From NCBI GenBank assembly GCA_023255875.1, contig JAGDVY010000013.1, positions 1 through 54,001 of the forward strand: a stretch of DNA of 54,001 bases, given 5' to 3'. The notes beneath the pieces are model-generated. The model ran no database searches and was not told where the DNA came from. It was given only the letters and a program-made list of their open reading frames with translations. This document shows, in pieces, positions 1 to 54,001 of this stretch. The position numbers and the translations under genes were made by a program. Each line of letters opens with the position of its first letter. Position 1 is the stretch's first letter. The DNA is from Hydrogenobacter sp. (GTDB lineage Bacteria > Aquificota > Aquificia > Aquificales > Aquificaceae).

Positions 1-324
1 TCTGCGGATGTAAACAGGCTCATAACGGTAAAGGCACTTGTGAAAAACCAAGAGGGAACGCTTAAACCCAACATGTATGCAAAAGTAAGGATACCCACAT
101 CCTCTACGGTGGCTTTTAAAGTTCCAGAGATGGCGGTGGTGCTCATAGGCAACGAAAAAGCGGTTTGGAAAGTAGAGGGAAGCAGGGTAAGCCCAGTAAA
201 GGTGCAGATACTAAAGCAAGAAGAAGGCTTTGTGTATGTAAAAGGTGACCTAAAAGAAGGTGATCAAGTGGCGGTTGAGAACGCATACTTACTTAACCAA
301 ACAAGCAAGGTGAAAGTCAGATGA
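1..324 (+). CDS. RND efflux periplasmic adaptor, C-terminal part (CusB/CzcB type)
   Basis: The reading frame is open from the first base and stops at 322-324, so only the last 107 residues of a membrane fusion protein are present. The visible part contains a beta-barrel/membrane-proximal segment with the typical 'LKPNMYAKV' and 'LKEGDQVAVENAYLL' signatures of heavy-metal or multidrug RND adaptors. These proteins link an inner-membrane RND pump to an outer-membrane TolC channel. The next gene (TolC family) starts inside its stop codon at 321, so the two are translationally coupled. The pump itself is not in the window, so the substrate cannot be told; metal efflux is an inference from the CusB-like ending. 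Confidence 0.8.
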   Translation, partial: SADVNRLITVKALVKNQEGTLKPNMYAKVRIPTSSTVAFKVPEMAVVLIGNEKAVWKVEGSRVSPVKVQILKQEEGFVYVKGDLKEGDQVAVENAYLLNQTSKVKVR

Positions 325-1553
325 GGCTTTTGATCTTTGTATTTCTTTGGGTGTCTTTTGGATGGTGCATCACTTTGGAAGAAGCCATAAACATAGCTCT
401 AAAGAACAACACCAACATTAGGCTATCCGAGCTTGATCTCAAAAGGGTAGAAGAGGACATAAAAAAGGCTCGGGCAGGCATACTCCCGCAGATAAGCGCC
501 AGCTACTCTTATACAAGGTTGGACAGCTCTTTAGCTTTTGGTTTTACTCCAAAAAACAGGCAGACTTACCTGTTACAGCTAAACCAAACCATATTTGACA
601 AGTCTGTGTTTGATGCCATTGAACTTGCAAAGCTTTCAAAAGACCTTCAGTCCTACTTGCTAGAAGATGTAAAAAGAACGGTGGAGCTACAGACCAAAAA
701 CCTCTTTTATGCTTTGCTGTACAAAAAGCAGTTGGTGGAACTATACAAACAGAACATATCCTACTGGGAGGAGAACTACAAGCTGACTTCTGCCCAATAC
801 AAGGCTGGGGTCATACCCATGGTGAATTTGCTAAGAAGTAAGGCTCAACTTGAGAGCGCAAAGGCTCAGTACGAACAGGCTCTTTCTGATTACAAGAAAT
901 CCTTAGAGGACTTTAAGGCTTACCTGAGGATTGATGAGGATGTGGAACCAGAGGGTAGTTTGCAGTTAGTACCCTTTGAGGAGGACTACAATAAACTAGA
1001 AAAGCTTCTCCTTGAGAGGAACTCTACTCTTCTTGTAGCAAAAAAGAACCTTGAGGTGTACCAAAAGCGTATAAATTTGGCGGAAGACTCTTACTACCCT
1101 ACGCTATCTGGCTTTTTAACCTATCAGGGAAGCACCGGAAGGCGTAGTTTAGTGGGTGGTACCGAGTGGATAAGGGGCTATACCTTTGGCTTTCAGCTTC
1201 AGTACAACATATTTGATGGCTTTCGCAGATCCGCAGATGTGGCTCAGGCAAACATAGACTACCTTAAGCAAAAAGAAAACTTTATTGACCTTCTTTACAA
1301 CCAAAGGGCTCAGCTAAAGAAAAAGCTGGAGGATCTTAAGTCCCTAAAGGTTCAGTTAAAGGCGGTGGAGGCTTCTTTGGAAGCAGCAAAGGAATCTTTG
1401 AAGTTATCCACTGAGCGATACAGGTACGGTGTGGGCAGTCAGCTTGAGGTCTTGGATGCCAGAAACAACTACAACCAAACCCTTCAGAACTATTACTTTG
1501 TCCTATACCAGTATATGAGCACTATAGCAGAAATAGATAGGCTCACCAAATGA
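321..1553 (+). CDS. TolC-family outer membrane efflux protein
   Basis: A 410-residue protein with a short N-terminal signal peptide (about residues 1-16, ending near Cys16), then two long alpha-helical/coiled-coil repeats typical of TolC/CusC channels. Length matches the family. It starts within the stop codon of the upstream adaptor (ATGA overlap) and overlaps the downstream TetR gene by 4 bp, so adaptor, channel and regulator form one operon. It should form the outer-membrane exit duct for the RND pump encoded just outside the window. Cys16 lies near the end of a hydrophobic leader, so lipidation is possible, but no clean lipobox is visible. Confidence 0.9.
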   Translation: MRLLIFVFLWVSFGWCITLEEAINIALKNNTNIRLSELDLKRVEEDIKKARAGILPQISASYSYTRLDSSLAFGFTPKNRQTYLLQLNQTIFDKSVFDAIELAKLSKDLQSYLLEDVKRTVELQTKNLFYALLYKKQLVELYKQNISYWEENYKLTSAQYKAGVIPMVNLLRSKAQLESAKAQYEQALSDYKKSLEDFKAYLRIDEDVEPEGSLQLVPFEEDYNKLEKLLLERNSTLLVAKKNLEVYQKRINLAEDSYYPTLSGFLTYQGSTGRRSLVGGTEWIRGYTFGFQLQYNIFDGFRRSADVAQANIDYLKQKENFIDLLYNQRAQLKKKLEDLKSLKVQLKAVEASLEAAKESLKLSTERYRYGVGSQLEVLDARNNYNQTLQNYYFVLYQYMSTIAEIDRLTK

Positions 1554-2125
1554 TGGACACACGGGAAAAGCTCATTTCTTCTGCTAAGAAGCTCTTTTCC
1601 CAAAAGGGCTACTACGAGACCAAGGTGTCTGATATAGTGGCTGATGCGGGGCTCTCTCAGGGCACTTTCTACCTTTACTTTAGGAGCAAGGAAGATATCT
1701 TCAAAGAGCTGGTAAAAATCATGTCAGAGAAGGTCCTAAACCTTTTGGAGGAATACGCACGCAAAGATGAGGATGTGGAAAAGATAATAAAGGACGCTAC
1801 CCTTGAGTTTTTTAGGATAATGTACGAGGAGAAACCCATCGCTTATATATTCCTGTTCCAGCTTGTGGCTACCAACCAAGAGTTCAGAGAGATGTACTTT
1901 GAGAAAAACAAAAAGGTGAGAGAACTTTTAAGAGTTATAGCAGAAAAAGGGATTAGAAGTGGGAAATTTGCTTACAAAAATGCAGAAAACATTGTTAACA
2001 TACTCATGGGATATGTGAGGATAGTGTATCTTGACTACCTGCTCAAAGGCAGTATGCCCCTTGAGGAGATACTGATCATGGTAGAAGAGGGTATTGATGT
2101 GATACTAAAGGGAGTAAAGGCATGA
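1550..2125 (+). CDS. TetR/AcrR-family transcriptional regulator
   Basis: A 191-residue one-component repressor. Residues about 5-50 form the TetR DNA-binding domain, with the helix-turn-helix 'VSDIVADAGLSQGTFYLYF' followed by 'KEDIFKEL'. The remaining roughly 140 residues form a helical ligand-binding domain. It lies between two TolC genes and overlaps both by 4 bp. By analogy with AcrR, EmrR and similar proteins it most likely represses this efflux operon and is released by a transported compound. No operator palindrome can be assigned because the operon promoter lies upstream of the window. Confidence 0.92.
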   Translation: MMDTREKLISSAKKLFSQKGYYETKVSDIVADAGLSQGTFYLYFRSKEDIFKELVKIMSEKVLNLLEEYARKDEDVEKIIKDATLEFFRIMYEEKPIAYIFLFQLVATNQEFREMYFEKNKKVRELLRVIAEKGIRSGKFAYKNAENIVNILMGYVRIVYLDYLLKGSMPLEEILIMVEEGIDVILKGVKA

Positions 2126-3393
2126 GGTTGGCTCTACTTCTTTGTAGTTTCTCCTTAGGCTTTTGTCTCACATTGGAAGATGCCATAAAGAGTGCCCAAG
2201 AGAGCAATCCCGAGCTAAAGGCTCAGAAGCATGCCATAAAGTCTGCCTTTTACAACCTAAAAGGGGACAAAAGCCTGTACCTGCCAGAGGTATTCCTAAA
2301 CTTTTCTTTCAACAGACTGTCCGACAAGCAAAAGCTAAACATTCCAACCTTTGGAGGTTTTTCTCCTTTGGCGGTAGAATCTGCAAAGCTTAGCTACAAA
2401 AGCTTTAGTGCAGGACTAAGAGAAGTCCTCTACGATGGGGGTGCAAGAGAGGGCAGGATAGGGGTTTCCAGTTCCGAAGTTAGACTCCAGAAGGCTCTCT
2501 ATGAGGAAAAGCTCCAGGACATAAAGCTAAGAGTTATAAAGGCTTACTTGGATGTGCTTTCTGCAAGGGACATAGTGGAAATCTACGATAAACAGCTTGA
2601 GGCTATAAGGGCACAGTATGAGAGAGCTAAGGCTTTTTATAAGGAGGGTCTTGTAGCCATAACAGATGTGCTACAGGCTCAGGTGAGGCTTGCAGAAGTC
2701 CAAAGGGACCTACGGCAGGCAGAGGGAAACTATAGCATAGCCCTTGCTAACCTCTCAAAGCTCACAGGCATAAAAGAAGACAGCCTAAAGGAGCTTGAGC
2801 CTCTCAAAGGTGTAAGCTACACACCAGAGAGCTTTCAAAAATTATACCAGATGGCGCTGGAGAAAAGACCCATACTGCGCGTGTATGCAGAAAGGTTGAT
2901 CCAGGCGCGCATGCTTAAAGAGATAGAAAGAAGCAAGTATCTGCCTAAGGTCTTTGTGCAAGCCCAGTATACCTACTCTGACCAAAACCCCATCATAAGC
3001 CCCAAGGGAGTTTATACGCTTTCTGTGGGTCTAAATGTTGATTTCCAATCTACAGAACCCTACTATAGGATGCTTTCAAGGCTGGAGGAGGAGCTAAGAG
3101 CCAAATGGGAGCTTGAGAACGCAAAGGAAAACATCAGGCTTGAGGTAAAGCAAGCTTACGAAAACCTGCTTACCGCAATGGACAACATGAAGGTAGCAGA
3201 AGAGTCTTTGAAGTACGCAGAGGAGTTTTATAAACTCTCGGAGGAACAGTACAAAAACCAGATCATTAGCTCCACAGACCTCATACTCGCAGAGGCAAGC
3301 CTGACACAAGCCAGGAAGAACAAGGTCCTTTCCTTCTATGAATACCTTAAGGCTCACTACGAGCTTATGCGTGCTATAGGAGATCTCAGATGA
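2122..3393 (+). CDS. TolC-family outer membrane efflux protein (second copy)
   Basis: A 423-residue TolC-like channel with a signal peptide (about residues 1-15, 'LLLCSFSLGFC') and the two repeated helical-hairpin domains. It differs clearly from the first TolC gene in this operon and is not a recent duplicate. It overlaps the TetR gene by 4 bp and the EmrA-like adaptor by 4 bp. This suggests that it serves the following EmrAB-type pump, while the first TolC serves the RND system. Confidence 0.9.
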   Translation: MRLALLLCSFSLGFCLTLEDAIKSAQESNPELKAQKHAIKSAFYNLKGDKSLYLPEVFLNFSFNRLSDKQKLNIPTFGGFSPLAVESAKLSYKSFSAGLREVLYDGGAREGRIGVSSSEVRLQKALYEEKLQDIKLRVIKAYLDVLSARDIVEIYDKQLEAIRAQYERAKAFYKEGLVAITDVLQAQVRLAEVQRDLRQAEGNYSIALANLSKLTGIKEDSLKELEPLKGVSYTPESFQKLYQMALEKRPILRVYAERLIQARMLKEIERSKYLPKVFVQAQYTYSDQNPIISPKGVYTLSVGLNVDFQSTEPYYRMLSRLEEELRAKWELENAKENIRLEVKQAYENLLTAMDNMKVAEESLKYAEEFYKLSEEQYKNQIISSTDLILAEASLTQARKNKVLSFYEYLKAHYELMRAIGDLR

Positions 3394-4517
3394 AGAAAAA
3401 AGTGGGTATAGGGATCGTTCTCTTACTTATAGTGATCTTTGCAGTCCTTGCCTACAGGTGGATAAAGCATCGCATGGAGTATGCCATAACGGATGCGGTC
3501 TTTGTCAAAGCGGATGAGCTCTCTAACGTGGGCTTTCAGAAGGTCTCTGGAAAGGTCATAAAGCTATACAAGAACATGGGCGACAGAGTTAGCAAAGGTG
3601 AGGTGATAGCGCAGATAGACCCAACAGATTATGAGCTTAACCTACAGAACATACAGGCAAAGATAGAGAGCCTAAAAGCCCAAAAGGAGCAACTTGAGAT
3701 CCAGCTAAAGAGGGTCTCTGAGGAGCTTGTTGCAAACTACTCCATATCCGCACTTTCCGCAGGCGAGGTGGAAAAAAAGAGACAGTCCTTAGAGAGTCAG
3801 CTGGCACAGGTGCAGGCACAGCTTGAGCTTGCAAAAAGGGACAGAGATCGCTACAAAAATCTGTTAGAAAAGGGCGTGATACCCAAAAGGACATACGAAG
3901 ATGCAGACACGCGCTACTCGGTCCTAAAAGACCAAGCAGAATCCATAAGGAGATCCCTTGAGGAGCTAAACCTGAGCTACAAAAAGAGTTTGGAGGGTGT
4001 GAGGCTTTCGCGCATATCTTTCCTAAAGGAGAAGGAGCTTAGGGCTCAGATAGAGGCACTTGATAAGGAGATAGAGAGCCTAAAAAAGCAGGAGGAGTTA
4101 CTAAAGAACTACCTTGAAAACACAAAGCTCACCGCTCCCTTTGATGGCATAGTGGCAAAGAAGTACGTAAGTGTAGGAGATGTGGTAAGTCCAGGCATGC
4201 CCGTGTATGCAATAGTAAAGCCAGACTCCATGTATGTGGAAGTGCTTTTGGAAGAGTCCAAGCTAAAGGGTGTAGAGAAAGGCTGTAAGGCTTACATAAG
4301 GTTGGATGCATACCCAGACAAGGTGTTTGAGGGTGTGGTAGAAGAGATAAGCCCAGCTTCCGCAGCGACCTTTGCGCTTGTCCCACGCGATGTGTCCGCA
4401 GGTGAGTTTACCAAGGTGGTTCAGCGCATACCCATAAAGATAAGGATAACCAAGGGTGATATGTCCCTTCTGAGGGTAGGCATGGGTGGTGAGGTGGAGA
4501 TAGAGAGGAAGAGATAA
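3390..4517 (+). CDS. HlyD/EmrA-family membrane fusion protein
   Basis: A 375-residue periplasmic adaptor. One transmembrane helix (about residues 5-23) is followed by the first half of a biotinyl-lipoyl domain ('GDRVSKGEVIAQIDPTDYE'), a long coiled-coil hairpin (about 65-240), the second lipoyl half ('LTAPFDGIVAKKYVSVGDVV') and a beta-barrel. This is the EmrA layout. It overlaps the preceding TolC gene by 4 bp and shares a base with the following DHA2 transporter. It should bridge the MFS pump and TolC in a tripartite drug or toxin efflux system. Confidence 0.92.
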   Translation: MKKKVGIGIVLLLIVIFAVLAYRWIKHRMEYAITDAVFVKADELSNVGFQKVSGKVIKLYKNMGDRVSKGEVIAQIDPTDYELNLQNIQAKIESLKAQKEQLEIQLKRVSEELVANYSISALSAGEVEKKRQSLESQLAQVQAQLELAKRDRDRYKNLLEKGVIPKRTYEDADTRYSVLKDQAESIRRSLEELNLSYKKSLEGVRLSRISFLKEKELRAQIEALDKEIESLKKQEELLKNYLENTKLTAPFDGIVAKKYVSVGDVVSPGMPVYAIVKPDSMYVEVLLEESKLKGVEKGCKAYIRLDAYPDKVFEGVVEEISPASAATFALVPRDVSAGEFTKVVQRIPIKIRITKGDMSLLRVGMGGEVEIERKR

Positions 4518-6085
4518 TGGAAGAAAAACCACTTTATGAGATCCTTAGCACTGGCGAGAGAGTAATTCTGACCTTTTCCCTGATGCTGGGTGTATTTATG
4601 GCTATACTGGACACAACCATAGTGGACACAGTAGTTCCCAAGATGATGGCACCCCTCAGCACAGACCTTTATGGTGTCCAGTGGGTGATCACTTCCTATA
4701 TGATGTCTGCTGCAGTTGGCATCCTCCTTGTTGAGAGCTTGGAGAGAGTTCTTGGTCTAAAGAAGGTGTTTGTGGGTGGTCTGTTTCTCTTTGTGATAGC
4801 TTCCTTTCTTTCTGGACAGGCACAGAGCCTTGATTGGATGATAAGTAGCAGGTCCCTTCAGGGTCTTGGAGAGGCTTTGATAGTTGTGAGTGCAGAGGCA
4901 CTTCTATTTAGTGCGTACCCTCCAGAGAAGCGCGGGCTTGCCATGGGTATATACGGACTTGGTGTGAGCTTTGCACCAGCTTTGGGTCCCACCTTGGGTG
5001 GATACATAACCGAACACATAAACTGGCGATGGATATTCTACATAAATGTTCCTGTTGGTGTCTTAAACCTGGCTCTAAGTATTTTCTTCCTGCCAGAATA
5101 TAAGCCTCAAAACACTCACGGCAGATTTAACTTTTTATCTTTCCTCTTTTTATCGTGCGCTACCATTTCTTTACTAATAACCCTCAGCAAGGGACAGCAG
5201 TTGGGCTGGTTTAGTTCAGACTTCATACTCTACACATCTCTCATATGCGTCTTTTCCTTCCTTTTATTCCTCCTTTCTGAACTCTCCTCAAAGCATCCCC
5301 TCATTGACCCTTCCATATTCCGCATAAAGGAGTTTGTGGTGGCAATTACAGTGTATTGCTTTTTGCTTGGCTTTTCCATGTACCAAGTGTTTTACCTCAT
5401 ACCCCTATATTACGAAAACCTAAAGCTCGTGGGCACTTTTCAGACAGGCATACACATACTCCCTCTGGCTCTTGCCATAGGCCTCTCCTCTCCCATAGCG
5501 GGCATCTTAGGAGATAAAAAGTCTGAGCTTTTGTCTTTGAGTGTTGCGGTTGCCTTTTACCTCTCTTCTGCCTTCTTATTGCTTCCTACCCTAAACTACT
5601 TTACGCCTGCTTGGGAAGCCTCCCTTAAAATGATCCCGCTGGGCATAGGCATGGGCTTTTTTTTCGCTCCCATTACTAACCTTGCCCTCAAAAAGCTCGG
5701 AGATAAGACCACGCTGGGGGTTAGCCTTATGCACTACATTAGGTTTGTAGGTGGTTCCTTTGGTACCGCTCTTGCCACCAACGACCTTCAGCGCTATATG
5801 TGGGAGAACTTCAGCAGAACCAACGAAATACAAAGCTACAGTTCCGTTGTGTCTTACCTTGAGAGGCTCTACAGCACCCTTATGCCCTTTGTGCATAACT
5901 ACGAGAACAAAGCTAAAGCTTTCTTTTATGGGATAGAGCAGGTTTATGCTTACTCTGATGCCTTTAGCACTACCTTTCTATATGCTGGTTTTTGGGGACT
6001 TTTGGGAGCAATGCCCATCTTTTACCTGCTTTTGGAGTTCTCTTACAGAAGGATGTCAAGATGGTCTGGTTCTACACGCTCCTGA
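4517..6085 (+). CDS. DHA2-family MFS drug transporter (EmrB-like), copy 1
   Basis: A 522-residue, roughly 14-helix membrane protein of the DHA2 drug:proton antiporter family. It has the early motif 'FMAILDTTIVDTVVPKM' (motif D1 region of helix 1), 'GLGEALIVVSAEALLF', and the helix-5 motif C version 'GLGVSFAPALGPTLGGYI'. It would be the inner-membrane pump of an EmrAB-TolC machine. Its ATG shares its A with the last base of the emrA-like gene. A second homologous transporter starts before this one ends. Confidence 0.92.
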   Translation: MEEKPLYEILSTGERVILTFSLMLGVFMAILDTTIVDTVVPKMMAPLSTDLYGVQWVITSYMMSAAVGILLVESLERVLGLKKVFVGGLFLFVIASFLSGQAQSLDWMISSRSLQGLGEALIVVSAEALLFSAYPPEKRGLAMGIYGLGVSFAPALGPTLGGYITEHINWRWIFYINVPVGVLNLALSIFFLPEYKPQNTHGRFNFLSFLFLSCATISLLITLSKGQQLGWFSSDFILYTSLICVFSFLLFLLSELSSKHPLIDPSIFRIKEFVVAITVYCFLLGFSMYQVFYLIPLYYENLKLVGTFQTGIHILPLALAIGLSSPIAGILGDKKSELLSLSVAVAFYLSSAFLLLPTLNYFTPAWEASLKMIPLGIGMGFFFAPITNLALKKLGDKTTLGVSLMHYIRFVGGSFGTALATNDLQRYMWENFSRTNEIQSYSSVVSYLERLYSTLMPFVHNYENKAKAFFYGIEQVYAYSDAFSTTFLYAGFWGLLGAMPIFYLLLEFSYRRMSRWSGSTRS

Positions 6086-7551
6086 TAGTCCTTGGGACCT
6101 TTCTGGCGGTTCTTGGTATAACAAGCACCAACGTAGCCATTCCCAAGATGATCGCACCTTTGCAGACAGACATATACGGCATTGAGTGGGTGCCCATAAG
6201 CTACATAACCGCCACTGCCATAACTATAATAGCCTTCAACTCAATAAGCTCTCGCCTTGGCCTTAAGAAAACCTACCTTATAGGTTTGGCTACCTTTAGC
6301 TTAGGCAGTGCTCTCTCAGGACAGGCAGGAAGCCTCGAAGAGATGATAGTATTTAGATTTCTGCAGGGTATAGGAGAAGGACTTTTAATACCCTCCTCTC
6401 AAGCCATACTCTTTAACCTCTTTCCACCAGAGAGAAGGGGCACCGCTATGGGCTTTTATGCTATGGCGGTAGCCTTTGCACCAGGGCTTGGTCCCACGGT
6501 GGGTGGATACATGGTAGAGTACTTCTCTTGGCGTTGGATATTCTACATGAACGTTCCTGTGGTGGTGATCCTCCTGCCAGTAGCTTACTTTATGCTCCCA
6601 GAGATAGGAAACAGGGCAAAAGTACCCTTTAACCTACCAAGCTTTGTGTTCCTGTCCATATCATCCATATCTTTTATAGTGTTTCTCTCCAAAGGAGAGA
6701 GCTGGGGCTGGTTTTATTCTATGAAAACCTTTGTAGCCTTCTGCGTTGCGGTTTTCTCCTTCTTGCTTTTTGTACTCTCAGAGCTTTTGGGAAAGAACAA
6801 ACTCATAGACTACTCCATCTTTAAAGAACCCAACTACCTTTACGCCGTAATAACCTTTGTCACCATATACGGCTTTGTGTTCTTCCAAGTTATATACATC
6901 ATGCCCATATACCTTGAGAGCCTAAAGAATGTACCTACCTTTCAGGCTGGTCTAACCTTTTTGTGGTACGCCTTTTTGCTTGCCACCTTTGCTCTGATAG
7001 GAGGAAGGCTGAGCGACAGGATAGAGCCCAAGCTTCTCTTGCTTATTTCCCAGAGCGTGCTGTTTTTGACTCTATTTTTCTTTCTGTCTCACATAGACTA
7101 CTACACTCCCAGATGGAAAGTGGCTTTTTTTCTTTGCTTTGTAGGTATGGCTATGGGCTTTTTCTTTGCACCCCTTACCGCTCTTGCCTTTAAGAGCCTA
7201 AAGCCTCAACAGATACCCATTGGCACAGCCCTTTACAACTACGCAAGGCTCATGGGAGCTTCCATAGCCACATCTCTGGCAACCTACACCTTAGAAACCA
7301 GAAGAGCTTTACACTTTGATGAGATAAACAGCATAAGAGCGGTCCTGAGTTCCAAGTATTCTATGGTTCTTGCGCAGAAGACTTCCGGACTTGACGCCTT
7401 CAGGTACAAAGTGGTTATTGGACAGTTCCAAAACATCATAGCAGGTACGTACGCAGTCCAAGACGCTCTCAGAATGGCTTCCTACATAAGCCTCTTGAGT
7501 ATATTAATAACCCTTACCTTTCTCTTTATCACCAACAGAAAAAAGGCTTAG
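6061..7551 (+). CDS. DHA2-family MFS drug transporter (EmrB-like), copy 2
   Basis: A 496-residue paralogue of the preceding transporter, with about 14 hydrophobic helices and the same signatures ('TSTNVAIPKMIAPLQTD', 'AVAFAPGLGPTVGGYM'). I chose the ATG at 6061 because it starts right before the first membrane helix. A longer frame opens at 5992 but would only add residues read out of frame from copy 1. The gene overlaps copy 1 by 25 bp. It has no adaptor of its own, so it probably shares the EmrA-like protein, or the two pumps work as alternatives or partners. The stop is followed after one base by convergent nrdB. Confidence 0.9.
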   Translation: MVWFYTLLIVLGTFLAVLGITSTNVAIPKMIAPLQTDIYGIEWVPISYITATAITIIAFNSISSRLGLKKTYLIGLATFSLGSALSGQAGSLEEMIVFRFLQGIGEGLLIPSSQAILFNLFPPERRGTAMGFYAMAVAFAPGLGPTVGGYMVEYFSWRWIFYMNVPVVVILLPVAYFMLPEIGNRAKVPFNLPSFVFLSISSISFIVFLSKGESWGWFYSMKTFVAFCVAVFSFLLFVLSELLGKNKLIDYSIFKEPNYLYAVITFVTIYGFVFFQVIYIMPIYLESLKNVPTFQAGLTFLWYAFLLATFALIGGRLSDRIEPKLLLLISQSVLFLTLFFFLSHIDYYTPRWKVAFFLCFVGMAMGFFFAPLTALAFKSLKPQQIPIGTALYNYARLMGASIATSLATYTLETRRALHFDEINSIRAVLSSKYSMVLAQKTSGLDAFRYKVVIGQFQNIIAGTYAVQDALRMASYISLLSILITLTFLFITNRKKA

Positions 7552-7552
7552 G

Positions 7553-8581
7553 CTACCACCTTAGCTCGCTTCTTTTTGCGTAGGTCTGGGGCTTTGCTTG
7601 GAAGAAGTCCGTTTTAGTGTCGTTTATGGTCCTAAACTGGTCTATCCACTTCATAGGGTTCTCAGTTATGTTGGGATAAAGAGGTTTGTATCCAAGTTGG
7701 GTAAGCCTTAGGTTGGCAAGATACTTTATGTACCTGTCTATAAGCGTGTTGTTTATACCAAGTATCTGGTTCTGAGTCACATACTGACCCCACTTGATCT
7801 CCGCATCCACCGCATACTTGAAAAACTCATACACCCACTTTTCCATCTCTGGACTAAACAGCTCTGGGTTTTCTTCCTTTAGAGTGAGGATAATGTTCCT
7901 AAAGAGGGTCACATGGGTAAGCTCATCCCTGTTTATGTACTTTATCTGCTGTACTGTATTTCTCATCTTTCCCTGTCTTCCCAGTGTGTAAAAGAAAGCA
8001 AAGCCAGAATAGAAGTAGAGGCTCTCAAGCACATAGTTGCCAAAGACTGCCTTTATAAAGTTCTCTTCCGTTGGCTTTCTTATAAACTCGTTGTATAGGT
8101 CCGCTATTACCCTGTTGCGTTCCATCAAAACCTCGTCCTGACGCCAATAGTTATATATCTCGTCTGCCTTTATGGGGTCTACTACACTCTCAAGTATGAA
8201 CTGGTAAGAGTAAGAGTGGAGAGCTTCCTGAAACTCTTGTGCAGTTATTGCCATCTGAAGTTCCGGTGCGGTAATATAGCGCGCAAACTCCTTTAAGTTC
8301 ACCACCTGGAAGCTATCAAGTGCTATCAGAAAGCTAAGCACAAGCTCGTAGGCTCTTTTTTCGTACGGAGAGAGCTCTTTTTCGTACTGCTTTCTGTCCT
8401 CCTGCATGGGTATCTCTTCTGGAATCCAAAAGTTGGTAAAACCCATGGTTTTGTATAGATCAAAAGCCCATGGGTATTTTATGTTGTTTAGCTCCATTAT
8501 GTTGGTGGAGTTTCCTTTTATGATCCTTCTGTTGCTTGCTGACCTTTCACCTTCTGGATTGAAGATAAGGGTTCTATTCAT
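7553..8581 (-). CDS. nrdB: Ribonucleoside-diphosphate reductase, beta subunit
   Basis: A 342-residue R2 subunit carrying the diiron centre and radical site of class I ribonucleotide reductase, which makes deoxyribonucleotides. Visible iron-ligand motifs are 'ITAQEFQEALHSYSYQFI' (ExxH) and 'INRDELTHVTLFRN' (second ExxH). The stretch 'LYFYSGFAFFY' is the region that normally holds the radical tyrosine. The C-terminus ends in aromatic residues, as needed for docking to NrdA. It lies 14 bp downstream of nrdA on the same strand and is co-transcribed with it. No intein interrupts the gene. Confidence 0.95.
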   Translation of the reverse strand: MNRTLIFNPEGERSASNRRIIKGNSTNIMELNNIKYPWAFDLYKTMGFTNFWIPEEIPMQEDRKQYEKELSPYEKRAYELVLSFLIALDSFQVVNLKEFARYITAPELQMAITAQEFQEALHSYSYQFILESVVDPIKADEIYNYWRQDEVLMERNRVIADLYNEFIRKPTEENFIKAVFGNYVLESLYFYSGFAFFYTLGRQGKMRNTVQQIKYINRDELTHVTLFRNIILTLKEENPELFSPEMEKWVYEFFKYAVDAEIKWGQYVTQNQILGINNTLIDRYIKYLANLRLTQLGYKPLYPNITENPMKWIDQFRTINDTKTDFFQAKPQTYAKRSELRW

Positions 8582-8595
8582 GGGCTCTAACCTCC

Positions 8596-10899
8596 TTAAG
8601 TGCTACAGCTTTCGCACTCTTCAATTTCTGTTAAACTTCTGCTTCTACAGTAATAGACAGTCTTTAGTCCCAGCTCCCAGGCAAGTTCGTAAAGCCTTGA
8701 GAGCTTAGGTCCATCTATATGCTCGGGATCTATATATAAGTTTAGACTTTGCGCCTGATCTATCCACTTTTGTCTTTCTGCTGCCGCCCTTATGATCCAC
8801 TCCTGATCTATCGCATAAGCGGATTTATAGTGCCAGAAGTATTTGTCAATTTCGGGTGGCACCTGTGGAAGTATGCCTGACATGTTCTCTTCTTTGTAAT
8901 ATTTTGCGAATATGGGGTCTATGGAAGGTGTGGCACCCACTATTAGTGAAGTGCTACCTGTTGGCATAAGCGCCAAAAGGTAAGCATTACGCAAGCCGTA
9001 TTTTTTGACCTCCTCCGCAAGGCCTATCCAATCCAGATTATTCCCATTCTGCTCAGATAGTCTTTGGTTTTCCTCCGCGGATCTGCCAAAGAATATGCCC
9101 TTGCTCCAGTCAGAGCCCTCAAAGAGCTCATATTTGCCCCTTTCCTTTGCAAGCTCCATAGAACCTTTTATGGCATAGTAGGCTATTCTTTCAAAGAGAG
9201 AGTTTGCAAACCTAAGGTGCTCCTCTGACTCCCAGATGATGTTGTTTTTCACAAGGCAGTAGTGGTAATTGCTAACACCTATGCCTATAGCCCTGTAGCG
9301 TCTGTTTGTATATTCTGCCTCTTTTATAGCGTAGTAGTTCATGGAGATCACGTTGTCCAACATGCGCACCAAAAGGGGTACAACTCTCTCAAGGTCCGCT
9401 TTTTCATAAACCTTTCCAAGGTTTATAGAGCCAAGATTACACACCACCACATCTCCAGACTTCTTTCTGTGGGTTATCAAGCCCGTTGATGGGTCCAAAG
9501 AGTCCTCTACATGCTGGCTTATGGACATGTTTTGGATTATCTCATGGCAAAGGTTAGAAGAGTAAACCATACCGCAGTGCTTGTTGGGATTTAACCTATT
9601 GGCAGTGTCCCTAAAGAAGATGTAAGGCTCTCCAGTCTCAAACACTACAGTAAGAAGCCTCTTCCAAAGCTCAAAGGCGTCCACCTCCTTTTTCGCTTCT
9701 GGGGGCAATTCCCTCTCAAGCCTCTGATAGACCTCCTCAAACTCCTCACCATACAGGTCTTCTAAGTTCTTTCCGTCCTTCACATTCTTGCAGTAATAGG
9801 GATCAAAGAGCGTCCACTTTTGTCTGTTTTTGAGCCTCTTCATGAAAAGGTCTGGTATGGATATGGCAGGATGTATGTCATGAGCCTTTTTGCGCTCATC
9901 ACCCACGTTTGTCTTTACCTCAAGGAAGTCAAGCACATCTTTGTGCCATATGTCAAGGGTTATGCTTGCAGAACCTTTTCTCATCCCAAGCTGATCCACA
10001 TACACCATAACATCGTTGATTATTTTGACAACCGGAAGCACTCCTGAGCTGGCACCTTTGAACTTCCTGATGGGTGCACCCGTTGCCCTTATCTTTCCAA
10101 GATATATACCAAGACCACCTGCAAACTTGGATATCTGTCCTGCCTTTTGTACATTGTCAAAGATGTCATAAAGATCATCATCCACCGTCAGAACAAAGCA
10201 TGAAGATAGCTGTGTGTGTGGCCTTCTTGCGTTCATGAGCGTGGGAGTTGCCAAAGATATTTCGTGTTTTGACATAAGGTCATAAAAGATCTTTGCGTAC
10301 TTTATCCTATCTTCCTTTTTCTCTGGTATGGCAAGGGTCATGGCAATAAGCATGTACATCTCTTGAGGAAGCTCTATAACATTGCCCTCTTCGTTCCTCA
10401 CAAGATACCTATCGTAAAGCACCTTTATGCCCGTGTAGTTAAAAAGAAGGTCCCTGTTTGGGTCTATGTACTTGGCTAATGTGTCAAAATCCTCTTTGGA
10501 GTACTCTCTCAAAAGGTACTCTCCGTATATGCCCCTCTCTGTGTAGGTTTTGACAAGTTGGAAAAAACTATCTGGGTTATAGGGTTTGTATCTGCCGTTT
10601 ATTTTGTCCTTGACTTTATATCCCCTTACGTGTCCCACATCCTTATAAAGGTCATAAAGGAGAAGTCTTGCTGCCACATACTGCCAATCGGGACTCTGTG
10701 GAGACACCTTTTCCGCAGCAGTTCTTATGAGGAGCTGTTGGATCTCTTTTGTGGTTATGCCTTCCCTGAACTGAATGTGGGCATCTGCCTCAAGCTCAAG
10801 AGGGTCAACCCTCAACCCTTTGCAGGCAAAGTCTATAACTATACGTATCTTGGATATATCCATAGGCTCTTTAGTGCCACTTCTTTTTACCACATACAT
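8596..10899 (-). CDS. nrdA: Ribonucleoside-diphosphate reductase, alpha subunit
   Basis: A 767-residue catalytic R1 subunit. It has an N-terminal ATP-cone (about residues 1-90, '[16 protein letters not shown]') for allosteric control and a ten-stranded barrel. The '[12 protein letters not shown]' cysteine, the 'SSNLCHEI' region, 'YSSNLC' and '[21 protein letters not shown]' are canonical. The C-terminal tail ends with a Cys-x2-Cys pair ('ECESCST') that shuttles electrons from a thioredoxin-like reductant. No intein is seen. It is followed directly by nrdB. The 150-bp gap upstream to secD contains a weak AT-rich hairpin but no NrdR boxes that I could recognise. Confidence 0.96.
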
Positions 10900-11049
10900 G
10901 ACCTTTCCCTCTCGTAGGTTGATATAGGTGAAAAAATGTTAGACCAATAAGATCAGAGAGTCAAACTTTTGGAGGATTATACTACAAGCAAAACTAAGCA
11001 GGGTAAAAAGATTCCAAAAAAACGGAGTTTTTAGGATCTCTTACAGATG

Positions 11050-12543
11050 CTATATCTTAAGCAGGTTGAACTTTGTGAGAACATCAAGGAAGAACTTAGC
11101 AAAATACACGTTGGATATAAAGGATGCTATGCTACCTATGGTAAGGGTTGTGGCAAAACCTTTGACGGGCCCACTTCCAAATTGGAAAAGGATCAGGGCA
11201 GCTATAAGTAGAGTTATGTGGGTGTCCCACACGACGCTAAGAGATCTTCTGTATCCAAGCTCTACAGCTTTTCTGGGAGTGTTTCCCGCTCTTAGCTCTT
11301 CTTTTACCCTTTCAAATATGAGCACATTAGAATCAACTGCTATACCCATGTTTAGCAAGATACCAGCTATGCCCGGCAGGGTGAGAGTAGCTCCAACAAG
11401 CACAAGACCTGTCCACAAAAGCAATGCGTTTAAAATTATGGAAAGGTTTGCTGTTATACCCGCTATTTTGTATCTTGCCAACAGTAATGCAACTAAAAGA
11501 ACAAAAGCCAGTATGCCACCCTTTATGCTCTGATTTATGGCATCTCTTCCCAAAGAAGGTCCCACAACAGTCTCTTGGAGAAACTTTACATTGGTAGGTA
11601 AAGCACCTGCCCTGAGAACTATGGCAAGCTCTTTGGCTTCTTCGGGAGTGAACTGTCCTGTTATCTGCCCCCTATCTGTTATCCTGCTTCTTATTACGGG
11701 AGCGGACATGACTTTTTTGTCAAGGACTATGGCAAGACGCCTGCCTATGTTTTTTTCTGTTGCATCTCCAAAAAGCTTTGCCCCTCTGTCTGTGAGCTCA
11801 AAAGTCACCGAAGGAGCGCCAAATTCGTCCGTACTTGTGTATGCGGTCTTTAGGTCTGCGCCCGTGATCACAGGCACTTTTTCCACTAAAAACCACTCCT
11901 GAGGATCTTTAGAGGGTAAAAGTTCCGTATCCTTAGTTAGCTTTTTCTCAAGCACCTCTTTAGGACCACTCTCCACAACGAGTTTGAGTTCAAGAAGTGC
12001 TGTTTTTCCTATAATGGACTTTGCTCTATCTATGTCCAAAACACCAGGAAGCTCTACAAGCACTCTGTCTTGACCCACCTTAGTTATAACAGGCTGGACC
12101 ACACCCAGCTCATCTATCCTTCTTCTTAGCACTTCAACCGTCTGTCCTACTATACTTTCCTTTAGCTTATTTATTTCTTCCTCTTTGAGTCTTATTAGAG
12201 GCTCACTTTTGTTGGTGCTTACCACTACAAAACGAGGAAAGTCCTTTTGTATAACCTGCGCCACTTTTTGTGTGTCATTCTTATCAAGAAGTTCTACCCT
12301 TATACCATCTTTTTGAACTACAGTGTCAAGCACCTTTATATTTGCGTTTCTTAACTTTTCCTCTATATCCTTTGCGTACCTTTCATACTCTTGGTTAAGC
12401 GCATACTCCATATCTGGTTCTAAAAGCATGGATATACCGCCCCTCAGGTCTAAGCCTAAATTAACGGGTTTTAAAAAAGATACCGCTAAGGAAAGCGCTA
12501 CAAGAAGCACAAGAGTAAAGAGGTTAAGGTAGAAGTTTCTCAT
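11050..12543 (-). CDS. secD: Protein translocase subunit SecD
   Basis: A 497-residue RND-superfamily subunit of the Sec accessory complex, which uses the proton gradient to help pull proteins across the inner membrane. One N-terminal helix is followed by 'LGLDLRGGISMLLEPDM' (the D1 motif), a large periplasmic P1 region and five C-terminal helices. 'GIAGILLNMGIAVDSNVLIFERVKEE' type motifs mark the SecD-SecF core. secF and yajC, frequent neighbours, are not in the window; nrdA follows instead. It starts 11 bp after waaA on the same strand. Confidence 0.95.
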   Translation of the reverse strand: MRNFYLNLFTLVLLVALSLAVSFLKPVNLGLDLRGGISMLLEPDMEYALNQEYERYAKDIEEKLRNANIKVLDTVVQKDGIRVELLDKNDTQKVAQVIQKDFPRFVVVSTNKSEPLIRLKEEEINKLKESIVGQTVEVLRRRIDELGVVQPVITKVGQDRVLVELPGVLDIDRAKSIIGKTALLELKLVVESGPKEVLEKKLTKDTELLPSKDPQEWFLVEKVPVITGADLKTAYTSTDEFGAPSVTFELTDRGAKLFGDATEKNIGRRLAIVLDKKVMSAPVIRSRITDRGQITGQFTPEEAKELAIVLRAGALPTNVKFLQETVVGPSLGRDAINQSIKGGILAFVLLVALLLARYKIAGITANLSIILNALLLWTGLVLVGATLTLPGIAGILLNMGIAVDSNVLIFERVKEELRAGNTPRKAVELGYRRSLSVVWDTHITLLIAALILFQFGSGPVKGFATTLTIGSIASFISNVYFAKFFLDVLTKFNLLKI

Positions 12544-12554
12544 ACTGCCAAAAA

Positions 12555-13574
12555 TTATAGCATGCTCTTTATATTTCTAAGGTAGCATTCCCTTATCCTT
12601 TCTGCTTCCTCCTTTATGTCCAGCGCATTCCATAACCTAATACCTGTTAGTATGTCCTTCACAGTTCTCACCATATCCTTTGAGTCCTTAACCAAAAAGC
12701 CTGCGTTCCTCTCAAGTAGGTAATCTGCCATGTCCTTTGTCTTTTCTATGTGGGGTCCAAAAAGGACAGGTTTTCCATGATAGGCAGGCTCTAATAGGTT
12801 GTGCCCACCTACTTTTACAAGGGTCCCACCTACAAAAGCTATGTCCGCAAAGGAATAAAGTTCAAATAACTCTCCCAATGTATCAAGTATGAGAACGTCC
12901 CAATTCTCTTCTTGAGTGGTCCTCAGAGAACACCTAAAGTCTTTTATCCTTTCCATAATCTCTTTGGCTCTTGAGATGTGGCGTGGAGCTATAATGAGTT
13001 TTAGTTCAGGAAAGGTCTTTTTTAGCTCTCTGAAGGCTTCAAGGATGATCTCCTCTTCTCCTTTGTGGGTGCTCCCTGCAATGAAAAATTTGGAACTACC
13101 TTTGTTTATATTTAACTGTTTGCGTGGAACCTCCATTATAAACTTTAGATTACCGCAATTTACAACCTTTTTAACTCTGTAGGACTCAAACCTCTCTTTA
13201 TCCTTTTGAGTTTTAGTAATGATGAGATCAAACCTTCTGCTTATAAATCTCTCGTACGTACCACCCTTTGCGTAAGCGTTTATCAGGACTTTTTTAGCTT
13301 TGGTGGAACATATGAGAAAGGGCCAAAGTTCTCTTTCTACGATCACAAGCAATTGTGCGGATATGCGTTTTTCAAAGCGTCTTACAGTAAAAGGTGTGTC
13401 TAAGGGTAATCTTTCTAAAGCATGGTAATACGCAGATTGCTTGCTTAGGTAATCCTTGGCTCTTGGTGAGAAGTATGTAAGAACTATACGGTAGTCTTTT
13501 ATGAGCTCTTTGAGAAGTGGTCTTACTGTATTAAACTCTCCTACGCTGGCTGTGTGAAACCAGAGGGTTTTCAT
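12555..13574 (-). CDS. waaA: 3-deoxy-D-manno-octulosonic acid (KDO) transferase
   Basis: A 339-residue GT-B glycosyltransferase (GT30) that adds KDO to lipid A during lipopolysaccharide assembly at the inner membrane. Key motifs are 'FHTASVGEFNTVRPLL' near the N-terminus (catalytic Glu), 'VERELWPFLI', 'AGSTHKGEEEIIL' and 'FVGGTLVKVGGHNLLEPAYHGKPVLFGPH'. It is shorter than proteobacterial WaaA because it lacks the N-terminal membrane anchor, as the Aquifex aeolicus enzyme does. It overlaps the upstream YkuK-like gene by 4 bp. It connects functionally with kdsC (KDO-8-phosphate phosphatase), about 30 kb away. Confidence 0.93.
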   Translation of the reverse strand: MKTLWFHTASVGEFNTVRPLLKELIKDYRIVLTYFSPRAKDYLSKQSAYYHALERLPLDTPFTVRRFEKRISAQLLVIVERELWPFLICSTKAKKVLINAYAKGGTYERFISRRFDLIITKTQKDKERFESYRVKKVVNCGNLKFIMEVPRKQLNINKGSSKFFIAGSTHKGEEEIILEAFRELKKTFPELKLIIAPRHISRAKEIMERIKDFRCSLRTTQEENWDVLILDTLGELFELYSFADIAFVGGTLVKVGGHNLLEPAYHGKPVLFGPHIEKTKDMADYLLERNAGFLVKDSKDMVRTVKDILTGIRLWNALDIKEEAERIRECYLRNIKSML

Positions 13575-14017
13575 ACAAAGCTTGCGTTTGTTATGTAATC
13601 CGCCACGGTAGTTGCTGCGATGGATTTGGGCTTTACCACAGGCTTTAAGCCCTGTGCCAAGACATAACCTACCGCCTCTTTGAGAATTACACTAGAATGG
13701 TGTTCAGGATTAGGGTTTATGTCCAGATGCACCTCAAAAGGTCTATTTCCCACCACATTTGCTATTTCAAGAGCCATAAAAACCGCCCTGCTTACCTCTT
13801 CCATAAGCCTCTGTCTTAAGGATCGTATTCTATTTACCTTTTCAACGCGCCAAAAGATTTTTGCTCCCCTACACCCATCTATATGCACTACCACCACTGT
13901 AACAAAAACAGTTTTCTCCCTCACCTGTCTTGAATCACAACCCACGTAAATAGCGGTTTTCTCTGATGTGCTTTTTATAAACTCTTTTACCTCCTCCACA
14001 TCTTTTATGGCAGGCAT
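13571..14017 (-). CDS. YkuK/DUF458-family RNase H-like protein
   Basis: A 148-residue protein matching the YkuK-type family with a predicted RNase H-like fold: 'AIYVGCDSRQ' and a later 'VHLDINPNPEHHSSVILKEAVGYV'. The acidic residues Asp (GCDSR), Asp (HLDIN) and the C-terminal Asp (VADYI) could form a metal site. I chose the ATG at 14017, which sits 9 nt after a GGAGGGG ribosome-binding site, over an in-frame TTG at 14038 that overlaps the upstream gene. The biochemical function of the family is not known to me. Confidence 0.75.
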   Translation of the reverse strand: MPAIKDVEEVKEFIKSTSEKTAIYVGCDSRQVREKTVFVTVVVVHIDGCRGAKIFWRVEKVNRIRSLRQRLMEEVSRAVFMALEIANVVGNRPFEVHLDINPNPEHHSSVILKEAVGYVLAQGLKPVVKPKSIAATTVADYITNASFV

Positions 14018-14021
14018 AGGC

Positions 14022-14348
14022 TTACACCCCTCCGCCAAAATCTACATTTTTTACCCAACTGGGTCTAAAGAATATCCAATCTTTTAGGTTTTCAAAGCTT
14101 TTGGAATAACAAACCTCACAGAGCAATCCCTTGTCCGTTAGCTTGGAGTTGTCATCACAGCATTCGTTCAAGTTCCAAAATTCGTAATTATCATGAAAAA
14201 CAAGCTTCCCGCACCCAATACACTCATAAAGGGTATATCCTTTTGATTGAAGAAAAGAAGAAAGGTCCTCGTTTTCAGGCAAGTCCTCAAGTTCTAACAC
14301 TCTCTTTAGAAACTCCTTTTGCTTTTGCGTAAGCTCTTTTATCTCCAT
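14022..14348 (-). CDS. Small zinc-ribbon-like protein of unknown function
   Basis: A 108-residue protein that I do not recognise. A charged helical N-terminus (about residues 1-30) is followed by a Cys-x2-Cys ('ECIGCGK'), a Cys-Cys pair ('NECCDD') and another Cys-x2-Cys ('CEVC'). This spacing suggests a zinc ribbon. The C-terminus is aromatic and ends in Gly-Gly-Gly-Val. Its stop codon lies 4 bp before the chosen YkuK-like start, so the two are probably cotranslated. Confidence 0.65.
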   Translation of the reverse strand: MEIKELTQKQKEFLKRVLELEDLPENEDLSSFLQSKGYTLYECIGCGKLVFHDNYEFWNLNECCDDNSKLTDKGLLCEVCYSKSFENLKDWIFFRPSWVKNVDFGGGV

Positions 14349-14357
14349 CAGTTAAAA

Positions 14358-14573
14358 TTATACATACTTACATACTAAAGCACTCTCAGTGGAAAAGCCC
14401 TGAGTTTTTAATATAAGAGCGGTCATGTAAGCATCTTCTAAAGGGGAGTGATGGGAGCTTGAAGGTATTCCAAGAGCGGAAAGTAAGCTCTCCATATTAG
14501 AAACTCTCTCTCCTCTGTATAGATCAAGCACATCAATAAAATAAGGTAAAAAGGTAGTGGGAGCATCCTCCAA
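14358..14573 (-). pseudogene. C-terminal remnant of a DnaQ-like 3'-5' exonuclease
   Basis: The frame encodes about 72 residues resembling only the end of a DEDD exonuclease. 'NMESLLSALGIPSSSHHSPLEDAYMTALI' type signal includes the Exo III His-x4-Asp motif. The N-terminal Exo I (Asp-x-Glu) and Exo II motifs are missing. There is no ATG; only a TTG at 14573 is available, and an in-frame stop lies at 14613-14615 with no good start between. The 3' end of the DUF485 gene (14596) occupies the place where the missing half should be. In other bacteria, for example Pseudomonas aeruginosa PA3232-PA3235, DUF485, a solute symporter, a DUF294 protein and an exonuclease are neighbours, so this looks like a deletion scar. 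A short translated protein cannot be excluded. Confidence 0.6.
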
Positions 14574-14595
14574 AATAGACAGATAATCAAAACTA

Positions 14596-14769
14596 TCACC
14601 TTGCCTTATTTTTTATCTCCTCTACCGCCTTGTCATAAAAAGAGTTTGTCCAAAACACATAAACTCCCGTTAATAACCAAGAAAGTACTATTATGGCAAT
14701 ACCAATGGGTATGCCTACTGTTCCAAACAAAAACAATTGACAAAAGTCATAGCTTTTTGTAAAACTCAC
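14596..14769 (-). CDS. DUF485 (YjcH-like) small membrane protein, short form
   Basis: A 57-residue protein starting with GTG at 14767-14769, which overlaps the recR stop codon (GTGA arrangement). It has one strong transmembrane helix, 'GIPIGIAIIVLSWLLTGVYV', followed by 'WTNSFYDKAVEEI'. This matches the second helix and tail of E. coli YjcH ('GIPIGIGVIVISFVLTGIYI...AN..FD'). The first helix of the usual roughly 100-residue family is absent, so it is either naturally short or N-terminally truncated. YjcH-type genes normally precede an acetate/solute symporter (ActP); none follows here. The gene is too short for usual gene-length cut-offs. Confidence 0.65.
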   Translation of the reverse strand: MSFTKSYDFCQLFLFGTVGIPIGIAIIVLSWLLTGVYVFWTNSFYDKAVEEIKNKAR

Positions 14770-15374
14770 TTTCTGTTTTCTAAGGATTTTTCAAGGGAAA
14801 TTTCGTCTGCAAACTCAATGAAACTGCCAAACTGCAGTCCATAGGATATTCTTGTTACCTTCAGATAGGGAAATTGTTTTTTTAGTAGTTTTATAATGTA
14901 ATTGGCTGTTGCTTCACCCTCCACGTTTGGATTGGTTGCTATTATAACTTCTTTAGGTTTGTATATCTCTATTCTTTCAAGGAGTTTATCTATGCTAAGG
15001 TCCTGTACGGATATGCCCTCCAGAGGTGCTATCCTGCCACCTAAGACGTGATAAACACCTGTGTATCTTTCAAGCTTTTCTATAGCGTAAGCGTCCTGAG
15101 ACTCCTCAACCACGCATATGAACTTTTTACTGCGTTTGCTGTCAGAGCATATGGCGCACACATCTCTGTCTGTTAGTATCCCACATTCAGAACAATTTTT
15201 AATACTTTTTACCAAGTTTTGAAGGGTTTCCACTATAAGGGTCCTATCCTCAGGTGGAACTTTAAGAAGGTTATAAACAAACCTGCTTGCACCTCTTTCG
15301 CCGTAAGTGGGTATTTTGGTTATACTCTCTATGGCTTCTTTGATGGGCTTTGGGAAGACATCTTCAAAAGCCAA
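14766..15374 (-). CDS. recR: Recombination protein RecR
   Basis: A 202-residue RecR, which works with RecF and RecO to load RecA at gaps. Domain order is an N-terminal helix-hairpin-helix ('ITKIPTYGERGASRFVYNLL'), a Cys4 zinc finger ('CSECGILTDRDVCAIC', about residues 57-72), then a Toprim domain starting 'KFICVVEESQDAYAIE' and containing 'EVIIATNPNVEGEATANYI'. Length is standard. Its TGA stop overlaps the GTG of the downstream DUF485 gene. It is preceded by the inositol-phosphate synthase gene with an 18-bp gap. Confidence 0.96.
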   Translation of the reverse strand: MAFEDVFPKPIKEAIESITKIPTYGERGASRFVYNLLKVPPEDRTLIVETLQNLVKSIKNCSECGILTDRDVCAICSDSKRSKKFICVVEESQDAYAIEKLERYTGVYHVLGGRIAPLEGISVQDLSIDKLLERIEIYKPKEVIIATNPNVEGEATANYIIKLLKKQFPYLKVTRISYGLQFGSFIEFADEISLEKSLENRK

Positions 15375-15392
15375 GCAGATCCCCCGTATCTT

Positions 15393-16499
15393 TTATCTTT
15401 CCCTCTCACCCCTTATGAACTCTTCTACCATCTTTCTTGCCTGAAAGTCAGGATACTGCACAGGTGGATGTTTCATGGTGTAGGCACTGATGGAATACAG
15501 TGGTCCGCCTATACCTCTGTCTCTTGCGAGCTTACAGCACCTGATGGCATCTATCATAGAACCTGCACTATTGGGAGAATCTTCCACATCAAGCTTTAGC
15601 TCCACATACATGGGAACATCGCCAAACTGCCTACCCTCTATTCTTATGTAAGCTATCTTTCTGTCCTTTAGCCAAGGCACCCAATCAGAAGGTCCTATGT
15701 GTATGTCATACTCGCTTATAGGGTATGGAATCAGAGAAGAAACAGCCTCCGTTTTGGACTGTTTCTTTGTTTTGAGCCTTTCTCTCTCTAACATATTAAG
15801 AAAGTCTGTGTTTCCACCAAAGTTAAGTTGGTAGGTTCTCTCTATTTTTACACCTCTGTCTACAAAAAGCTGAACGAGAGTCCTGTGAAGAATGGTAGCC
15901 CCTACTTGAGACTTTATATCATCTCCCACTACTGGGATACCCTCTTTTTCAAACTTTTCAGCCCATTCTGGATCAGAGACTATAAAGGCAGGCATACCGT
16001 TGATAAAAGAGACTCCTGCTCTTAAACAAGCTTCCGCATAAAACCTTGCAGCTTGCTCAGAACCTACTGGAACATAGTTAATGAGTATCTCCGCTCCCGT
16101 TTCTTTTAAAACCCTTACCACATCCTCAAGTTCATCCTCCTTTTCTTCCGCAAGGACAAAACTTCTTTCTGGTGGATAGTGTTTCATGTGTTCCGCAAAG
16201 CCATCAAGAACCTTTCCCATCCTGACTTTTACGCCCGTTTTGGGAATGTCCCTTTCAAAAATAGCGGTGCAGTTAGGTGGTGAGAATATGGCTTCTGATA
16301 AATCCTTTCCTACTTTACGAGCATCAATGTCCCAAGCAGCAACCACTTCAATGTCATAGGGTTTGTATCCCCCCACGTCCTCAAACATAAGACCACTTAC
16401 GTTAGCATTTTGATTTTTTTTGTAGTAGTAGATACCTTGAATAAGTGCGCTCGCACAATTGCCTACTCCTGCTATGGCAACCTTTATTTTCTTGGACAT
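15393..16499 (-). CDS. myo-Inositol-1-phosphate synthase
   Basis: A 368-residue NAD-dependent enzyme converting glucose-6-phosphate to myo-inositol-3-phosphate. The N-terminal Rossmann motif is 'KVAIAGVGNCASALIQGI', followed by 'DVVAAWDID'-like and 'GDDIKSQVGATILHRTL' core motifs of the family. I chose the ATG at 16499, which has a GGAGG ribosome-binding site 5-9 nt upstream; an in-frame start at 16517 would lie upstream of that site. The product may feed inositol phospholipids. The CDP-alcohol phosphatidyltransferase at 45908-46531 is a candidate for the lipid step. Dialkyl or diester inositol solutes such as di-myo-inositol phosphate are an alternative fate in thermophiles. Confidence 0.9.
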   Translation of the reverse strand: MSKKIKVAIAGVGNCASALIQGIYYYKKNQNANVSGLMFEDVGGYKPYDIEVVAAWDIDARKVGKDLSEAIFSPPNCTAIFERDIPKTGVKVRMGKVLDGFAEHMKHYPPERSFVLAEEKEDELEDVVRVLKETGAEILINYVPVGSEQAARFYAEACLRAGVSFINGMPAFIVSDPEWAEKFEKEGIPVVGDDIKSQVGATILHRTLVQLFVDRGVKIERTYQLNFGGNTDFLNMLERERLKTKKQSKTEAVSSLIPYPISEYDIHIGPSDWVPWLKDRKIAYIRIEGRQFGDVPMYVELKLDVEDSPNSAGSMIDAIRCCKLARDRGIGGPLYSISAYTMKHPPVQYPDFQARKMVEEFIRGERER

Positions 16500-16524
16500 T
16501 CTTTCCTCCGAAATCAAGCAAACC

Positions 16525-16538
16525 TTATAATATTATAA
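16525..16538. promoter_or_regulatory. Palindromic divergent -10 region
   Basis: The 14-bp perfect palindrome TTATAATATTATAA lies in the 42-bp gap between the divergent inositol-phosphate synthase gene and the orphan gene at 16542. It contains a TATAAT hexamer on each strand (16526-16531 plus, 16537-16532 minus). If used rightward, the start site would lie only a few bases before the ATG at 16542, giving an almost leaderless mRNA. No good -35 hexamers are visible on either side, so this is a candidate only. Confidence 0.4.
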
Positions 16539-16541
16539 CTG

Positions 16542-17033
16542 ATGATAAAAGTTCTTATAGTCTTGTATGCAAAGCTCTTGGAAGACAAAGAGTTGGTAGA
16601 TAAACTGGAAAAAGAATTAAACCTTCTGAAGAAGCTTATAGGTCCAGACAGTCTTTATGCGGTCATAACATCGGAGATGAAGCATCTGTTTGACAAATTT
16701 CCAGAACTGGTGTTTTTGAGGAACGATAAGGGCACACTCCTTTATGGAATATACAAGGGTTTGAGAAAACTCAGAGGACATGATGTGCTTGTACTTGATG
16801 GCAAAGAACTTATCACCAAGGAAAAATTACTAAATTTCATAAGCCAAAGACGAAAGAACTTACTAACAGCGGAGAAGTATTGGAAAGGCATAGCTCTGCT
16901 GAGGCTTATAGACTTGGACTATATAATTAGAACTATGGAAAAGTTTATAAATGAAGAGCTGGACTTTCTGGATGTAATGAGGTTGGTAAAAGAAGAATAT
17001 GGTATAGATTACGAGGTTTTACAGGAGGTTTGA
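16542..17033 (+). CDS. Unknown protein, possibly a degenerate nucleotidyltransferase-like fold
   Basis: A 163-residue protein I do not recognise. The first 100 residues alternate short hydrophobic strands ('VLIVLYAKLL', 'LYAVITSEM', 'DVLVLDGKEL') with helices. The pattern 'KGTLLYGIYKGL' followed by 'GHDVLVLDGKELITKEKL' recalls the middle of MobA-type nucleotidyltransferases, but the Gly-rich nucleotide loop is missing. The last 60 residues are helical and charged. The stop is one base before gcvH, so the gene is part of the gcvH-gcvPA operon. Function is unknown. Confidence 0.7.
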   Translation: MIKVLIVLYAKLLEDKELVDKLEKELNLLKKLIGPDSLYAVITSEMKHLFDKFPELVFLRNDKGTLLYGIYKGLRKLRGHDVLVLDGKELITKEKLLNFISQRRKNLLTAEKYWKGIALLRLIDLDYIIRTMEKFINEELDFLDVMRLVKEEYGIDYEVLQEV

Positions 17034-17034
17034 C

Positions 17035-17565
17035 ATGGACGAGATAACTGTTGGAAGGTATACGGTAAGAACAGACAGGTATTACACTAAGGATCACGAA
17101 TGGGCTCTTATCAAAGGAAACAAGGCGTGGATAGGTATAACAGACTATGCTCAGAAAGAACTGGGGGACATAGTTTATGTTGATCTACCTTCTGTAGGAC
17201 AGAGCTTTGAAAGCGCAGACACTATAGCCAACATAGAATCTGTTAAAAATGTGGCACCCGTATATGCACCTCTGTCTGGGACAGTTGTGGAAGTTAATGA
17301 ACAGCTTGTAGATGAACCACACCTTATAAACGAATCACCATACGACGATGGATGGATAGTGGTGCTGGAACTTTCTGACCCCATGGAGGTAGAAGACCTT
17401 ATGCCTGCACAGGATTATGCTGAAATCCTTGCGGAAATAGTAAAAGAGGAAAAGGAAGAAGATGTATCCCTTGAGATACCAGAAGAGGAAATCATCCCAA
17501 CCATAGAAGAGTCCCTTGACGCACTTCCTGAAGAGGAGCACCCTTACGAAGAGAAGGAAAGGTAA
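17035..17565 (+). CDS. gcvH: Glycine cleavage system H protein, with acidic C-terminal tail
   Basis: The lipoate-carrying shuttle of the glycine cleavage system. It is 176 residues long: about 130 form the H-protein fold, with the lipoylation motif 'IESVKNVAPVYAPLSG' (Lys within ESVK), and the last roughly 45 residues are very rich in Glu and Pro. The start (ATG 17035) follows an AGGAGG site. It ends on the first base of gcvPA (overlap of one base), so the H protein and the decarboxylase subunit are made together. gcvT and gcvPB are not in the window. The long acidic tail is unusual for this family. Confidence 0.93.
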   Translation: MDEITVGRYTVRTDRYYTKDHEWALIKGNKAWIGITDYAQKELGDIVYVDLPSVGQSFESADTIANIESVKNVAPVYAPLSGTVVEVNEQLVDEPHLINESPYDDGWIVVLELSDPMEVEDLMPAQDYAEILAEIVKEEKEEDVSLEIPEEEIIPTIEESLDALPEEEHPYEEKER

Positions 17566-18884
17566 TGTATATACCCCATTCGCAGGATGATGTACAAAAA
17601 GCTTTAGAAAAGCTTGGGCTTTCTTCTTTAGATGACCTCTTTTCCCACATAGACCCTCAGCTTTTAGAACCTCCCAGCTTAGGACCCTCTATGACCGAAG
17701 AGGATGTAAGGAGGTATTTTAAAGAAGTATCAAAAAGAAACAGAGAGCTTGTGTGTTTTGCAGGGTTTGGAGCTTATGACAGGATCATACCATCTGCCAT
17801 ATGGCAGATACTTAGCAGGGGAGAGTTTTTAACTGCATACACACCTTATCAGGCAGAGGCATCCCAAGGCACACTTCAGGCTATTTTTGAGTACCAAACG
17901 CTAATATGCGAACTTACGGGTATGGATGTGGCTAATGCAAGTGTGTATGATGGTGCCTCAGCTTTGGCATCTGCCATCCTTATGGCAAGAGCTATAAAGG
18001 GTAAAGGAAGTAAGGTTGTACTTTCGGAAGGTATAAACCCTCTCTATAGGGAGGTTGTGAAGACTCATCTTTTGGGCTATCAGGATGAGATTCACATAGT
18101 ACCTCTTCAAGAGGAGGGATACACGGACATAAATGCACTGGAGGACCTCCTCAAGAAGGGTGAAGTTCATGCGGTGGCGGTGCAGTATCCTAATTTCTTG
18201 GGCTTTATTGAACCTTTGGAAGAAATAGGGAAAATAGTAAAGGGCTATCAGGTACCCTTTGTGGTAGTTGCGGATCCTATAGCTCTTTCTGTACTTAGAC
18301 CTCCGGGAGAGTATGGAGCGGACATAGTGGTTGGTGAAGGACAACAGATGGGAGTGCCTCTAAACTTTGGTGGTCCATATGTGGGTTTTTTTGCGGTAAA
18401 GTTAGAACACTTAAGGAAGATGCCGGGAAGACTGGTAGGGCTTGCGGAAGATGTGGATGGAAAGAGGGCTTTTACCCTTGTGCTTCAGACAAGGGAACAG
18501 CACATAAGAAGGGAGAGAGCCACATCAAACATATGCACAAACCAGAACCTTATGGCTCTTGCTAACCTCATATATATGGTCCTTCTGGGAAAAGAAGGTA
18601 TGAGAGAAGTTGCAAAGCAAAGCCTTTCAAAGGCTATGTATCTAAAGGGTAAGCTCCTTTCCTTGGGATTTGAGGAATTATACAAAGGAAAACATCTGTG
18701 GGAGTTTCCCCTAAGGAAAGAAAAGGTTTTGGATCTTCACAAAAAGCTTCTTGAAAAAGGTTATCTGTTTGGAGTGCCGTTGGAAAGGTTTGGCTACAAA
18801 GACACTCTTCTTTTGGCAATTACAGAAAAAAGAACAAAAAGAGAGATGGACCAGCTTGTTCAAGTAATTGAGGAGGAGTTATAA
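17565..18884 (+). CDS. gcvPA: Glycine dehydrogenase (decarboxylating), subunit 1
   Basis: A 439-residue N-terminal-type subunit of the two-subunit, PLP-dependent P protein, which decarboxylates glycine and hands the aminomethyl group to GcvH. Typical stretches are 'FAGFGAYDRIIPSAIWQIL', 'FLTAYTPYQAEASQGTLQ', 'DVANASVYDGASALA' and 'GEGQQMGVPLNFGGPYVGF'. The PLP-binding lysine sits in subunit 2, which must be encoded elsewhere. Directly followed by tRNA-Met. In autotrophs the system can also run in reverse for glycine synthesis; which direction applies here cannot be seen. Confidence 0.95.
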   Translation: MYIPHSQDDVQKALEKLGLSSLDDLFSHIDPQLLEPPSLGPSMTEEDVRRYFKEVSKRNRELVCFAGFGAYDRIIPSAIWQILSRGEFLTAYTPYQAEASQGTLQAIFEYQTLICELTGMDVANASVYDGASALASAILMARAIKGKGSKVVLSEGINPLYREVVKTHLLGYQDEIHIVPLQEEGYTDINALEDLLKKGEVHAVAVQYPNFLGFIEPLEEIGKIVKGYQVPFVVVADPIALSVLRPPGEYGADIVVGEGQQMGVPLNFGGPYVGFFAVKLEHLRKMPGRLVGLAEDVDGKRAFTLVLQTREQHIRRERATSNICTNQNLMALANLIYMVLLGKEGMREVAKQSLSKAMYLKGKLLSLGFEELYKGKHLWEFPLRKEKVLDLHKKLLEKGYLFGVPLERFGYKDTLLLAITEKRTKREMDQLVQVIEEEL

Positions 18885-18895
18885 TATATATAGTA

Positions 18896-18969
18896 GGCGG
18901 TGTAGCTCAGCTGGCTAGAGCGGAGATCTCATAAGTCTCAGGTCGGAGGTTCGAGTCCTCCCACCGCCA
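18896..18969 (+). tRNA. tRNA-Met (CAT), elongator type
   Basis: A 74-nt cloverleaf. Acceptor GGCGGTG pairs with CACCGCC; the anticodon stem GAGAT/GTCTC encloses loop CTCATAA, giving anticodon CAT; the T arm is GGAGG-TTCGAGT-CCTCC. Position 1 is G and pairs with C72, unlike the mismatched end of initiator tRNA, so this is an elongator Met tRNA; a tRNA-Ile with modified C34 is the alternative. CCA is not encoded. The gene abuts the 3' end of the oppositely oriented ligase gene. Confidence 0.93.
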
Positions 18970-20688
18970 CTATTCTAAACTTATTTTCTTTTGCATACGG
19001 TACATGTTTATGATCTCTTCTACTGTGTTAGCATCTTCTGGTTTTTTGTCCATTCTTATAAAACCCACCGCCCTTGGAAATCTTAGCGCAAAGCCGGGTT
19101 CTTCTAAAGTTCTTCCTGCGGTGTGCAGTGGAGACCTTGTTATCTCATCAGCAGTCAAGGTTATCACATATTTGGGTTCTACCCAAACATCTGCATCAAG
19201 CAAAGAGTCCACCCTCGCATGTTTGTGTGGCAATTTTATTTGATCCAACATGTTCTTTAGTCTTATCCACTCGTCCTCTGTAAAACCTGAACCTACTTTG
19301 CATACAGTTTTGAAGGTGTCTGTTTTGGGATCATATACCGCAGTTAGCAATGCACCTATGCCCAGCTTTGCTCTTGCACCTTTCCCGTAAAAGTAGCCCA
19401 CTATGACCACATCTATGGTATCTGCCAAAGCACCTCTGTAGCTTCGCTTTAGCTTTATCCAGTTGAAGTTCCTTGAACCAGCAGTGTATGGTGCATCAAG
19501 TCTTTTTGCCATTATTCCTTCCAAGCCTCTTGCCACAACATCCTCAAAAAACTTCTCTATCTCTTTGGCATCATCTGTTATAAACATCTCGGACGTAGCA
19601 AGAACAGAATTTTCAGGAATGATCTCTTCTAACTTTTTTCTACGTTCCATGAAAGGTTTTTGTGTGTAGTCCTCACCCTCTATGTAAAGCAGGTCAAAAG
19701 CGAACAGCTTTAAGGGATACTCCTTGGCATACTCATAAACTCCGTACTTTCTCTTTCTCTGTATGGTGATCTGAAAGGGATAGAACTCTCCAGTCTCTTC
19801 GTTATAAGCTATGGCTTCTCCTTCTATTATCACCTCATCTTGCTTTATGTTTTCCCATATAGCCTGTTTGAGGTCTGGGAACATTTCTGTCATTCTCTCC
19901 AAGTTCCTTGAGTATATCTCTATGTCTTTACCCTTTTTATGCACCTGAAGTCTAAAACCGTCGTATTTGGCTTCTATCGCGCACTTGCCCATGCGCTTTA
20001 TGATCTCCTCTGCGCTCACTACCCTTTCCGCTAAAGCCATCCTGATGGGATAACCCACCTGCACCTTAAAGTTTTTGACGCCTTCTATACCTTCTTGCAC
20101 AAGCACCTTTGCCACAAGCCCAAGGTCAGAGCAGAGGTTATAGGCTCTTTCTATATCCCCTTTGCGATCCTTACTTCCAGCAAGACCTGCCAGAGCTTCT
20201 ATAATGGTGGCATCTCCTACACCCAGCCTTAACCTTCCTATGATGATCCTCGCAACGTACTTAGCTTCAAGGTTTGAAAGTCCCTTAAGAAGGCTCATTA
20301 TCCTAAGCACCTTATCTTTTGTCCCTCGGGTCTTTGCTATGTCCAAAAGCTCATCATAAACCTGTTTAATGCTTAGCCCTTTACCTTCCCACTTTACAAG
20401 TTCAAAAGCAGTCTCTCCCATATCCCCTTTTGATTTGTAGAGGCTCTCCACCTCAGATGCCCTCACACCACAAGCCTTAGACAGAGCTTCTATCATCAAT
20501 TTCTCTGAAACTCCCATTTCTACACCTTTGAAAGGTGGGAGTATCTCACCAAGTGTGAGATAAACTATTTTGTCTATATCTTCGCTGGTGGCTTTGCTAA
20601 GCATCTGCATAAGTATGCTGGACATCTCTAACCTGCTTGTGGTACTCTCAAGCAGTTGAAAGTATTGGGAAAGCTCTAAGAACTTCAT
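18970..20688 (-). CDS. lig: ATP-dependent DNA ligase (archaeal type)
   Basis: A 572-residue ligase sealing nicks with ATP. The N-terminal DNA-binding domain covers about residues 1-210. The adenylation motif is 'AKYDGFRLQVHKKG' with the nucleophilic Lys at about 241, followed by 'EGEAIAYN' (motif III), 'EGIMAKRLDAPYTAGSRNFNWIKLK' type motifs IV-V, and the OB-fold C-terminus. The size and motif context match archaeal-type ligases rather than bacterial NAD-dependent LigA. Its stop codon lies immediately beyond the tRNA-Met gene. A LigA gene, if present, is outside this window. Confidence 0.95.
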   Translation of the reverse strand: MKFLELSQYFQLLESTTSRLEMSSILMQMLSKATSEDIDKIVYLTLGEILPPFKGVEMGVSEKLMIEALSKACGVRASEVESLYKSKGDMGETAFELVKWEGKGLSIKQVYDELLDIAKTRGTKDKVLRIMSLLKGLSNLEAKYVARIIIGRLRLGVGDATIIEALAGLAGSKDRKGDIERAYNLCSDLGLVAKVLVQEGIEGVKNFKVQVGYPIRMALAERVVSAEEIIKRMGKCAIEAKYDGFRLQVHKKGKDIEIYSRNLERMTEMFPDLKQAIWENIKQDEVIIEGEAIAYNEETGEFYPFQITIQRKRKYGVYEYAKEYPLKLFAFDLLYIEGEDYTQKPFMERRKKLEEIIPENSVLATSEMFITDDAKEIEKFFEDVVARGLEGIMAKRLDAPYTAGSRNFNWIKLKRSYRGALADTIDVVIVGYFYGKGARAKLGIGALLTAVYDPKTDTFKTVCKVGSGFTEDEWIRLKNMLDQIKLPHKHARVDSLLDADVWVEPKYVITLTADEITRSPLHTAGRTLEEPGFALRFPRAVGFIRMDKKPEDANTVEEIINMYRMQKKISLE

Positions 20689-20718
20689 TTAAAGAAATTA
20701 TAATTAAACTTTTGTGGC

Positions 20719-21741
20719 ATGTTTGTGGATAAGGTCAAGATATATGTCAAGGCGGGAGATGGAGGTGATGGTGCGGTAGCTTTTTTAAGGGAAAAATACA
20801 AGCCCTATGGAGGACCAGCGGGAGGTGATGGAGGAAAGGGTGGTGATGTAATCTTGGTGGCTACTTCCAGGAAACTAACGCTGTATGACTTTAAATACAA
20901 AAGGCACTTTAGAGCTCCCAATGGGGAAAGGGGAAGAGGAAAAAATCAGCACGGAAAAGATGCGGAGGATCTTATACTGGAAGTTCCTATAGGTACTGTA
21001 GTGATAGATGCAAAAACGGGTCAAGTCATCTGTGATCTTACAGAGGAGGGACAGATGTGCGTTGTTGCAAAAGGAGGCAAAGGTGGCAGAGGCAATGCGC
21101 GCTTTGCCACACCCACAAACCAAGCACCCAAATATGCGGAAAAAGGGCAAAAAGGTGAAGAAAGATGGTTGGTGCTGGAGCTCAAGCTCATAGCGGATGT
21201 AGGCATAATAGGACTTCCCAACGCAGGAAAATCCACACTCATATCCAAGCTAACCAAAGCAAGACCCAAGATAGCGAACTACCCATTCACCACTCTATCT
21301 CCTGTGCTGGGAGTTATAGAGCTTGAAGATGCAAGCAAAATAGTGTTGGCAGATATACCAGGCCTTATAGAAGGCGCTTCACAAGGAAAGGGCTTAGGAC
21401 TTGAGTTTCTAAGACACATAGAAAGAACAAAGCTTTTATTACACCTTATAGATGTATCAGACCAAAGACAGGTAGAACCTCTGGAAGCCTTTAAGATAGT
21501 CAATTCAGAAATGGAAAAGTACAATCCCGAACTTTTAAAGAAAAAACAGATAGTAGTTGGCACCAAGATAGACATTCTTACTGACAGAGAAATACTCAAT
21601 GATCTCAAAAAAGAGTTTGAAAAGATGGGTTATATGTTTATCCCTGTATCTTCCATCACAGGCGAAGGCATAGACACCTTAAGAGAAGTTATAATAGAGC
21701 AAGTCAAAGGAGGGAAAGATGAAAGCTCGGGAAATGCTTGA
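20719..21741 (+). CDS. obg: GTPase Obg (CgtA)
   Basis: A 340-residue ribosome-associated GTPase acting in late 50S assembly and stress control. The Gly-rich Obg domain (about residues 1-158: 'GDGGDGAVAFLREKY', 'GGPAGGDGGKGGDV') is followed by the G domain with G1 'GLPNAGKST', G2 around 'YPFTT', G3 'DIPGLIEGA', G4 'GTKID' and G5 'SSITGEG'. The variable OCT domain of some Obg proteins is missing, so this is the short form. The next gene starts 23 bases before its stop. Confidence 0.96.
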   Translation: MFVDKVKIYVKAGDGGDGAVAFLREKYKPYGGPAGGDGGKGGDVILVATSRKLTLYDFKYKRHFRAPNGERGRGKNQHGKDAEDLILEVPIGTVVIDAKTGQVICDLTEEGQMCVVAKGGKGGRGNARFATPTNQAPKYAEKGQKGEERWLVLELKLIADVGIIGLPNAGKSTLISKLTKARPKIANYPFTTLSPVLGVIELEDASKIVLADIPGLIEGASQGKGLGLEFLRHIERTKLLLHLIDVSDQRQVEPLEAFKIVNSEMEKYNPELLKKKQIVVGTKIDILTDREILNDLKKEFEKMGYMFIPVSSITGEGIDTLREVIIEQVKGGKDESSGNA

Positions 21742-22672
21742 AGAGTTTCCTTTGCAAATAAAAGGCGCAGAAGTTGAGAGTATAAGTTTGGAAGGTTATA
21801 AAGGTATAGTCTTTAGCGGTATGGGTGGTTCTGGCATAGTGGGAGACTTGGCAAAGATATTGCTTGAAAAGTATGGCATACCTATACCAGTATTTTCCCT
21901 TAGGGGTTATACCCTTCCACCTTATGTGAGAGAAGGCTGGTTGGTTTTTTGTATTAGCTACAGCGGAAACACAGAAGAGACCCTAAGTGTAGCTAAGTCA
22001 GCCTTAGAAAGAAACATAAAACCCATATGCATAAGCTCAGGTGGAAAACTTATGGAACTTGCCTTAAAAGAAAATCTGCTCCACTTTTCTTTACCTGAAG
22101 GCTACCCTCCTCGCTACGCCTTGGGCTACATGCTCTCAATAGTGCTCTCCCTCTTGGATGTAAAAGATCCCCTTGGGAGCTGTAGCTCCTTCCTGCAGGA
22201 AAAGAAAGAAGCTATAAAGGAGGAAGCAAAAAAGATAGCACAGTCCTTTGAAGGGTACGTGCCTGTGGTTTATGCCACACAGACACTTGAGCCGGTAGCT
22301 TTCAGGTGGAAAACTCAGATCAATGAAAATGCAAAGACCCTCTGCTACACTGCGGTCCTTCCAGAGCTACATCACAACGAGGTAGTAGGACTTGATAACC
22401 CCATAACCAGAAATGTATGCAGTTTTCTTTTAATGTTTGACCCAGAAGAACATCCAAGAGTTATAAAGAGGGTTCAGATAACAGAAGAAGTTCTAAGAGA
22501 TTTTGGAGTTGTCCCAAAAGTCATAAAAGGAGAAGGTGAGAGCTTCCTGCACAGGGTTTTATACCTTGTGTATCTTGGAGACTGGGTAAGTTTATACCTT
22601 TCGGAGCTTTACAAGTACGATCCACTGCCAGTAAGGACCATAGACCTCATTAAAAACAAACTAAGTGTATAA
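21719..22672 (+). CDS. Bifunctional phosphoglucose/phosphomannose isomerase
   Basis: A 317-residue SIS-domain sugar-phosphate isomerase converting glucose-6-P or mannose-6-P to fructose-6-P. The first SIS module has 'FSGMGGSGIVGDLAKIL' and 'ISYSGNTEETLSVAKSAL'. The second half contains 'FRWKTQINENAK' and 'ELHHNEVVG', the conserved catalytic Glu-His region of the PGI/PMI subfamily. It overlaps obg by 23 bp. It provides the central sugar-phosphate link for gluconeogenesis in an autotroph and supplies the substrate of inositol-phosphate synthase. Confidence 0.88.
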   Translation: MKAREMLEEFPLQIKGAEVESISLEGYKGIVFSGMGGSGIVGDLAKILLEKYGIPIPVFSLRGYTLPPYVREGWLVFCISYSGNTEETLSVAKSALERNIKPICISSGGKLMELALKENLLHFSLPEGYPPRYALGYMLSIVLSLLDVKDPLGSCSSFLQEKKEAIKEEAKKIAQSFEGYVPVVYATQTLEPVAFRWKTQINENAKTLCYTAVLPELHHNEVVGLDNPITRNVCSFLLMFDPEEHPRVIKRVQITEEVLRDFGVVPKVIKGEGESFLHRVLYLVYLGDWVSLYLSELYKYDPLPVRTIDLIKNKLSV

Positions 22673-22683
22673 TTCTCTTTGCC

Positions 22684-23589
22684 ATGGAAATCCAATGGTT
22701 GGTTTTTAGTTTCTCAGTGATTATTGCCCTTTTCCTTGATCTTTTTGTGTTTCACAGAAAGCCTCACAGGGTATCCGTAAAGGAGTCTTTACTCCTTTCT
22801 GCCTTTTGGATACTTGTAGGCTTAGGCTTTGGTGTTTATGTGTGGCACATGAAGGGAGAGCAAGCATTTGTGGAATACATCACAGGCTACCTTTTGGAAA
22901 AAGCCCTCAGTTTGGATAACATCTTTGTTTTTATTCTCATTTTTTCCTACTTTAAGATACCAGAAGAATACAGACATAAAGTGCTCTTTTGGGGAGTTTT
23001 TGGAGCTATAGTTATGCGAGCCATATTTATATTTGCAGGAATAAGTTTGGTAGAGCGCTTTGATTGGATCACTTACATCTTTGGAATCATTCTTATAATA
23101 TCTGCGGTAAAGCTTCTATCTACGGAAGATAAAGATTTCAATCCAGAGGATACCCTCGTTTACAAAATAGCCAAAAGGCTTCTGCCCATGAGACCAGACC
23201 TTCAAAAAGGAAAATTTTTTGTCAAAGAAGGTAGAAAAATATACGCTACACCCATGTTTTTGACCTTGATCTTTGTGGAAAGTTCGGATGTGATGTTTGC
23301 TATTGACTCTGTACCAGCTATACTCTCCATTTCCAAAGACCCTTTTGTGGTTTATACTTCCAACATCTTTGCCATATTGGGCCTTAGGTCTTTGTACTTT
23401 GCTGCATCCGCAGTCTTAGGTCTCTTTCACTACCTACACTATGGGCTTTCCTTTATACTGGGATTTATTGGTGTAAAGATGTTAATATCGGACTTTTACC
23501 ACATACCCGTTTTTGTGTCCCTCCTGCTTATAGTAAGTGCCATATTCCTTTCCATGCTGGCATCTCTTGTTAAGAAAAAGCATGATTGA
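22684..23589 (+). CDS. TerC/Alx-family integral membrane protein
   Basis: A 301-residue protein with about seven to nine helices and the conserved acidic motifs 'EKALSLDNIFVF' and 'ESSDVMFAIDSVPAIL' of the TerC/Alx family. Members export manganese or metallate exoenzymes during secretion; the metal here is not known. No yybP-ykoY manganese riboswitch can fit in the 11-bp gap upstream. The gene ends 8 bases after the start of mobA. Alx-like rather than TerC-like naming is uncertain. Confidence 0.88.
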   Translation: MEIQWLVFSFSVIIALFLDLFVFHRKPHRVSVKESLLLSAFWILVGLGFGVYVWHMKGEQAFVEYITGYLLEKALSLDNIFVFILIFSYFKIPEEYRHKVLFWGVFGAIVMRAIFIFAGISLVERFDWITYIFGIILIISAVKLLSTEDKDFNPEDTLVYKIAKRLLPMRPDLQKGKFFVKEGRKIYATPMFLTLIFVESSDVMFAIDSVPAILSISKDPFVVYTSNIFAILGLRSLYFAASAVLGLFHYLHYGLSFILGFIGVKMLISDFYHIPVFVSLLLIVSAIFLSMLASLVKKKHD

Positions 23590-24352
23590 GTGTTTTGTGT
23601 TGGTTGGTGGTGAAAGCAGGAGGTTTGGTGAGGACAAAACCCTGTTTCCCATAAAAGGAAAAAGGTGCGTAGAGTACATCATTGACGCACTAAAATGTGT
23701 GTGTGATGAAATATTTTTGGTAGGAAAAGACCCTTCAAAGTACTCCTCTTTGGAAGTGAAGTTTATTAAAGATATTCTTGCAGATCAAGGTGCTTTAATT
23801 GGCATATATACCGCCCTGAGGAGCGCCAAGACTGATAAAGTTCTCATAGTAAGCGCTGACATGCCCCTTATAAAGCCATCTGTTATAAAGTATCTCCTTG
23901 ATAACTACAAAGAACCCATCACCATATACTGCGTAAAAGGAAAACTCTACCCCCTTATTGGCATATACGCTCGCAGTGTTTTGAAAGACCTTGAAACATA
24001 CATTCAAACAGGAAACAAAAAAGTGATAGAATTCATTGAAAAAGTAGGCTATCACTGTATAACAGAAGAAGAAATTTTGCAGTTTGACCCTGAGCTTGGA
24101 TCCTTTATAAACATGAACACAAGGGAAGACCTGCAAACTATATTAAAGATCATGAGCAGTATAAGGTTGAAAGTGAGCGGAATGACTCGTGAGCACTGTG
24201 CCAACACAGTGAGAAAGACACTGCTTTCGCTTGAAGGAGTTGAGGACACTAAGGTTAGTCTTGAAAAAGGCGAAACTGAAGTGATCACTAACAAAGATGT
24301 ACCCATTGAAAATCTAAAAAAGGCGGTAGAAGAGTGGAGAAGTGAGGTTTGA
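23582..24352 (+). CDS. mobA: Molybdenum cofactor guanylyltransferase fused to an HMA-like domain
   Basis: A 256-residue protein. Residues 1-190 are MobA, which attaches GMP to molybdopterin: 'LVGGESRRFGEDK' nucleotide loop, 'SADMPLIKPSV' metal-binding Asp, 'FINMNTREDL' end motif. Residues about 193-256 form a heavy-metal-associated (HMA) ferredoxin-like domain, but the usual Cys-x2-Cys is changed to Arg-x2-Cys ('SGMTREHCANTV'). I chose the ATG at 23582, which starts the MobA core; an upstream ATG at 23537 would read over the end of the TerC-like gene. An internal ATG at 24152 could make the HMA part alone, but it lacks a ribosome-binding site. The gene overlaps its neighbours on both sides. 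Confidence 0.85.
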   Translation: MIECFVLVGGESRRFGEDKTLFPIKGKRCVEYIIDALKCVCDEIFLVGKDPSKYSSLEVKFIKDILADQGALIGIYTALRSAKTDKVLIVSADMPLIKPSVIKYLLDNYKEPITIYCVKGKLYPLIGIYARSVLKDLETYIQTGNKKVIEFIEKVGYHCITEEEILQFDPELGSFINMNTREDLQTILKIMSSIRLKVSGMTREHCANTVRKTLLSLEGVEDTKVSLEKGETEVITNKDVPIENLKKAVEEWRSEV

Positions 24353-24944
24353 AGAGTTAAAAGATCACCTCAGAAATATGGAGCTTATTGGTAAAGGATG
24401 GAGAAGTCATGTCTATAGAGCCATTTACAAGGATAAAGAGGTTGCTATAAAGGTAGCAAAAGATAGACATTTAGAAAAGGCTATAAGGAAAGAGGCAGAC
24501 ATCTTAGAGAGATTAAAAGGTATAAAGAGCTTTCCACAGATACTTATGAGAGGAGAGGATTTTTTTATGTACGAGTTTATAAAGGGTATGCCCTTTGAAA
24601 AATGCATTTTGGACGAACCAAAAAAGATAGAGATATTCTTAAAAACTCTTGAACTTGCTTATCTTCTTGACAGTATGTGCATATCAAAGGATGAATTTCA
24701 AAAGCTTGATAAAAACCTGCTTGTAGGTGAAGATGGAGATATCTATCTTATTGATTTTGAAAGGGGTAAAATTTCGTGCAAAAGAAAAACAAACCTGCCT
24801 CAGTTAATGCAACTCTTTGTTAGGGAAGGCTACTTACCTTTAGAGAGAGCTATAGAGCTTGGAAAGTCTTACAAAGAAAGACCAAAAGACGTGTTCCATG
24901 AGTTACAAAAAATCCTTATTGAGCATCTATCAAACCCTTCTTGA
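24342..24944 (+). CDS. Small predicted Ser/Thr protein kinase (COG2112-like)
   Basis: A 200-residue minimal kinase fold. A Gly-rich loop 'IGKGWRSHVYRA' and 'EVAIKVAKD' (ATP-binding Lys) lie at the N-terminus. The hinge 'MYEFIKGMPFE' follows, then a catalytic loop 'LDKNLLV' (Asp and Asn) and 'LIDFERG' in place of DFG. This reduced form resembles the archaeal and thermophile COG2112 family. A GTG at 24342 was chosen, overlapping mobA by 11 bp; an ATG at 24378 is the alternative. Target unknown. It overlaps the EndoIII-like gene at its 3' end. Confidence 0.75.
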   Translation: MRFEELKDHLRNMELIGKGWRSHVYRAIYKDKEVAIKVAKDRHLEKAIRKEADILERLKGIKSFPQILMRGEDFFMYEFIKGMPFEKCILDEPKKIEIFLKTLELAYLLDSMCISKDEFQKLDKNLLVGEDGDIYLIDFERGKISCKRKTNLPQLMQLFVREGYLPLERAIELGKSYKERPKDVFHELQKILIEHLSNPS

Positions 24945-25560
24945 TCTTTACGGATACCAAAATTGGTGGCCCATTGACACTGAGTATCACAGGATCATGG
25001 GTACAGACCCGAGGGAAGAGATAGTTATATCCGCAGTGCTTACCCAAAACACAAGCTGGAAAAATGTGGAAAAAGCCCTTGAGAACATAAAAAAACATGG
25101 TGTCTTATCGCTTGAATTTATAAGAAGTTCCCATGAAAAGACTATACAGGATCTTATAAGACCTGCTGGTTTTTACAGGCTCAAGACACAAAGACTGAAA
25201 GAGGTGGCAGTTTTCTTAAATCCTATAGATAAGGTAAGACATGTAAAACGTCAGGAGCTTCTAAGTGTAAAAGGAATAGGCAAAGAGACCGCAGACGTAA
25301 TTTTACTCTACGCTGGAGAAAGAATGCATTTTGTGATAGACAAATACACTCAGCGCTTTATGGAGAGGTTTTACGGAATTAAGGACAATTATGAAAGCCT
25401 TAAGCGTTTCTTTGAAGAGAATTTACCTAAGGACTTAAAAATCTATAAAGAGTTTCACGCTTTAATAGACGAGCATGCAAAAAAATATTGTAGGAGCAGT
25501 CCTCTTTGTAAGGACTGCCCCCTAAAGGATGCTTGTATTAGTGCAAGCCCATCCTTTTGA
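24898..25560 (+). CDS. Endonuclease III-related DNA glycosylase (COG2231-like)
   Basis: A 220-residue HhH-GPD base-excision protein. The helix-hairpin-helix is 'LLSVKGIGKETADVILLYAGE', followed by the catalytic Asp region 'HFVIDKYTQRFM'. A C-terminal [4Fe-4S] cysteine set is Cys-x5-Cys-x2-Cys-x5-Cys ('CRSSPLCKDCPLKDAC'). The start at 24898 (ATG) precedes the conserved first helix; a longer frame from 24859 is possible. It overlaps the kinase gene by 47 bp and runs 23 bp into the convergent cytochrome c1 gene. In this family the lesion specificity is not settled; thymine glycol or alkylated bases are possible. Confidence 0.82.
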   Translation: MSYKKSLLSIYQTLLDLYGYQNWWPIDTEYHRIMGTDPREEIVISAVLTQNTSWKNVEKALENIKKHGVLSLEFIRSSHEKTIQDLIRPAGFYRLKTQRLKEVAVFLNPIDKVRHVKRQELLSVKGIGKETADVILLYAGERMHFVIDKYTQRFMERFYGIKDNYESLKRFFEENLPKDLKIYKEFHALIDEHAKKYCRSSPLCKDCPLKDACISASPSF

Positions 25561-26167
25561 GTATCCTTGATCTCCATATCCATATGAGCACACCCATAAC
25601 CACAAGATATGCTATAGTACCTATTCCCATAAGGGTTCTCTTTGCCTTTTCGGAAGAAGACGGTTCTGACACAGATCTTAGGTAGGATATGATCTTGGCG
25701 GTTTCTTCTGGCTTTCCTGTAATAACCGCAGGCATGGATGTACCAGGCAAAACTTTTTGAGGCTCAAGGATAAAGTTAAACAGGTACTCTTTACCCTTTG
25801 CGATGTATATGGTGGAAAGATCTGGAGGCACTTTACCAAAGGACTCTTTTAGTTGAGCGAGCTCTGCCTGAAAGGCACTTTCATACACATCTCTGGGTAG
25901 CACCTTTCCGTACTGTTCCTGAAGGGCTTTTAGATTAGGGTTTGCTTGTATTGCAGAAGGGTAAACTGCGTCATACCTAACTGAATGGCACGCCTGACAG
26001 TTCTGTTCAAATAGCTGTTTCCCTTCCTTTGCGTATCTGTCATCTTCTGCTATCTTCTTGTACTGCTCTGGCATTTCGTAGGTTTCATGGGGTGCAAACA
26101 CATTGTTTATCCATATTATGTAAAAGAAGACAAGAGTCAGGATTGTGAAAAACGCAGTCTTTATCAT
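25538..26167 (-). CDS. petC: Cytochrome c1 subunit of the bc1 complex
   Basis: A 209-residue membrane-anchored c-type cytochrome. An N-terminal helix is followed by the haem motif Cys-x2-Cys-His at about residues 57-61 ('CQACHS'). A probable axial Met lies in 'LPGTSMPAV', and a C-terminal transmembrane helix lies around residues 180-198. It passes electrons from the Rieske protein to soluble cytochrome c. It is the third gene of petABC and overlaps cytochrome b by 4 bp. Its 3' end overlaps the EndoIII-like gene from the other strand by 23 bp. Confidence 0.92.
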   Translation of the reverse strand: MIKTAFFTILTLVFFYIIWINNVFAPHETYEMPEQYKKIAEDDRYAKEGKQLFEQNCQACHSVRYDAVYPSAIQANPNLKALQEQYGKVLPRDVYESAFQAELAQLKESFGKVPPDLSTIYIAKGKEYLFNFILEPQKVLPGTSMPAVITGKPEETAKIISYLRSVSEPSSSEKAKRTLMGIGTIAYLVVMGVLIWIWRSRILKRMGLH

Positions 26168-27354
26168 GTCTTATCACCTCCTCTGGTTTTGTACCAACCC
26201 CACTCTATGATGGATATTATGGGCAAAGATAAGAAGAAGGAAAATAGTCCAGCAGTAAAAACTAGACCTAACATGGCGTTGGTGGGTGTGGGAGGCATGG
26301 CACCCAAAATGGTCAAAGCCATTGAGGATATAACTAAAACTATGTACATAGCGAAAAATAGGGATCTTCTCCTTGCGCTCTTATAAGGAGAGAAATCCAA
26401 GAAGGGAAGTAGCAGTAGTAATAGCAAGATTAGGCTAAAAGCAACAAAACCGAGAAACTTATTAGGTATGGACCTAAATACAGTATAGAAAGCTAAAAGA
26501 TACCATTCAGGAGCTATATGAGGAGGAGTTTTGAAGGGGTCTGCAGGTTCAAAGTTATCAGGTGGTAAGAAGTGATGCATGTAGAAGAACACAAAGAAGA
26601 AGAAGACTGCCAAGTATCCCATTACGTAAGCAGCCTCTTTCAGCGTCATGTAAGGATGGAAAGGAACTCCTTCCTTCTTTTTATCTATCTCTATACCTTC
26701 TGGATTGGATATACCTGCAGCCCTAACAAGGTAGAGGTGAAGGCTTACAAGGCCCAAGAGTATAAGAGGTAAGAGCCATATGTGAAGTCCGAAAAACCTT
26801 CCGAGGGTTATCTGCCCAAGCTCGTACCCACCTTTCATCCAAACGGATATGGCTTCACCCAAAGGTCCTGGAATGGATGTGGGTATTTCTGTGGTAACTA
26901 CCATACCCCAATAGGATAGCTGTCCCCAAGGTAATAGGTAGCCAGAAAGAGCGGTCATCAAGAGGACAAAGAAGATAAGCCAACCCACTATCCAGGTGAG
27001 TTCTCTCGGCTTTTTGTAAGCGTTATAGTAAATGCCTGTAAACATGTGTAGATAAACGATAGCTAAAAAGAAGTTCGCTCCTGCTGCGTGAACGTGTCTT
27101 ATTAGCCACATAAAAGGCACTTCTTTCATGATGGTGTAATTGACACTGTCAAAGGCGGTTTGAACATTAGGTTGGTAATACATGGTGAGGAATATGCCAG
27201 AGATGATCTGTATGGCAAAGGCTACAAGAGCCATAACTCCAAAAGCATAAGGGAAGGTTAAGTTTTTGGGCACCTTGTAATCAACCATTTGGGAACGCCA
27301 AAGATCGCTTAAATGTGTTCTCTCATCTATCCACTTTCCTATCCTTCCCAACAT
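26164..27354 (-). CDS. petB: Cytochrome b of the bc1 complex
   Basis: A 396-residue, eight-helix quinol oxidase subunit. Haem ligands lie in 'IRHVHAAGANFFLAIVYLHMFTG' and 'GLHIWLLPLILLGLVSLHLY'; the Qo-site 'APEWY' motif (PEWY) is intact. The ATG at 27354 is chosen because AAGGAGGT lies at the right distance (27363-27370); an in-frame start at 27399 would overlap the Rieske gene. It forms the core of complex III, oxidising the menaquinol or ubiquinol made by sulfide:quinone oxidoreductase, which is encoded divergently. Confidence 0.95.
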   Translation of the reverse strand: MLGRIGKWIDERTHLSDLWRSQMVDYKVPKNLTFPYAFGVMALVAFAIQIISGIFLTMYYQPNVQTAFDSVNYTIMKEVPFMWLIRHVHAAGANFFLAIVYLHMFTGIYYNAYKKPRELTWIVGWLIFFVLLMTALSGYLLPWGQLSYWGMVVTTEIPTSIPGPLGEAISVWMKGGYELGQITLGRFFGLHIWLLPLILLGLVSLHLYLVRAAGISNPEGIEIDKKKEGVPFHPYMTLKEAAYVMGYLAVFFFFVFFYMHHFLPPDNFEPADPFKTPPHIAPEWYLLAFYTVFRSIPNKFLGFVAFSLILLLLLLLPFLDFSPYKSARRRSLFFAMYIVLVISSMALTILGAMPPTPTNAMLGLVFTAGLFSFFLSLPIISIIEWGWYKTRGGDKT

Positions 27355-27367
27355 AGTCTCAACCTCC

Positions 27368-27886
27368 TTAAGTTTGTTCTTTAACAAAACCTGGCTCACC
27401 GATAATTAGCTTGTTTCCTTGGAGGCTTTGAGGTGGTATGTATAAGGGTCTTGGTGGAGGACCAGCTATGTTATCACCCCACGGTGAGTAGAAACCACCG
27501 TGGCAAGGACAGTGAAAGACAGGATACTTATACTCCGCTTCTCCTTGTGGCTTCCAGAGAGGTACACAACCAAGGTGTGTACAAACTGCTATAAGAGCGT
27601 AAGCGTTGTGTCCCTCAAGAAGCTTTCTGTTGTCATTCTCTTTAGTGGTGCCATTCCACTGAAAGTTTGCTGGCAGACGCACCACAAAGACGGGTTTGCC
27701 CTTCCAAGAGACAACCCTTACATTACCCTCTGGTATCTGGGATATGTCTACTTCTACCTTTGCAGATGCTAAAGATGCAGCACTGGGAGCGAGGGTCTTT
27801 ATTATGGGATAAAGTACTCCCGCAACCCCAACAACTCCCAGCCCACCTATGGCAAGACCAATTACGTCTCTCCTTGAGGCTTCCAT
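27368..27886 (-). CDS. petA: Rieske iron-sulfur protein of the bc1 complex
   Basis: A 172-residue Rieske protein. The N-terminal twin-arginine signal/anchor 'SRRDVIGLAIGGLGVVGVAG' is followed by the [2Fe-2S] ligands Cys-x-His-x2-Cys ('CTHLGC') and Cys-x2-His ('CPCHGG'). The anchor stays as the single transmembrane helix. It is first in the petABC operon. A GGAGG ribosome-binding site lies just upstream of the ATG at 27886. It is divergent from sqr across a 166-bp AT-rich gap. Confidence 0.95.
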   Translation of the reverse strand: MEASRRDVIGLAIGGLGVVGVAGVLYPIIKTLAPSAASLASAKVEVDISQIPEGNVRVVSWKGKPVFVVRLPANFQWNGTTKENDNRKLLEGHNAYALIAVCTHLGCVPLWKPQGEAEYKYPVFHCPCHGGFYSPWGDNIAGPPPRPLYIPPQSLQGNKLIIGEPGFVKEQT

Positions 27887-28052
27887 AGTACTACCTCCTC
27901 TAACGGTATCATAACAAATTAATTATATTACTAATACGGCAAAAAGTGATAAATAAAAAGAACTTTTACTAGCTTTTATTTACCTTTTATTATTGTGAAA
28001 AAGTGTTATATAATTATAAGCTGTCTTTATTAAGCTCTTAGGAGGTTGAATT

Positions 28053-29345
28053 ATGAGCAAGCACGTAGTAATATTAGGCGGTGGAGTAGGAGGTATAGCT
28101 ACAGCGTATAACCTTAGAAAGCTGGATAAGAATCTGCGGATCACTATCGTCTCCGGCAGACCTTACTTTGGCTTTACACCTGCTTACCCCCACTTGGCAC
28201 TGGGTTGGAGAAGGTTTGAGGATATTAGTGTACCCTTGGCTGATATCCTTCCAAAGCACGGTATAGAGTTTATCAATGAGAATGGTGAGAGTATAGACCC
28301 TGATGCAAACAAGGTAAAAACTACAGGTGGTAAAGAAATACACTATGACTATCTTGTGATAGCTACAGGTCCCAAGCTTGTCTTTGGTGCGGAAGGTCAG
28401 GAGCAGTATTCCACCTCTGTATGTACTGCGGAACACGCTATGGAACTCAACGAAAAGCTTGAAGCTTTTTACAAAGACCCAGGACCAGTAGTAGTGGGTG
28501 CTATACCCGGAGTTAGCTGTTTTGGTCCTGCATACGAGTTTGCCTTTATGCTTCATTACGAACTAAAGAAGAGAGGACTGAGGCCCAAAGTGCCTATAAC
28601 ATACATTACCTCTGAACCTTATGTAGGACACATGGGCTTGGGTGGTGTAGGACCTTCTCGTAGGTTAATGGAAGATATTATGGAAGAAAGAAGCATAAAT
28701 TACATAGCCAATGTCAAGATAACCAAGGTAGAACCTGATAAGGTGATCTACGAAGACCTTGAAGGAAGGACTTACGAAGCTCCTTGTAAGCTCTCTATGA
28801 TTATGCCAAGGTTTATGGGACCAGAGGTGGTTGCATCTGCGGGAGATAAAGTGGCAAACCCTGCCAACAAGATGGTCATAGTGAATAAGTGTTTCCAAAA
28901 TCCCACATACAAAAATATATTTGGTGTAGGAGTAGTAACTGCCATACCACCAGTGGAGCAAACACCTATACCCACAGGAGTACCAAAGACAGGTATGATG
29001 ATAGAGCAAATGGCTTTAGCGGTTGCCCACAACATAGTAAATGACATAAGGAACTCAGCGGACAGATACGCACCAGAGCTTTCCGCCATATGCGTAGCGG
29101 ATATGGGTGGTGACGCTATAGGGTTTTACGCATCTCCTGTTATTCCGCCAAGGTCTACTGTAAAGTACAAAAAGGCTGTATGGATGCACTGGCTCAAATC
29201 CGCTTTTGAGAAGTACTTTATGTGGAAGGTAAAGACCGGAGACGTGTCACCCTTCTTTGAGGAAAAAACACTTAGTCTGCTTTTTGGCACACATCCTATA
29301 CACATTTGCAAGGACTGTGCAGGCTCTCCTGGTTCTGCCTGTTAA
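28053..29345 (+). CDS. sqr: Sulfide:quinone oxidoreductase (Aquifex-type)
   Basis: A 430-residue membrane-associated flavoprotein oxidising sulfide and reducing quinone. The FAD motif is 'VVILGGGVGGIATAYNL'. The three catalytic cysteines fall at residues 124, 156 and 347, the same numbers as in the crystallised Aquifex aeolicus enzyme as I recall them. The C-terminus ends 'CKDCAGSPGSAC', part of the membrane-anchoring region. An AGGAGG site precedes the ATG. It is divergent from the bc1 operon. The upstream gap holds a TATAAT at about 28011 but no clear -35. Confidence 0.96.
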   Translation: MSKHVVILGGGVGGIATAYNLRKLDKNLRITIVSGRPYFGFTPAYPHLALGWRRFEDISVPLADILPKHGIEFINENGESIDPDANKVKTTGGKEIHYDYLVIATGPKLVFGAEGQEQYSTSVCTAEHAMELNEKLEAFYKDPGPVVVGAIPGVSCFGPAYEFAFMLHYELKKRGLRPKVPITYITSEPYVGHMGLGGVGPSRRLMEDIMEERSINYIANVKITKVEPDKVIYEDLEGRTYEAPCKLSMIMPRFMGPEVVASAGDKVANPANKMVIVNKCFQNPTYKNIFGVGVVTAIPPVEQTPIPTGVPKTGMMIEQMALAVAHNIVNDIRNSADRYAPELSAICVADMGGDAIGFYASPVIPPRSTVKYKKAVWMHWLKSAFEKYFMWKVKTGDVSPFFEEKTLSLLFGTHPIHICKDCAGSPGSAC

Positions 29346-31609
29346 TCTCTGCTCAAATAAACTATGGAGGCGCCCGCGCCTCCTTCTTTTGGATAACCTT
29401 CCCTGTGGAAAACTACAAGATCAGAAGAAGAAAGGAACTCCTCAACAGTCTTTTTGAGTACTCCATGTCCGTGTATAACTTTTACGCTCTTTATACCCAT
29501 CTTGTGCGCTTCTTCCAAAAATAGCTCCAACTTCCGAAGCGCTTCATCTACAGACATACCTATAAGGTTTATCTCCGAAGGACGCCCCTTCCTTATTTCA
29601 AAACTTGCAAAACTTTCCTCTTCCCTCTTTGGGGGTGGTTCCGTTTTTTTGAGATCCTTTAGACTAACCCAAGCTTTTACACCACCAAAAGACACATTTG
29701 CTTTATCCTCTTTGATCTCCAAGACCCTTCCCTTTGAACCCATAAGCTCTACCCAGTCTCCTACCTTTATCTCTTCCTTTCTTAGCTTGCTTTCTATCTC
29801 CTTTGTCTTTTCCTTCACAAACTCCCTGAGTCTTTGTCTTTCCTTTGCACTCCTTAGGATCTCTTCACCTTCTTTCATAAGATTCTTGAGATATTCCTGC
29901 GCTTCTTTTAAAACACTTTCCCATCCTGTTTCTTTCTGTTTTTCGAGCTCATGAAGAAGTAGTTCCTGCTGTTTTTTGAGCTTTTCTAACTCTAACCTGT
30001 ACTGTTCAAGCTCTTTGAGCTTTTCCTGATACTCCTTTATATAGTTTTCCAAGTTTTCCCTTGCGGTGATGTACTCCTTAGAGCCTTCAGGCAGGTTCTC
30101 CTCCGCTATTTTTAGTATCTCATCTGGTATTCCGTAGCGCTTGGCTATCTCAAAAGCCATACTTTCACCTATGGTATTGTAGATTATGCTGTAGGTGGGT
30201 TCCAAGCTTTCCTTATTGAAGGACACGCTGGCTGGTACATAGTAATCAGAATTTATAGCGTAGAGCTTTATGGGTGTGTGATGGGTGGTAGCAAACACAT
30301 AAGCTCCTTTTTTGCGCAGATACTCCAAAAGTCCTATACCTAAGGCTGAACCTTCCAAAGGATCAGTGCCTGCTCCCAGCTCGTCAAGGAGCACCAAAGA
30401 CTTTTCATTCACCATAGGTAGAAAATCCACTATGTTGGATATGTGGGCAGAAAAGGTGGAAAGATTCTGTTCTACGCTTTGCTCATCACCTATGTCAGTG
30501 AATATATTTTCAAAAATGGGAAGTTGGCTATTTTCTTCCGCTGGTATTGGCAGGGCACACTGAAACATAAGAGCACAAAGTCCAAGAGTTTTAAGGGCAA
30601 CCGTTTTACCCCCTGTGTTGGGACCTGTCAAAAGTAAGCCTCTTTTCTGGGAAAGCACTATGTCTATGGGAACCACGTTCTCTTTTGAGAACACAAGTAT
30701 GGGATGTCTAACAGACCTGAGTTCTATCCTATCACCTATCCTTATTAGCTTACTACCTGACAATTGGGCAAACTTGGCTACAGCCTTCAGAAAATCCACC
30801 TTTAAAAGAGTTAAAAAGGCATCTTGTAATCTGCTGGCATGCTCTCCTATGTAGGAGGTAATCTTTCTTAGTATTCTCTTTACCTCATCTTCTTCCTCAC
30901 TCCTTAAAGTTATGAGCTGATTGTTTAACTCTACTACATTATGAGGTTCTATATATGTAGTAAAACCTGACGAAGATGTTCCATGGACTATGCCTATAAT
31001 CTTCTTGGCTTCTGTGGTTTTTACAGGAAGCACATACCTATTGTTCTTGAAAGCCACAAATCTATCGGAAAATATGCTGTTTGCATCTGGTCTCAAAAGC
31101 AAGCTCTCAAGTCTTTTCATAACCTCCTTCTCTAAACTTCTGATCCTCTGCCTTATCCTGCTTAGCTCTTCGCTTGCTGAATCCTTTATAAATCCCCTTG
31201 GATCTATTGAAGACTCTATAACACTCTCTAAACTTGAAAAAAGATGCAGATTTTTAACTAAGGCTTGAAGGTTTGGATACTCACCTACATGACTTCCAAG
31301 GGCTTTCCTTACCTCTCTTATGAGCTTCATAACCTTTAAAAGGGAGAGCACCTCCTCCACACTCAAGAGGGCATCTTTTATAGAGGATCTCTTTATGAGC
31401 TCTTCCACATCATCAAAAGGATAGATGGGTACGCTTTCCTCTACTTTTATAAAGTCTCGAGTGATGTTTATCTCACTTCTTAGATGTTCTGGGTCTTTTA
31501 TGGGTCTTATCTTATCTACGAATCTTTCTGTAGCTTTGGAATGTACAAACTCCTTTATTTTCTCTAATATCTTAAAAAACTCTAACCTTTCTAGATCCCT
31601 TTCCCTCAT
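29342..31609 (-). CDS. mutS2: Endonuclease MutS2
   Basis: A 755-residue MutS-family ATPase without a mismatch-recognition domain. A helical core/lever region (about 1-310) is followed by the ATPase with Walker A 'GPNTGGKTVALKTLG', 'VLLDELGAGTDPLEGSAL' (Walker B), a coiled-coil (about 515-600), and a C-terminal Smr nuclease domain with 'VIHGHGVLKKTVEEFL'. It suppresses recombination or, in ribosome collisions, splits stalled ribosomes, depending on species. Its last codons contain a perfect hairpin that serves as terminator for sqr. Stop codons of mutS2 and sqr overlap (TTAA). It is last in gmk-lon-rpsU-mutS2. Confidence 0.95.
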   Translation of the reverse strand: MRERDLERLEFFKILEKIKEFVHSKATERFVDKIRPIKDPEHLRSEINITRDFIKVEESVPIYPFDDVEELIKRSSIKDALLSVEEVLSLLKVMKLIREVRKALGSHVGEYPNLQALVKNLHLFSSLESVIESSIDPRGFIKDSASEELSRIRQRIRSLEKEVMKRLESLLLRPDANSIFSDRFVAFKNNRYVLPVKTTEAKKIIGIVHGTSSSGFTTYIEPHNVVELNNQLITLRSEEEDEVKRILRKITSYIGEHASRLQDAFLTLLKVDFLKAVAKFAQLSGSKLIRIGDRIELRSVRHPILVFSKENVVPIDIVLSQKRGLLLTGPNTGGKTVALKTLGLCALMFQCALPIPAEENSQLPIFENIFTDIGDEQSVEQNLSTFSAHISNIVDFLPMVNEKSLVLLDELGAGTDPLEGSALGIGLLEYLRKKGAYVFATTHHTPIKLYAINSDYYVPASVSFNKESLEPTYSIIYNTIGESMAFEIAKRYGIPDEILKIAEENLPEGSKEYITARENLENYIKEYQEKLKELEQYRLELEKLKKQQELLLHELEKQKETGWESVLKEAQEYLKNLMKEGEEILRSAKERQRLREFVKEKTKEIESKLRKEEIKVGDWVELMGSKGRVLEIKEDKANVSFGGVKAWVSLKDLKKTEPPPKREEESFASFEIRKGRPSEINLIGMSVDEALRKLELFLEEAHKMGIKSVKVIHGHGVLKKTVEEFLSSSDLVVFHREGYPKEGGAGASIVYLSRD
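29366..29387 (+). terminator. Intrinsic terminator of sqr, inside mutS2 coding sequence
   Basis: A perfect 8-bp GC stem, GGAGGCGC-CC-GCGCCTCC (29366-29383), is followed by TTCTTTT. It lies 20 bp after the sqr stop codon. The same bases encode Gly-Gly-Ala-Gly-Ala-Ser in the conserved end of the MutS2 Smr domain on the other strand, so a protein motif and a terminator share one sequence. Confidence 0.7.
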
Positions 31610-31627
31610 TCAGAAAGGAATGATCAG

Positions 31628-31828
31628 TTACAAAAGGTTCTTCTTCTTCAGAGCTTTGAGCAGTCTTTTTCTAGCTGCTCTCTCCTTTCTCTTTCTTTTT
31701 TCGCTAGGCTTTTCGTAAAACTGCCTTCTTTTTACCTCTGTAAGTATGCCCTCTTTCTCCACTATCCTTTTGAACTTTTTTAGCACCTTCTCAAAAGGTT
31801 CGTTTTCACCAACTTCCACTATAGCCAA
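31628..31828 (-). CDS. rpsU: 30S ribosomal protein S21
   Basis: A 66-residue, very basic protein with the S21 signatures '[18 protein letters not shown]' and '[16 protein letters not shown]'. It binds near the anti-Shine-Dalgarno end of 16S rRNA. A strong AGGAGGT ribosome-binding site lies upstream of the ATG at 31828. It sits between lon and mutS2 in the same operon, 22 bp after lon. Confidence 0.96.
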
Positions 31829-31849
31829 CTAAATCACCTCCTTAAGTTA

Positions 31850-34231
31850 TTATACCGCATTTTGTTTTGTAAGTAAAGCAATATTAAACACCTCATCAAG
31901 ATTACTCACAAAGTGGAGAGTCATTTTGTCCCTTACATACTCAGGTAAATCCTCAAGCACTTCATCTTTGTTCTTTTCTGGGAGTATCACCTCGTATATG
32001 CCCGCCCTCTTTGCTGCAAGTATCTTTTCCTTTAGTCCTCCTACAGGAAGGACCCTACCACGCAAAGTTACCTCTCCTGTCATAGCCACATCCATCCTAA
32101 CAGGCCTTTGGGTAAACAAAGACACGAGCGCTGTAGCTATGGTTATACCAGCAGAAGGACCATCTTTGGGAACCGCACCTTCTGGCACATGAACATGTAC
32201 ATCAAAGTTAGAGAAAATATCAGGATCTATACCGTAATCTTCCGCTTTGGACTTTATGTAAGATAGCGCCGCTTGAGCGGACTCCTTCATGATATCACCC
32301 AAAGATCCTGTAAGTATCAAATTACCTTTGCCCTTGAACTTGGTAGCCTCTATGAGCATAATCTCTCCGCCTACTTCTGTCCAAGCAAGCCCCACCGCTA
32401 TACCTATCATGGGACGCTCTTCTTTTTCTATGTATCTTTTGGGCACTCCCAAGTAAGCTTTTACGTCCTGAGGGCTTACCTCAAAGGGTGGCTTTTCTCC
32501 TTTGAGCTTTTTGAGAGCTAACTTTCTGAGAATGCTTCCCAGATACCTCTGTAGGTTCCTAACTCCTGATTCTCTGGTGTAGCCCCTTATGACCTCAAGT
32601 ATGGCACTATCTTGGAATATCACTTCCCCTTCTTTGAAGCCGTGGTGTGGTAAAAGCTTGGGTAATAAATGTTGTTTTGCTATAAACACTTTCTCCTCTT
32701 CTGAGTATCCTGCTAAGTTTATAACTTCCATCCTATCCAGCAGAGGTCTTGGAATAGTGTCTATCCTGTTAGCGGTACATATGAAGAAGACGTCTGAAAG
32801 GTCAAAAGGCATACCTATGTAGAGATCCACAAAGCTCTTGTTTTGTTCTGGATCAAGCACCTCCAAGAGAGCTGCTGCAGGATCTCCTTGAAAAGATATG
32901 GATATCTTATCCACCTCATCCAAAACTATCAGAGGATTTTTTGTACCTACTTGTTTTATTGCCTGTATAATTCTGCCAGGCATAGCACCCACATATGTCC
33001 TCCTGTGTCCCCTTATCTCCGCTTCATCTCTTATGCCTCCCAAAGAGATCCTAACAAACTTTCTACCTAAAGATTCCGCTATGGACTTTCCTAAGGAAGT
33101 TTTACCCACACCAGGAGGACCTACAAAGCACAAAATCTGAACTTCTGACTTCTTACCCTTTGTAAGTTTTTTAACCGCCAAGTATTCTATGATCCTCTCT
33201 TTTACCTTCTCAAGGTTGTAGTGGTCTCTGTCTAATATGAGTTTTGCCTTTTCAAGATCGTACCTATCTCTTGTCTTTTTATTCCAAGGTAAATCTAATA
33301 CCCAATCAAGCCATGTCCTTAAAACTCCCGCTTCTGCAGAATCAGGATGAAGTCTTTCTAACCTATTTATCTGCTTTTCTATCTCTGCCTTTACAGACTT
33401 TTCAAGCTTCAATCCAGAGAGTTTTTTTCTGTACTCCTCTATCTCCGCCTTTCTCTCATCACCTTCTCCTAACTCCTCTTGTATAGCTTTGAGCTGTTGT
33501 CTGAGAAAATATTCTCTTTGTTCTTTTTCCATCCTCTCCCTTGCTATGTTTCTTATCTTGCTTTGCACCTCAAGTATTCCCACTTCGTTGAGTGCATACT
33601 GATGTACTATCCTTAGTCTTTCCCTTGGATCTATGGTTTCAAGTATTACCTGTGCCTCTTTGGACTTTATGTCAAGAATGGACGCGGTTAGGTCTGCGAG
33701 TTTTCCGGGATCTTCCATATCCTTTATAAGCATAAGAAGGTCGGGAATCACCTGCTTTCCTAAAGACACCGCTCTATCCAAAAGTTCTTTGAGTGAGCTC
33801 ATATAAGCCTTATCCTCTTTTGTGAGCTCTTCTGGAGGAATTTGTTGGTCCTCTATGGGTTCTACTAAGGACAGGTAGTAGCCCTCATCTTTCCTATAGC
33901 TTTTAAGTCTTGCTCTTTTTATGCCTTGTACCAATATCTTTAGTCTTCCCTCTTCTATGGGTGCGGTTCTGATAATATGGGCTATAGTTCCTATCTGGTA
34001 AAGGTCCTTTTCCTCTGGTTCTTCCGTGTCTCTGTCCTTTTGAAGCACAAGGAATATAAGTCTGTCTCTCCTTAGTGCCTCCTCTATGGCTCTTATGGAA
34101 AAACTCCTACCTACAAACAGAGGCACCACCATGGTGGGAAAGACCACAAGATCCCTCAAAGGCATGGTAGGAATCTCAAAACTTCCCTCTGGAATCTGTG
34201 GTATCTTTATAAACTCTTCCCCTATCATCAT
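31850..34231 (-). CDS. lon: ATP-dependent protease Lon
   Basis: A 793-residue LonA. The N-terminal substrate-binding LAN domain (about 20-210) is followed by the helical region, AAA+ module with Walker A '[13 protein letters not shown]' and Walker B '[11 protein letters not shown]', and C-terminal protease domain with the Ser-Lys dyad in '[14 protein letters not shown]' (Ser) and '[14 protein letters not shown]' (Lys). It degrades damaged and regulatory proteins. Its ATG overlaps the gmk stop by 4 bp. Length and motifs are normal. Confidence 0.96.
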
Positions 34232-34881
34232 CTCTCCTCTAAGAAAATATCACATTCACCTTTTAGCATGATCTCTTTTATATTAGCATCTTTTATAAGG
34301 TTATCTATATTCTCAAAAAAATCCTCTTTTGTGTGCCTGTGTGCGTTTATTATGTTTTTGATGGCTTCCACCGCCTTATCAAGAAAATCATTTACCACTA
34401 TATAATCAAAGTGTCTAGCACAAGCTATCTCCATCTTCACTTTTTGTTCCCTTTCCAATAAGTTTTTATCCCTATAACCTCTTGTAATGAGCCTTCTTTT
34501 TAGCTCCTCAAGAGATGGAGGCAGGAGAAAGATAAGAATGCTTTCTGGAAATTTTTCCCTTATACTTTTTGCACCCTGCACGTCTATCACCAAAAGGGCA
34601 TCCTTGCCTTGGTTTAGAATTTTCTCTACCTGCTCTTTGGGAGTGCCATAATAGTTACCATACACAAGAGCATACTCAAGGAAAATGCCTCTCTTTATAC
34701 CTTCTTCAAACTCTTCTTTGGTCATGAATATGTAGTCCACACCCTCTATCTCTCCCTTTCTCTTCTGCCTTGTGGTAGCAGTTATGACCTTCTTTATGTT
34801 ATGAACTTCACTCACGAGCTTTTCCGCAACAGTAGTCTTACCCGTACCCGAAGGTGCAGAAAGCACAAATAAATGCCCCAT
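34228..34881 (-). CDS. gmk: Guanylate kinase
   Basis: A 217-residue enzyme phosphorylating GMP to GDP. It has a P-loop '[16 protein letters not shown]', '[17 protein letters not shown]' (GMP-binding) and '[14 protein letters not shown]'. I chose the ATG at 34881; a frame open from 34959 adds a hydrophobic stretch unrelated to the family and would cross an inverted repeat. It is first in the gmk-lon-rpsU-mutS2 operon. The left arm of a 25-bp inverted repeat lies 24 bp upstream. Confidence 0.94.
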
Positions 34882-34904
34882 ATAAGAGATTTTAACAAAA
34901 GAAT

Positions 34905-35075
34905 AGAATTCTAAAGCTGTTTGAAAAATAGCAAAAAAGCTTTCCACAATAATACCCAAAACAAAAAGAGGACCTATTTTTAGAAGCTTTACTTATTTTT
35001 TGAGCTTTTGAGGTCTGTTTTTAGAAATCAAGTTCTGTCAATGCTATAGGATTTCTCAAACAGCCTTTAGAATTC
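34905..35075. repeat. 171-bp element bounded by a 24/25-bp inverted repeat
   Basis: The left arm (34906-34929, beginning GAATTCTAAAGCTGTTTGA) and the right arm (35051-35075, reverse complement GAATTCTAAAGGCTGTTTGA...) match over 25 positions, with one single-base insertion and one mismatch. About 121 bp of AT-rich non-coding sequence lies between them, including an imperfect direct repeat (GAGGACCTATTTTTAGAA / GAGGTCTGTTTTTAGAAA). It fills most of the gap between divergent gmk and the lipoprotein gene. A MITE-like element is possible; no clear target duplication is seen. The lipoprotein -35 hexamer starts right after the right arm. Confidence 0.65.
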
Positions 35076-35105
35076 TTGACTTTTTATTGAAGTGCGTTTT
35101 ATAAT
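35076..35105 (+). promoter_or_regulatory. Sigma-70-type promoter of the lipoprotein gene
   Basis: TTGACT at 35076-35081 and TATAAT at 35100-35105, with 18-bp spacing. This is one of the two best housekeeping promoter matches in the window. It lies 31 bp before the lipoprotein ATG, which has an AAAGGAGGT ribosome-binding site. The -35 starts immediately after the right arm of the inverted repeat. It probably also contributes to rplU-rpmA transcription. Confidence 0.75.
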
Positions 35106-35136
35106 TCTATATTAAAATTTTAAAGGAGGTAGCAAA

Positions 35137-35403
35137 ATGAGAAAGCTTATAGCTCTTGGTGTTCTTGGTGTAGCATTGCTTGCATCCTGCCAGAAGAAGG
35201 AACAACAGCCAGCAGAGCAACCAGCGCAACCCGCACAGCCAGCAGAACAGCAAGCACAACCTACACAACCTGCAGAACAGCAAGCACAACCTGCACAACC
35301 TGGACAGTCTTCTCAACCATCTGCTGAACAACAACAGCAGCAACAACAGCAACAACAACAAGAACAGCAACCTGCGCAATCTCCAGCTGGCGAGAAGAAG
35401 TAA
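35137..35403 (+). CDS. Small Gln/Pro-rich lipoprotein
   Basis: An 88-residue protein. Residues 1-18 form a lipoprotein signal ending in the lipobox 'LLASC', with the acylated Cys at about 18. The mature part is almost only Gln, Pro, Ala and Glu. It holds imperfect repeats 'PAEQ(Q)AQP(A/T)QP' and an 11-residue Gln run, encoded by mixed CAA/CAG codons, and ends 'AGEKK'. Such a sequence should be disordered and periplasmic or surface exposed. It has a strong promoter and ribosome-binding site, so it is likely abundant. No function can be assigned. The mixed codons speak against a recent slippage expansion. Confidence 0.82.
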   Translation: MRKLIALGVLGVALLASCQKKEQQPAEQPAQPAQPAEQQAQPTQPAEQQAQPAQPGQSSQPSAEQQQQQQQQQQQEQQPAQSPAGEKK

Positions 35404-35410
35404 GTTTGAT

Positions 35411-35440
35411 GGGGGGGAAAATCCCCCTCTAACTATTTTT
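35411..35440 (+). terminator. Hairpin between lipoprotein gene and rplU
   Basis: A GGGGG/CCCCC stem with an A-rich loop (35411-35427) is followed by a T-rich stretch ending TATTTTT. It lies between the lipoprotein stop and the rplU ribosome-binding site. It could partly terminate transcription, lowering readthrough into rplU-rpmA, or protect the lipoprotein mRNA 3' end. Confidence 0.5.
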
Positions 35441-35456
35441 ATAAAAGGAGGTACTT

Positions 35457-35756
35457 ATGTACGCTGTTATACAAACAGGTGGTAAACAGTACTTGGTAAA
35501 GGAAGGTGATCGTTTAAAGATAGAGACCATAAAGGCTTCTGAAGGAGAGCTTGTGGAGTTTGAACCCATTATGGTAAGAAAAGATGATGGAAGCATAGAA
35601 TTTTACAAAGGAAAGGTAGTTGCACAGGTATTAAGGAAAGGTAAACACAAGAAGGTTATAGTTTTCAAGTTCAGAGCTAAGAAAAACTACAAAAGGTGGA
35701 AAGGGCATAGACAGCCTTTTACTGAAATACTAATAAAAGAGATAAAGGAGGTTTAA
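35457..35756 (+). CDS. rplU: 50S ribosomal protein L21
   Basis: A 99-residue L21 with the standard start '[18 protein letters not shown]' and the basic end '[18 protein letters not shown]'. It is followed after 2 bp by rpmA, the usual arrangement. The family partner obg, often in the same operon, is instead 14 kb away in this window. An AAAGGAGG ribosome-binding site precedes the ATG. Confidence 0.97.
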
Positions 35757-35758
35757 GC

Positions 35759-36010
35759 ATGGCTTCCAAGGCAAGCGGTGGTTCAACAAGAAATGGTAGA
35801 GATAGTCATTCTAAAAGGTTAGGTGTAAAAAGATACGATGGTCAATTTGTAAAAGCTGGCAATATCATAGTCAGGCAGAGAGGTACTAAGATCTATCCAG
35901 GCGCTAATGTGGGTATGGGGTCTGACTTTACACTTTTTGCACTAAAGGACGGCATAGTAAAGTTTGAGAACAGAAAGAACAAGAAGTTTGTTAGCGTTAT
36001 ACCTGTCTAA
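35759..36010 (+). CDS. rpmA: 50S ribosomal protein L27
   Basis: An 83-residue L27. It begins '[20 protein letters not shown]' and continues '[22 protein letters not shown]', all typical. The N-terminus reaches the peptidyl transferase centre. There is no processed N-terminal extension as in Firmicutes. Its TAA stop overlaps the stop codon of the convergent methyltransferase gene (36007-36010). Confidence 0.97.
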
Positions 36011-36657
36011 GTTTTTTCTGCCCTCAGTACATAAACAACACCCAGCATGTACTTCTTGACCTGGGAGATTCTAAATCCCTCCTCCTCTAAATACTTTTCC
36101 ACATCATCAATACTTAGAGCGTTTTCTAAGGAGTGCAAAAAAAAGTCCCATCTTTCTCTGCCAAACAGCAAAAGTCCCAAAGGTTTTAAAGGATATCTCA
36201 TCAAAAAGCTCAGCAGTTTGGTACCAGAAAACTTATTTATATCAAGAATACCTATCTGTCCTCCTCTTTCTAACACTCTGTAAGCTTCCTTAAGAAATGC
36301 CCTTCTGTTTTCTATATGCCTAAAAACCAAAGATAAGGTTATTGTTCTGAAGGAAAGATCTTTGAAAGGTATGTTTTCTGCGTCAGCTAACAAAAAGTAG
36401 CAATAAGAACATTTATCCTTTGCTCTTTTGAGCATACCCATAGATAGGTCTATACCTACCTTTAGTCCTCTGTTTGTAGACTTTTTCAGCACTTCTCCCG
36501 TGCCAGTACCCACATCAAGGCGATTTCCTTCTTTATCAAGGATCTCAACGAGCAGTTTTTGCCACCTATTTATGCCACCAAAGGTTATAGCCCTTAGGAA
36601 GGGATCGTAGAGTTTGCTCACTTCATCAAAGATCTGGCTCATAAGTCTTTTACTCAT
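36007..36657 (-). CDS. UbiE/MenG-type quinone C-methyltransferase
   Basis: A 216-residue SAM-dependent methyltransferase. Motif I is '[14 protein letters not shown]', followed by '[16 protein letters not shown]', '[21 protein letters not shown]' and 'GGQIGILDI' typical of UbiE/MenG, which methylates demethylmenaquinone or a ubiquinone precursor. Homology fits, but a different small-molecule methyltransferase cannot be excluded. The start overlaps the scpA stop by 8 bp. It is the last gene of the ispE-to-ubiE operon. It would supply quinone for the sqr-bc1 chain. Confidence 0.82.
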
Positions 36658-37258
36658 TGCTTATAACCTCAACTATCAGATCACCATAAGGCTCATCTTG
36701 ATAAAGCTCTATTTTTTCGTCATTATAAAGGGTCATAAGAGCCATAATATAAGGTGCTAAGTTTTTTCCTAAAAAAAGTTCAAACAAAGAAAACCTCTTA
36801 ACACCTTGGGATATAAGCCTGTGTATATCCTCTAAAACTTCCTCAAATTTTGATACATGTATGGGAATTACACTCGCTTTTTTTTGCCTGCTTTTTGCTT
36901 GTCTTTTAACAGGTTTTCTCTCCTTTATCTCTTCTTTTTCCACCCTTTGTGGAAGTTGTAAGAAACTTTCCTTTTCTTCCTCAAATTCCTGAACTATTTC
37001 ATCAAGGGTATAATTTCTCTTTTTTTCGCGGGTCTTTTTTGGTTCTGGAAAAAGCACCTCTATTTTCTTTTTCAGGAGAAAGGAGGCAGCCATTATGACT
37101 TTTGCGGGGATACGCATGTCTAACACTTGAATCTTTCTTATCTCTTCAAGGTATGCATTGGCAAGTTCTACTATATCCACATTCCAAGGGTCTATCTTGC
37201 CCTCTTCTACCAACCTATAAGCTAAGGCAAAGGGATGATCTTCTTCAAAGGCTAACAT
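36650..37258 (-). CDS. scpA: Segregation and condensation protein A
   Basis: A 202-residue kleisin that bridges SMC heads with ScpB in the bacterial condensin. The N-terminus 'EEDHPFALAYRLVEEGKIDPWNVDIVELANAYL' pattern is diagnostic, with a charged linker in the middle (Lys-rich around 105-130) and a C-terminal winged helix ('ALMTLYNDEKIELYQDEPYGDL'). It is a bit shorter than the usual 240-260 residues. It follows pth with a 16-bp gap. Confidence 0.88.
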   Translation of the reverse strand: MLAFEEDHPFALAYRLVEEGKIDPWNVDIVELANAYLEEIRKIQVLDMRIPAKVIMAASFLLKKKIEVLFPEPKKTREKKRNYTLDEIVQEFEEEKESFLQLPQRVEKEEIKERKPVKRQAKSRQKKASVIPIHVSKFEEVLEDIHRLISQGVKRFSLFELFLGKNLAPYIMALMTLYNDEKIELYQDEPYGDLIVEVISNE

Positions 37259-37274
37259 GATTTATTATGATACT

Positions 37275-37847
37275 TCAGGTTATAGGTGCATTACAGAAGT
37301 TCATAGCGTATTCTGGAGAGATCTCGATACATCTCATTAGGCACTCTCTTGAGCGTTCAAGAACTGTGTAAAGTATCTGTTCCTCCTCTTCACTAAAAGG
37401 TGATAGTACATAATTAACCACTTGGCTTTTATCTTTAGGCCTACCTATCCCAACTTTCAGTCTTGGAAACTTCTCTGTTTTTATTTCTTTTATGATGGAT
37501 TCAACACCGTGATGTCCTCCGCTACTGCCTTCAAGCTTTAACCTCAATCTTCCCAAAGGTAGATCAAGGTCATCGTATATAACTATCATCTCCTCAGGTG
37601 ATATATGGTACTCTTCAAGAAGATTAACTACCGCTATGCCTGAGTTATTCATATAGGTCTGTGGCTTTGCCAAAAGGACTTCCCTTCCTCCTATCTTTGC
37701 CTTATATACATGTGACAGACACTCCTCTTGGTAATCTTTTAGCTTTAGCTTTTTTGCCAGTTGGTCAATTACCATAAAACCCACATTGTGGCGAGTCTTT
37801 TCGTACTTTTTACCCGGATTTCCAAGACCCACCAGAAGTTTTATCAT
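37275..37847 (-). CDS. pth: Peptidyl-tRNA hydrolase
   Basis: A 190-residue enzyme freeing tRNA from dropped peptides. Catalytic and binding motifs: 'VGLGNPGKKYEKTRHNVGFMV' (with catalytic His), 'LAKPQTYMNNSG', 'YDDLDLPLGRLRLK' (Asp) and 'SSGGHHGVESI'. Its ATG overlaps the last base of rplY by one nucleotide, the classic rplY-pth arrangement. Confidence 0.97.
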   Translation of the reverse strand: MIKLLVGLGNPGKKYEKTRHNVGFMVIDQLAKKLKLKDYQEECLSHVYKAKIGGREVLLAKPQTYMNNSGIAVVNLLEEYHISPEEMIVIYDDLDLPLGRLRLKLEGSSGGHHGVESIIKEIKTEKFPRLKVGIGRPKDKSQVVNYVLSPFSEEEEQILYTVLERSRECLMRCIEISPEYAMNFCNAPIT

Positions 37848-38425
37848 TAAGATGTAGTTTCTTCTGTAGGTGTTTCCTCTGCTTCTGGCTCAAGCACTAC
37901 CGCAACCACCTCTTCAGGTGAATCCATTATTATACAACCTGCAGGAGGTTGTATGTCCCTCACGTGAAGCACATCACCCAAACCCATACTGCTGACATCA
38001 ACGGATATCTTGTCAGGAATATTATCCACAGGTGCTTTTACAGTCAATGTGTGCAACATAATTTCAAAAGTTCCACCCAAACCTACACCTGCAGGTGTTC
38101 CAACAAATTCTAGTGGGACTTCTACCTCTATTTCCCTTGTATGAGATATATCGTACAGATCCACATGAAGGATGTTATCTCCTAAATAACCCCTTTGAAT
38201 GTCTTTGAGCAAACATATCCTTTTCTCTCCATCTAAATCCGCTTCTATTAAAAAGGTTTCTCCGTAAGGTAGGCTCATAAGGTCCTTCAGGCTAACATAG
38301 GCATGCCTGTTTTCTACTTCTTTACCGTAGACTTCTACGGGTATATAACCTTGTTTTCTCATTCTTTTTAGCTCGCTTTTGCTTCCCAACTTTCTTGGGA
38401 TGAGTTTTAGTGGCACTTTTTTCAT
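37847..38425 (-). CDS. rplY: 50S ribosomal protein L25 (general stress protein Ctc type)
   Basis: A 192-residue two-domain L25. The N-terminal 5S rRNA-binding domain ('LIPRKLGSKSELKRMRKQGYIPVEVYG') is followed by the TL5/CTC beta domain with 'DLYDISHTREIEVEVPLEFVGTPAGV'. The C-terminus is acidic (Glu/Thr rich). It lies 13 bp after prs on the same strand; prs-rplY-pth is a widespread gene order. Confidence 0.95.
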   Translation of the reverse strand: MKKVPLKLIPRKLGSKSELKRMRKQGYIPVEVYGKEVENRHAYVSLKDLMSLPYGETFLIEADLDGEKRICLLKDIQRGYLGDNILHVDLYDISHTREIEVEVPLEFVGTPAGVGLGGTFEIMLHTLTVKAPVDNIPDKISVDVSSMGLGDVLHVRDIQPPAGCIIMDSPEEVVAVVLEPEAEETPTEETTS

Positions 38426-38438
38426 AACGTACCTCCTT

Positions 38439-39368
38439 TTATGTAAAGAGAGAGCTTACAGATTCACCTTCGTGTATTCTTCTTATGGACTCTGCTATAA
38501 GTCCTGCTACGGAAACTACTTTGAGTTTATCGCAAGGCTTATTATCTGTGGGTATAGTGTTGGTGACTACAACTTCTGAAATGGGAGAAGTGTTTATCCT
38601 TTCTATGGCTGGACCAGAAAGAACGGGATGTGTTGCCACAACGGATACACTCACCGCACCTTTTGAAAGTAGCAAATTGGTAGCAGAAACTACAGTACCT
38701 GCGGTATCTATCATGTCATCAATTATTATAGCCTTTTTCCCTTCCACATCACCTATTAGGTCAAGGACTTCTGCTACGTTAGGTTCAGGTCTTCTTTTGT
38801 ATATGATGGCTATACCACACCCCAGCTTATTGGCAAGCCTTCTTGCCCTTTCTACACCTCCTGCATCTGGTGAAACAACTACGGTATTCTCATTCACCTT
38901 ATCTTTGAGGTACTCATAAAGGACATTAAGAGCGTAAAGGTTATCAACGGGAATGTTGAAAAATCCCTGTATTTGGGGAGAGTGTAAATCTACTACCACC
39001 AACCTTTGTGCTCCTGCGGTGGTTATCAAGTCTGCCAAGAGCCTTGCACTTATAGGTACTCTTGGCTTGTCCTTTCTATCCTGCCTTGCGTAAGCGTAAT
39101 ATGGAACAACTGCAGTTATCCTTCCTGCAGAAGCCCTTTTGAGAGCATCAAGGATTAAAAGAAGTTCCATTATATTTTCATTAACAGGCGCACACAGGGA
39201 CTGAATTATGAAAACGTCCTCTCCTCTCATAGATTCGTTTATCTGCACCCTTATCTCACCATCGCTAAAGCGCGAGACTATCATATCCGATATGGGTATA
39301 CCTAAGTATTCTGCCACTTCTTTTGCAAGCTTAGGATTGCTGTTTCCTGTAAGTAACTTTATGTTCAT
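38439..39368 (-). CDS. prs: Ribose-phosphate pyrophosphokinase
   Basis: A 309-residue PRPP synthetase. Motifs: 'LLTGNSNPKLAKEVAEYLGI' at the start, 'YYAYARQDRKDKPR' (flexible loop with His/Arg), 'VVVSPDAGGVERAR' and the PRPP-binding 'KAIIIDDMIDTAGTVV'. It supplies PRPP for nucleotides, His and Trp. It follows the tRNA-Gln gene by 29 bp. Confidence 0.97.
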   Translation of the reverse strand: MNIKLLTGNSNPKLAKEVAEYLGIPISDMIVSRFSDGEIRVQINESMRGEDVFIIQSLCAPVNENIMELLLILDALKRASAGRITAVVPYYAYARQDRKDKPRVPISARLLADLITTAGAQRLVVVDLHSPQIQGFFNIPVDNLYALNVLYEYLKDKVNENTVVVSPDAGGVERARRLANKLGCGIAIIYKRRPEPNVAEVLDLIGDVEGKKAIIIDDMIDTAGTVVSATNLLLSKGAVSVSVVATHPVLSGPAIERINTSPISEVVVTNTIPTDNKPCDKLKVVSVAGLIAESIRRIHEGESVSSLFT

Positions 39369-39397
39369 GGTTCTACCTTATAAAAGTTTTAAAAAAG

Positions 39398-39470
39398 CTG
39401 GGGTGCCTGGACTCGAACCAGGAGCCCCCGGATCCAAAGTCCGGTGCTCTGCCAGTTGAGCTACACCCCA
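39398..39470 (-). tRNA. tRNA-Gln (TTG)
   Basis: A 73-nt cloverleaf on the minus strand. Acceptor TGGGGTG pairs with CACCCCA; anticodon stem CCGGA/TCCGG surrounds loop CTTTGGA, giving anticodon TTG; the T arm carries GGTTCGAGTCC. Discriminator G; CCA not encoded. The first 10 bases of the tRNA contain the TAG stop codon of ispE, so the gene for the tRNA overlaps the upstream coding region. Confidence 0.94.
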
Positions 39471-40288
39471 TTATAGCTTCTAACTTGATAAAGCCTCCAT
39501 CCGCGCAAAAGGGCACCTTTTTTTACCTCTTCCGATGCCTCACCTATATAAAATATACAAGAACCACTTCCACTTACCATAGGTCTGTATCCCAAATGCT
39601 CAACAAATCTATAAACCTCTCTCATCTCAGGAAAGAGCTCCATAGCGAGCTCTCCCAAACGGTTCTCCAAAACCTCAAACCTACCTTCTAATACACTCTG
39701 TATTATTTTATCACTATCCAAGTTAGGTGTCAATGATGTATGACTAACCATGGAGTAAACCCTGCGCGTGCTTACCTGAAGATTTGGGTATATGAGCGTG
39801 ATCTTTAAATCCACATGTCTAATAGGTTCTATCTTTTCTCCTCTACCTCTACCCACTGCGGTACCACCATATAGGAAAAATACAGCATCAGAAGACACAC
39901 TTTGGGCTATCTCTTTTAGCTCTTCTATGCTTAGAGGCTCACCCAACAAACTGTTTATGGCTTTTAACACCACAGCGCAGTTGGACGACCCACCACCCAA
40001 TCCAGCACCCTGTGGTATGTTCTTGTGGATATACACGCTAAACTCCAGCTCTTTACCCAAGCGCCTTTCCATAAGCCTAAGAGCCTTATAAACAAGGTTT
40101 TCCTCTTGTGGTATGTTATTGCTCGTTTCCACTTTTAGAGGACCTTCTTTTATAAACACCTCGTCAAACAATGAAACAGCATGATATATGGTGAATATCT
40201 CATGATAGCCATCATCTCTCTTTCCCAAAAGCCACAACCCAAGGTTCACCTTTGCAGGGGAAAGAAGTTTTACCACAAATTTACTCAT
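39461..40288 (-). CDS. ispE: 4-diphosphocytidyl-2-C-methyl-D-erythritol kinase
   Basis: A 275-residue GHMP kinase of the MEP isoprenoid pathway. Motifs: 'LSPAKVNLGLWLLGKRDDGYHE' at the start, the ATP-binding 'NIPQGAGLGGGSSNCAVVL' and 'MVSGSGSCIFYIG' near the C-terminus. The last 10 bases overlap the 5' end of tRNA-Gln. The start at 40288 is divergent from the cas6 remnant across 21 bp. Confidence 0.95.
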   Translation of the reverse strand: MSKFVVKLLSPAKVNLGLWLLGKRDDGYHEIFTIYHAVSLFDEVFIKEGPLKVETSNNIPQEENLVYKALRLMERRLGKELEFSVYIHKNIPQGAGLGGGSSNCAVVLKAINSLLGEPLSIEELKEIAQSVSSDAVFFLYGGTAVGRGRGEKIEPIRHVDLKITLIYPNLQVSTRRVYSMVSHTSLTPNLDSDKIIQSVLEGRFEVLENRLGELAMELFPEMREVYRFVEHLGYRPMVSGSGSCIFYIGEASEEVKKGALLRGWRLYQVRSYNGV

Positions 40289-40309
40289 TTTGGCTTATTT
40301 TAACATAAT

Positions 40310-41054
40310 ATGATACTTAGAATAACCCTCTCCGCAGAAGATAATATACGCCTTCCTAAAAGTTATAACCATTATCTGCAAGCCTTTTTCTACAAAAACA
40401 TGGATCCCATACTTTCCAATTTTCTCCACAACATAGGGTTTGTTTATAACAAAAGAAGGTTTAAGCTATTCACTTTTTCCAAAATAATAGGTAAAATAAT
40501 AAAAAAGGAAGGAGATTTCATAGTTTTTGATAACAACATTACTGTTTATTTTGCATCACCTTTGATAGATATAGTTTCCTCTTCTGTAAAAAATCTTATA
40601 AAAAACGATGAACTTTTCCTTGTAAATAACAAGCTGTATTTGAATTCTGTAGATGTAATAAAGCCAGAAATTAAACAAGAGGATATTATCGTAAGGTGTC
40701 TATCGCCTATAACTGTATATACAACTCCTTTGGGACAAAGAAGGTTTCAATATCTCAATCCGTGGGACGAAAAATTCTATCAGATCATCAAAGATAACCT
40801 GCTTAAGAAGTATGAAATTATTTATTTATAGTAGGTCCTACAGAGGGGAGCTACAGGTGGAACCCGTAAAGATATGTCAGAAGTACAAGAAAAAGGTAGT
40901 TTATAGAAAAACATTAATAGAGGCATGGGAAGGATACTACAGGATAAAGGGAAGCAAGGAGATTTTAAAGCTTGCTTTGGAAGCAGGCTTAGGTGCAAAA
41001 AACCCACAAGGATTTGGTATGGTGGAGGTAGTAAAAAATGTTGAAAGCTCTTAG
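40310..41054 (+). pseudogene. cas6: cas6 CRISPR endoribonuclease, frameshifted by a 4-bp tandem duplication
   Basis: Two frames together make a full Cas6. The first (40310-40831, 173 residues) has the N-terminal ferredoxin-like domain ('IRLPKSYNHYLQAFFY', 'RRFKLFTFSKI', and a candidate catalytic His in 'NFLHNIGF'). The second (to 41054) carries the C-terminal glycine-rich RNA-binding loop 'GLGAKNPQGFGMVEV'. The break lies at three tandem TTAT units (40818-40829). Deleting one unit restores 'KKYEIIYSRSYRGELQ' and a continuous 246-residue protein. The frame is +1 shifted, so a truncated protein without the RNA-binding loop is expected, unless slippage restores it. Confidence 0.85.
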
Positions 41055-41211
41055 AGATATAGGAGAGCTGTATGGAAAAATAGAGATTTACGATCCTGTA
41101 GAAGCTGAAGAAGTATTAATTCTGGAGTTTGACAAAGACGGAAATTTTATAAAAGTAGATTTAGAGGAATTTTCAAAAGGAAACCTCATTTCTTTAAAAA
41201 ATTGCATCTAA
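41038..41211 (+). pseudogene. N-terminal stub of a type I-B large subunit (Csh1/Cas8-like)
   Basis: An ATG at 41038, overlapping the 3' end of cas6 by 17 bp, opens a frame of 57 residues ending at TAA 41209-41211. The sequence 'MLKALRDIGELYGKIEIYD' followed by 'VLILEFDKDGNFIKVDLEEF' resembles the start of TM1802/Csh1-type Cas8b proteins, which are normally several hundred residues long. Position right after cas6 fits a type I-B operon. The rest of the gene and all of cas7, cas5, cas3, cas4, cas1 and cas2 are absent from the window. Family assignment from only 57 residues is tentative. Confidence 0.55.
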
Positions 41212-41229
41212 ACAAAGAATGACAAGCAT

Positions 41230-41281
41230 CTGTCTATCTCCAGGGTTTTTGTGAGATTGGAGGTCGACAGGAAATTTTTTT
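41230..41281 (+). terminator. Hairpin with T-tract after the cas remnant
   Basis: A 13-position stem (CTGTC.ATCTCCA pairs with TGGAGGT.GACAG, one T-C mismatch and one G-T wobble) spans 41230-41270 with a 15-base loop. It is followed by a seven-T run at 41275-41281. It has the shape of an intrinsic terminator closing the former cas operon before the CRISPR leader promoter. Confidence 0.6.
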
Positions 41282-41284
41282 CAC

Positions 41285-41313
41285 TTGACACACATGAGTT
41301 TTGGGTATATTAT
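41285..41313 (+). promoter_or_regulatory. CRISPR leader promoter
   Basis: TTGACA (41285-41290) is followed by exactly 17 bp and TATTAT (41308-41313), an almost perfect sigma-70 promoter. It points rightward towards the solitary CRISPR repeat about 60 bp downstream. Transcription would start near 41320, run through the leader and repeat and continue antisense to coaBC. No coding frame follows, so a leader function is the natural reading. Confidence 0.75.
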
Positions 41314-41372
41314 TAGCATAGCCATATGGCCGTAGAACTTGACAACTGAATATGTTTTGGCGATCCTTTGGG

Positions 41373-41402
41373 GTTTATTAGGTACCTATAAGGAGTTGAA
41401 AC
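41373..41402 (+). CRISPR. Solitary 30-bp CRISPR repeat (spacerless array)
   Basis: The 30 bases start GTTTATTAGGTACCTA and end TAAGGAGTTGAAAC. This matches type I-B repeats of thermophiles, which share the core GTACCTAT-AGG and the 3' GTTGAAAC/ATTGAAAC that becomes the crRNA 5' handle. It contains the palindrome AGGTACCT (41380-41387). The orientation agrees with the upstream promoter and cas6. No second copy follows within reach, so this is an array with no spacers. The first of its bases used by coaBC is 41378; the repeat encodes the last residues of that protein. Confidence 0.72.
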
Positions 41403-42541
41403 ACTCTATTTACTATGGTTTCTGCGGAGATCTGCTTTTGTGTGAGCTCTATCTGTTCCTCTCTACCATCTGCATAGAGTATGTATCCTTTGTGAAACTC
41501 CCTATCCATGACCTCTAAAGGATTAGCTATTAGCATGTCAAGGTTTTTTCTTCTTAGTTTTTCCCAGCTGTTTTTCAAAAGCTCCTTCTCCTCCTCAAGG
41601 GAAAAGCCTATTAAAAGCTTTCCTCTCTTGTTCTTTCCAAGCTCTTCAAGGATGTCTGGTGTTTTTATAAGCTCAAGGTTTATCCTTTCTGTTTTTTTTA
41701 TCTTACCTGTATATTTCATAGCAGGAGTGTAGTCCGAAACAGCTGAATTCATAACAATTATGTCAGCCCAATCTCTTAGCTCCATCACTTTCTGGTACAT
41801 GTCCTGTGTGGATACTACTCTGTGTATCTCAACTTCTGGGGGTTCTTCCGCTGTGGTAAAGCCAGCTATTACTTTCACATCCGCACCGTACCATCTAAAG
41901 GCGCTTGCTAAGGCAAAGCCCATTTTACCGCTGGAGGAGTTAGATATAAAACGCACTTGGTCTATGTATTCCCTTGTGGCACCGCACGTGATGAGGACCT
42001 TTTTGTTTTTTAGGGGTTTTGGTCTTGTTGCGTACTCTATCCAATCAAGAATTCTCTTTTCGCTTGCGAGCTTTCCCTGTCCCTCTTCTTCACAGACAAG
42101 CTTTCCCTCTTCTGGTTCTATAATAATGTGTCCCAAAGACTTTAGCTTTTCTGTGTGTTCCTTTACGATGGGGTTTGTGTACATGGAAACGTTTCCTGCT
42201 GGTGCTATTAGAAGCTTGCCAGTGTATGCAAGAACGGTAGACGTAAGAAGGTTATCACCTATCCCAAGGGCTATCTTGGATAGTGTGTTTATACTGCAGG
42301 GAGCTATAAGGAAAACATCGCACCATCTTGCGAGGTTTATGTGCGCCAAAGGGTCATCTTCCCACTGGGAATAAACTTTATTACCACTTAGAGCTTCAAA
42401 GGTGAGCTTGCTTATAAACTTTTCGGAAAAGGGGGTCATGATAACTTTCACTTGGTAGTTCTTTTTCCGCAGGGACCTTATTATGTCACAAACTTTGTAT
42501 ATGGCAATGCTCGAAGATACACCAATGAGAACTTTTGTCAT
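41378..42541 (-). CDS. coaBC: Bifunctional phosphopantothenoylcysteine decarboxylase / phosphopantothenate-cysteine ligase
   Basis: A 387-residue fusion for coenzyme A synthesis. CoaC part (about 1-180): '[18 protein letters not shown]', catalytic His in '[11 protein letters not shown]', flavin-binding '[21 protein letters not shown]', Cys of the substrate clamp in '[10 protein letters not shown]'. CoaB part (from about 183): '[20 protein letters not shown]' and '[10 protein letters not shown]'. In the usual PxMNxxMW motif, Met is replaced by Gly and Trp by Tyr ('[11 protein letters not shown]'). The last codons ('FQLLIGT') and the stop lie inside a CRISPR repeat. It overlaps kdsC by 4 bp. 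Confidence 0.93.
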
Positions 42542-43059
42542 TCAAAATAGTATTTTAACATCTCCTTTAACTCACCTCTTAGTTCAAGCAGGTACTCTAT
42601 GGCTTCTCTTACCGCACCTTCTCCACCTTTGGCTTTTGTGATGTATAGGGCAGTTTCTTTTACCAGCTTTGGTGCATCGCAGACCACTATAGGGAAACCA
42701 ACCCTACGAAGAATGGGAATATCCACATAGTCATCTCCTATATAGGCAACCTCTTCACCACTAAGATGATTTTTCTTTAAAATCTCCTCAAAAGCGGGTA
42801 GTTTTTCGTTGTGTCCCAAATATATCTCTTCAACTCCCAACTCTTTAAGCCTGTTTATGAGGGGTTTTGAGTTTCTTCCTGATATTACACCCGTTTTTAT
42901 ACCTGCCTTTTGGATAAGCTTTATGCCCAAGCCATCTCTTACATTAAACACCTTTATCTCCTCTCCTTCTTGGGTATAGTATAATTTGCCATCTGTTAAA
43001 ACTCCATCTACATCCATTAGAAGCAGTTTAACTCTTTTGGCTTTCTGGGTTAGATCCAT
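42538..43059 (-). CDS. kdsC: 3-deoxy-D-manno-octulosonate 8-phosphate phosphatase
   Basis: A 173-residue HAD phosphatase making KDO from KDO-8-phosphate for lipopolysaccharide. HAD motifs: '[17 protein letters not shown]' (nucleophile Asp), '[13 protein letters not shown]', '[23 protein letters not shown]'. The ATG at 43059 gives the family length; a longer frame from 43323 would run antisense into the next gene. It overlaps coaBC by 4 bp. It acts before WaaA, also encoded in this window. Confidence 0.93.
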
Positions 43060-43101
43060 GTATAATAATTTTAAGAGTCCACCAAAAGGAGGAAGAGTAA
43101 A

Positions 43102-44391
43102 ATGAACCTCTATGAGTACGAGGCTTATGACAAAATATTCAAAAAGTACGGCATACCAACACCCAAGTATATGTTTGCGGACCACATAAACGATGAGCTG
43201 GTGCAGTTTATAAATGACCTTGGTGAGTGTGTGGTAAAGTCTCAGGTGCTTGTAGGCAAAAGGGGAAAAGCTGGAGCGGTAAAGGTATGCAGAGATCCAC
43301 AAACTGCCATAGAAACAGTACAAACGCTACTTAACTATCCCGTTTATGGTGAAATGCCCATAGGTATATTAGTTGCCCAAAAGGCAAACATACTAAAAGA
43401 GCTATATGCTTCCATTACCTACTCCACAGAGGTAAGAGCACCTGTGCTTACCCTCAGCTTAGAGGGTGGTATGGATATAGAGGAAGTGCCACCTGAAAAG
43501 GTCAAAACCTGGCCCATAAACCCTCTTAAGGGACTCTATCCTCACATGGTTAGAAATTACCTTCTTGAGCTTGGTTTTCCCCAAGAATACATGGGAGTTC
43601 TTAGGGAGCTTTCAGAAGTCATTGCCAACATGTACAGAGCCTTTTGGGAAACAGAAGCAAGACTTTTGGAGATAAATCCCCTTGCCATATGCGATGTAGA
43701 TGGCAAACAAAAGGTATATGCCCTTGATGCGGTAGTGACCATAGATGATGATGCATCAATTCCTCCTTCTAAGATATACGGTGTGAGGACAGCATTAAAG
43801 AGACCACCCACAGAGAGAGAAATAGAGGCATCTTTAATAGACAGAGATGATCACCGTGGAAAGGCTGGTTCTTATGTGGAAATGGATGGTGATATTGCCA
43901 TGATGACCTTTGGTGGTGGTGGTTCAACGGTCACCATAGAAACCACCTACGCTGTGGGGCTAAGGCCTGCCAACTTCACAGATATAGGAGGAAATCCTCC
44001 TGCGGAGAAGATGTATAAGATAACAAGGATAATACTTTCAAAACCCGGCATAAGGGGAGTGCTTGTTTGCGGTGGCACTGCCAACAATACAAGGATAGAT
44101 GTGACCTTAGGAGAAGGAGTGGCAAACGCCATAAGGGACCTCTACAAAGAGGGCAAACTAAACCCTGATTGGGTGTGGGTGGTACGCAGAAACGGTCCAG
44201 AGGCAGAAAAAGGTCTTCGCATGCTCTATGAAGCTTTCAAAGAGTGTAAAGTAAAGGGAGAGATATATGACTCTTCTTTGCCTCTCACAGAAGCGCCTTT
44301 AAGACTAAAAGAGCTTCTTGACAGGTGTGCAAGTAGAAAGGAAGAGGACAGAAAGCTCACAGAAGAGCAAGCTAAGGATATGGGCATATAA
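43102..44391 (+). CDS. ccsA: Citryl-CoA synthetase large subunit (SucC/AclB-like)
   Basis: A 429-residue ATP-grasp protein. It starts '[24 protein letters not shown]' like SucC, has '[20 protein letters not shown]', '[15 protein letters not shown]' and the C-terminal ligase part '[16 protein letters not shown]', '[21 protein letters not shown]'. It is longer than SucC (about 385 residues) and fits CcsA of Hydrogenobacter thermophilus, which with CcsB forms citryl-CoA in the citrate cleavage of the reductive TCA cycle. Succinyl-CoA synthetase beta is the alternative. A GGAGG site lies 11 nt upstream. The small subunit is not in this window. Confidence 0.78.
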
Positions 44392-44438
44392 GCTAAGACG
44401 ATAAAAGTTTTTAGGGTCCGCTTTATATTTTTAAAATT

Positions 44439-44885
44439 ATGGGTTTATTTGTTGAAGACCTTTTAAACTTTGGTAATCTTATAGACGCAGAAATAGAGGT
44501 GTACCTAACTCAGGACATCTTAAAGAGTGCCTATCCTAACCTAAACTTTGAGCTTGAAGATGGGCTCTTGAAGATACAGATGGAAACTAAAGGTTTCCTA
44601 TTTAAGAAAAAAAGAGAGATCAGGCTTTCGGAAAACACAAATAGTGTCAAGAATGACAGAAACACAGGTAGAAGGTACATACTCATGAGAGCTCTTACAA
44701 AGGATCTACCAAAAGATGACATCTTTTTAGTAGATGGGGAGCTTTTTGGTATAGATGTTTGGCCTGCTGTTAAGCTAACGGAGGTTTATGAAAGGGTCCC
44801 CAAGCAGTTTAAAGAAAGGTTGGCTATTACCAGATACAAGATAAAGAAAGACGGCATAAAGCTCTTCCTGAGGGTGGAAAAGTAG
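44439..44885 (+). CDS. Unknown protein
   Basis: A 148-residue soluble protein that I do not recognise. It has alternating charged and hydrophobic segments, a basic cluster 'FLFKKKREIRLSE' in the middle and no signal, membrane segment or cysteine pattern. It lies between ccsA (47-bp gap) and ilvC (24-bp gap) on the same strand, and probably is cotranscribed. No function is proposed. Confidence 0.65.
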   Translation: MGLFVEDLLNFGNLIDAEIEVYLTQDILKSAYPNLNFELEDGLLKIQMETKGFLFKKKREIRLSENTNSVKNDRNTGRRYILMRALTKDLPKDDIFLVDGELFGIDVWPAVKLTEVYERVPKQFKERLAITRYKIKKDGIKLFLRVEK

Positions 44886-46523
<1,638 letters not shown>

Positions 46524-46531
<8 letters not shown>

Positions 46532-47186
46532 GCCATATGTGATCATAGTTTCGGAAGTAAGTGTTGATGGGAAACTCACTCTATATAGGGGAGCATCCAG
46601 CAAAGAGCTTATGACACTGATGGATCAAGAAGCCTACAGATATCTTCACGAGATAAGGGCTAAAGTGGATGGCATCATGGTAGGTTGCGAAACAGTAAGA
46701 ACAGATAACCCAAGCCTTACAGTCAGATACGTTCAGGGCAAAAATCCCGTCAGGATAATTCCCTGTTCTACTGCGAATGTTCCTTTGGATGCCAACATTT
46801 TCTCAAAGGACGCACCTACCCTGATAGTGACTACAAAGAGAGCACCTGAAGAAAAGTTGGAAAAAATAAGAGAAATAGGAGCGGAAGTGTGGGTAGTAGG
46901 AGAAGACCTTGTGGATTTTGATGCTCTTATGCCTATGCTTGTGGAGAGAGGAATAAACAGCCTTATGGTAGAAGGTGGGGCTTCCATTAACTGGGAGTTC
47001 ATAAAGAGGGGCTTTGTAGATGAGATAAGACTCATACATCTGCCTGTCATAGTAGGCGGTGAGAATGTGCCTACCCTTGTAGGTGGTGAAGGTTTTAAAA
47101 AGCTTAGAAACCTTATGCACCTTAGACTTAGGGCACACTTCAAAAGAGGACACCACCTAATCACCGAATGGGAAGTAGTCAGGTAA
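46524..47186 (+). CDS. 2,5-diamino-6-ribosylamino-4(3H)-pyrimidinone 5'-phosphate reductase-like (RibD C-terminal type)
   Basis: A 220-residue single-domain reductase of the RibD C-terminal/archaeal ArfC family (COG1985-like), NADPH-dependent riboflavin pathway. Motifs: 'VSVDGKLTL', 'VDGIMVGCETVRTDNPSLTVR' (with Asn-Pro-x-Leu-x-Val-Arg) and 'LMVEGGASINWEF'. There is no deaminase domain, unlike bacterial RibD. The ATG at 46524 overlaps the previous gene by 8 bp; a TTG at 46512 is in frame but less likely. Confidence 0.85.
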
Positions 47187-47529
47187 ATTTATTATGACAG
47201 TAAGGACATACTATTGCCTTTATATGAACCTCGCTATAACACATGGGACACCTTTTCCTACCTTTGAGATACAAAAAAATATTGAAGTGGAATAGGTATT
47301 TCAGGAGAAGGTAAAAGGAGAAAACACCTAATATGATCAACCAAGCCTTTATGGGTGTAAAAATCTCGTAGTATTTTATCCAGAGATAAGTGGCTGATAT
47401 GGATGCTATCCAAAAGGCTATTCTTCTGTCTAAAAAAACTTGGGCAAGCACATGAATTAGTGCCATCCAAATAAAGAACTGTAGTAAGGACTCTCTAAAT
47501 AAAGGTTCAACGGTTTTTAACCAGTCCAT
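47179..47529 (-). CDS. Membrane protein with C-terminal zinc ribbon, unknown
   Basis: A 116-residue protein with three likely hydrophobic helices (about residues 16-35, 38-53, 58-82). A C-terminal zinc ribbon of two Cys-x2-Cys pairs follows ('RCPMCYSEVHIKAIVCPYC', about residues 93-111). It overlaps the upstream small membrane protein by 23 bp and the convergent reductase gene by 8 bp. I do not recognise the family. Confidence 0.65.
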   Translation of the reverse strand: MDWLKTVEPLFRESLLQFFIWMALIHVLAQVFLDRRIAFWIASISATYLWIKYYEIFTPIKAWLIILGVFSFYLLLKYLFHFNIFLYLKGRKRCPMCYSEVHIKAIVCPYCHNKFT

Positions 47530-47755
47530 TGAATACCCAACCCCTGACTATCAGATGAAGTAATAAACCCATGTGAAACACCAAAAGGTGCATAAGAAGA
47601 CCTACATAACCCAAGGACTTAAGAATGTAGAAAAAGAACATTCCTGTTAAAACAAGCCTCACCAAGCTTGACAAATATAGCCAACTTGTATATCTGGAAA
47701 GTATGTAAAGACTCTCCACGTAAAGGACACCCATCAAAAAGCTAACAAACAGCAT
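47507..47755 (-). CDS. Small hydrophobic membrane protein, unknown
   Basis: An 82-residue protein with two to three hydrophobic helices. The ATG at 47755 is chosen; the frame stays open to 47869, but that part would run antisense through the start of tsaB and has a charged, unlikely sequence. It overlaps the zinc-ribbon membrane gene downstream by 23 bp, so the two are translationally coupled. Its size and the 'RLVLTGMFFFYILKSLGYVG' segment faintly recall ATP synthase subunit I, but this is weak. Confidence 0.5.
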   Translation of the reverse strand: MLFVSFLMGVLYVESLYILSRYTSWLYLSSLVRLVLTGMFFFYILKSLGYVGLLMHLLVFHMGLLLHLIVRGWVFNGLVKNR

Positions 47756-47772
47756 ATATAATAGTATAGCTA

Positions 47773-48348
47773 ATGAGAATCTTTTCTCTTGATACTTCCT
47801 TTTCCTTCTTAAACTTTTCGGTGATTGATGAAGGGAAGGTGACCTTTTTGTGCTATCTTGACAACTCAAAGAAGACTCTTGAGAACTTACCCAAGGTGTT
47901 GGCAGATTACAATATAAGACCCCAAGATTACGATGCCTTTGCCATTTGTGTAGGTGTAGGATACCTCACCTCGGTGAGAATTGGCATAACCTTTATAAAA
48001 GGCTGGGCTTATCTTTTTAATAAGCCAGTGGTAGGATATGAGAATCTTGAACTGATGGCAAAGCATACACACACAAACTTTCCCAAGATACCCTGCTTGA
48101 AAGTGAGCCACACCATATTCTACAGGATAGTAGAGGAAGACAAAATATCGGAGATAAAGTCCGCTAAGGCATGTCCACCACAGGGTTATGTAATAAGCTT
48201 AAAGGATCACGCTATAGAGGGTAGCAATGTGGTTCTTGAGTTTTTCCCCTTTTCTGCTTACGGTGGAATATACGCTTACGAAAAGCTAAGATCTGGATAC
48301 CAAGGTGATGACCTCTTCTTTTTAGAACCTATTTATGTGAAATCTTAG
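47773..48348 (+). CDS. tsaB: tRNA threonylcarbamoyladenosine biosynthesis protein TsaB
   Basis: A 191-residue ASKHA-fold protein, partner of TsaD in making t6A37 in ANN-decoding tRNAs. It begins 'MRIFSLDTSFSFLNFSV' and has 'CVGVGYLTSVRIGITFIKGWAY', the TsaB counterpart of 'GPGSFTGLRIG'. The usual Gly-Pro-Gly-Ser-Phe-Thr is replaced by a diverged version, which is common since TsaB is not the catalytic subunit. Its stop overlaps the stop of the convergent QueC-like gene. Confidence 0.88.
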   Translation: MRIFSLDTSFSFLNFSVIDEGKVTFLCYLDNSKKTLENLPKVLADYNIRPQDYDAFAICVGVGYLTSVRIGITFIKGWAYLFNKPVVGYENLELMAKHTHTNFPKIPCLKVSHTIFYRIVEEDKISEIKSAKACPPQGYVISLKDHAIEGSNVVLEFFPFSAYGGIYAYEKLRSGYQGDDLFFLEPIYVKS

Positions 48349-48956
48349 CCTATAACTAAAGCTTCTTGTCTTTCTCTACACTTTATGCACTTTTCACACG
48401 GAACTATTTTACCTTTTATTTTCTTGGGATTGGCACACGAAAGGGTAAGGTGATAGGGCACTATGCTAAGTCCCATCTTCACTACTTGAGCCTTTTCAAG
48501 CCCAAACAGAGGCGTTTCTATATAAAACTCTCTACCTACGCCTTTGGATATGAGTTTTTCCAGCTGTTTTAGGTACTCTACCGTGTTATCTGGAAAAGGG
48601 TAAAGCCCAAGACTGCCTATGCCTAACCTGTTTATCCCTTTGGAAAGAGCGTAAAGAGCACATGTGGTTATAAGGGTCATGTTCCTCAAGGGTATGAAAA
48701 TGTCCTGTACAGTTTTTAGGGTTTTTCTTGGATCTACGTGTCCTTGCACTCTTAGAACTCTTAGTGCCATAAGGTTTGGATAACTTCTCTTTGTGTATCT
48801 CCAAAGGTTTACTGCGTTTTCAAGTTCAAGGCTTTCCCACCTTTCTCCAGATTTTACATAAACGGGATAAACCAAATGCCCCTTTTGGAGGTACATGTAA
48901 AGCAAGGTAGTACTTTCTACTCCACCACTAAAGAGGACCGCTATCTTAACACTCAC
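48345..48956 (-). CDS. QueC/ExsB-like ATP pyrophosphatase
   Basis: A 203-residue PP-loop protein: 'VLFSGGVESTTLLYMYL' (SGGxxS, with Glu where Asp is usual). The C-terminus carries four cysteines 'CANPKKIKGKIVPCEKCIKC', matching the QueC zinc site, and 'RERQEAL'. QueC makes 7-cyano-7-deazaguanine (preQ0) for queuosine. The divergence from standard QueC leaves open another amide-forming reaction. I chose the GTG at 48956, 10 nt after GGGAGG; a GTG at 48974 is also in frame. Overlaps the SDR gene by 11 bp. Confidence 0.75.
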   Translation of the reverse strand: MSVKIAVLFSGGVESTTLLYMYLQKGHLVYPVYVKSGERWESLELENAVNLWRYTKRSYPNLMALRVLRVQGHVDPRKTLKTVQDIFIPLRNMTLITTCALYALSKGINRLGIGSLGLYPFPDNTVEYLKQLEKLISKGVGREFYIETPLFGLEKAQVVKMGLSIVPYHLTLSCANPKKIKGKIVPCEKCIKCRERQEALVIG

Positions 48957-49665
48957 CGGATATGTGCCTCCCACTGTCCAAATTTATGATCTCTCCTGTT
49001 ATACTTTGGGCTTCTAGCAAAAACTCGGTAAGTGCCACCACATCTTCTATAGACACCTGCCTTTTTAGTGGTGTTTTGTTTATGTATTCCTTCCACTTTT
49101 CCTCCGAAAAGTCCTCTGGTTTTAGAGTAGGTCCAAGGGCTATGGCATTAACAAGCACATGAGGTGCAAACTCCTTTGCTAACACCTTTACCGCAGTATG
49201 AAGAGCACCTTTTGAGATGAAATACGCAGAGTAGTTTCTGTAGGGTGTGGTGTTGGTAGCCCAATCTCCAAAGGCTACTATCCTGCCTTTGGTATCACCA
49301 GAATTGTGAAGCATGTATGGGTAAAGAAGTTTGCTAAGAAACAGAAAAGCTTCTGTATTTGGGACAAAGTGCGCATACAGGTCATCTCTCTTTAAGGACT
49401 CAATGGGCGTAGAAAAATAGGGGCTTGCGCTGTGTATAAAAGCGTCTATTCCTCCTAAGTGATCAATGGTTTCTTCTACCACCTTAGAGTAGATTTGGTG
49501 GTCTGACAGGTCCGCCTCAATACCAAAAGCATTCTGCCTTAGGAGTTCCTCCACAGCCTGTGTGCGTGTGCGATAAACAAAGGCTATTTTGTACCCTTTG
49601 TCTATCAATCTTTTGGCTATATAAAAACCTATCCTTCTTACACCTGTTATAAGCACTCTCTTCAT
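48946..49665 (-). CDS. Short-chain dehydrogenase, pteridine-reductase-like
   Basis: A 239-residue SDR. The nucleotide motif is 'VLITGVRRIGFYIAKRL' (Thr-Gly-x3-Arg-Ile-Gly), with 'YRTRTQAV' (Arg, fits NADPH). The active site is 'Tyr-x3-Lys' in 'NYSAYFISKGALH' and 'NAIALGPTL' follows. The 'GVRRIG' form is typical of pteridine reductases and FolM (dihydromonapterin reductase). Its coupling to a QueC-like gene suggests pterin or deazapurine metabolism, but this is an inference. Confidence 0.8.
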   Translation of the reverse strand: MKRVLITGVRRIGFYIAKRLIDKGYKIAFVYRTRTQAVEELLRQNAFGIEADLSDHQIYSKVVEETIDHLGGIDAFIHSASPYFSTPIESLKRDDLYAHFVPNTEAFLFLSKLLYPYMLHNSGDTKGRIVAFGDWATNTTPYRNYSAYFISKGALHTAVKVLAKEFAPHVLVNAIALGPTLKPEDFSEEKWKEYINKTPLKRQVSIEDVVALTEFLLEAQSITGEIINLDSGRHISGEC

Positions 49666-49758
49666 CCTGCTGTATATTTTATGCCTGAATTAAACTTTGT
49701 GGGCAGATACCGTCCTTCATGTGAAAGTGGTGGTAGTGAAGTTTCTTCAAAAAGGTTA

Positions 49759-49764
49759 TATAAT
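49759..49764 (+). promoter_or_regulatory. -10 box of the SRP RNA / tRNA-Arg unit
   Basis: TATAAT at 49759-49764 lies 10 bp before the SRP RNA 5' stem, which gives a start near 49771. The -35 position (about 49736-49741, GTGAAG) is weak. The gap between the SDR start and this promoter holds no gene. Confidence 0.5.
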
Positions 49765-49774
49765 TAATAATTAA

Positions 49775-49849
49775 CCCCGCAACGGGAAAGGGTGAACCCC
49801 GCCAGGCCCGAAAGGGAGCAACGGTAAGCCTGCAGTCCCGGGTGCGGGG
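49775..49849 (+). ncRNA. ffs: Bacterial signal recognition particle RNA (4.5S type)
   Basis: About 75 nt that fold into one hairpin: CCCCGC at 49775 pairs with GCGGGG at 49844-49849. The centre has the universal SRP domain IV, with the asymmetric loops and a GNRA tetraloop (GGCCC-GAAA-GGGAGCAACGG). It binds Ffh and targets membrane proteins. Only 2 nt separate it from tRNA-Arg, so the 3' end is probably formed by RNase P cleavage at the tRNA. Confidence 0.92.
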
Positions 49850-49851
49850 TA

Positions 49852-49925
49852 GGGCCCGTAGCTCAGCTGGATAGAGCAAGGGATTTCTAATCCCTAGGTC
49901 GGGGGTTCGAGTCCCTCCGGGCCCG
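49852..49925 (+). tRNA. tRNA-Arg (TCT)
   Basis: A 74-nt cloverleaf: acceptor GGGCCCG pairs with CGGGCCC, anticodon stem AGGGA/TCCCT around loop TTTCTAA gives anticodon TCT (reads AGA, AGG); T arm GGGGG-TTCGAGT-CCCTC. Discriminator G; CCA is not encoded. It lies 2 nt after the SRP RNA and 127 bp before phoX. Confidence 0.95.
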
Positions 49926-50052
49926 CTTTAAGGAGTAGTTCAGAACATAAATCCTACTTTTACCCTTAACATTGCCAAATACCAATGAACTTCAAAAAAA
50001 TTTAACAATCTTTTCCTACGATCCATAACTACTCGTCAGGAGGTTAAAGACT

Positions 50053-51975
50053 ATGGGTGAGTATTTTGGTGAAGTCTTAGAGAGGGCTTTGAGCAGAAGA
50101 GATCTTTTCAAAAAGATGGGTATCTTGGGTGCGGGTGTATTTGTTTTATCTTCTCGCGGTGTAGGTGGTAGTGTTCCAAGTGTAAGTCCTCTGTCCTTTA
50201 AAACTATTTATCCAAACACAGAAGACAGAATAACAGTTCCTGATGACTTTGAGTGGGACATAATTGTAAAGTGGGGTGATGCCCTTGATAACGGTCCAAA
50301 TCTAAACTGGAACAGAGTTTACGAAGGATGCACACAAGAAGATGTGGAGCGTCAAAAATACTGTTTTGGATACAACAACGACTTTGTAGGTTATTTTAAA
50401 GCTCCTGATGGTGCTGAAATTTTAGCTGTAAACAACGAATACTTTAACCCTGAGTTAGCATTCAAAGATTTCCTTGATTTAACTACTTTAAAACCAAAAA
50501 CAGGGAGACCAACAAAAGAAGAATCTATGTTAATGTTGGAAGCTCACGGTGTATCAATAGTTGAGATTAAAAAAGATAAAGATGGAAAATACACATATGT
50601 AAAAGGTTCTAAGTATAACAGGAGAATAACTGGAAGCACTCCAATATACATATCTGGACCTGCTAAAGGACACAGATTACTAAAGACCTCCAAAGACCCT
50701 AACGGTGAATTAGTTTATGGAACTCTCAATAACTGCTCTGGCGGTAAAACTCCTTGGGGGACACTTTTGAGCTGTGAAGAGAACTTTAACTCCTACTTTG
50801 GGGGAAATCTTAATAACATAAGTGATCCACACGTGCAAGACCTTCATAAAAGGTACGGAGTGCCTTCAAGCTATAGCGCTTTTTATGGCTTTCATCTCTA
50901 CGATGACAGGTTTAACATAGAAAAAGAACCCAACGAACCTTTCCGCTTTGGTTGGGTTGTTGAGATAGACCCTCTAAATCCAAACAGACCACCAGTTAAA
51001 AGAACTGCCCTTGGTAGAATAAAACACGAAGCAGCCACCTGTGTGGTTGGTAAAAGTGGGAAAGTAGTAGTTTACATGGGAGACGATGAAAGATTTCAAT
51101 ACATTTATAAATTCGTTACAAAAGGAAAGTACGACCCTACCAACAGGGAGGCTAACTTTGGTCTTTTGGACGAAGGAACTTTATACGTTGCCAAATTCAA
51201 AGATGACTTTACTGGTGAGTGGATAATGCTTGCATCTGTAGAAGCAGGAAAAATTACGGTAAACAGTAATCTTCCAGATGTGTATAAAAATGACCCTGTT
51301 CTTGTTTTCATAGACACAAGGGGAGCTGCATCAGCTTTAGGTGCAACTCAAATGGATAGACCTGAAGATTTTGAGTGGAACCCTATAACCAAAAGTGCTT
51401 GGGCAGTTATGACTTACAACGATAAAAGAACAACTCCAAACGCTCCGAACCCTCGCTCTCCCAACTACTTTGGACATATAATAGAGATCAAAGAAGAAGG
51501 AGAAGACCCAGAATCCACTAAGTTTAGATGGGATATACCCATACTTTGTGGTATCTCTGGAAGCCCTGATACAAACAGCCAACTTGTGTTATACAAAAAA
51601 CCAGCTTCTAACGATACACCTTCCATCAGTGCACCTGACAATATAGCCATAGACAAACTTGGTAACGTTTGGATAGCTACCGACGGAAATCCAGGTAAAA
51701 GCAGATTACAGAAAAACGACGGTGTTTATGTGCTAAACCCATTTAGCAAAGAGCTCAAGATGTTCCTATCAGGCGTTCCTGGATGTGAAATATGCGGTCC
51801 AGAGTTTACAAACGATTATAAATACTTCTTCTGTGCTATACAACACCCAGGAGAAGACCCAGCAGATACTGGAAAAATGGTAAGTCAATGGCCTTATCTA
51901 AACGACGGTGTTAAAATTCCAAGGCCATCAGTTATATTCGTTCGTAGAAAAGATGGCAGAGAAATATACGCTTAA
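50053..51975 (+). CDS. phoX: PhoX-family (DUF839) Tat-secreted alkaline phosphatase
   Basis: A 640-residue periplasmic protein. A twin-arginine signal 'SRRDLFKKMGILGAGVFVLS' is near the N-terminus. Family motifs are 'NCSGGKTPWGTLLSCEENF', 'GRIKHEAATCVV', 'MGDDERFQYIYKF' and 'RPEDFEWNP'. PhoX enzymes bind calcium and iron and release phosphate from many esters. An AGGAGG site precedes the ATG. The gene uses TTA leucine and AAA codons more than its neighbours, suggesting acquisition. The 127-bp gap after the tRNA holds no clear Pho box. Confidence 0.92.
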   Translation: MGEYFGEVLERALSRRDLFKKMGILGAGVFVLSSRGVGGSVPSVSPLSFKTIYPNTEDRITVPDDFEWDIIVKWGDALDNGPNLNWNRVYEGCTQEDVERQKYCFGYNNDFVGYFKAPDGAEILAVNNEYFNPELAFKDFLDLTTLKPKTGRPTKEESMLMLEAHGVSIVEIKKDKDGKYTYVKGSKYNRRITGSTPIYISGPAKGHRLLKTSKDPNGELVYGTLNNCSGGKTPWGTLLSCEENFNSYFGGNLNNISDPHVQDLHKRYGVPSSYSAFYGFHLYDDRFNIEKEPNEPFRFGWVVEIDPLNPNRPPVKRTALGRIKHEAATCVVGKSGKVVVYMGDDERFQYIYKFVTKGKYDPTNREANFGLLDEGTLYVAKFKDDFTGEWIMLASVEAGKITVNSNLPDVYKNDPVLVFIDTRGAASALGATQMDRPEDFEWNPITKSAWAVMTYNDKRTTPNAPNPRSPNYFGHIIEIKEEGEDPESTKFRWDIPILCGISGSPDTNSQLVLYKKPASNDTPSISAPDNIAIDKLGNVWIATDGNPGKSRLQKNDGVYVLNPFSKELKMFLSGVPGCEICGPEFTNDYKYFFCAIQHPGEDPADTGKMVSQWPYLNDGVKIPRPSVIFVRRKDGREIYA

Positions 51976-51985
51976 ACACCATTTT

Positions 51986-52009
51986 GGGGGGATCCTGCGT
52001 CCCCCCTTT
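51986..52009. terminator. Bidirectional terminator between phoX and glnA
   Basis: A 7-bp stem GGGGGGA / TCCCCCC (51986-51992 and 52000-52006) has a 7-base loop, with TTT after it and AAAA-complement (TTTT in the minus strand reading ACCATTTT) before it. It sits in the 37-bp gap between the convergent genes. Confidence 0.7.
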
Positions 52010-52012
52010 ACA

Positions 52013-53422
52013 TTAAATATCAAAGTAAAGCTCAAACTCCTTAGGATGCGGTATGAACCTTATCTCATCTATTTCTTTACGCTTGTAATTTATCCAGAAT
52101 TGTATAAACTCCTCAGTAAAGACACCTCCCTTTAGGAGGAACTCATAGTCATTTTCCAGAGCTTTCAGAGCTTCTTCTAAAGAACCTGGAAGTTGAGGGA
52201 TATCTTTTAGCTCTTCTGGTGGTAGGGAGTATATGTCCTTATCAAAGGGCTCTCCTGGATGTATGCGGTTTTCTATGCCGTCAATGGCTGCCATGAGTAT
52301 GGCGGAAAAGGCAAGATAAGGATTGCACGTTGGGTCTGGGAATCTTATTTCTATCCTCTTTGCCTTTGGAGACTGGGAGTACATGGGTATCCTAATGGCT
52401 GCGGAGCGATTTCTGGCAGAGTAGGCAAGCCTTACAGGAGCTTCAAAACCGGGAACAAGTCTGTGATAGGAGTTAATGGTGGGATTTGTGAAGGCTGTAA
52501 GGGCGGGTCCATGCTTTAGTATGCCACCTATAGCGTAAAGGCATATCTCCGACACTCCAGCGTACTCAGAACCCGCAAAGAGGTTCTGTCCATCCTTCCA
52601 TATGGAAAAGTGGGTGTGCATGCCGGAACCATTGTCGTTGGGAAGAACCTTAGGCATAAATGTGGCGTATTTGCCATACTTATTGGCTACCATCCTAACC
52701 ACATACTTGTAGATGAACATTTTGTCTGCCTGGTTTACCAAAGAGTCGTATCTTATGTCTATCTCACACTGTCCTGCGGTGGCTACCTCGTGATGATGAA
52801 GTTCAACCACGATGCCAAGCTGGGACATGATGGATACCATTTCGTTGCGAAGATGATGAGTTTTGTCCAATGGTGGAACTGGGAAATACCCTCTTTTGTT
52901 GGGTATTTTGTAGCCCGAAGAAGTAACTTCTCTGTTCCACCATCCTTCCTCTGAATCGATTCTCCAAAAGGCGTAGTTAGAGGATGTACCAAACTCTACA
53001 GAGTCAAATATGAAAAACTCCGCTTCAGGACCAAAGTAAGCGGTGTCTCCTATACCTGTTTGTTTCAGATAAAGCTCTGCCTTTTGTGCTATGTACCTTG
53101 TATCCCTGCTGTAGCGTTCCCTTGTGATGGGATCGTAAATGTCACATATCATTACAAGAGTCTTGGGCTCCATAAAGGGATCTATAAAGGCGGTGGATGC
53201 ATCTGGAATGGCAATCATATCCGACTCGTGTATGGACTGCCAACCCCTTATGGAAGATCCATCAAATCCTTTACCGTTTTCAAAAGTATCAAGAGAAAGC
53301 TCGTAGGCAGGTATGGTTAAGTGTTGCCACTGACCCAAAAGATCAGAGAAACGAAGGTCCACATACTGGATACCTTCCTGTTCAATAAGGTTCAGCACCT
53401 CTTCCGGCGTGTACTTGGGCAT
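52013..53422 (-). CDS. glnA: Glutamine synthetase, type I
   Basis: A 469-residue GSI assimilating ammonium into glutamine. Motifs: 'FDGSSIRGW', '[12 protein letters not shown]', '[21 protein letters not shown]' (ATP region), '[10 protein letters not shown]'. The segment '[13 protein letters not shown]' holds the Tyr of the adenylylation site, so GlnE-type control is possible. It follows glnB after 21 bp, and should be expressed from the same sigma-54 promoter. Confidence 0.97.
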
Positions 53423-53443
53423 GCTTTACCTCCTTTTATAGAT

Positions 53444-53842
<399 letters not shown>

Positions 53843-53905
53843 TTATTTTATTACTTTCTTTAGGACCATTAGGTTTTCTTTGTTGCAAATTTGTTTACAA
53901 TTTTG

Positions 53906-54001
53906 TTAATGTGTTAACTTTCTGTTGGGACAGTACTTTATCTCTATGGTGGTATGAACTAAGCTGTCCATACCCTCAAGGCGCTTTATGTAGTAATCAA
54001 C
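53906..54001 (-). CDS. C-terminal end of an unidentified protein (possibly Lrp/AsnC type)
   Basis: A minus-strand frame enters from the right edge and stops at TAA (53908-53906). It shows only 31 residues, including 'YYIKRLEGMDSLVHTTIEI'. The pattern of a helix with 'LEGMDSLVHTTIEIK' recalls the end of the ligand-binding domain of Lrp/AsnC regulators. Too short to be sure. It would be transcribed toward glnB, on the same strand. Confidence 0.4.
   Translation of the reverse strand, partial: VDYYIKRLEGMDSLVHTTIEIKYCPNRKLTH

What the first reader, a model, noticed from the sequence alone, without database searches (positions are those of the whole stretch)
41285..41402. Spacerless CRISPR: leader promoter plus one repeat
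A near-consensus promoter (TTGACA, 17 bp, TATTAT) lies about 60 bp before a single 30-bp repeat with the type I-B core and the GTTGAAAC handle. No second repeat or spacer follows. This is what remains when an array loses all spacers, or a naive leader-repeat that never acquired one. A leader plus one repeat is also the minimal substrate for Cas1-Cas2 integration, so it could accept spacers if adaptation genes exist elsewhere in the genome.
Basis: partly seen in the sequence, partly recalled or inferred. Interest (0 to 1): 0.85.

Follow-up and report, generated by a model that had tools for sequence, protein, structure and literature searches.

The report
Collapsed type I-B CRISPR-Cas locus
In a small-genomed heat-loving bacterium (apparently Hydrogenobacter), a bacterial immune locus has collapsed by mutation to a broken gene, a gene stub, its control region and one repeat with no stored memories; this is a known kind of decay, here caught next to sister genomes that still keep the intact version.

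Summary
A TTGACA-17-TATTAT promoter (41285-41313) lies 59 bp before one 30-bp repeat (41373-41402), which differs at one base from the repeat of two full arrays in a same-genus genome, G002. Just upstream lie cas6, frameshifted by a 4-bp insertion, and the first ~140 bp of cas8b. Next comes a junction where ~5.9 kb of G002's sequence (rest of cas8b, cas7, cas5, cas3, a cas2 scrap) is missing. Then come the leader and one repeat. The repeat ends exactly where coaBC homology begins, and its antisense strand now encodes CoaBC's last seven residues and stop. The genome has no detectable cas1, so new spacers are not expected. It keeps a cas1-less type III-A module with its own Cas6, and short arrays of another repeat behind near-identical leaders. 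Sister genomes form a decay series: complete (G004), adaptation genes lost (G002), collapsed (here), absent (G001). Remnant-after-decay is well supported; a 'naive, never used' array is not. Degraded single-repeat loci are a known kind. Unexplained: the junction falling exactly at the repeat's end.

The parts
39461..40288 (-). ispE, intact, divergent neighbour of cas6 (flank)
   Evidence: ORF; orthologues in four same-genus genomes; in G002 and G001 ispE is next to an hsdM-like gene instead
40310..40831 (+). cas6 5' part (173 aa)
   Evidence: PF21350 + PF01881, TIGR01877; 97.7% aa identity to G002 Cas6
40812..41054 (+). cas6 3' part in another frame; a 4-bp insertion (tandem duplication in ATTATTTATTTATAG, about 40814-40828) breaks the reading frame
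   Evidence: PF01881 positions 59-125; DNA alignment to G002 shows the 4-bp insertion
41038..41211 (+). cas8b (Csh1/TM1802) 5' stub, 57 aa with a foreign tail; homology to G002 cas8b ends at 41179
   Evidence: tblastn with G002 Cas8b E 2e-14; blastn
41180..41187 (.). deletion junction with 8-nt filler GAAACCTC; ~5.9 kb of the G002 locus (rest of cas8b, cas7, cas5, cas3, cas2 scrap) missing
   Evidence: two collinear blastn blocks, window 40263-41179 and 41188-41405, lie 5.87 kb apart in G002
41188..41225 (+). pre-leader sequence shared with G000:C38 and C25 and with the G002 array
41226..41372 (+). CRISPR leader, one of at least nine full or partial copies in this genome
41285..41313 (+). sigma-70-like promoter TTGACA-17-TATTAT inside the leader
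   Evidence: copy comparison
41373..41402 (+). single type A CRISPR repeat
   Evidence: one mismatch to the G002 array repeat
41378..41401 (-). repeat-encoded CoaBC C-terminus: residues FQLLIGT plus stop, read antisense through the repeat
   Evidence: sisters end ...VINLLNGYGV...VINLLNTLGEKLV etc.
41403..42541 (-). coaBC; homology to G002 and RSWP5 begins exactly at 41403

Best explanation
A type I-B CRISPR-Cas locus (cas6-cas8b-cas7-cas5-cas3-...-leader-array) that has decayed in place. A deletion of about 5.9 kb, in G002 coordinates, removed everything from codon ~50 of cas8b to just before the leader. A 4-bp slippage-type insertion knocked out cas6. The array shrank to a single repeat, and a chromosomal rearrangement joined the end of that repeat to the 3' end of coaBC. 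Shown: the parts, the homology, the junctions and the absence of cas1. Inferred: order of events, loss of spacers by repeat-repeat recombination or by the rearrangement itself, and present-day lack of immune function. The leader promoter may still start an antisense transcript running through the repeat into coaBC.
For: Window 40263-41179 aligns at 93% to G002 cas6 plus the cas8b start, and 41188-41405 at 94% to the G002 pre-leader, leader and first repeat, same order and strand, 5.87 kb apart in G002. G002's genes there are Cas6, Cas8b/Csh1, Cas7/Csh2, Cas5h and Cas3, followed by 7 repeats, with a second array of about 11 repeats facing it. The complete form is in G004, with cas4, cas1b, cas2 and about 36 repeats. 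No other remnant of cas8b-cas3 is in the genome, and no cas1. G001 has neither this Cas6 family nor the leader. In sisters coaBC ends differently, and in three of four is followed by tRNA-Pro(CGG); here the tRNA lies on C39 after a relA-like 3' end.
Against: The genome is a 42-contig draft, and the other leader copies lie at or near contig ends, so further arrays or cas genes may be unassembled. No reads were available to confirm the cas6 frameshift or the repeat/coaBC junction. Cas6 is strongly conserved against G002 (dN/dS 0.07; 0 non-synonymous of 7 changes after the frameshift), so the break is very recent or, less likely, an error.
Confidence: 0.92

Rival explanations
1. Naive leader-repeat that never acquired a spacer, or a new minimal array awaiting Cas1-Cas2.
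For: A leader plus one intact repeat is the minimal integration substrate (established knowledge); the repeat is not degenerate (1 mismatch to G002).
Against: Decayed cas6 and cas8b stub directly upstream in G002 order; G002 keeps arrays on this leader and repeat; no cas1 in the genome.
Confidence: 0.03
2. The array held a self-targeting spacer matching the 3' end of coaBC. CRISPR cleavage or recombination between that spacer and coaBC broke the chromosome there, fusing repeat to coaBC, displacing the tRNA-Pro gene and selecting for loss of the cas genes. (A cause for the collapse, compatible with the best explanation.)
For: coaBC homology starts at exactly the first base after the repeat in two sister comparisons; about 3 in 67 by chance if breakpoints fall evenly on a repeat-spacer unit. 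Sisters show coaBC-tRNA-Pro adjacency that is broken here. Self-targeting is known to reshape genomes (PMC3630108).
Against: No surviving spacer in either genome matches coaBC; the PAM is unknown; an exact junction also arises if the array's last repeat happened to abut the breakpoint.
Confidence: 0.1
3. Solitary repeat unit acting as an RNA anti-CRISPR (Racr) left by a phage or other mobile element.
For: A single repeat with its own promoter resembles a solitary repeat unit (PMC10651486).
Against: No match to the repeat in viral contigs, none of the leader and repeat in phage records, none of the locus in plasmids; it has the host array's own leader and cas remnants, not phage neighbours.
Confidence: 0.02
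4. Chance repeat-like sequence in the coaBC 3' region.
For: The repeat overlaps the predicted coaBC stop.
Against: 29/30 identity to G002 array repeats, 0 expected by chance; absent from coaBC in all sisters.
Confidence: 0.01

Closest known systems
Complete type I-B CRISPR-Cas locus of same-genus genome G004 (L082; 1,743,135 bp, probably Hydrogenobacter thermophilus, by size only)
   Same: Gene order cas6-cas8b-cas7-cas5-cas3 ahead of a leader and array; repeat 27/30 identical
   Different: G004 keeps cas4, cas1b, cas2 and about 36 repeats; the window keeps only broken cas6, a cas8b stub, the leader and one repeat
G002 type I-B locus (L081)
   Same: 93-94% identical DNA over cas6, cas8b start, leader and repeat
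   Different: Effector genes present and two arrays; cas4 and cas1 gone from the locus and only a cas2 fragment left; sits elsewhere in the genome
Degraded CRISPR/cas loci of Escherichia, Shigella and Salmonella (PMC2886076)
   Same: Frameshifts, truncations and cas deletions, with repeat number falling to a few as cas genes decay; single-repeat loci were accepted there
   Different: Enterobacterial subtypes (Ecoli, Ypest) found by fixed position; here found de novo in a thermophile, with the repeat fused to a core gene
Solitary repeat units / Racr (PMC10651486, PMC8616872)
   Same: One promoter-driven repeat without spacers
   Different: Those are carried by viruses and inhibit Cas; this is a chromosomal relic with its own leader and cas remnants

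Membership tests
CRISPR array | At least two direct repeats separated by unique spacers | tested here: not met
   One repeat only; coaBC coding DNA follows at 41403
CRISPR array | Repeat belongs to a bona fide array family | tested here: met
   One mismatch to repeats in two G002 arrays, three to the G004 array
CRISPR array | Leader upstream of the first repeat | tested here: met
   About 147-bp leader conserved in other own copies and in G002
Type I-B CRISPR-Cas | Signature cas8b with cas7, cas5, cas3, cas6 | tested here: not met
   Only broken cas6 and a cas8b stub remain; the complete set is in G002 and G004. It derives from I-B but is no longer one
Type I-B CRISPR-Cas | Adaptation genes cas1/cas2 | tested here: not met
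   No PF01867 hit in the genome at 99.86% completeness; cas2 was not searched separately
Degraded (relic) CRISPR-Cas locus | Recognisable cas pseudogenes and reduced array where relatives keep a full locus | tested here: met
Degraded (relic) CRISPR-Cas locus | Loss of immune function | not testable with these tools
   Needs small-RNA sequencing and interference assays
Solitary repeat unit / Racr | Carried by a virus or other mobile element | tested here: not met
   No hits in viral contigs, phage or plasmid records; cellular genes on both sides
Solitary repeat unit / Racr | Repeat RNA binds and sequesters Cas proteins | not testable with these tools
   Experimental only

The most novel reading that the evidence does not exclude
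The leader promoter still transcribes repeat plus antisense coaBC RNA, and the surviving type III-A module with its own Cas6 processes it into a crRNA-like guide against coaBC mRNA. Because the coaBC message itself now ends in the antisense of the repeat, the guide's 5' handle would pair with the target flank. That would permit RNA cleavage but mute Cas10 signalling: a CRISPR relic turned into a self-tolerant cis-antisense regulator of coenzyme A synthesis.
Probability: 0.03. Interest if true: 0.75.

Novelty: new member of a known kind. Interest (0 to 1): 0.33.

Why it matters
It gives a clean decay series of one type I-B locus within one genus: complete (G004), adaptation genes lost (G002), effector operon and spacers lost (this genome), nothing left (G001). 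This agrees with the idea that arrays shrink as cas genes go. It also shows a CRISPR repeat becoming coding sequence of a core gene through a rearrangement, and warns that shared leaders break draft assemblies, so spacer counts from such drafts are lower bounds.

Tried and rejected
Chance match rejected. coaBC-conserved element rejected. Phage or plasmid origin of the solitary repeat: no hits. Surviving spacers matching coaBC: none among 26 spacers of G002 and this genome, searched against the sequences held. Programmed frameshifting in cas6 considered and judged unlikely: G002 lacks the 4 bp and I see no slippery +1 site (inspection). The RNA fold of the type A repeat is weak (-2 kcal/mol, no better than shuffles), unlike the type B repeat (-9.5, z -2.7), so no structural argument was made.

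Full report
Observation. A perfect 30-mer GTTTATTAGGTACCTATAAGGAGTTGAAAC is at 41373-41402, unique in the window with none expected by chance. A TTGACA-17-TATTAT promoter is at 41285-41313. The promoter match alone is not significant (1.8 expected), but it lies in a leader that recurs in the genome.

Surroundings. 40310-40831 and 40812-41054 are the two halves of one Cas6 in different frames. 41038-41179 is the start of cas8b. The same-genus genome G002 carries the intact version: Cas6, Cas8b/Csh1, Cas7/Csh2, Cas5h and Cas3, then leader and 7 repeats, with a second array of about 11 repeats facing it. Aligned to G002, the window has two collinear blocks (40263-41179 at 93%, 41188-41405 at 94%) that lie 5.87 kb apart in G002. 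The missing DNA is the rest of cas8b, cas7, cas5, cas3 and the cas2 scrap. An 8-nt filler (41180-41187) marks the junction. The cas6 break is a 4-bp insertion in a TTAT/ATTT-rich stretch. Nothing else of cas8b-cas3 is found in the genome at DNA level.

Decay series. G004 has the complete locus: cas6, cas8b, cas7, cas5, cas3, cas4, cas1b, cas2, leader and about 36 repeats. G002 has lost cas4 and cas1 from this locus and keeps only a cas2 C-terminal fragment (compared with G004's Cas2; a cas1 of G002 lies elsewhere). The window genome has the collapsed form. G001, whose coaBC and 3' flank are identical in my comparison to those of Hydrogenobacter sp. RSWP5, has neither this Cas6 family nor the leader nor cas1. 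Genus Hydrogenobacter is inferred from that record title; no tool names the window's organism.

Adaptation. No Cas1 (PF01867) is detectable in the 1.25-Mb genome at 99.86% completeness, while 30 of the 41 genomes searched have one and controls ring. New spacers are therefore not expected here. Cas2 was not searched separately.

The genome's other CRISPR parts. The leader occurs in full or in part at C18, C38, C3, C6, C25, C9, C13 and C11, all at or near contig ends, so assembly broke at the leaders. C18 carries the same type A repeat, one spacer and a degenerate last repeat. C3, C6, C13 and C11 carry type B repeats (GTTTTTAAGCCCACTGTGTGGGATTGAAAC) in short arrays of up to five in this assembly. 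C2 holds a type III-A module (Cas10/Csm1, Csm2-5) with its own Cas6 of PF10040. The genome is thus not CRISPR-free; it has lost the I-B arm and, as far as can be seen, adaptation.

The coaBC junction. In G002, G003 and G004 coaBC is followed by tRNA-Pro(CGG). Here homology to G002 and RSWP5 coaBC starts at exactly 41403, the base after the repeat. CoaBC's last residues FQLLIGT and its stop are read from the antisense of the repeat. The tRNA and the sequence beyond it are on contig C39, after a relA-like 3' end. So a rearrangement broke coaBC from its tRNA and fused it to the repeat. Landing within one base of the repeat end has a chance of about 3 in 67 if breakpoints are even over a repeat-spacer unit (my estimate). 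It would follow naturally if the spacer was itself coaBC-derived, or if the array's last repeat abutted the break. I cannot separate these.

History. G002's cas6 is preceded by a scrap of about 29 bp matching the start of ispE, while G002's intact ispE lies elsewhere beside an hsdM-like gene. Cas6 is less diverged at synonymous sites (dS about 0.15-0.18) than coaBC (0.30) or ispE (0.46), p = 0.0003 for the pooled comparison. Both suggest that the G002 copy came from a donor with cas6 next to ispE, as in the window; this is inference from few sites. Cas6 dN/dS of 0.07, with no amino-acid change after the frameshift, says cas6 was under selection until recently, so the break is recent or a sequencing error.

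How it works now. Most likely it does not work as immunity. The leader promoter differs from other copies by a 2-bp deletion and may still fire, giving an antisense RNA across the coaBC 3' end.

Comparison with known kinds. Degraded CRISPR/cas loci, with repeat number falling as cas genes decay and single-repeat cases accepted, are documented in Escherichia, Shigella and Salmonella (PMC2886076). Aquificales are known to have many arrays, some without adjacent cas genes (PMC4227106). This is a new, unusually legible example, not a new kind.

Noticed in passing
G000:C18, C38, C3, C6, C25, C9, C13, C11 (L002, L006-L012): At least eight further full or partial copies of the same leader, all at or near contig ends, driving two different repeat types; the draft assembly breaks at CRISPR leaders.
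   Followed up: partly
L136:8557-19927 (G000:C2): Cas1-less type III-A operon with a PF10040 Cas6; directly upstream of cas10 on the same strand are two large ORFs, 792 aa with no Pfam or NCBIfam hit and 838 aa with only a helicase C-terminal domain in Pfam.
   Followed up: partly
L081:16173-16201 (G002): A scrap of about 29 bp of the ispE 5' end lies next to cas6 in G002 although intact ispE is elsewhere: a possible footprint of the locus having moved from an ispE-adjacent site.
   Followed up: partly
L081:5961-8749 (G002): Between G002's two facing arrays sit a phage-integrase-family recombinase and an actin-like ParM/MreB-type protein, suggesting a mobile or plasmid-like segment.
   Followed up: no
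L138:5000-5600 (G000:C4): A type B repeat array whose upstream sequence differs from the common leader and resembles the leader of another G002 array (L137:8800-9104) that has a third repeat type.
   Followed up: no
window 41378-41401: A CRISPR repeat read antisense supplies the last seven residues and the stop codon of the core gene coaBC.
   Followed up: yes

Follow-up and report, generated by a model that had tools for sequence, protein, structure and literature searches.

A CRISPR repeat codes for the end of CoaBC in a Hydrogenobacter genome, probably through rearrangement at a decaying type I-B locus

How does a CRISPR repeat come to encode the last residues of a core enzyme, and does the enzyme suffer from it? 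The question is raised by the coaBC gene (41378..42541, minus strand, 387 aa) in the window, which covers positions 1-54,001 of the 63,436-base contig C42 in a Hydrogenobacter genome (G000; 1.25 Mb, 42 contigs). A full-length, 30-nt CRISPR repeat, the sole one at the locus, lies at 41373..41402 (plus strand) and reads GTTTATTAGGTACCTATAAGGAGTTGAAAC; its reverse complement gives FQLLIGT and a TAA stop, which is the end of CoaBC. The final 25 bases of coaBC (41378..41402, minus strand) are within the repeat and comprise the last base of a valine codon, the seven codons for FQLLIGT and the TAA. The preliminary description had read these residues and the stop from the minus strand of the repeat, and the translation agrees, 41378-41402 being the exact part of the repeat inside the gene.

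On sequence grounds, the element at 41373-41402 is a true CRISPR repeat, because its copies form arrays in the congener G002, the same leader precedes it and a near-identical copy is found on contig C18 of G000. The two G002 arrays of this repeat type have 10 and 7 repeats counted, and the repeat is likewise shared with the C18 array, where the closest G000 copy differs at 2 of 30 positions. The leader adjoins the repeat directly: the core of the leader occupies 41217..41372 (plus strand), with sequence common to some leader copies from 41188, and the stretch 41190-41402, over its full length of 213 bases, matches the beginning of a G002 array (leader and first repeat) with 94% identity. No second copy with 3 or fewer mismatches was found in the whole window; an array is made of at least two direct repeats with spacers, so the window locus with its single repeat is no array by itself. 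A chance likeness, for which just the short length speaks, is extremely improbable: 30 of 30 repeat positions agree with the leader attached, none of 100 shuffled windows had a match to the repeat, and the relatives lack this CoaBC ending. We rejected chance similarity on the shuffles and on the differing tails of the relatives.

The comparison with relatives located the border of the replaced sequence. CoaBC matches were detected in 60 of the 61 genomes searched and 30 loci were stored, of which 28 sequences entered the tail alignment (L029 and L030 were omitted, L030 being cut by a contig end). A contig scan of named relatives gave five CoaBC loci, the nearest from a Hydrogenobacter MAG with 86% CoaBC identity; no second assembly of the same species was found among these five, and a search of a plasmid collection gave no match. 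Four congeners (G001, G002, G003 and G004) were used for the comparison with G000. In blastn against the window, the coaBC regions of G002 and G001 both stop at 41403, the first base past the repeat, and those of the more distant G004 and G003 end at 41421 and 41444. Base by base, G000 and G002 share 54 of 60 bases on the coaBC side of the repeat border and 9 of 25 beyond it (46 of 60 and 5 of 25 for G000 and G001), and G001 and G002 are identical to one another at 16 of the first 18 bases beyond the border position. By these alignments, the native coaBC end is kept in G001 and G002 and is replaced only in G000. The junction at 41402..41403 is blunt, with no microhomology or filler found between the repeat and coaBC. 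The FQLLIGT tail is absent from all other 27 aligned CoaBC sequences. The preliminary description had proposed to check whether the CoaBC C-termini diverge exactly at the repeat border, which holds for G001 and G002, and had named relatives with the same ending as the observation that would speak against it; none of the 27 other homologs has that ending. Its central claim, that a CRISPR repeat supplies the last residues and stop of CoaBC, thus stands on both the translation and the end of homology at the border.

Could the join be false, a chimera that the assembly produced at a leader or repeat present in several copies? A search for the leader listed ten matches in G000, namely the window, a second repeat on C18 and eight further leader copies (C38, C18, C3, C6, C25, C9, C13, C11), these eight each lying at a contig end; the assembly was thus broken by arrays. 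In a survey of both ends of all 42 contigs, 11 of the 84 carried leader, repeat or trailer sequence. Against a chimera, the overlaps between contig ends (C18/C25, C18/C9, C3/C13, C6/C11) are exactly 55 bases long, which suggests k = 55, and the longest identical run between the window leader region and the eight other copies is 47 bases. Since 47 is below the suggested k, the path through the window leader and repeat should be unambiguous. The coaBC tail is also in frame, with its stop inside the repeat, and we consider a chimera very unlikely.

The sequence on the other side of the leader is a decayed type I-B locus. The G002 locus is intact, in the order cas6-csh1-csh2-cas5-cas3-leader-array, and the window locus shares with it the leader, the repeat type, cas6 and the start of csh1. 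Unlike the G002 locus, that of the window has a frameshifted cas6 (40310..41050, plus strand; first frame to 40831, match in a second frame at 40830-41027), a csh1 (cas8b) stub of 57 codons that runs into leader-side sequence (41038..41211, plus strand), no csh2, cas5 or cas3, and one repeat. About 5.9 kb of the G002 locus (the rest of csh1, csh2, cas5, cas3) is gone between csh1 and the leader, and of the intact cas8b/csh1, cas7, cas5 and cas3 that mark type I-B, G000 has the csh1 stub only. The cas1 of a type I-B system had no match in G000 either, in a search where 30 of 41 genomes had one. The csh1-leader join carries an 8-base filler (41180-41187, GAAACCTC), which matches, perhaps coincidentally, the last repeat bases and first spacer bases of the C18 array. 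Upstream of cas6 is an ispE-like GHMP kinase gene (39461..40288, minus strand). G002 has its own ispE-like gene elsewhere and keeps about 40 bases of an ispE-like 5' end upstream of its cas6; by this scar, the ispE-like gene beside cas6 is an old arrangement.

The former neighbour of coaBC was traced as well. ARAGORN placed tRNA-Pro(CGG) after coaBC in G002, G003 and G004; no tRNA was found there in G001, where the contig ends soon past coaBC. G000 has tRNA-Pro(CGG)-moaE-moaA behind spoT on contig C39 (the names moaE, moaA and spoT are assigned from the translations), and the sequence behind spoT differs from this arrangement in all four congeners. The survival of the tRNA behind spoT argues that an inversion or translocation took part. 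One deletion of the whole stretch from the array start to coaBC, as the preliminary description proposed, would account for the missing spacers, and a deletion did occur on the other side of the leader, from csh1 to cas3. Such a deletion would have removed tRNA-Pro unless it had moved earlier; tRNA-Pro(CGG)-moaE-moaA persists on C39, so the order was changed and not merely shortened, and the clear deletion is elsewhere, at the csh1-leader join. We therefore reject a single deletion as the sufficient cause, since the former coaBC neighbour persists in G000, and regard one simple deletion as quite unlikely.

We suggest, with a probability of about 80%, that a rearrangement at a dying type I-B CRISPR locus joined the array end to coaBC, that the array collapsed and that the new tail was tolerated. 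A dying type I-B locus in Hydrogenobacter or a close lineage would have become a rearrangement breakpoint. The CRISPR locus would first have stood beside the ispE-like gene, its array end then being joined to the 3' end of coaBC and tRNA-Pro(CGG), the old coaBC neighbour, being displaced elsewhere. Recombination between repeats would most likely have reduced the array to the leader and a single repeat, and the csh1-to-cas3 part of the cas operon would have been lost in a separate deletion. The join would have removed the last native coaBC codons, so that the frame enters the repeat and gains seven codons and TAA. Blocks of duplicated spacers in the G004 array point to recombination among repeats within this genus, and a collapse with the last repeat already touching coaBC would explain the exact repeat border. 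None of the relatives examined showed an intermediate state with spacers still in front of coaBC. The terminal repeats of five readable arrays (of this type, C18 and the two of G002; of the other type, C11 and C13) miss their last one to four bases; the window repeat is complete and so may not be a collapsed terminal repeat.

The exactness of the border bears on two other routes to the same join. By the first, a chance break at the repeat end would have been followed by end joining that fused leader and repeat to coaBC in one step, with no array collapse. The 8-base filler at the nearby csh1-leader join resembles end joining, and gene order around both spoT and the ispE-like gene varies among the congeners; against this, a break exactly at a repeat end is expected by chance about 1 time in 67 (unit of about 67 bases: repeat 30 plus commonest spacer 37) and the repeat-coaBC join shows no microhomology or filler, so that this route is possible but doubtful. 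By the second, a self-targeting spacer from the 3' end of coaBC would have stood beside the first repeat, and recombination with coaBC would have fused leader and repeat to the gene. This predicts a blunt junction exactly at the repeat-spacer border, which at random has the same chance of about 1 in 67, and the window repeat is complete; in the part of the source available, a hot-spring Hydrogenobacter population is described as recombining at a high rate and as having the most self-targeting spacers (PMC9039060). It requires recombination over about 37 bases, and its reciprocal product, a coaBC stub beside tRNA-Pro, is not seen behind spoT. None of 57 spacers matched the examined loci outside arrays at the threshold used, bar one 22-base partial match in the window far from coaBC, and none matched coaBC. 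We consider the self-targeting route improbable, and the joining of the array end to coaBC followed by array collapse is preferred.

Is the enzyme still under selection with its new end? CoaBC matches the NCBIfam model TIGR00521 over residues 3-380 with 395 bits (cut-off 220), so it belongs to the family, and the match stops immediately before the repeat-coded part. Both Pfam domains are present and end at residue 350. For codons 1-380, dN/dS is 0.095 against G002 and 0.088 against G001 (a simple Nei-Gojobori count, which pools selection before and after the junction event). Beyond the aligned break position, tail length ranges from 4 to 12 residues in the 28 homologs and is 7 in G000. An AlphaFold model made with a six-sequence alignment has a mean pLDDT of 86.7 (76 in the final block); its last helix is predicted to span 369-386, the repeat-coded residues extending that helix. 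The new tail would therefore belong to a C-terminal helix that is variable and not part of the matched catalytic domains, and the gene would have kept working. The variation in homolog tails and the low dN/dS suggest that the repeat-coded tail is probably neutral and harmless, and the freedom of the CoaBC tail to vary would explain why the rearrangement was tolerated.

The leader now faces coaBC, and the preliminary description expected its promoter to fire antisense RNA into the gene. A promoter-like site, TTGACA-17-TATTAT (41285..41313, plus strand), points into coaBC. With 1.7 sites of this kind expected at random in the scan, the motif by itself does not exceed chance; of nine aligned leader copies, two end before this stretch and the other seven all keep TTGACA, and the window copy has a 2-base deletion within the promoter-like spacer. 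Upstream, a hairpin followed by a T run (41230..41280, plus strand) is a possible terminator of the cas operon; it is indicated by folding alone (-17.2 kcal/mol, z -2.69), the consensus scan giving no intrinsic terminator. From these features, antisense RNA from the leader into coaBC is plausible, and the locus potentially offers a natural setting for testing if a gene can be silenced by a leader promoter that has come to face it.

G000 keeps a type III-A operon with Csm1-Csm5 and a Cas6 that scores below the family cut-off (L136, G000:C2:14000-33000, 8558-15029), so array RNA may still be used. This operon of Csm1 to Csm5 and Cas6 coexists with the absent Cas1 match in the same genome. A leader transcript could then act as a one-repeat guide RNA, predicted to consist of the 5' tag GUUGAAAC followed by coaBC antisense, which would pair with coaBC mRNA and direct the type III-A complex to trim that mRNA, as a brake on coaBC. 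In its favour are the Csm1-5 and Cas6 genes, the promoter-like site in a leader that faces coaBC, and the matching anti-tag that coaBC mRNA would bear, which blocks Cas10 by the rule given in the available part of PMC11040160. The low score of the Cas6 and the absent second repeat speak against such a guide, and the low-cost neutral reading suffices; we regard the brake as highly improbable.

Other arrays of G000 show a similar relation to gene ends. One leader is common to two repeat types. On C6 (L078), a GFO/IDH-type oxidoreductase gene (5362-6144) has its TGA stop and the preceding codon in the CRISPR leader, the core of which starts at 6139; the 3' end differs in relatives, and the leader begins about 10 bases past the end of the oxidoreductase homology to them. 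One EamA gene, represented by C3 (L077, 1-250) and C13 (L081, 5600-6094), is interrupted by a leader, five repeats and a trailer: the left flank of the C3 leader and the right flank of the C13 array are parts of one gene, the two contigs being linked by a 55-mer that both contain and by the EamA gene itself. This gene is whole in G002 (141-aa frame), and G001 has the same sequence order with no array; the G000 copy misses about 110 bases at the array and has another gap near the gene start. On C18, homology to relatives begins only about 345 bases past the last repeat. Array-adjoining sequence is thus unshared with relatives at 4 of 4 sites tested (C42, C6, C3/C13, C18), from which the G000 arrays appear to sit at recent breakpoints or to have moved. 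The flank of the C11 array was unmatched in those parts of G002 and G001 that were compared.

To our knowledge, it is not well understood how arrays spread within a genome. CRISPR modules of leader, repeats and trailer may move as units and land in or at gene ends, producing CRISPR-derived ends; coaBC (repeat), the GFO/IDH-type oxidoreductase (leader) and EamA (divided by an array absent from two relatives) would fit this, which we hold as a tentative and rather unlikely reading. The trailers after the last repeats of three arrays are alike (L082 on C11, about 125-230; L081 on C13, about 5620-5750; L145 on C1, 1-130), which would fit the copying of leader, repeats and trailer together as a single module. 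If modules move, pairs with empty sites would make array spread testable.

Gene 3' ends can be replaced by insertion sequences or other repeats. The G000 cases are similar in that foreign DNA gives the last codons and the stop, and differ in the donor, a CRISPR repeat or leader and not a transposon. In Thermotogales, CRISPR loci were reportedly found at the endpoints of chromosomal inversions by DeBoy et al. in 2006. G000 is like that case in having arrays where gene order changed between close relatives; unlike there, the G000 breakpoint falls within a core gene, part of which the repeat now encodes. The available part of a study on Aquificales describes multiple dispersed CRISPR clusters, one to thirteen per genome (PMC4227106), and G000 resembles them, as far as that part goes, in its several small arrays, some with no adjoining cas genes; the G000 arrays also change gene ends, and such arrays are not discussed for the clusters in that part of the source. 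A literature search, covering mostly titles and abstract openings, gave no paper on a CRISPR repeat that codes for the end of a housekeeping protein. The repeat would have become core-enzyme coding sequence after the split from a relative with 94% identical CoaBC. The coaBC case alone is a curiosity, and of more interest is the pattern repeated across the G000 arrays: the relatives lack these array sites, which gives pairs of filled and empty sites for the study of array dispersal and its collateral damage.

A MITE-like dispersed repeat of about 50-85 bases was also observed beside the C38 leader (L076, about 5865-5950) and near the ends of C33, C16, C24, C18, C42, C4, C19, C26 and C14.
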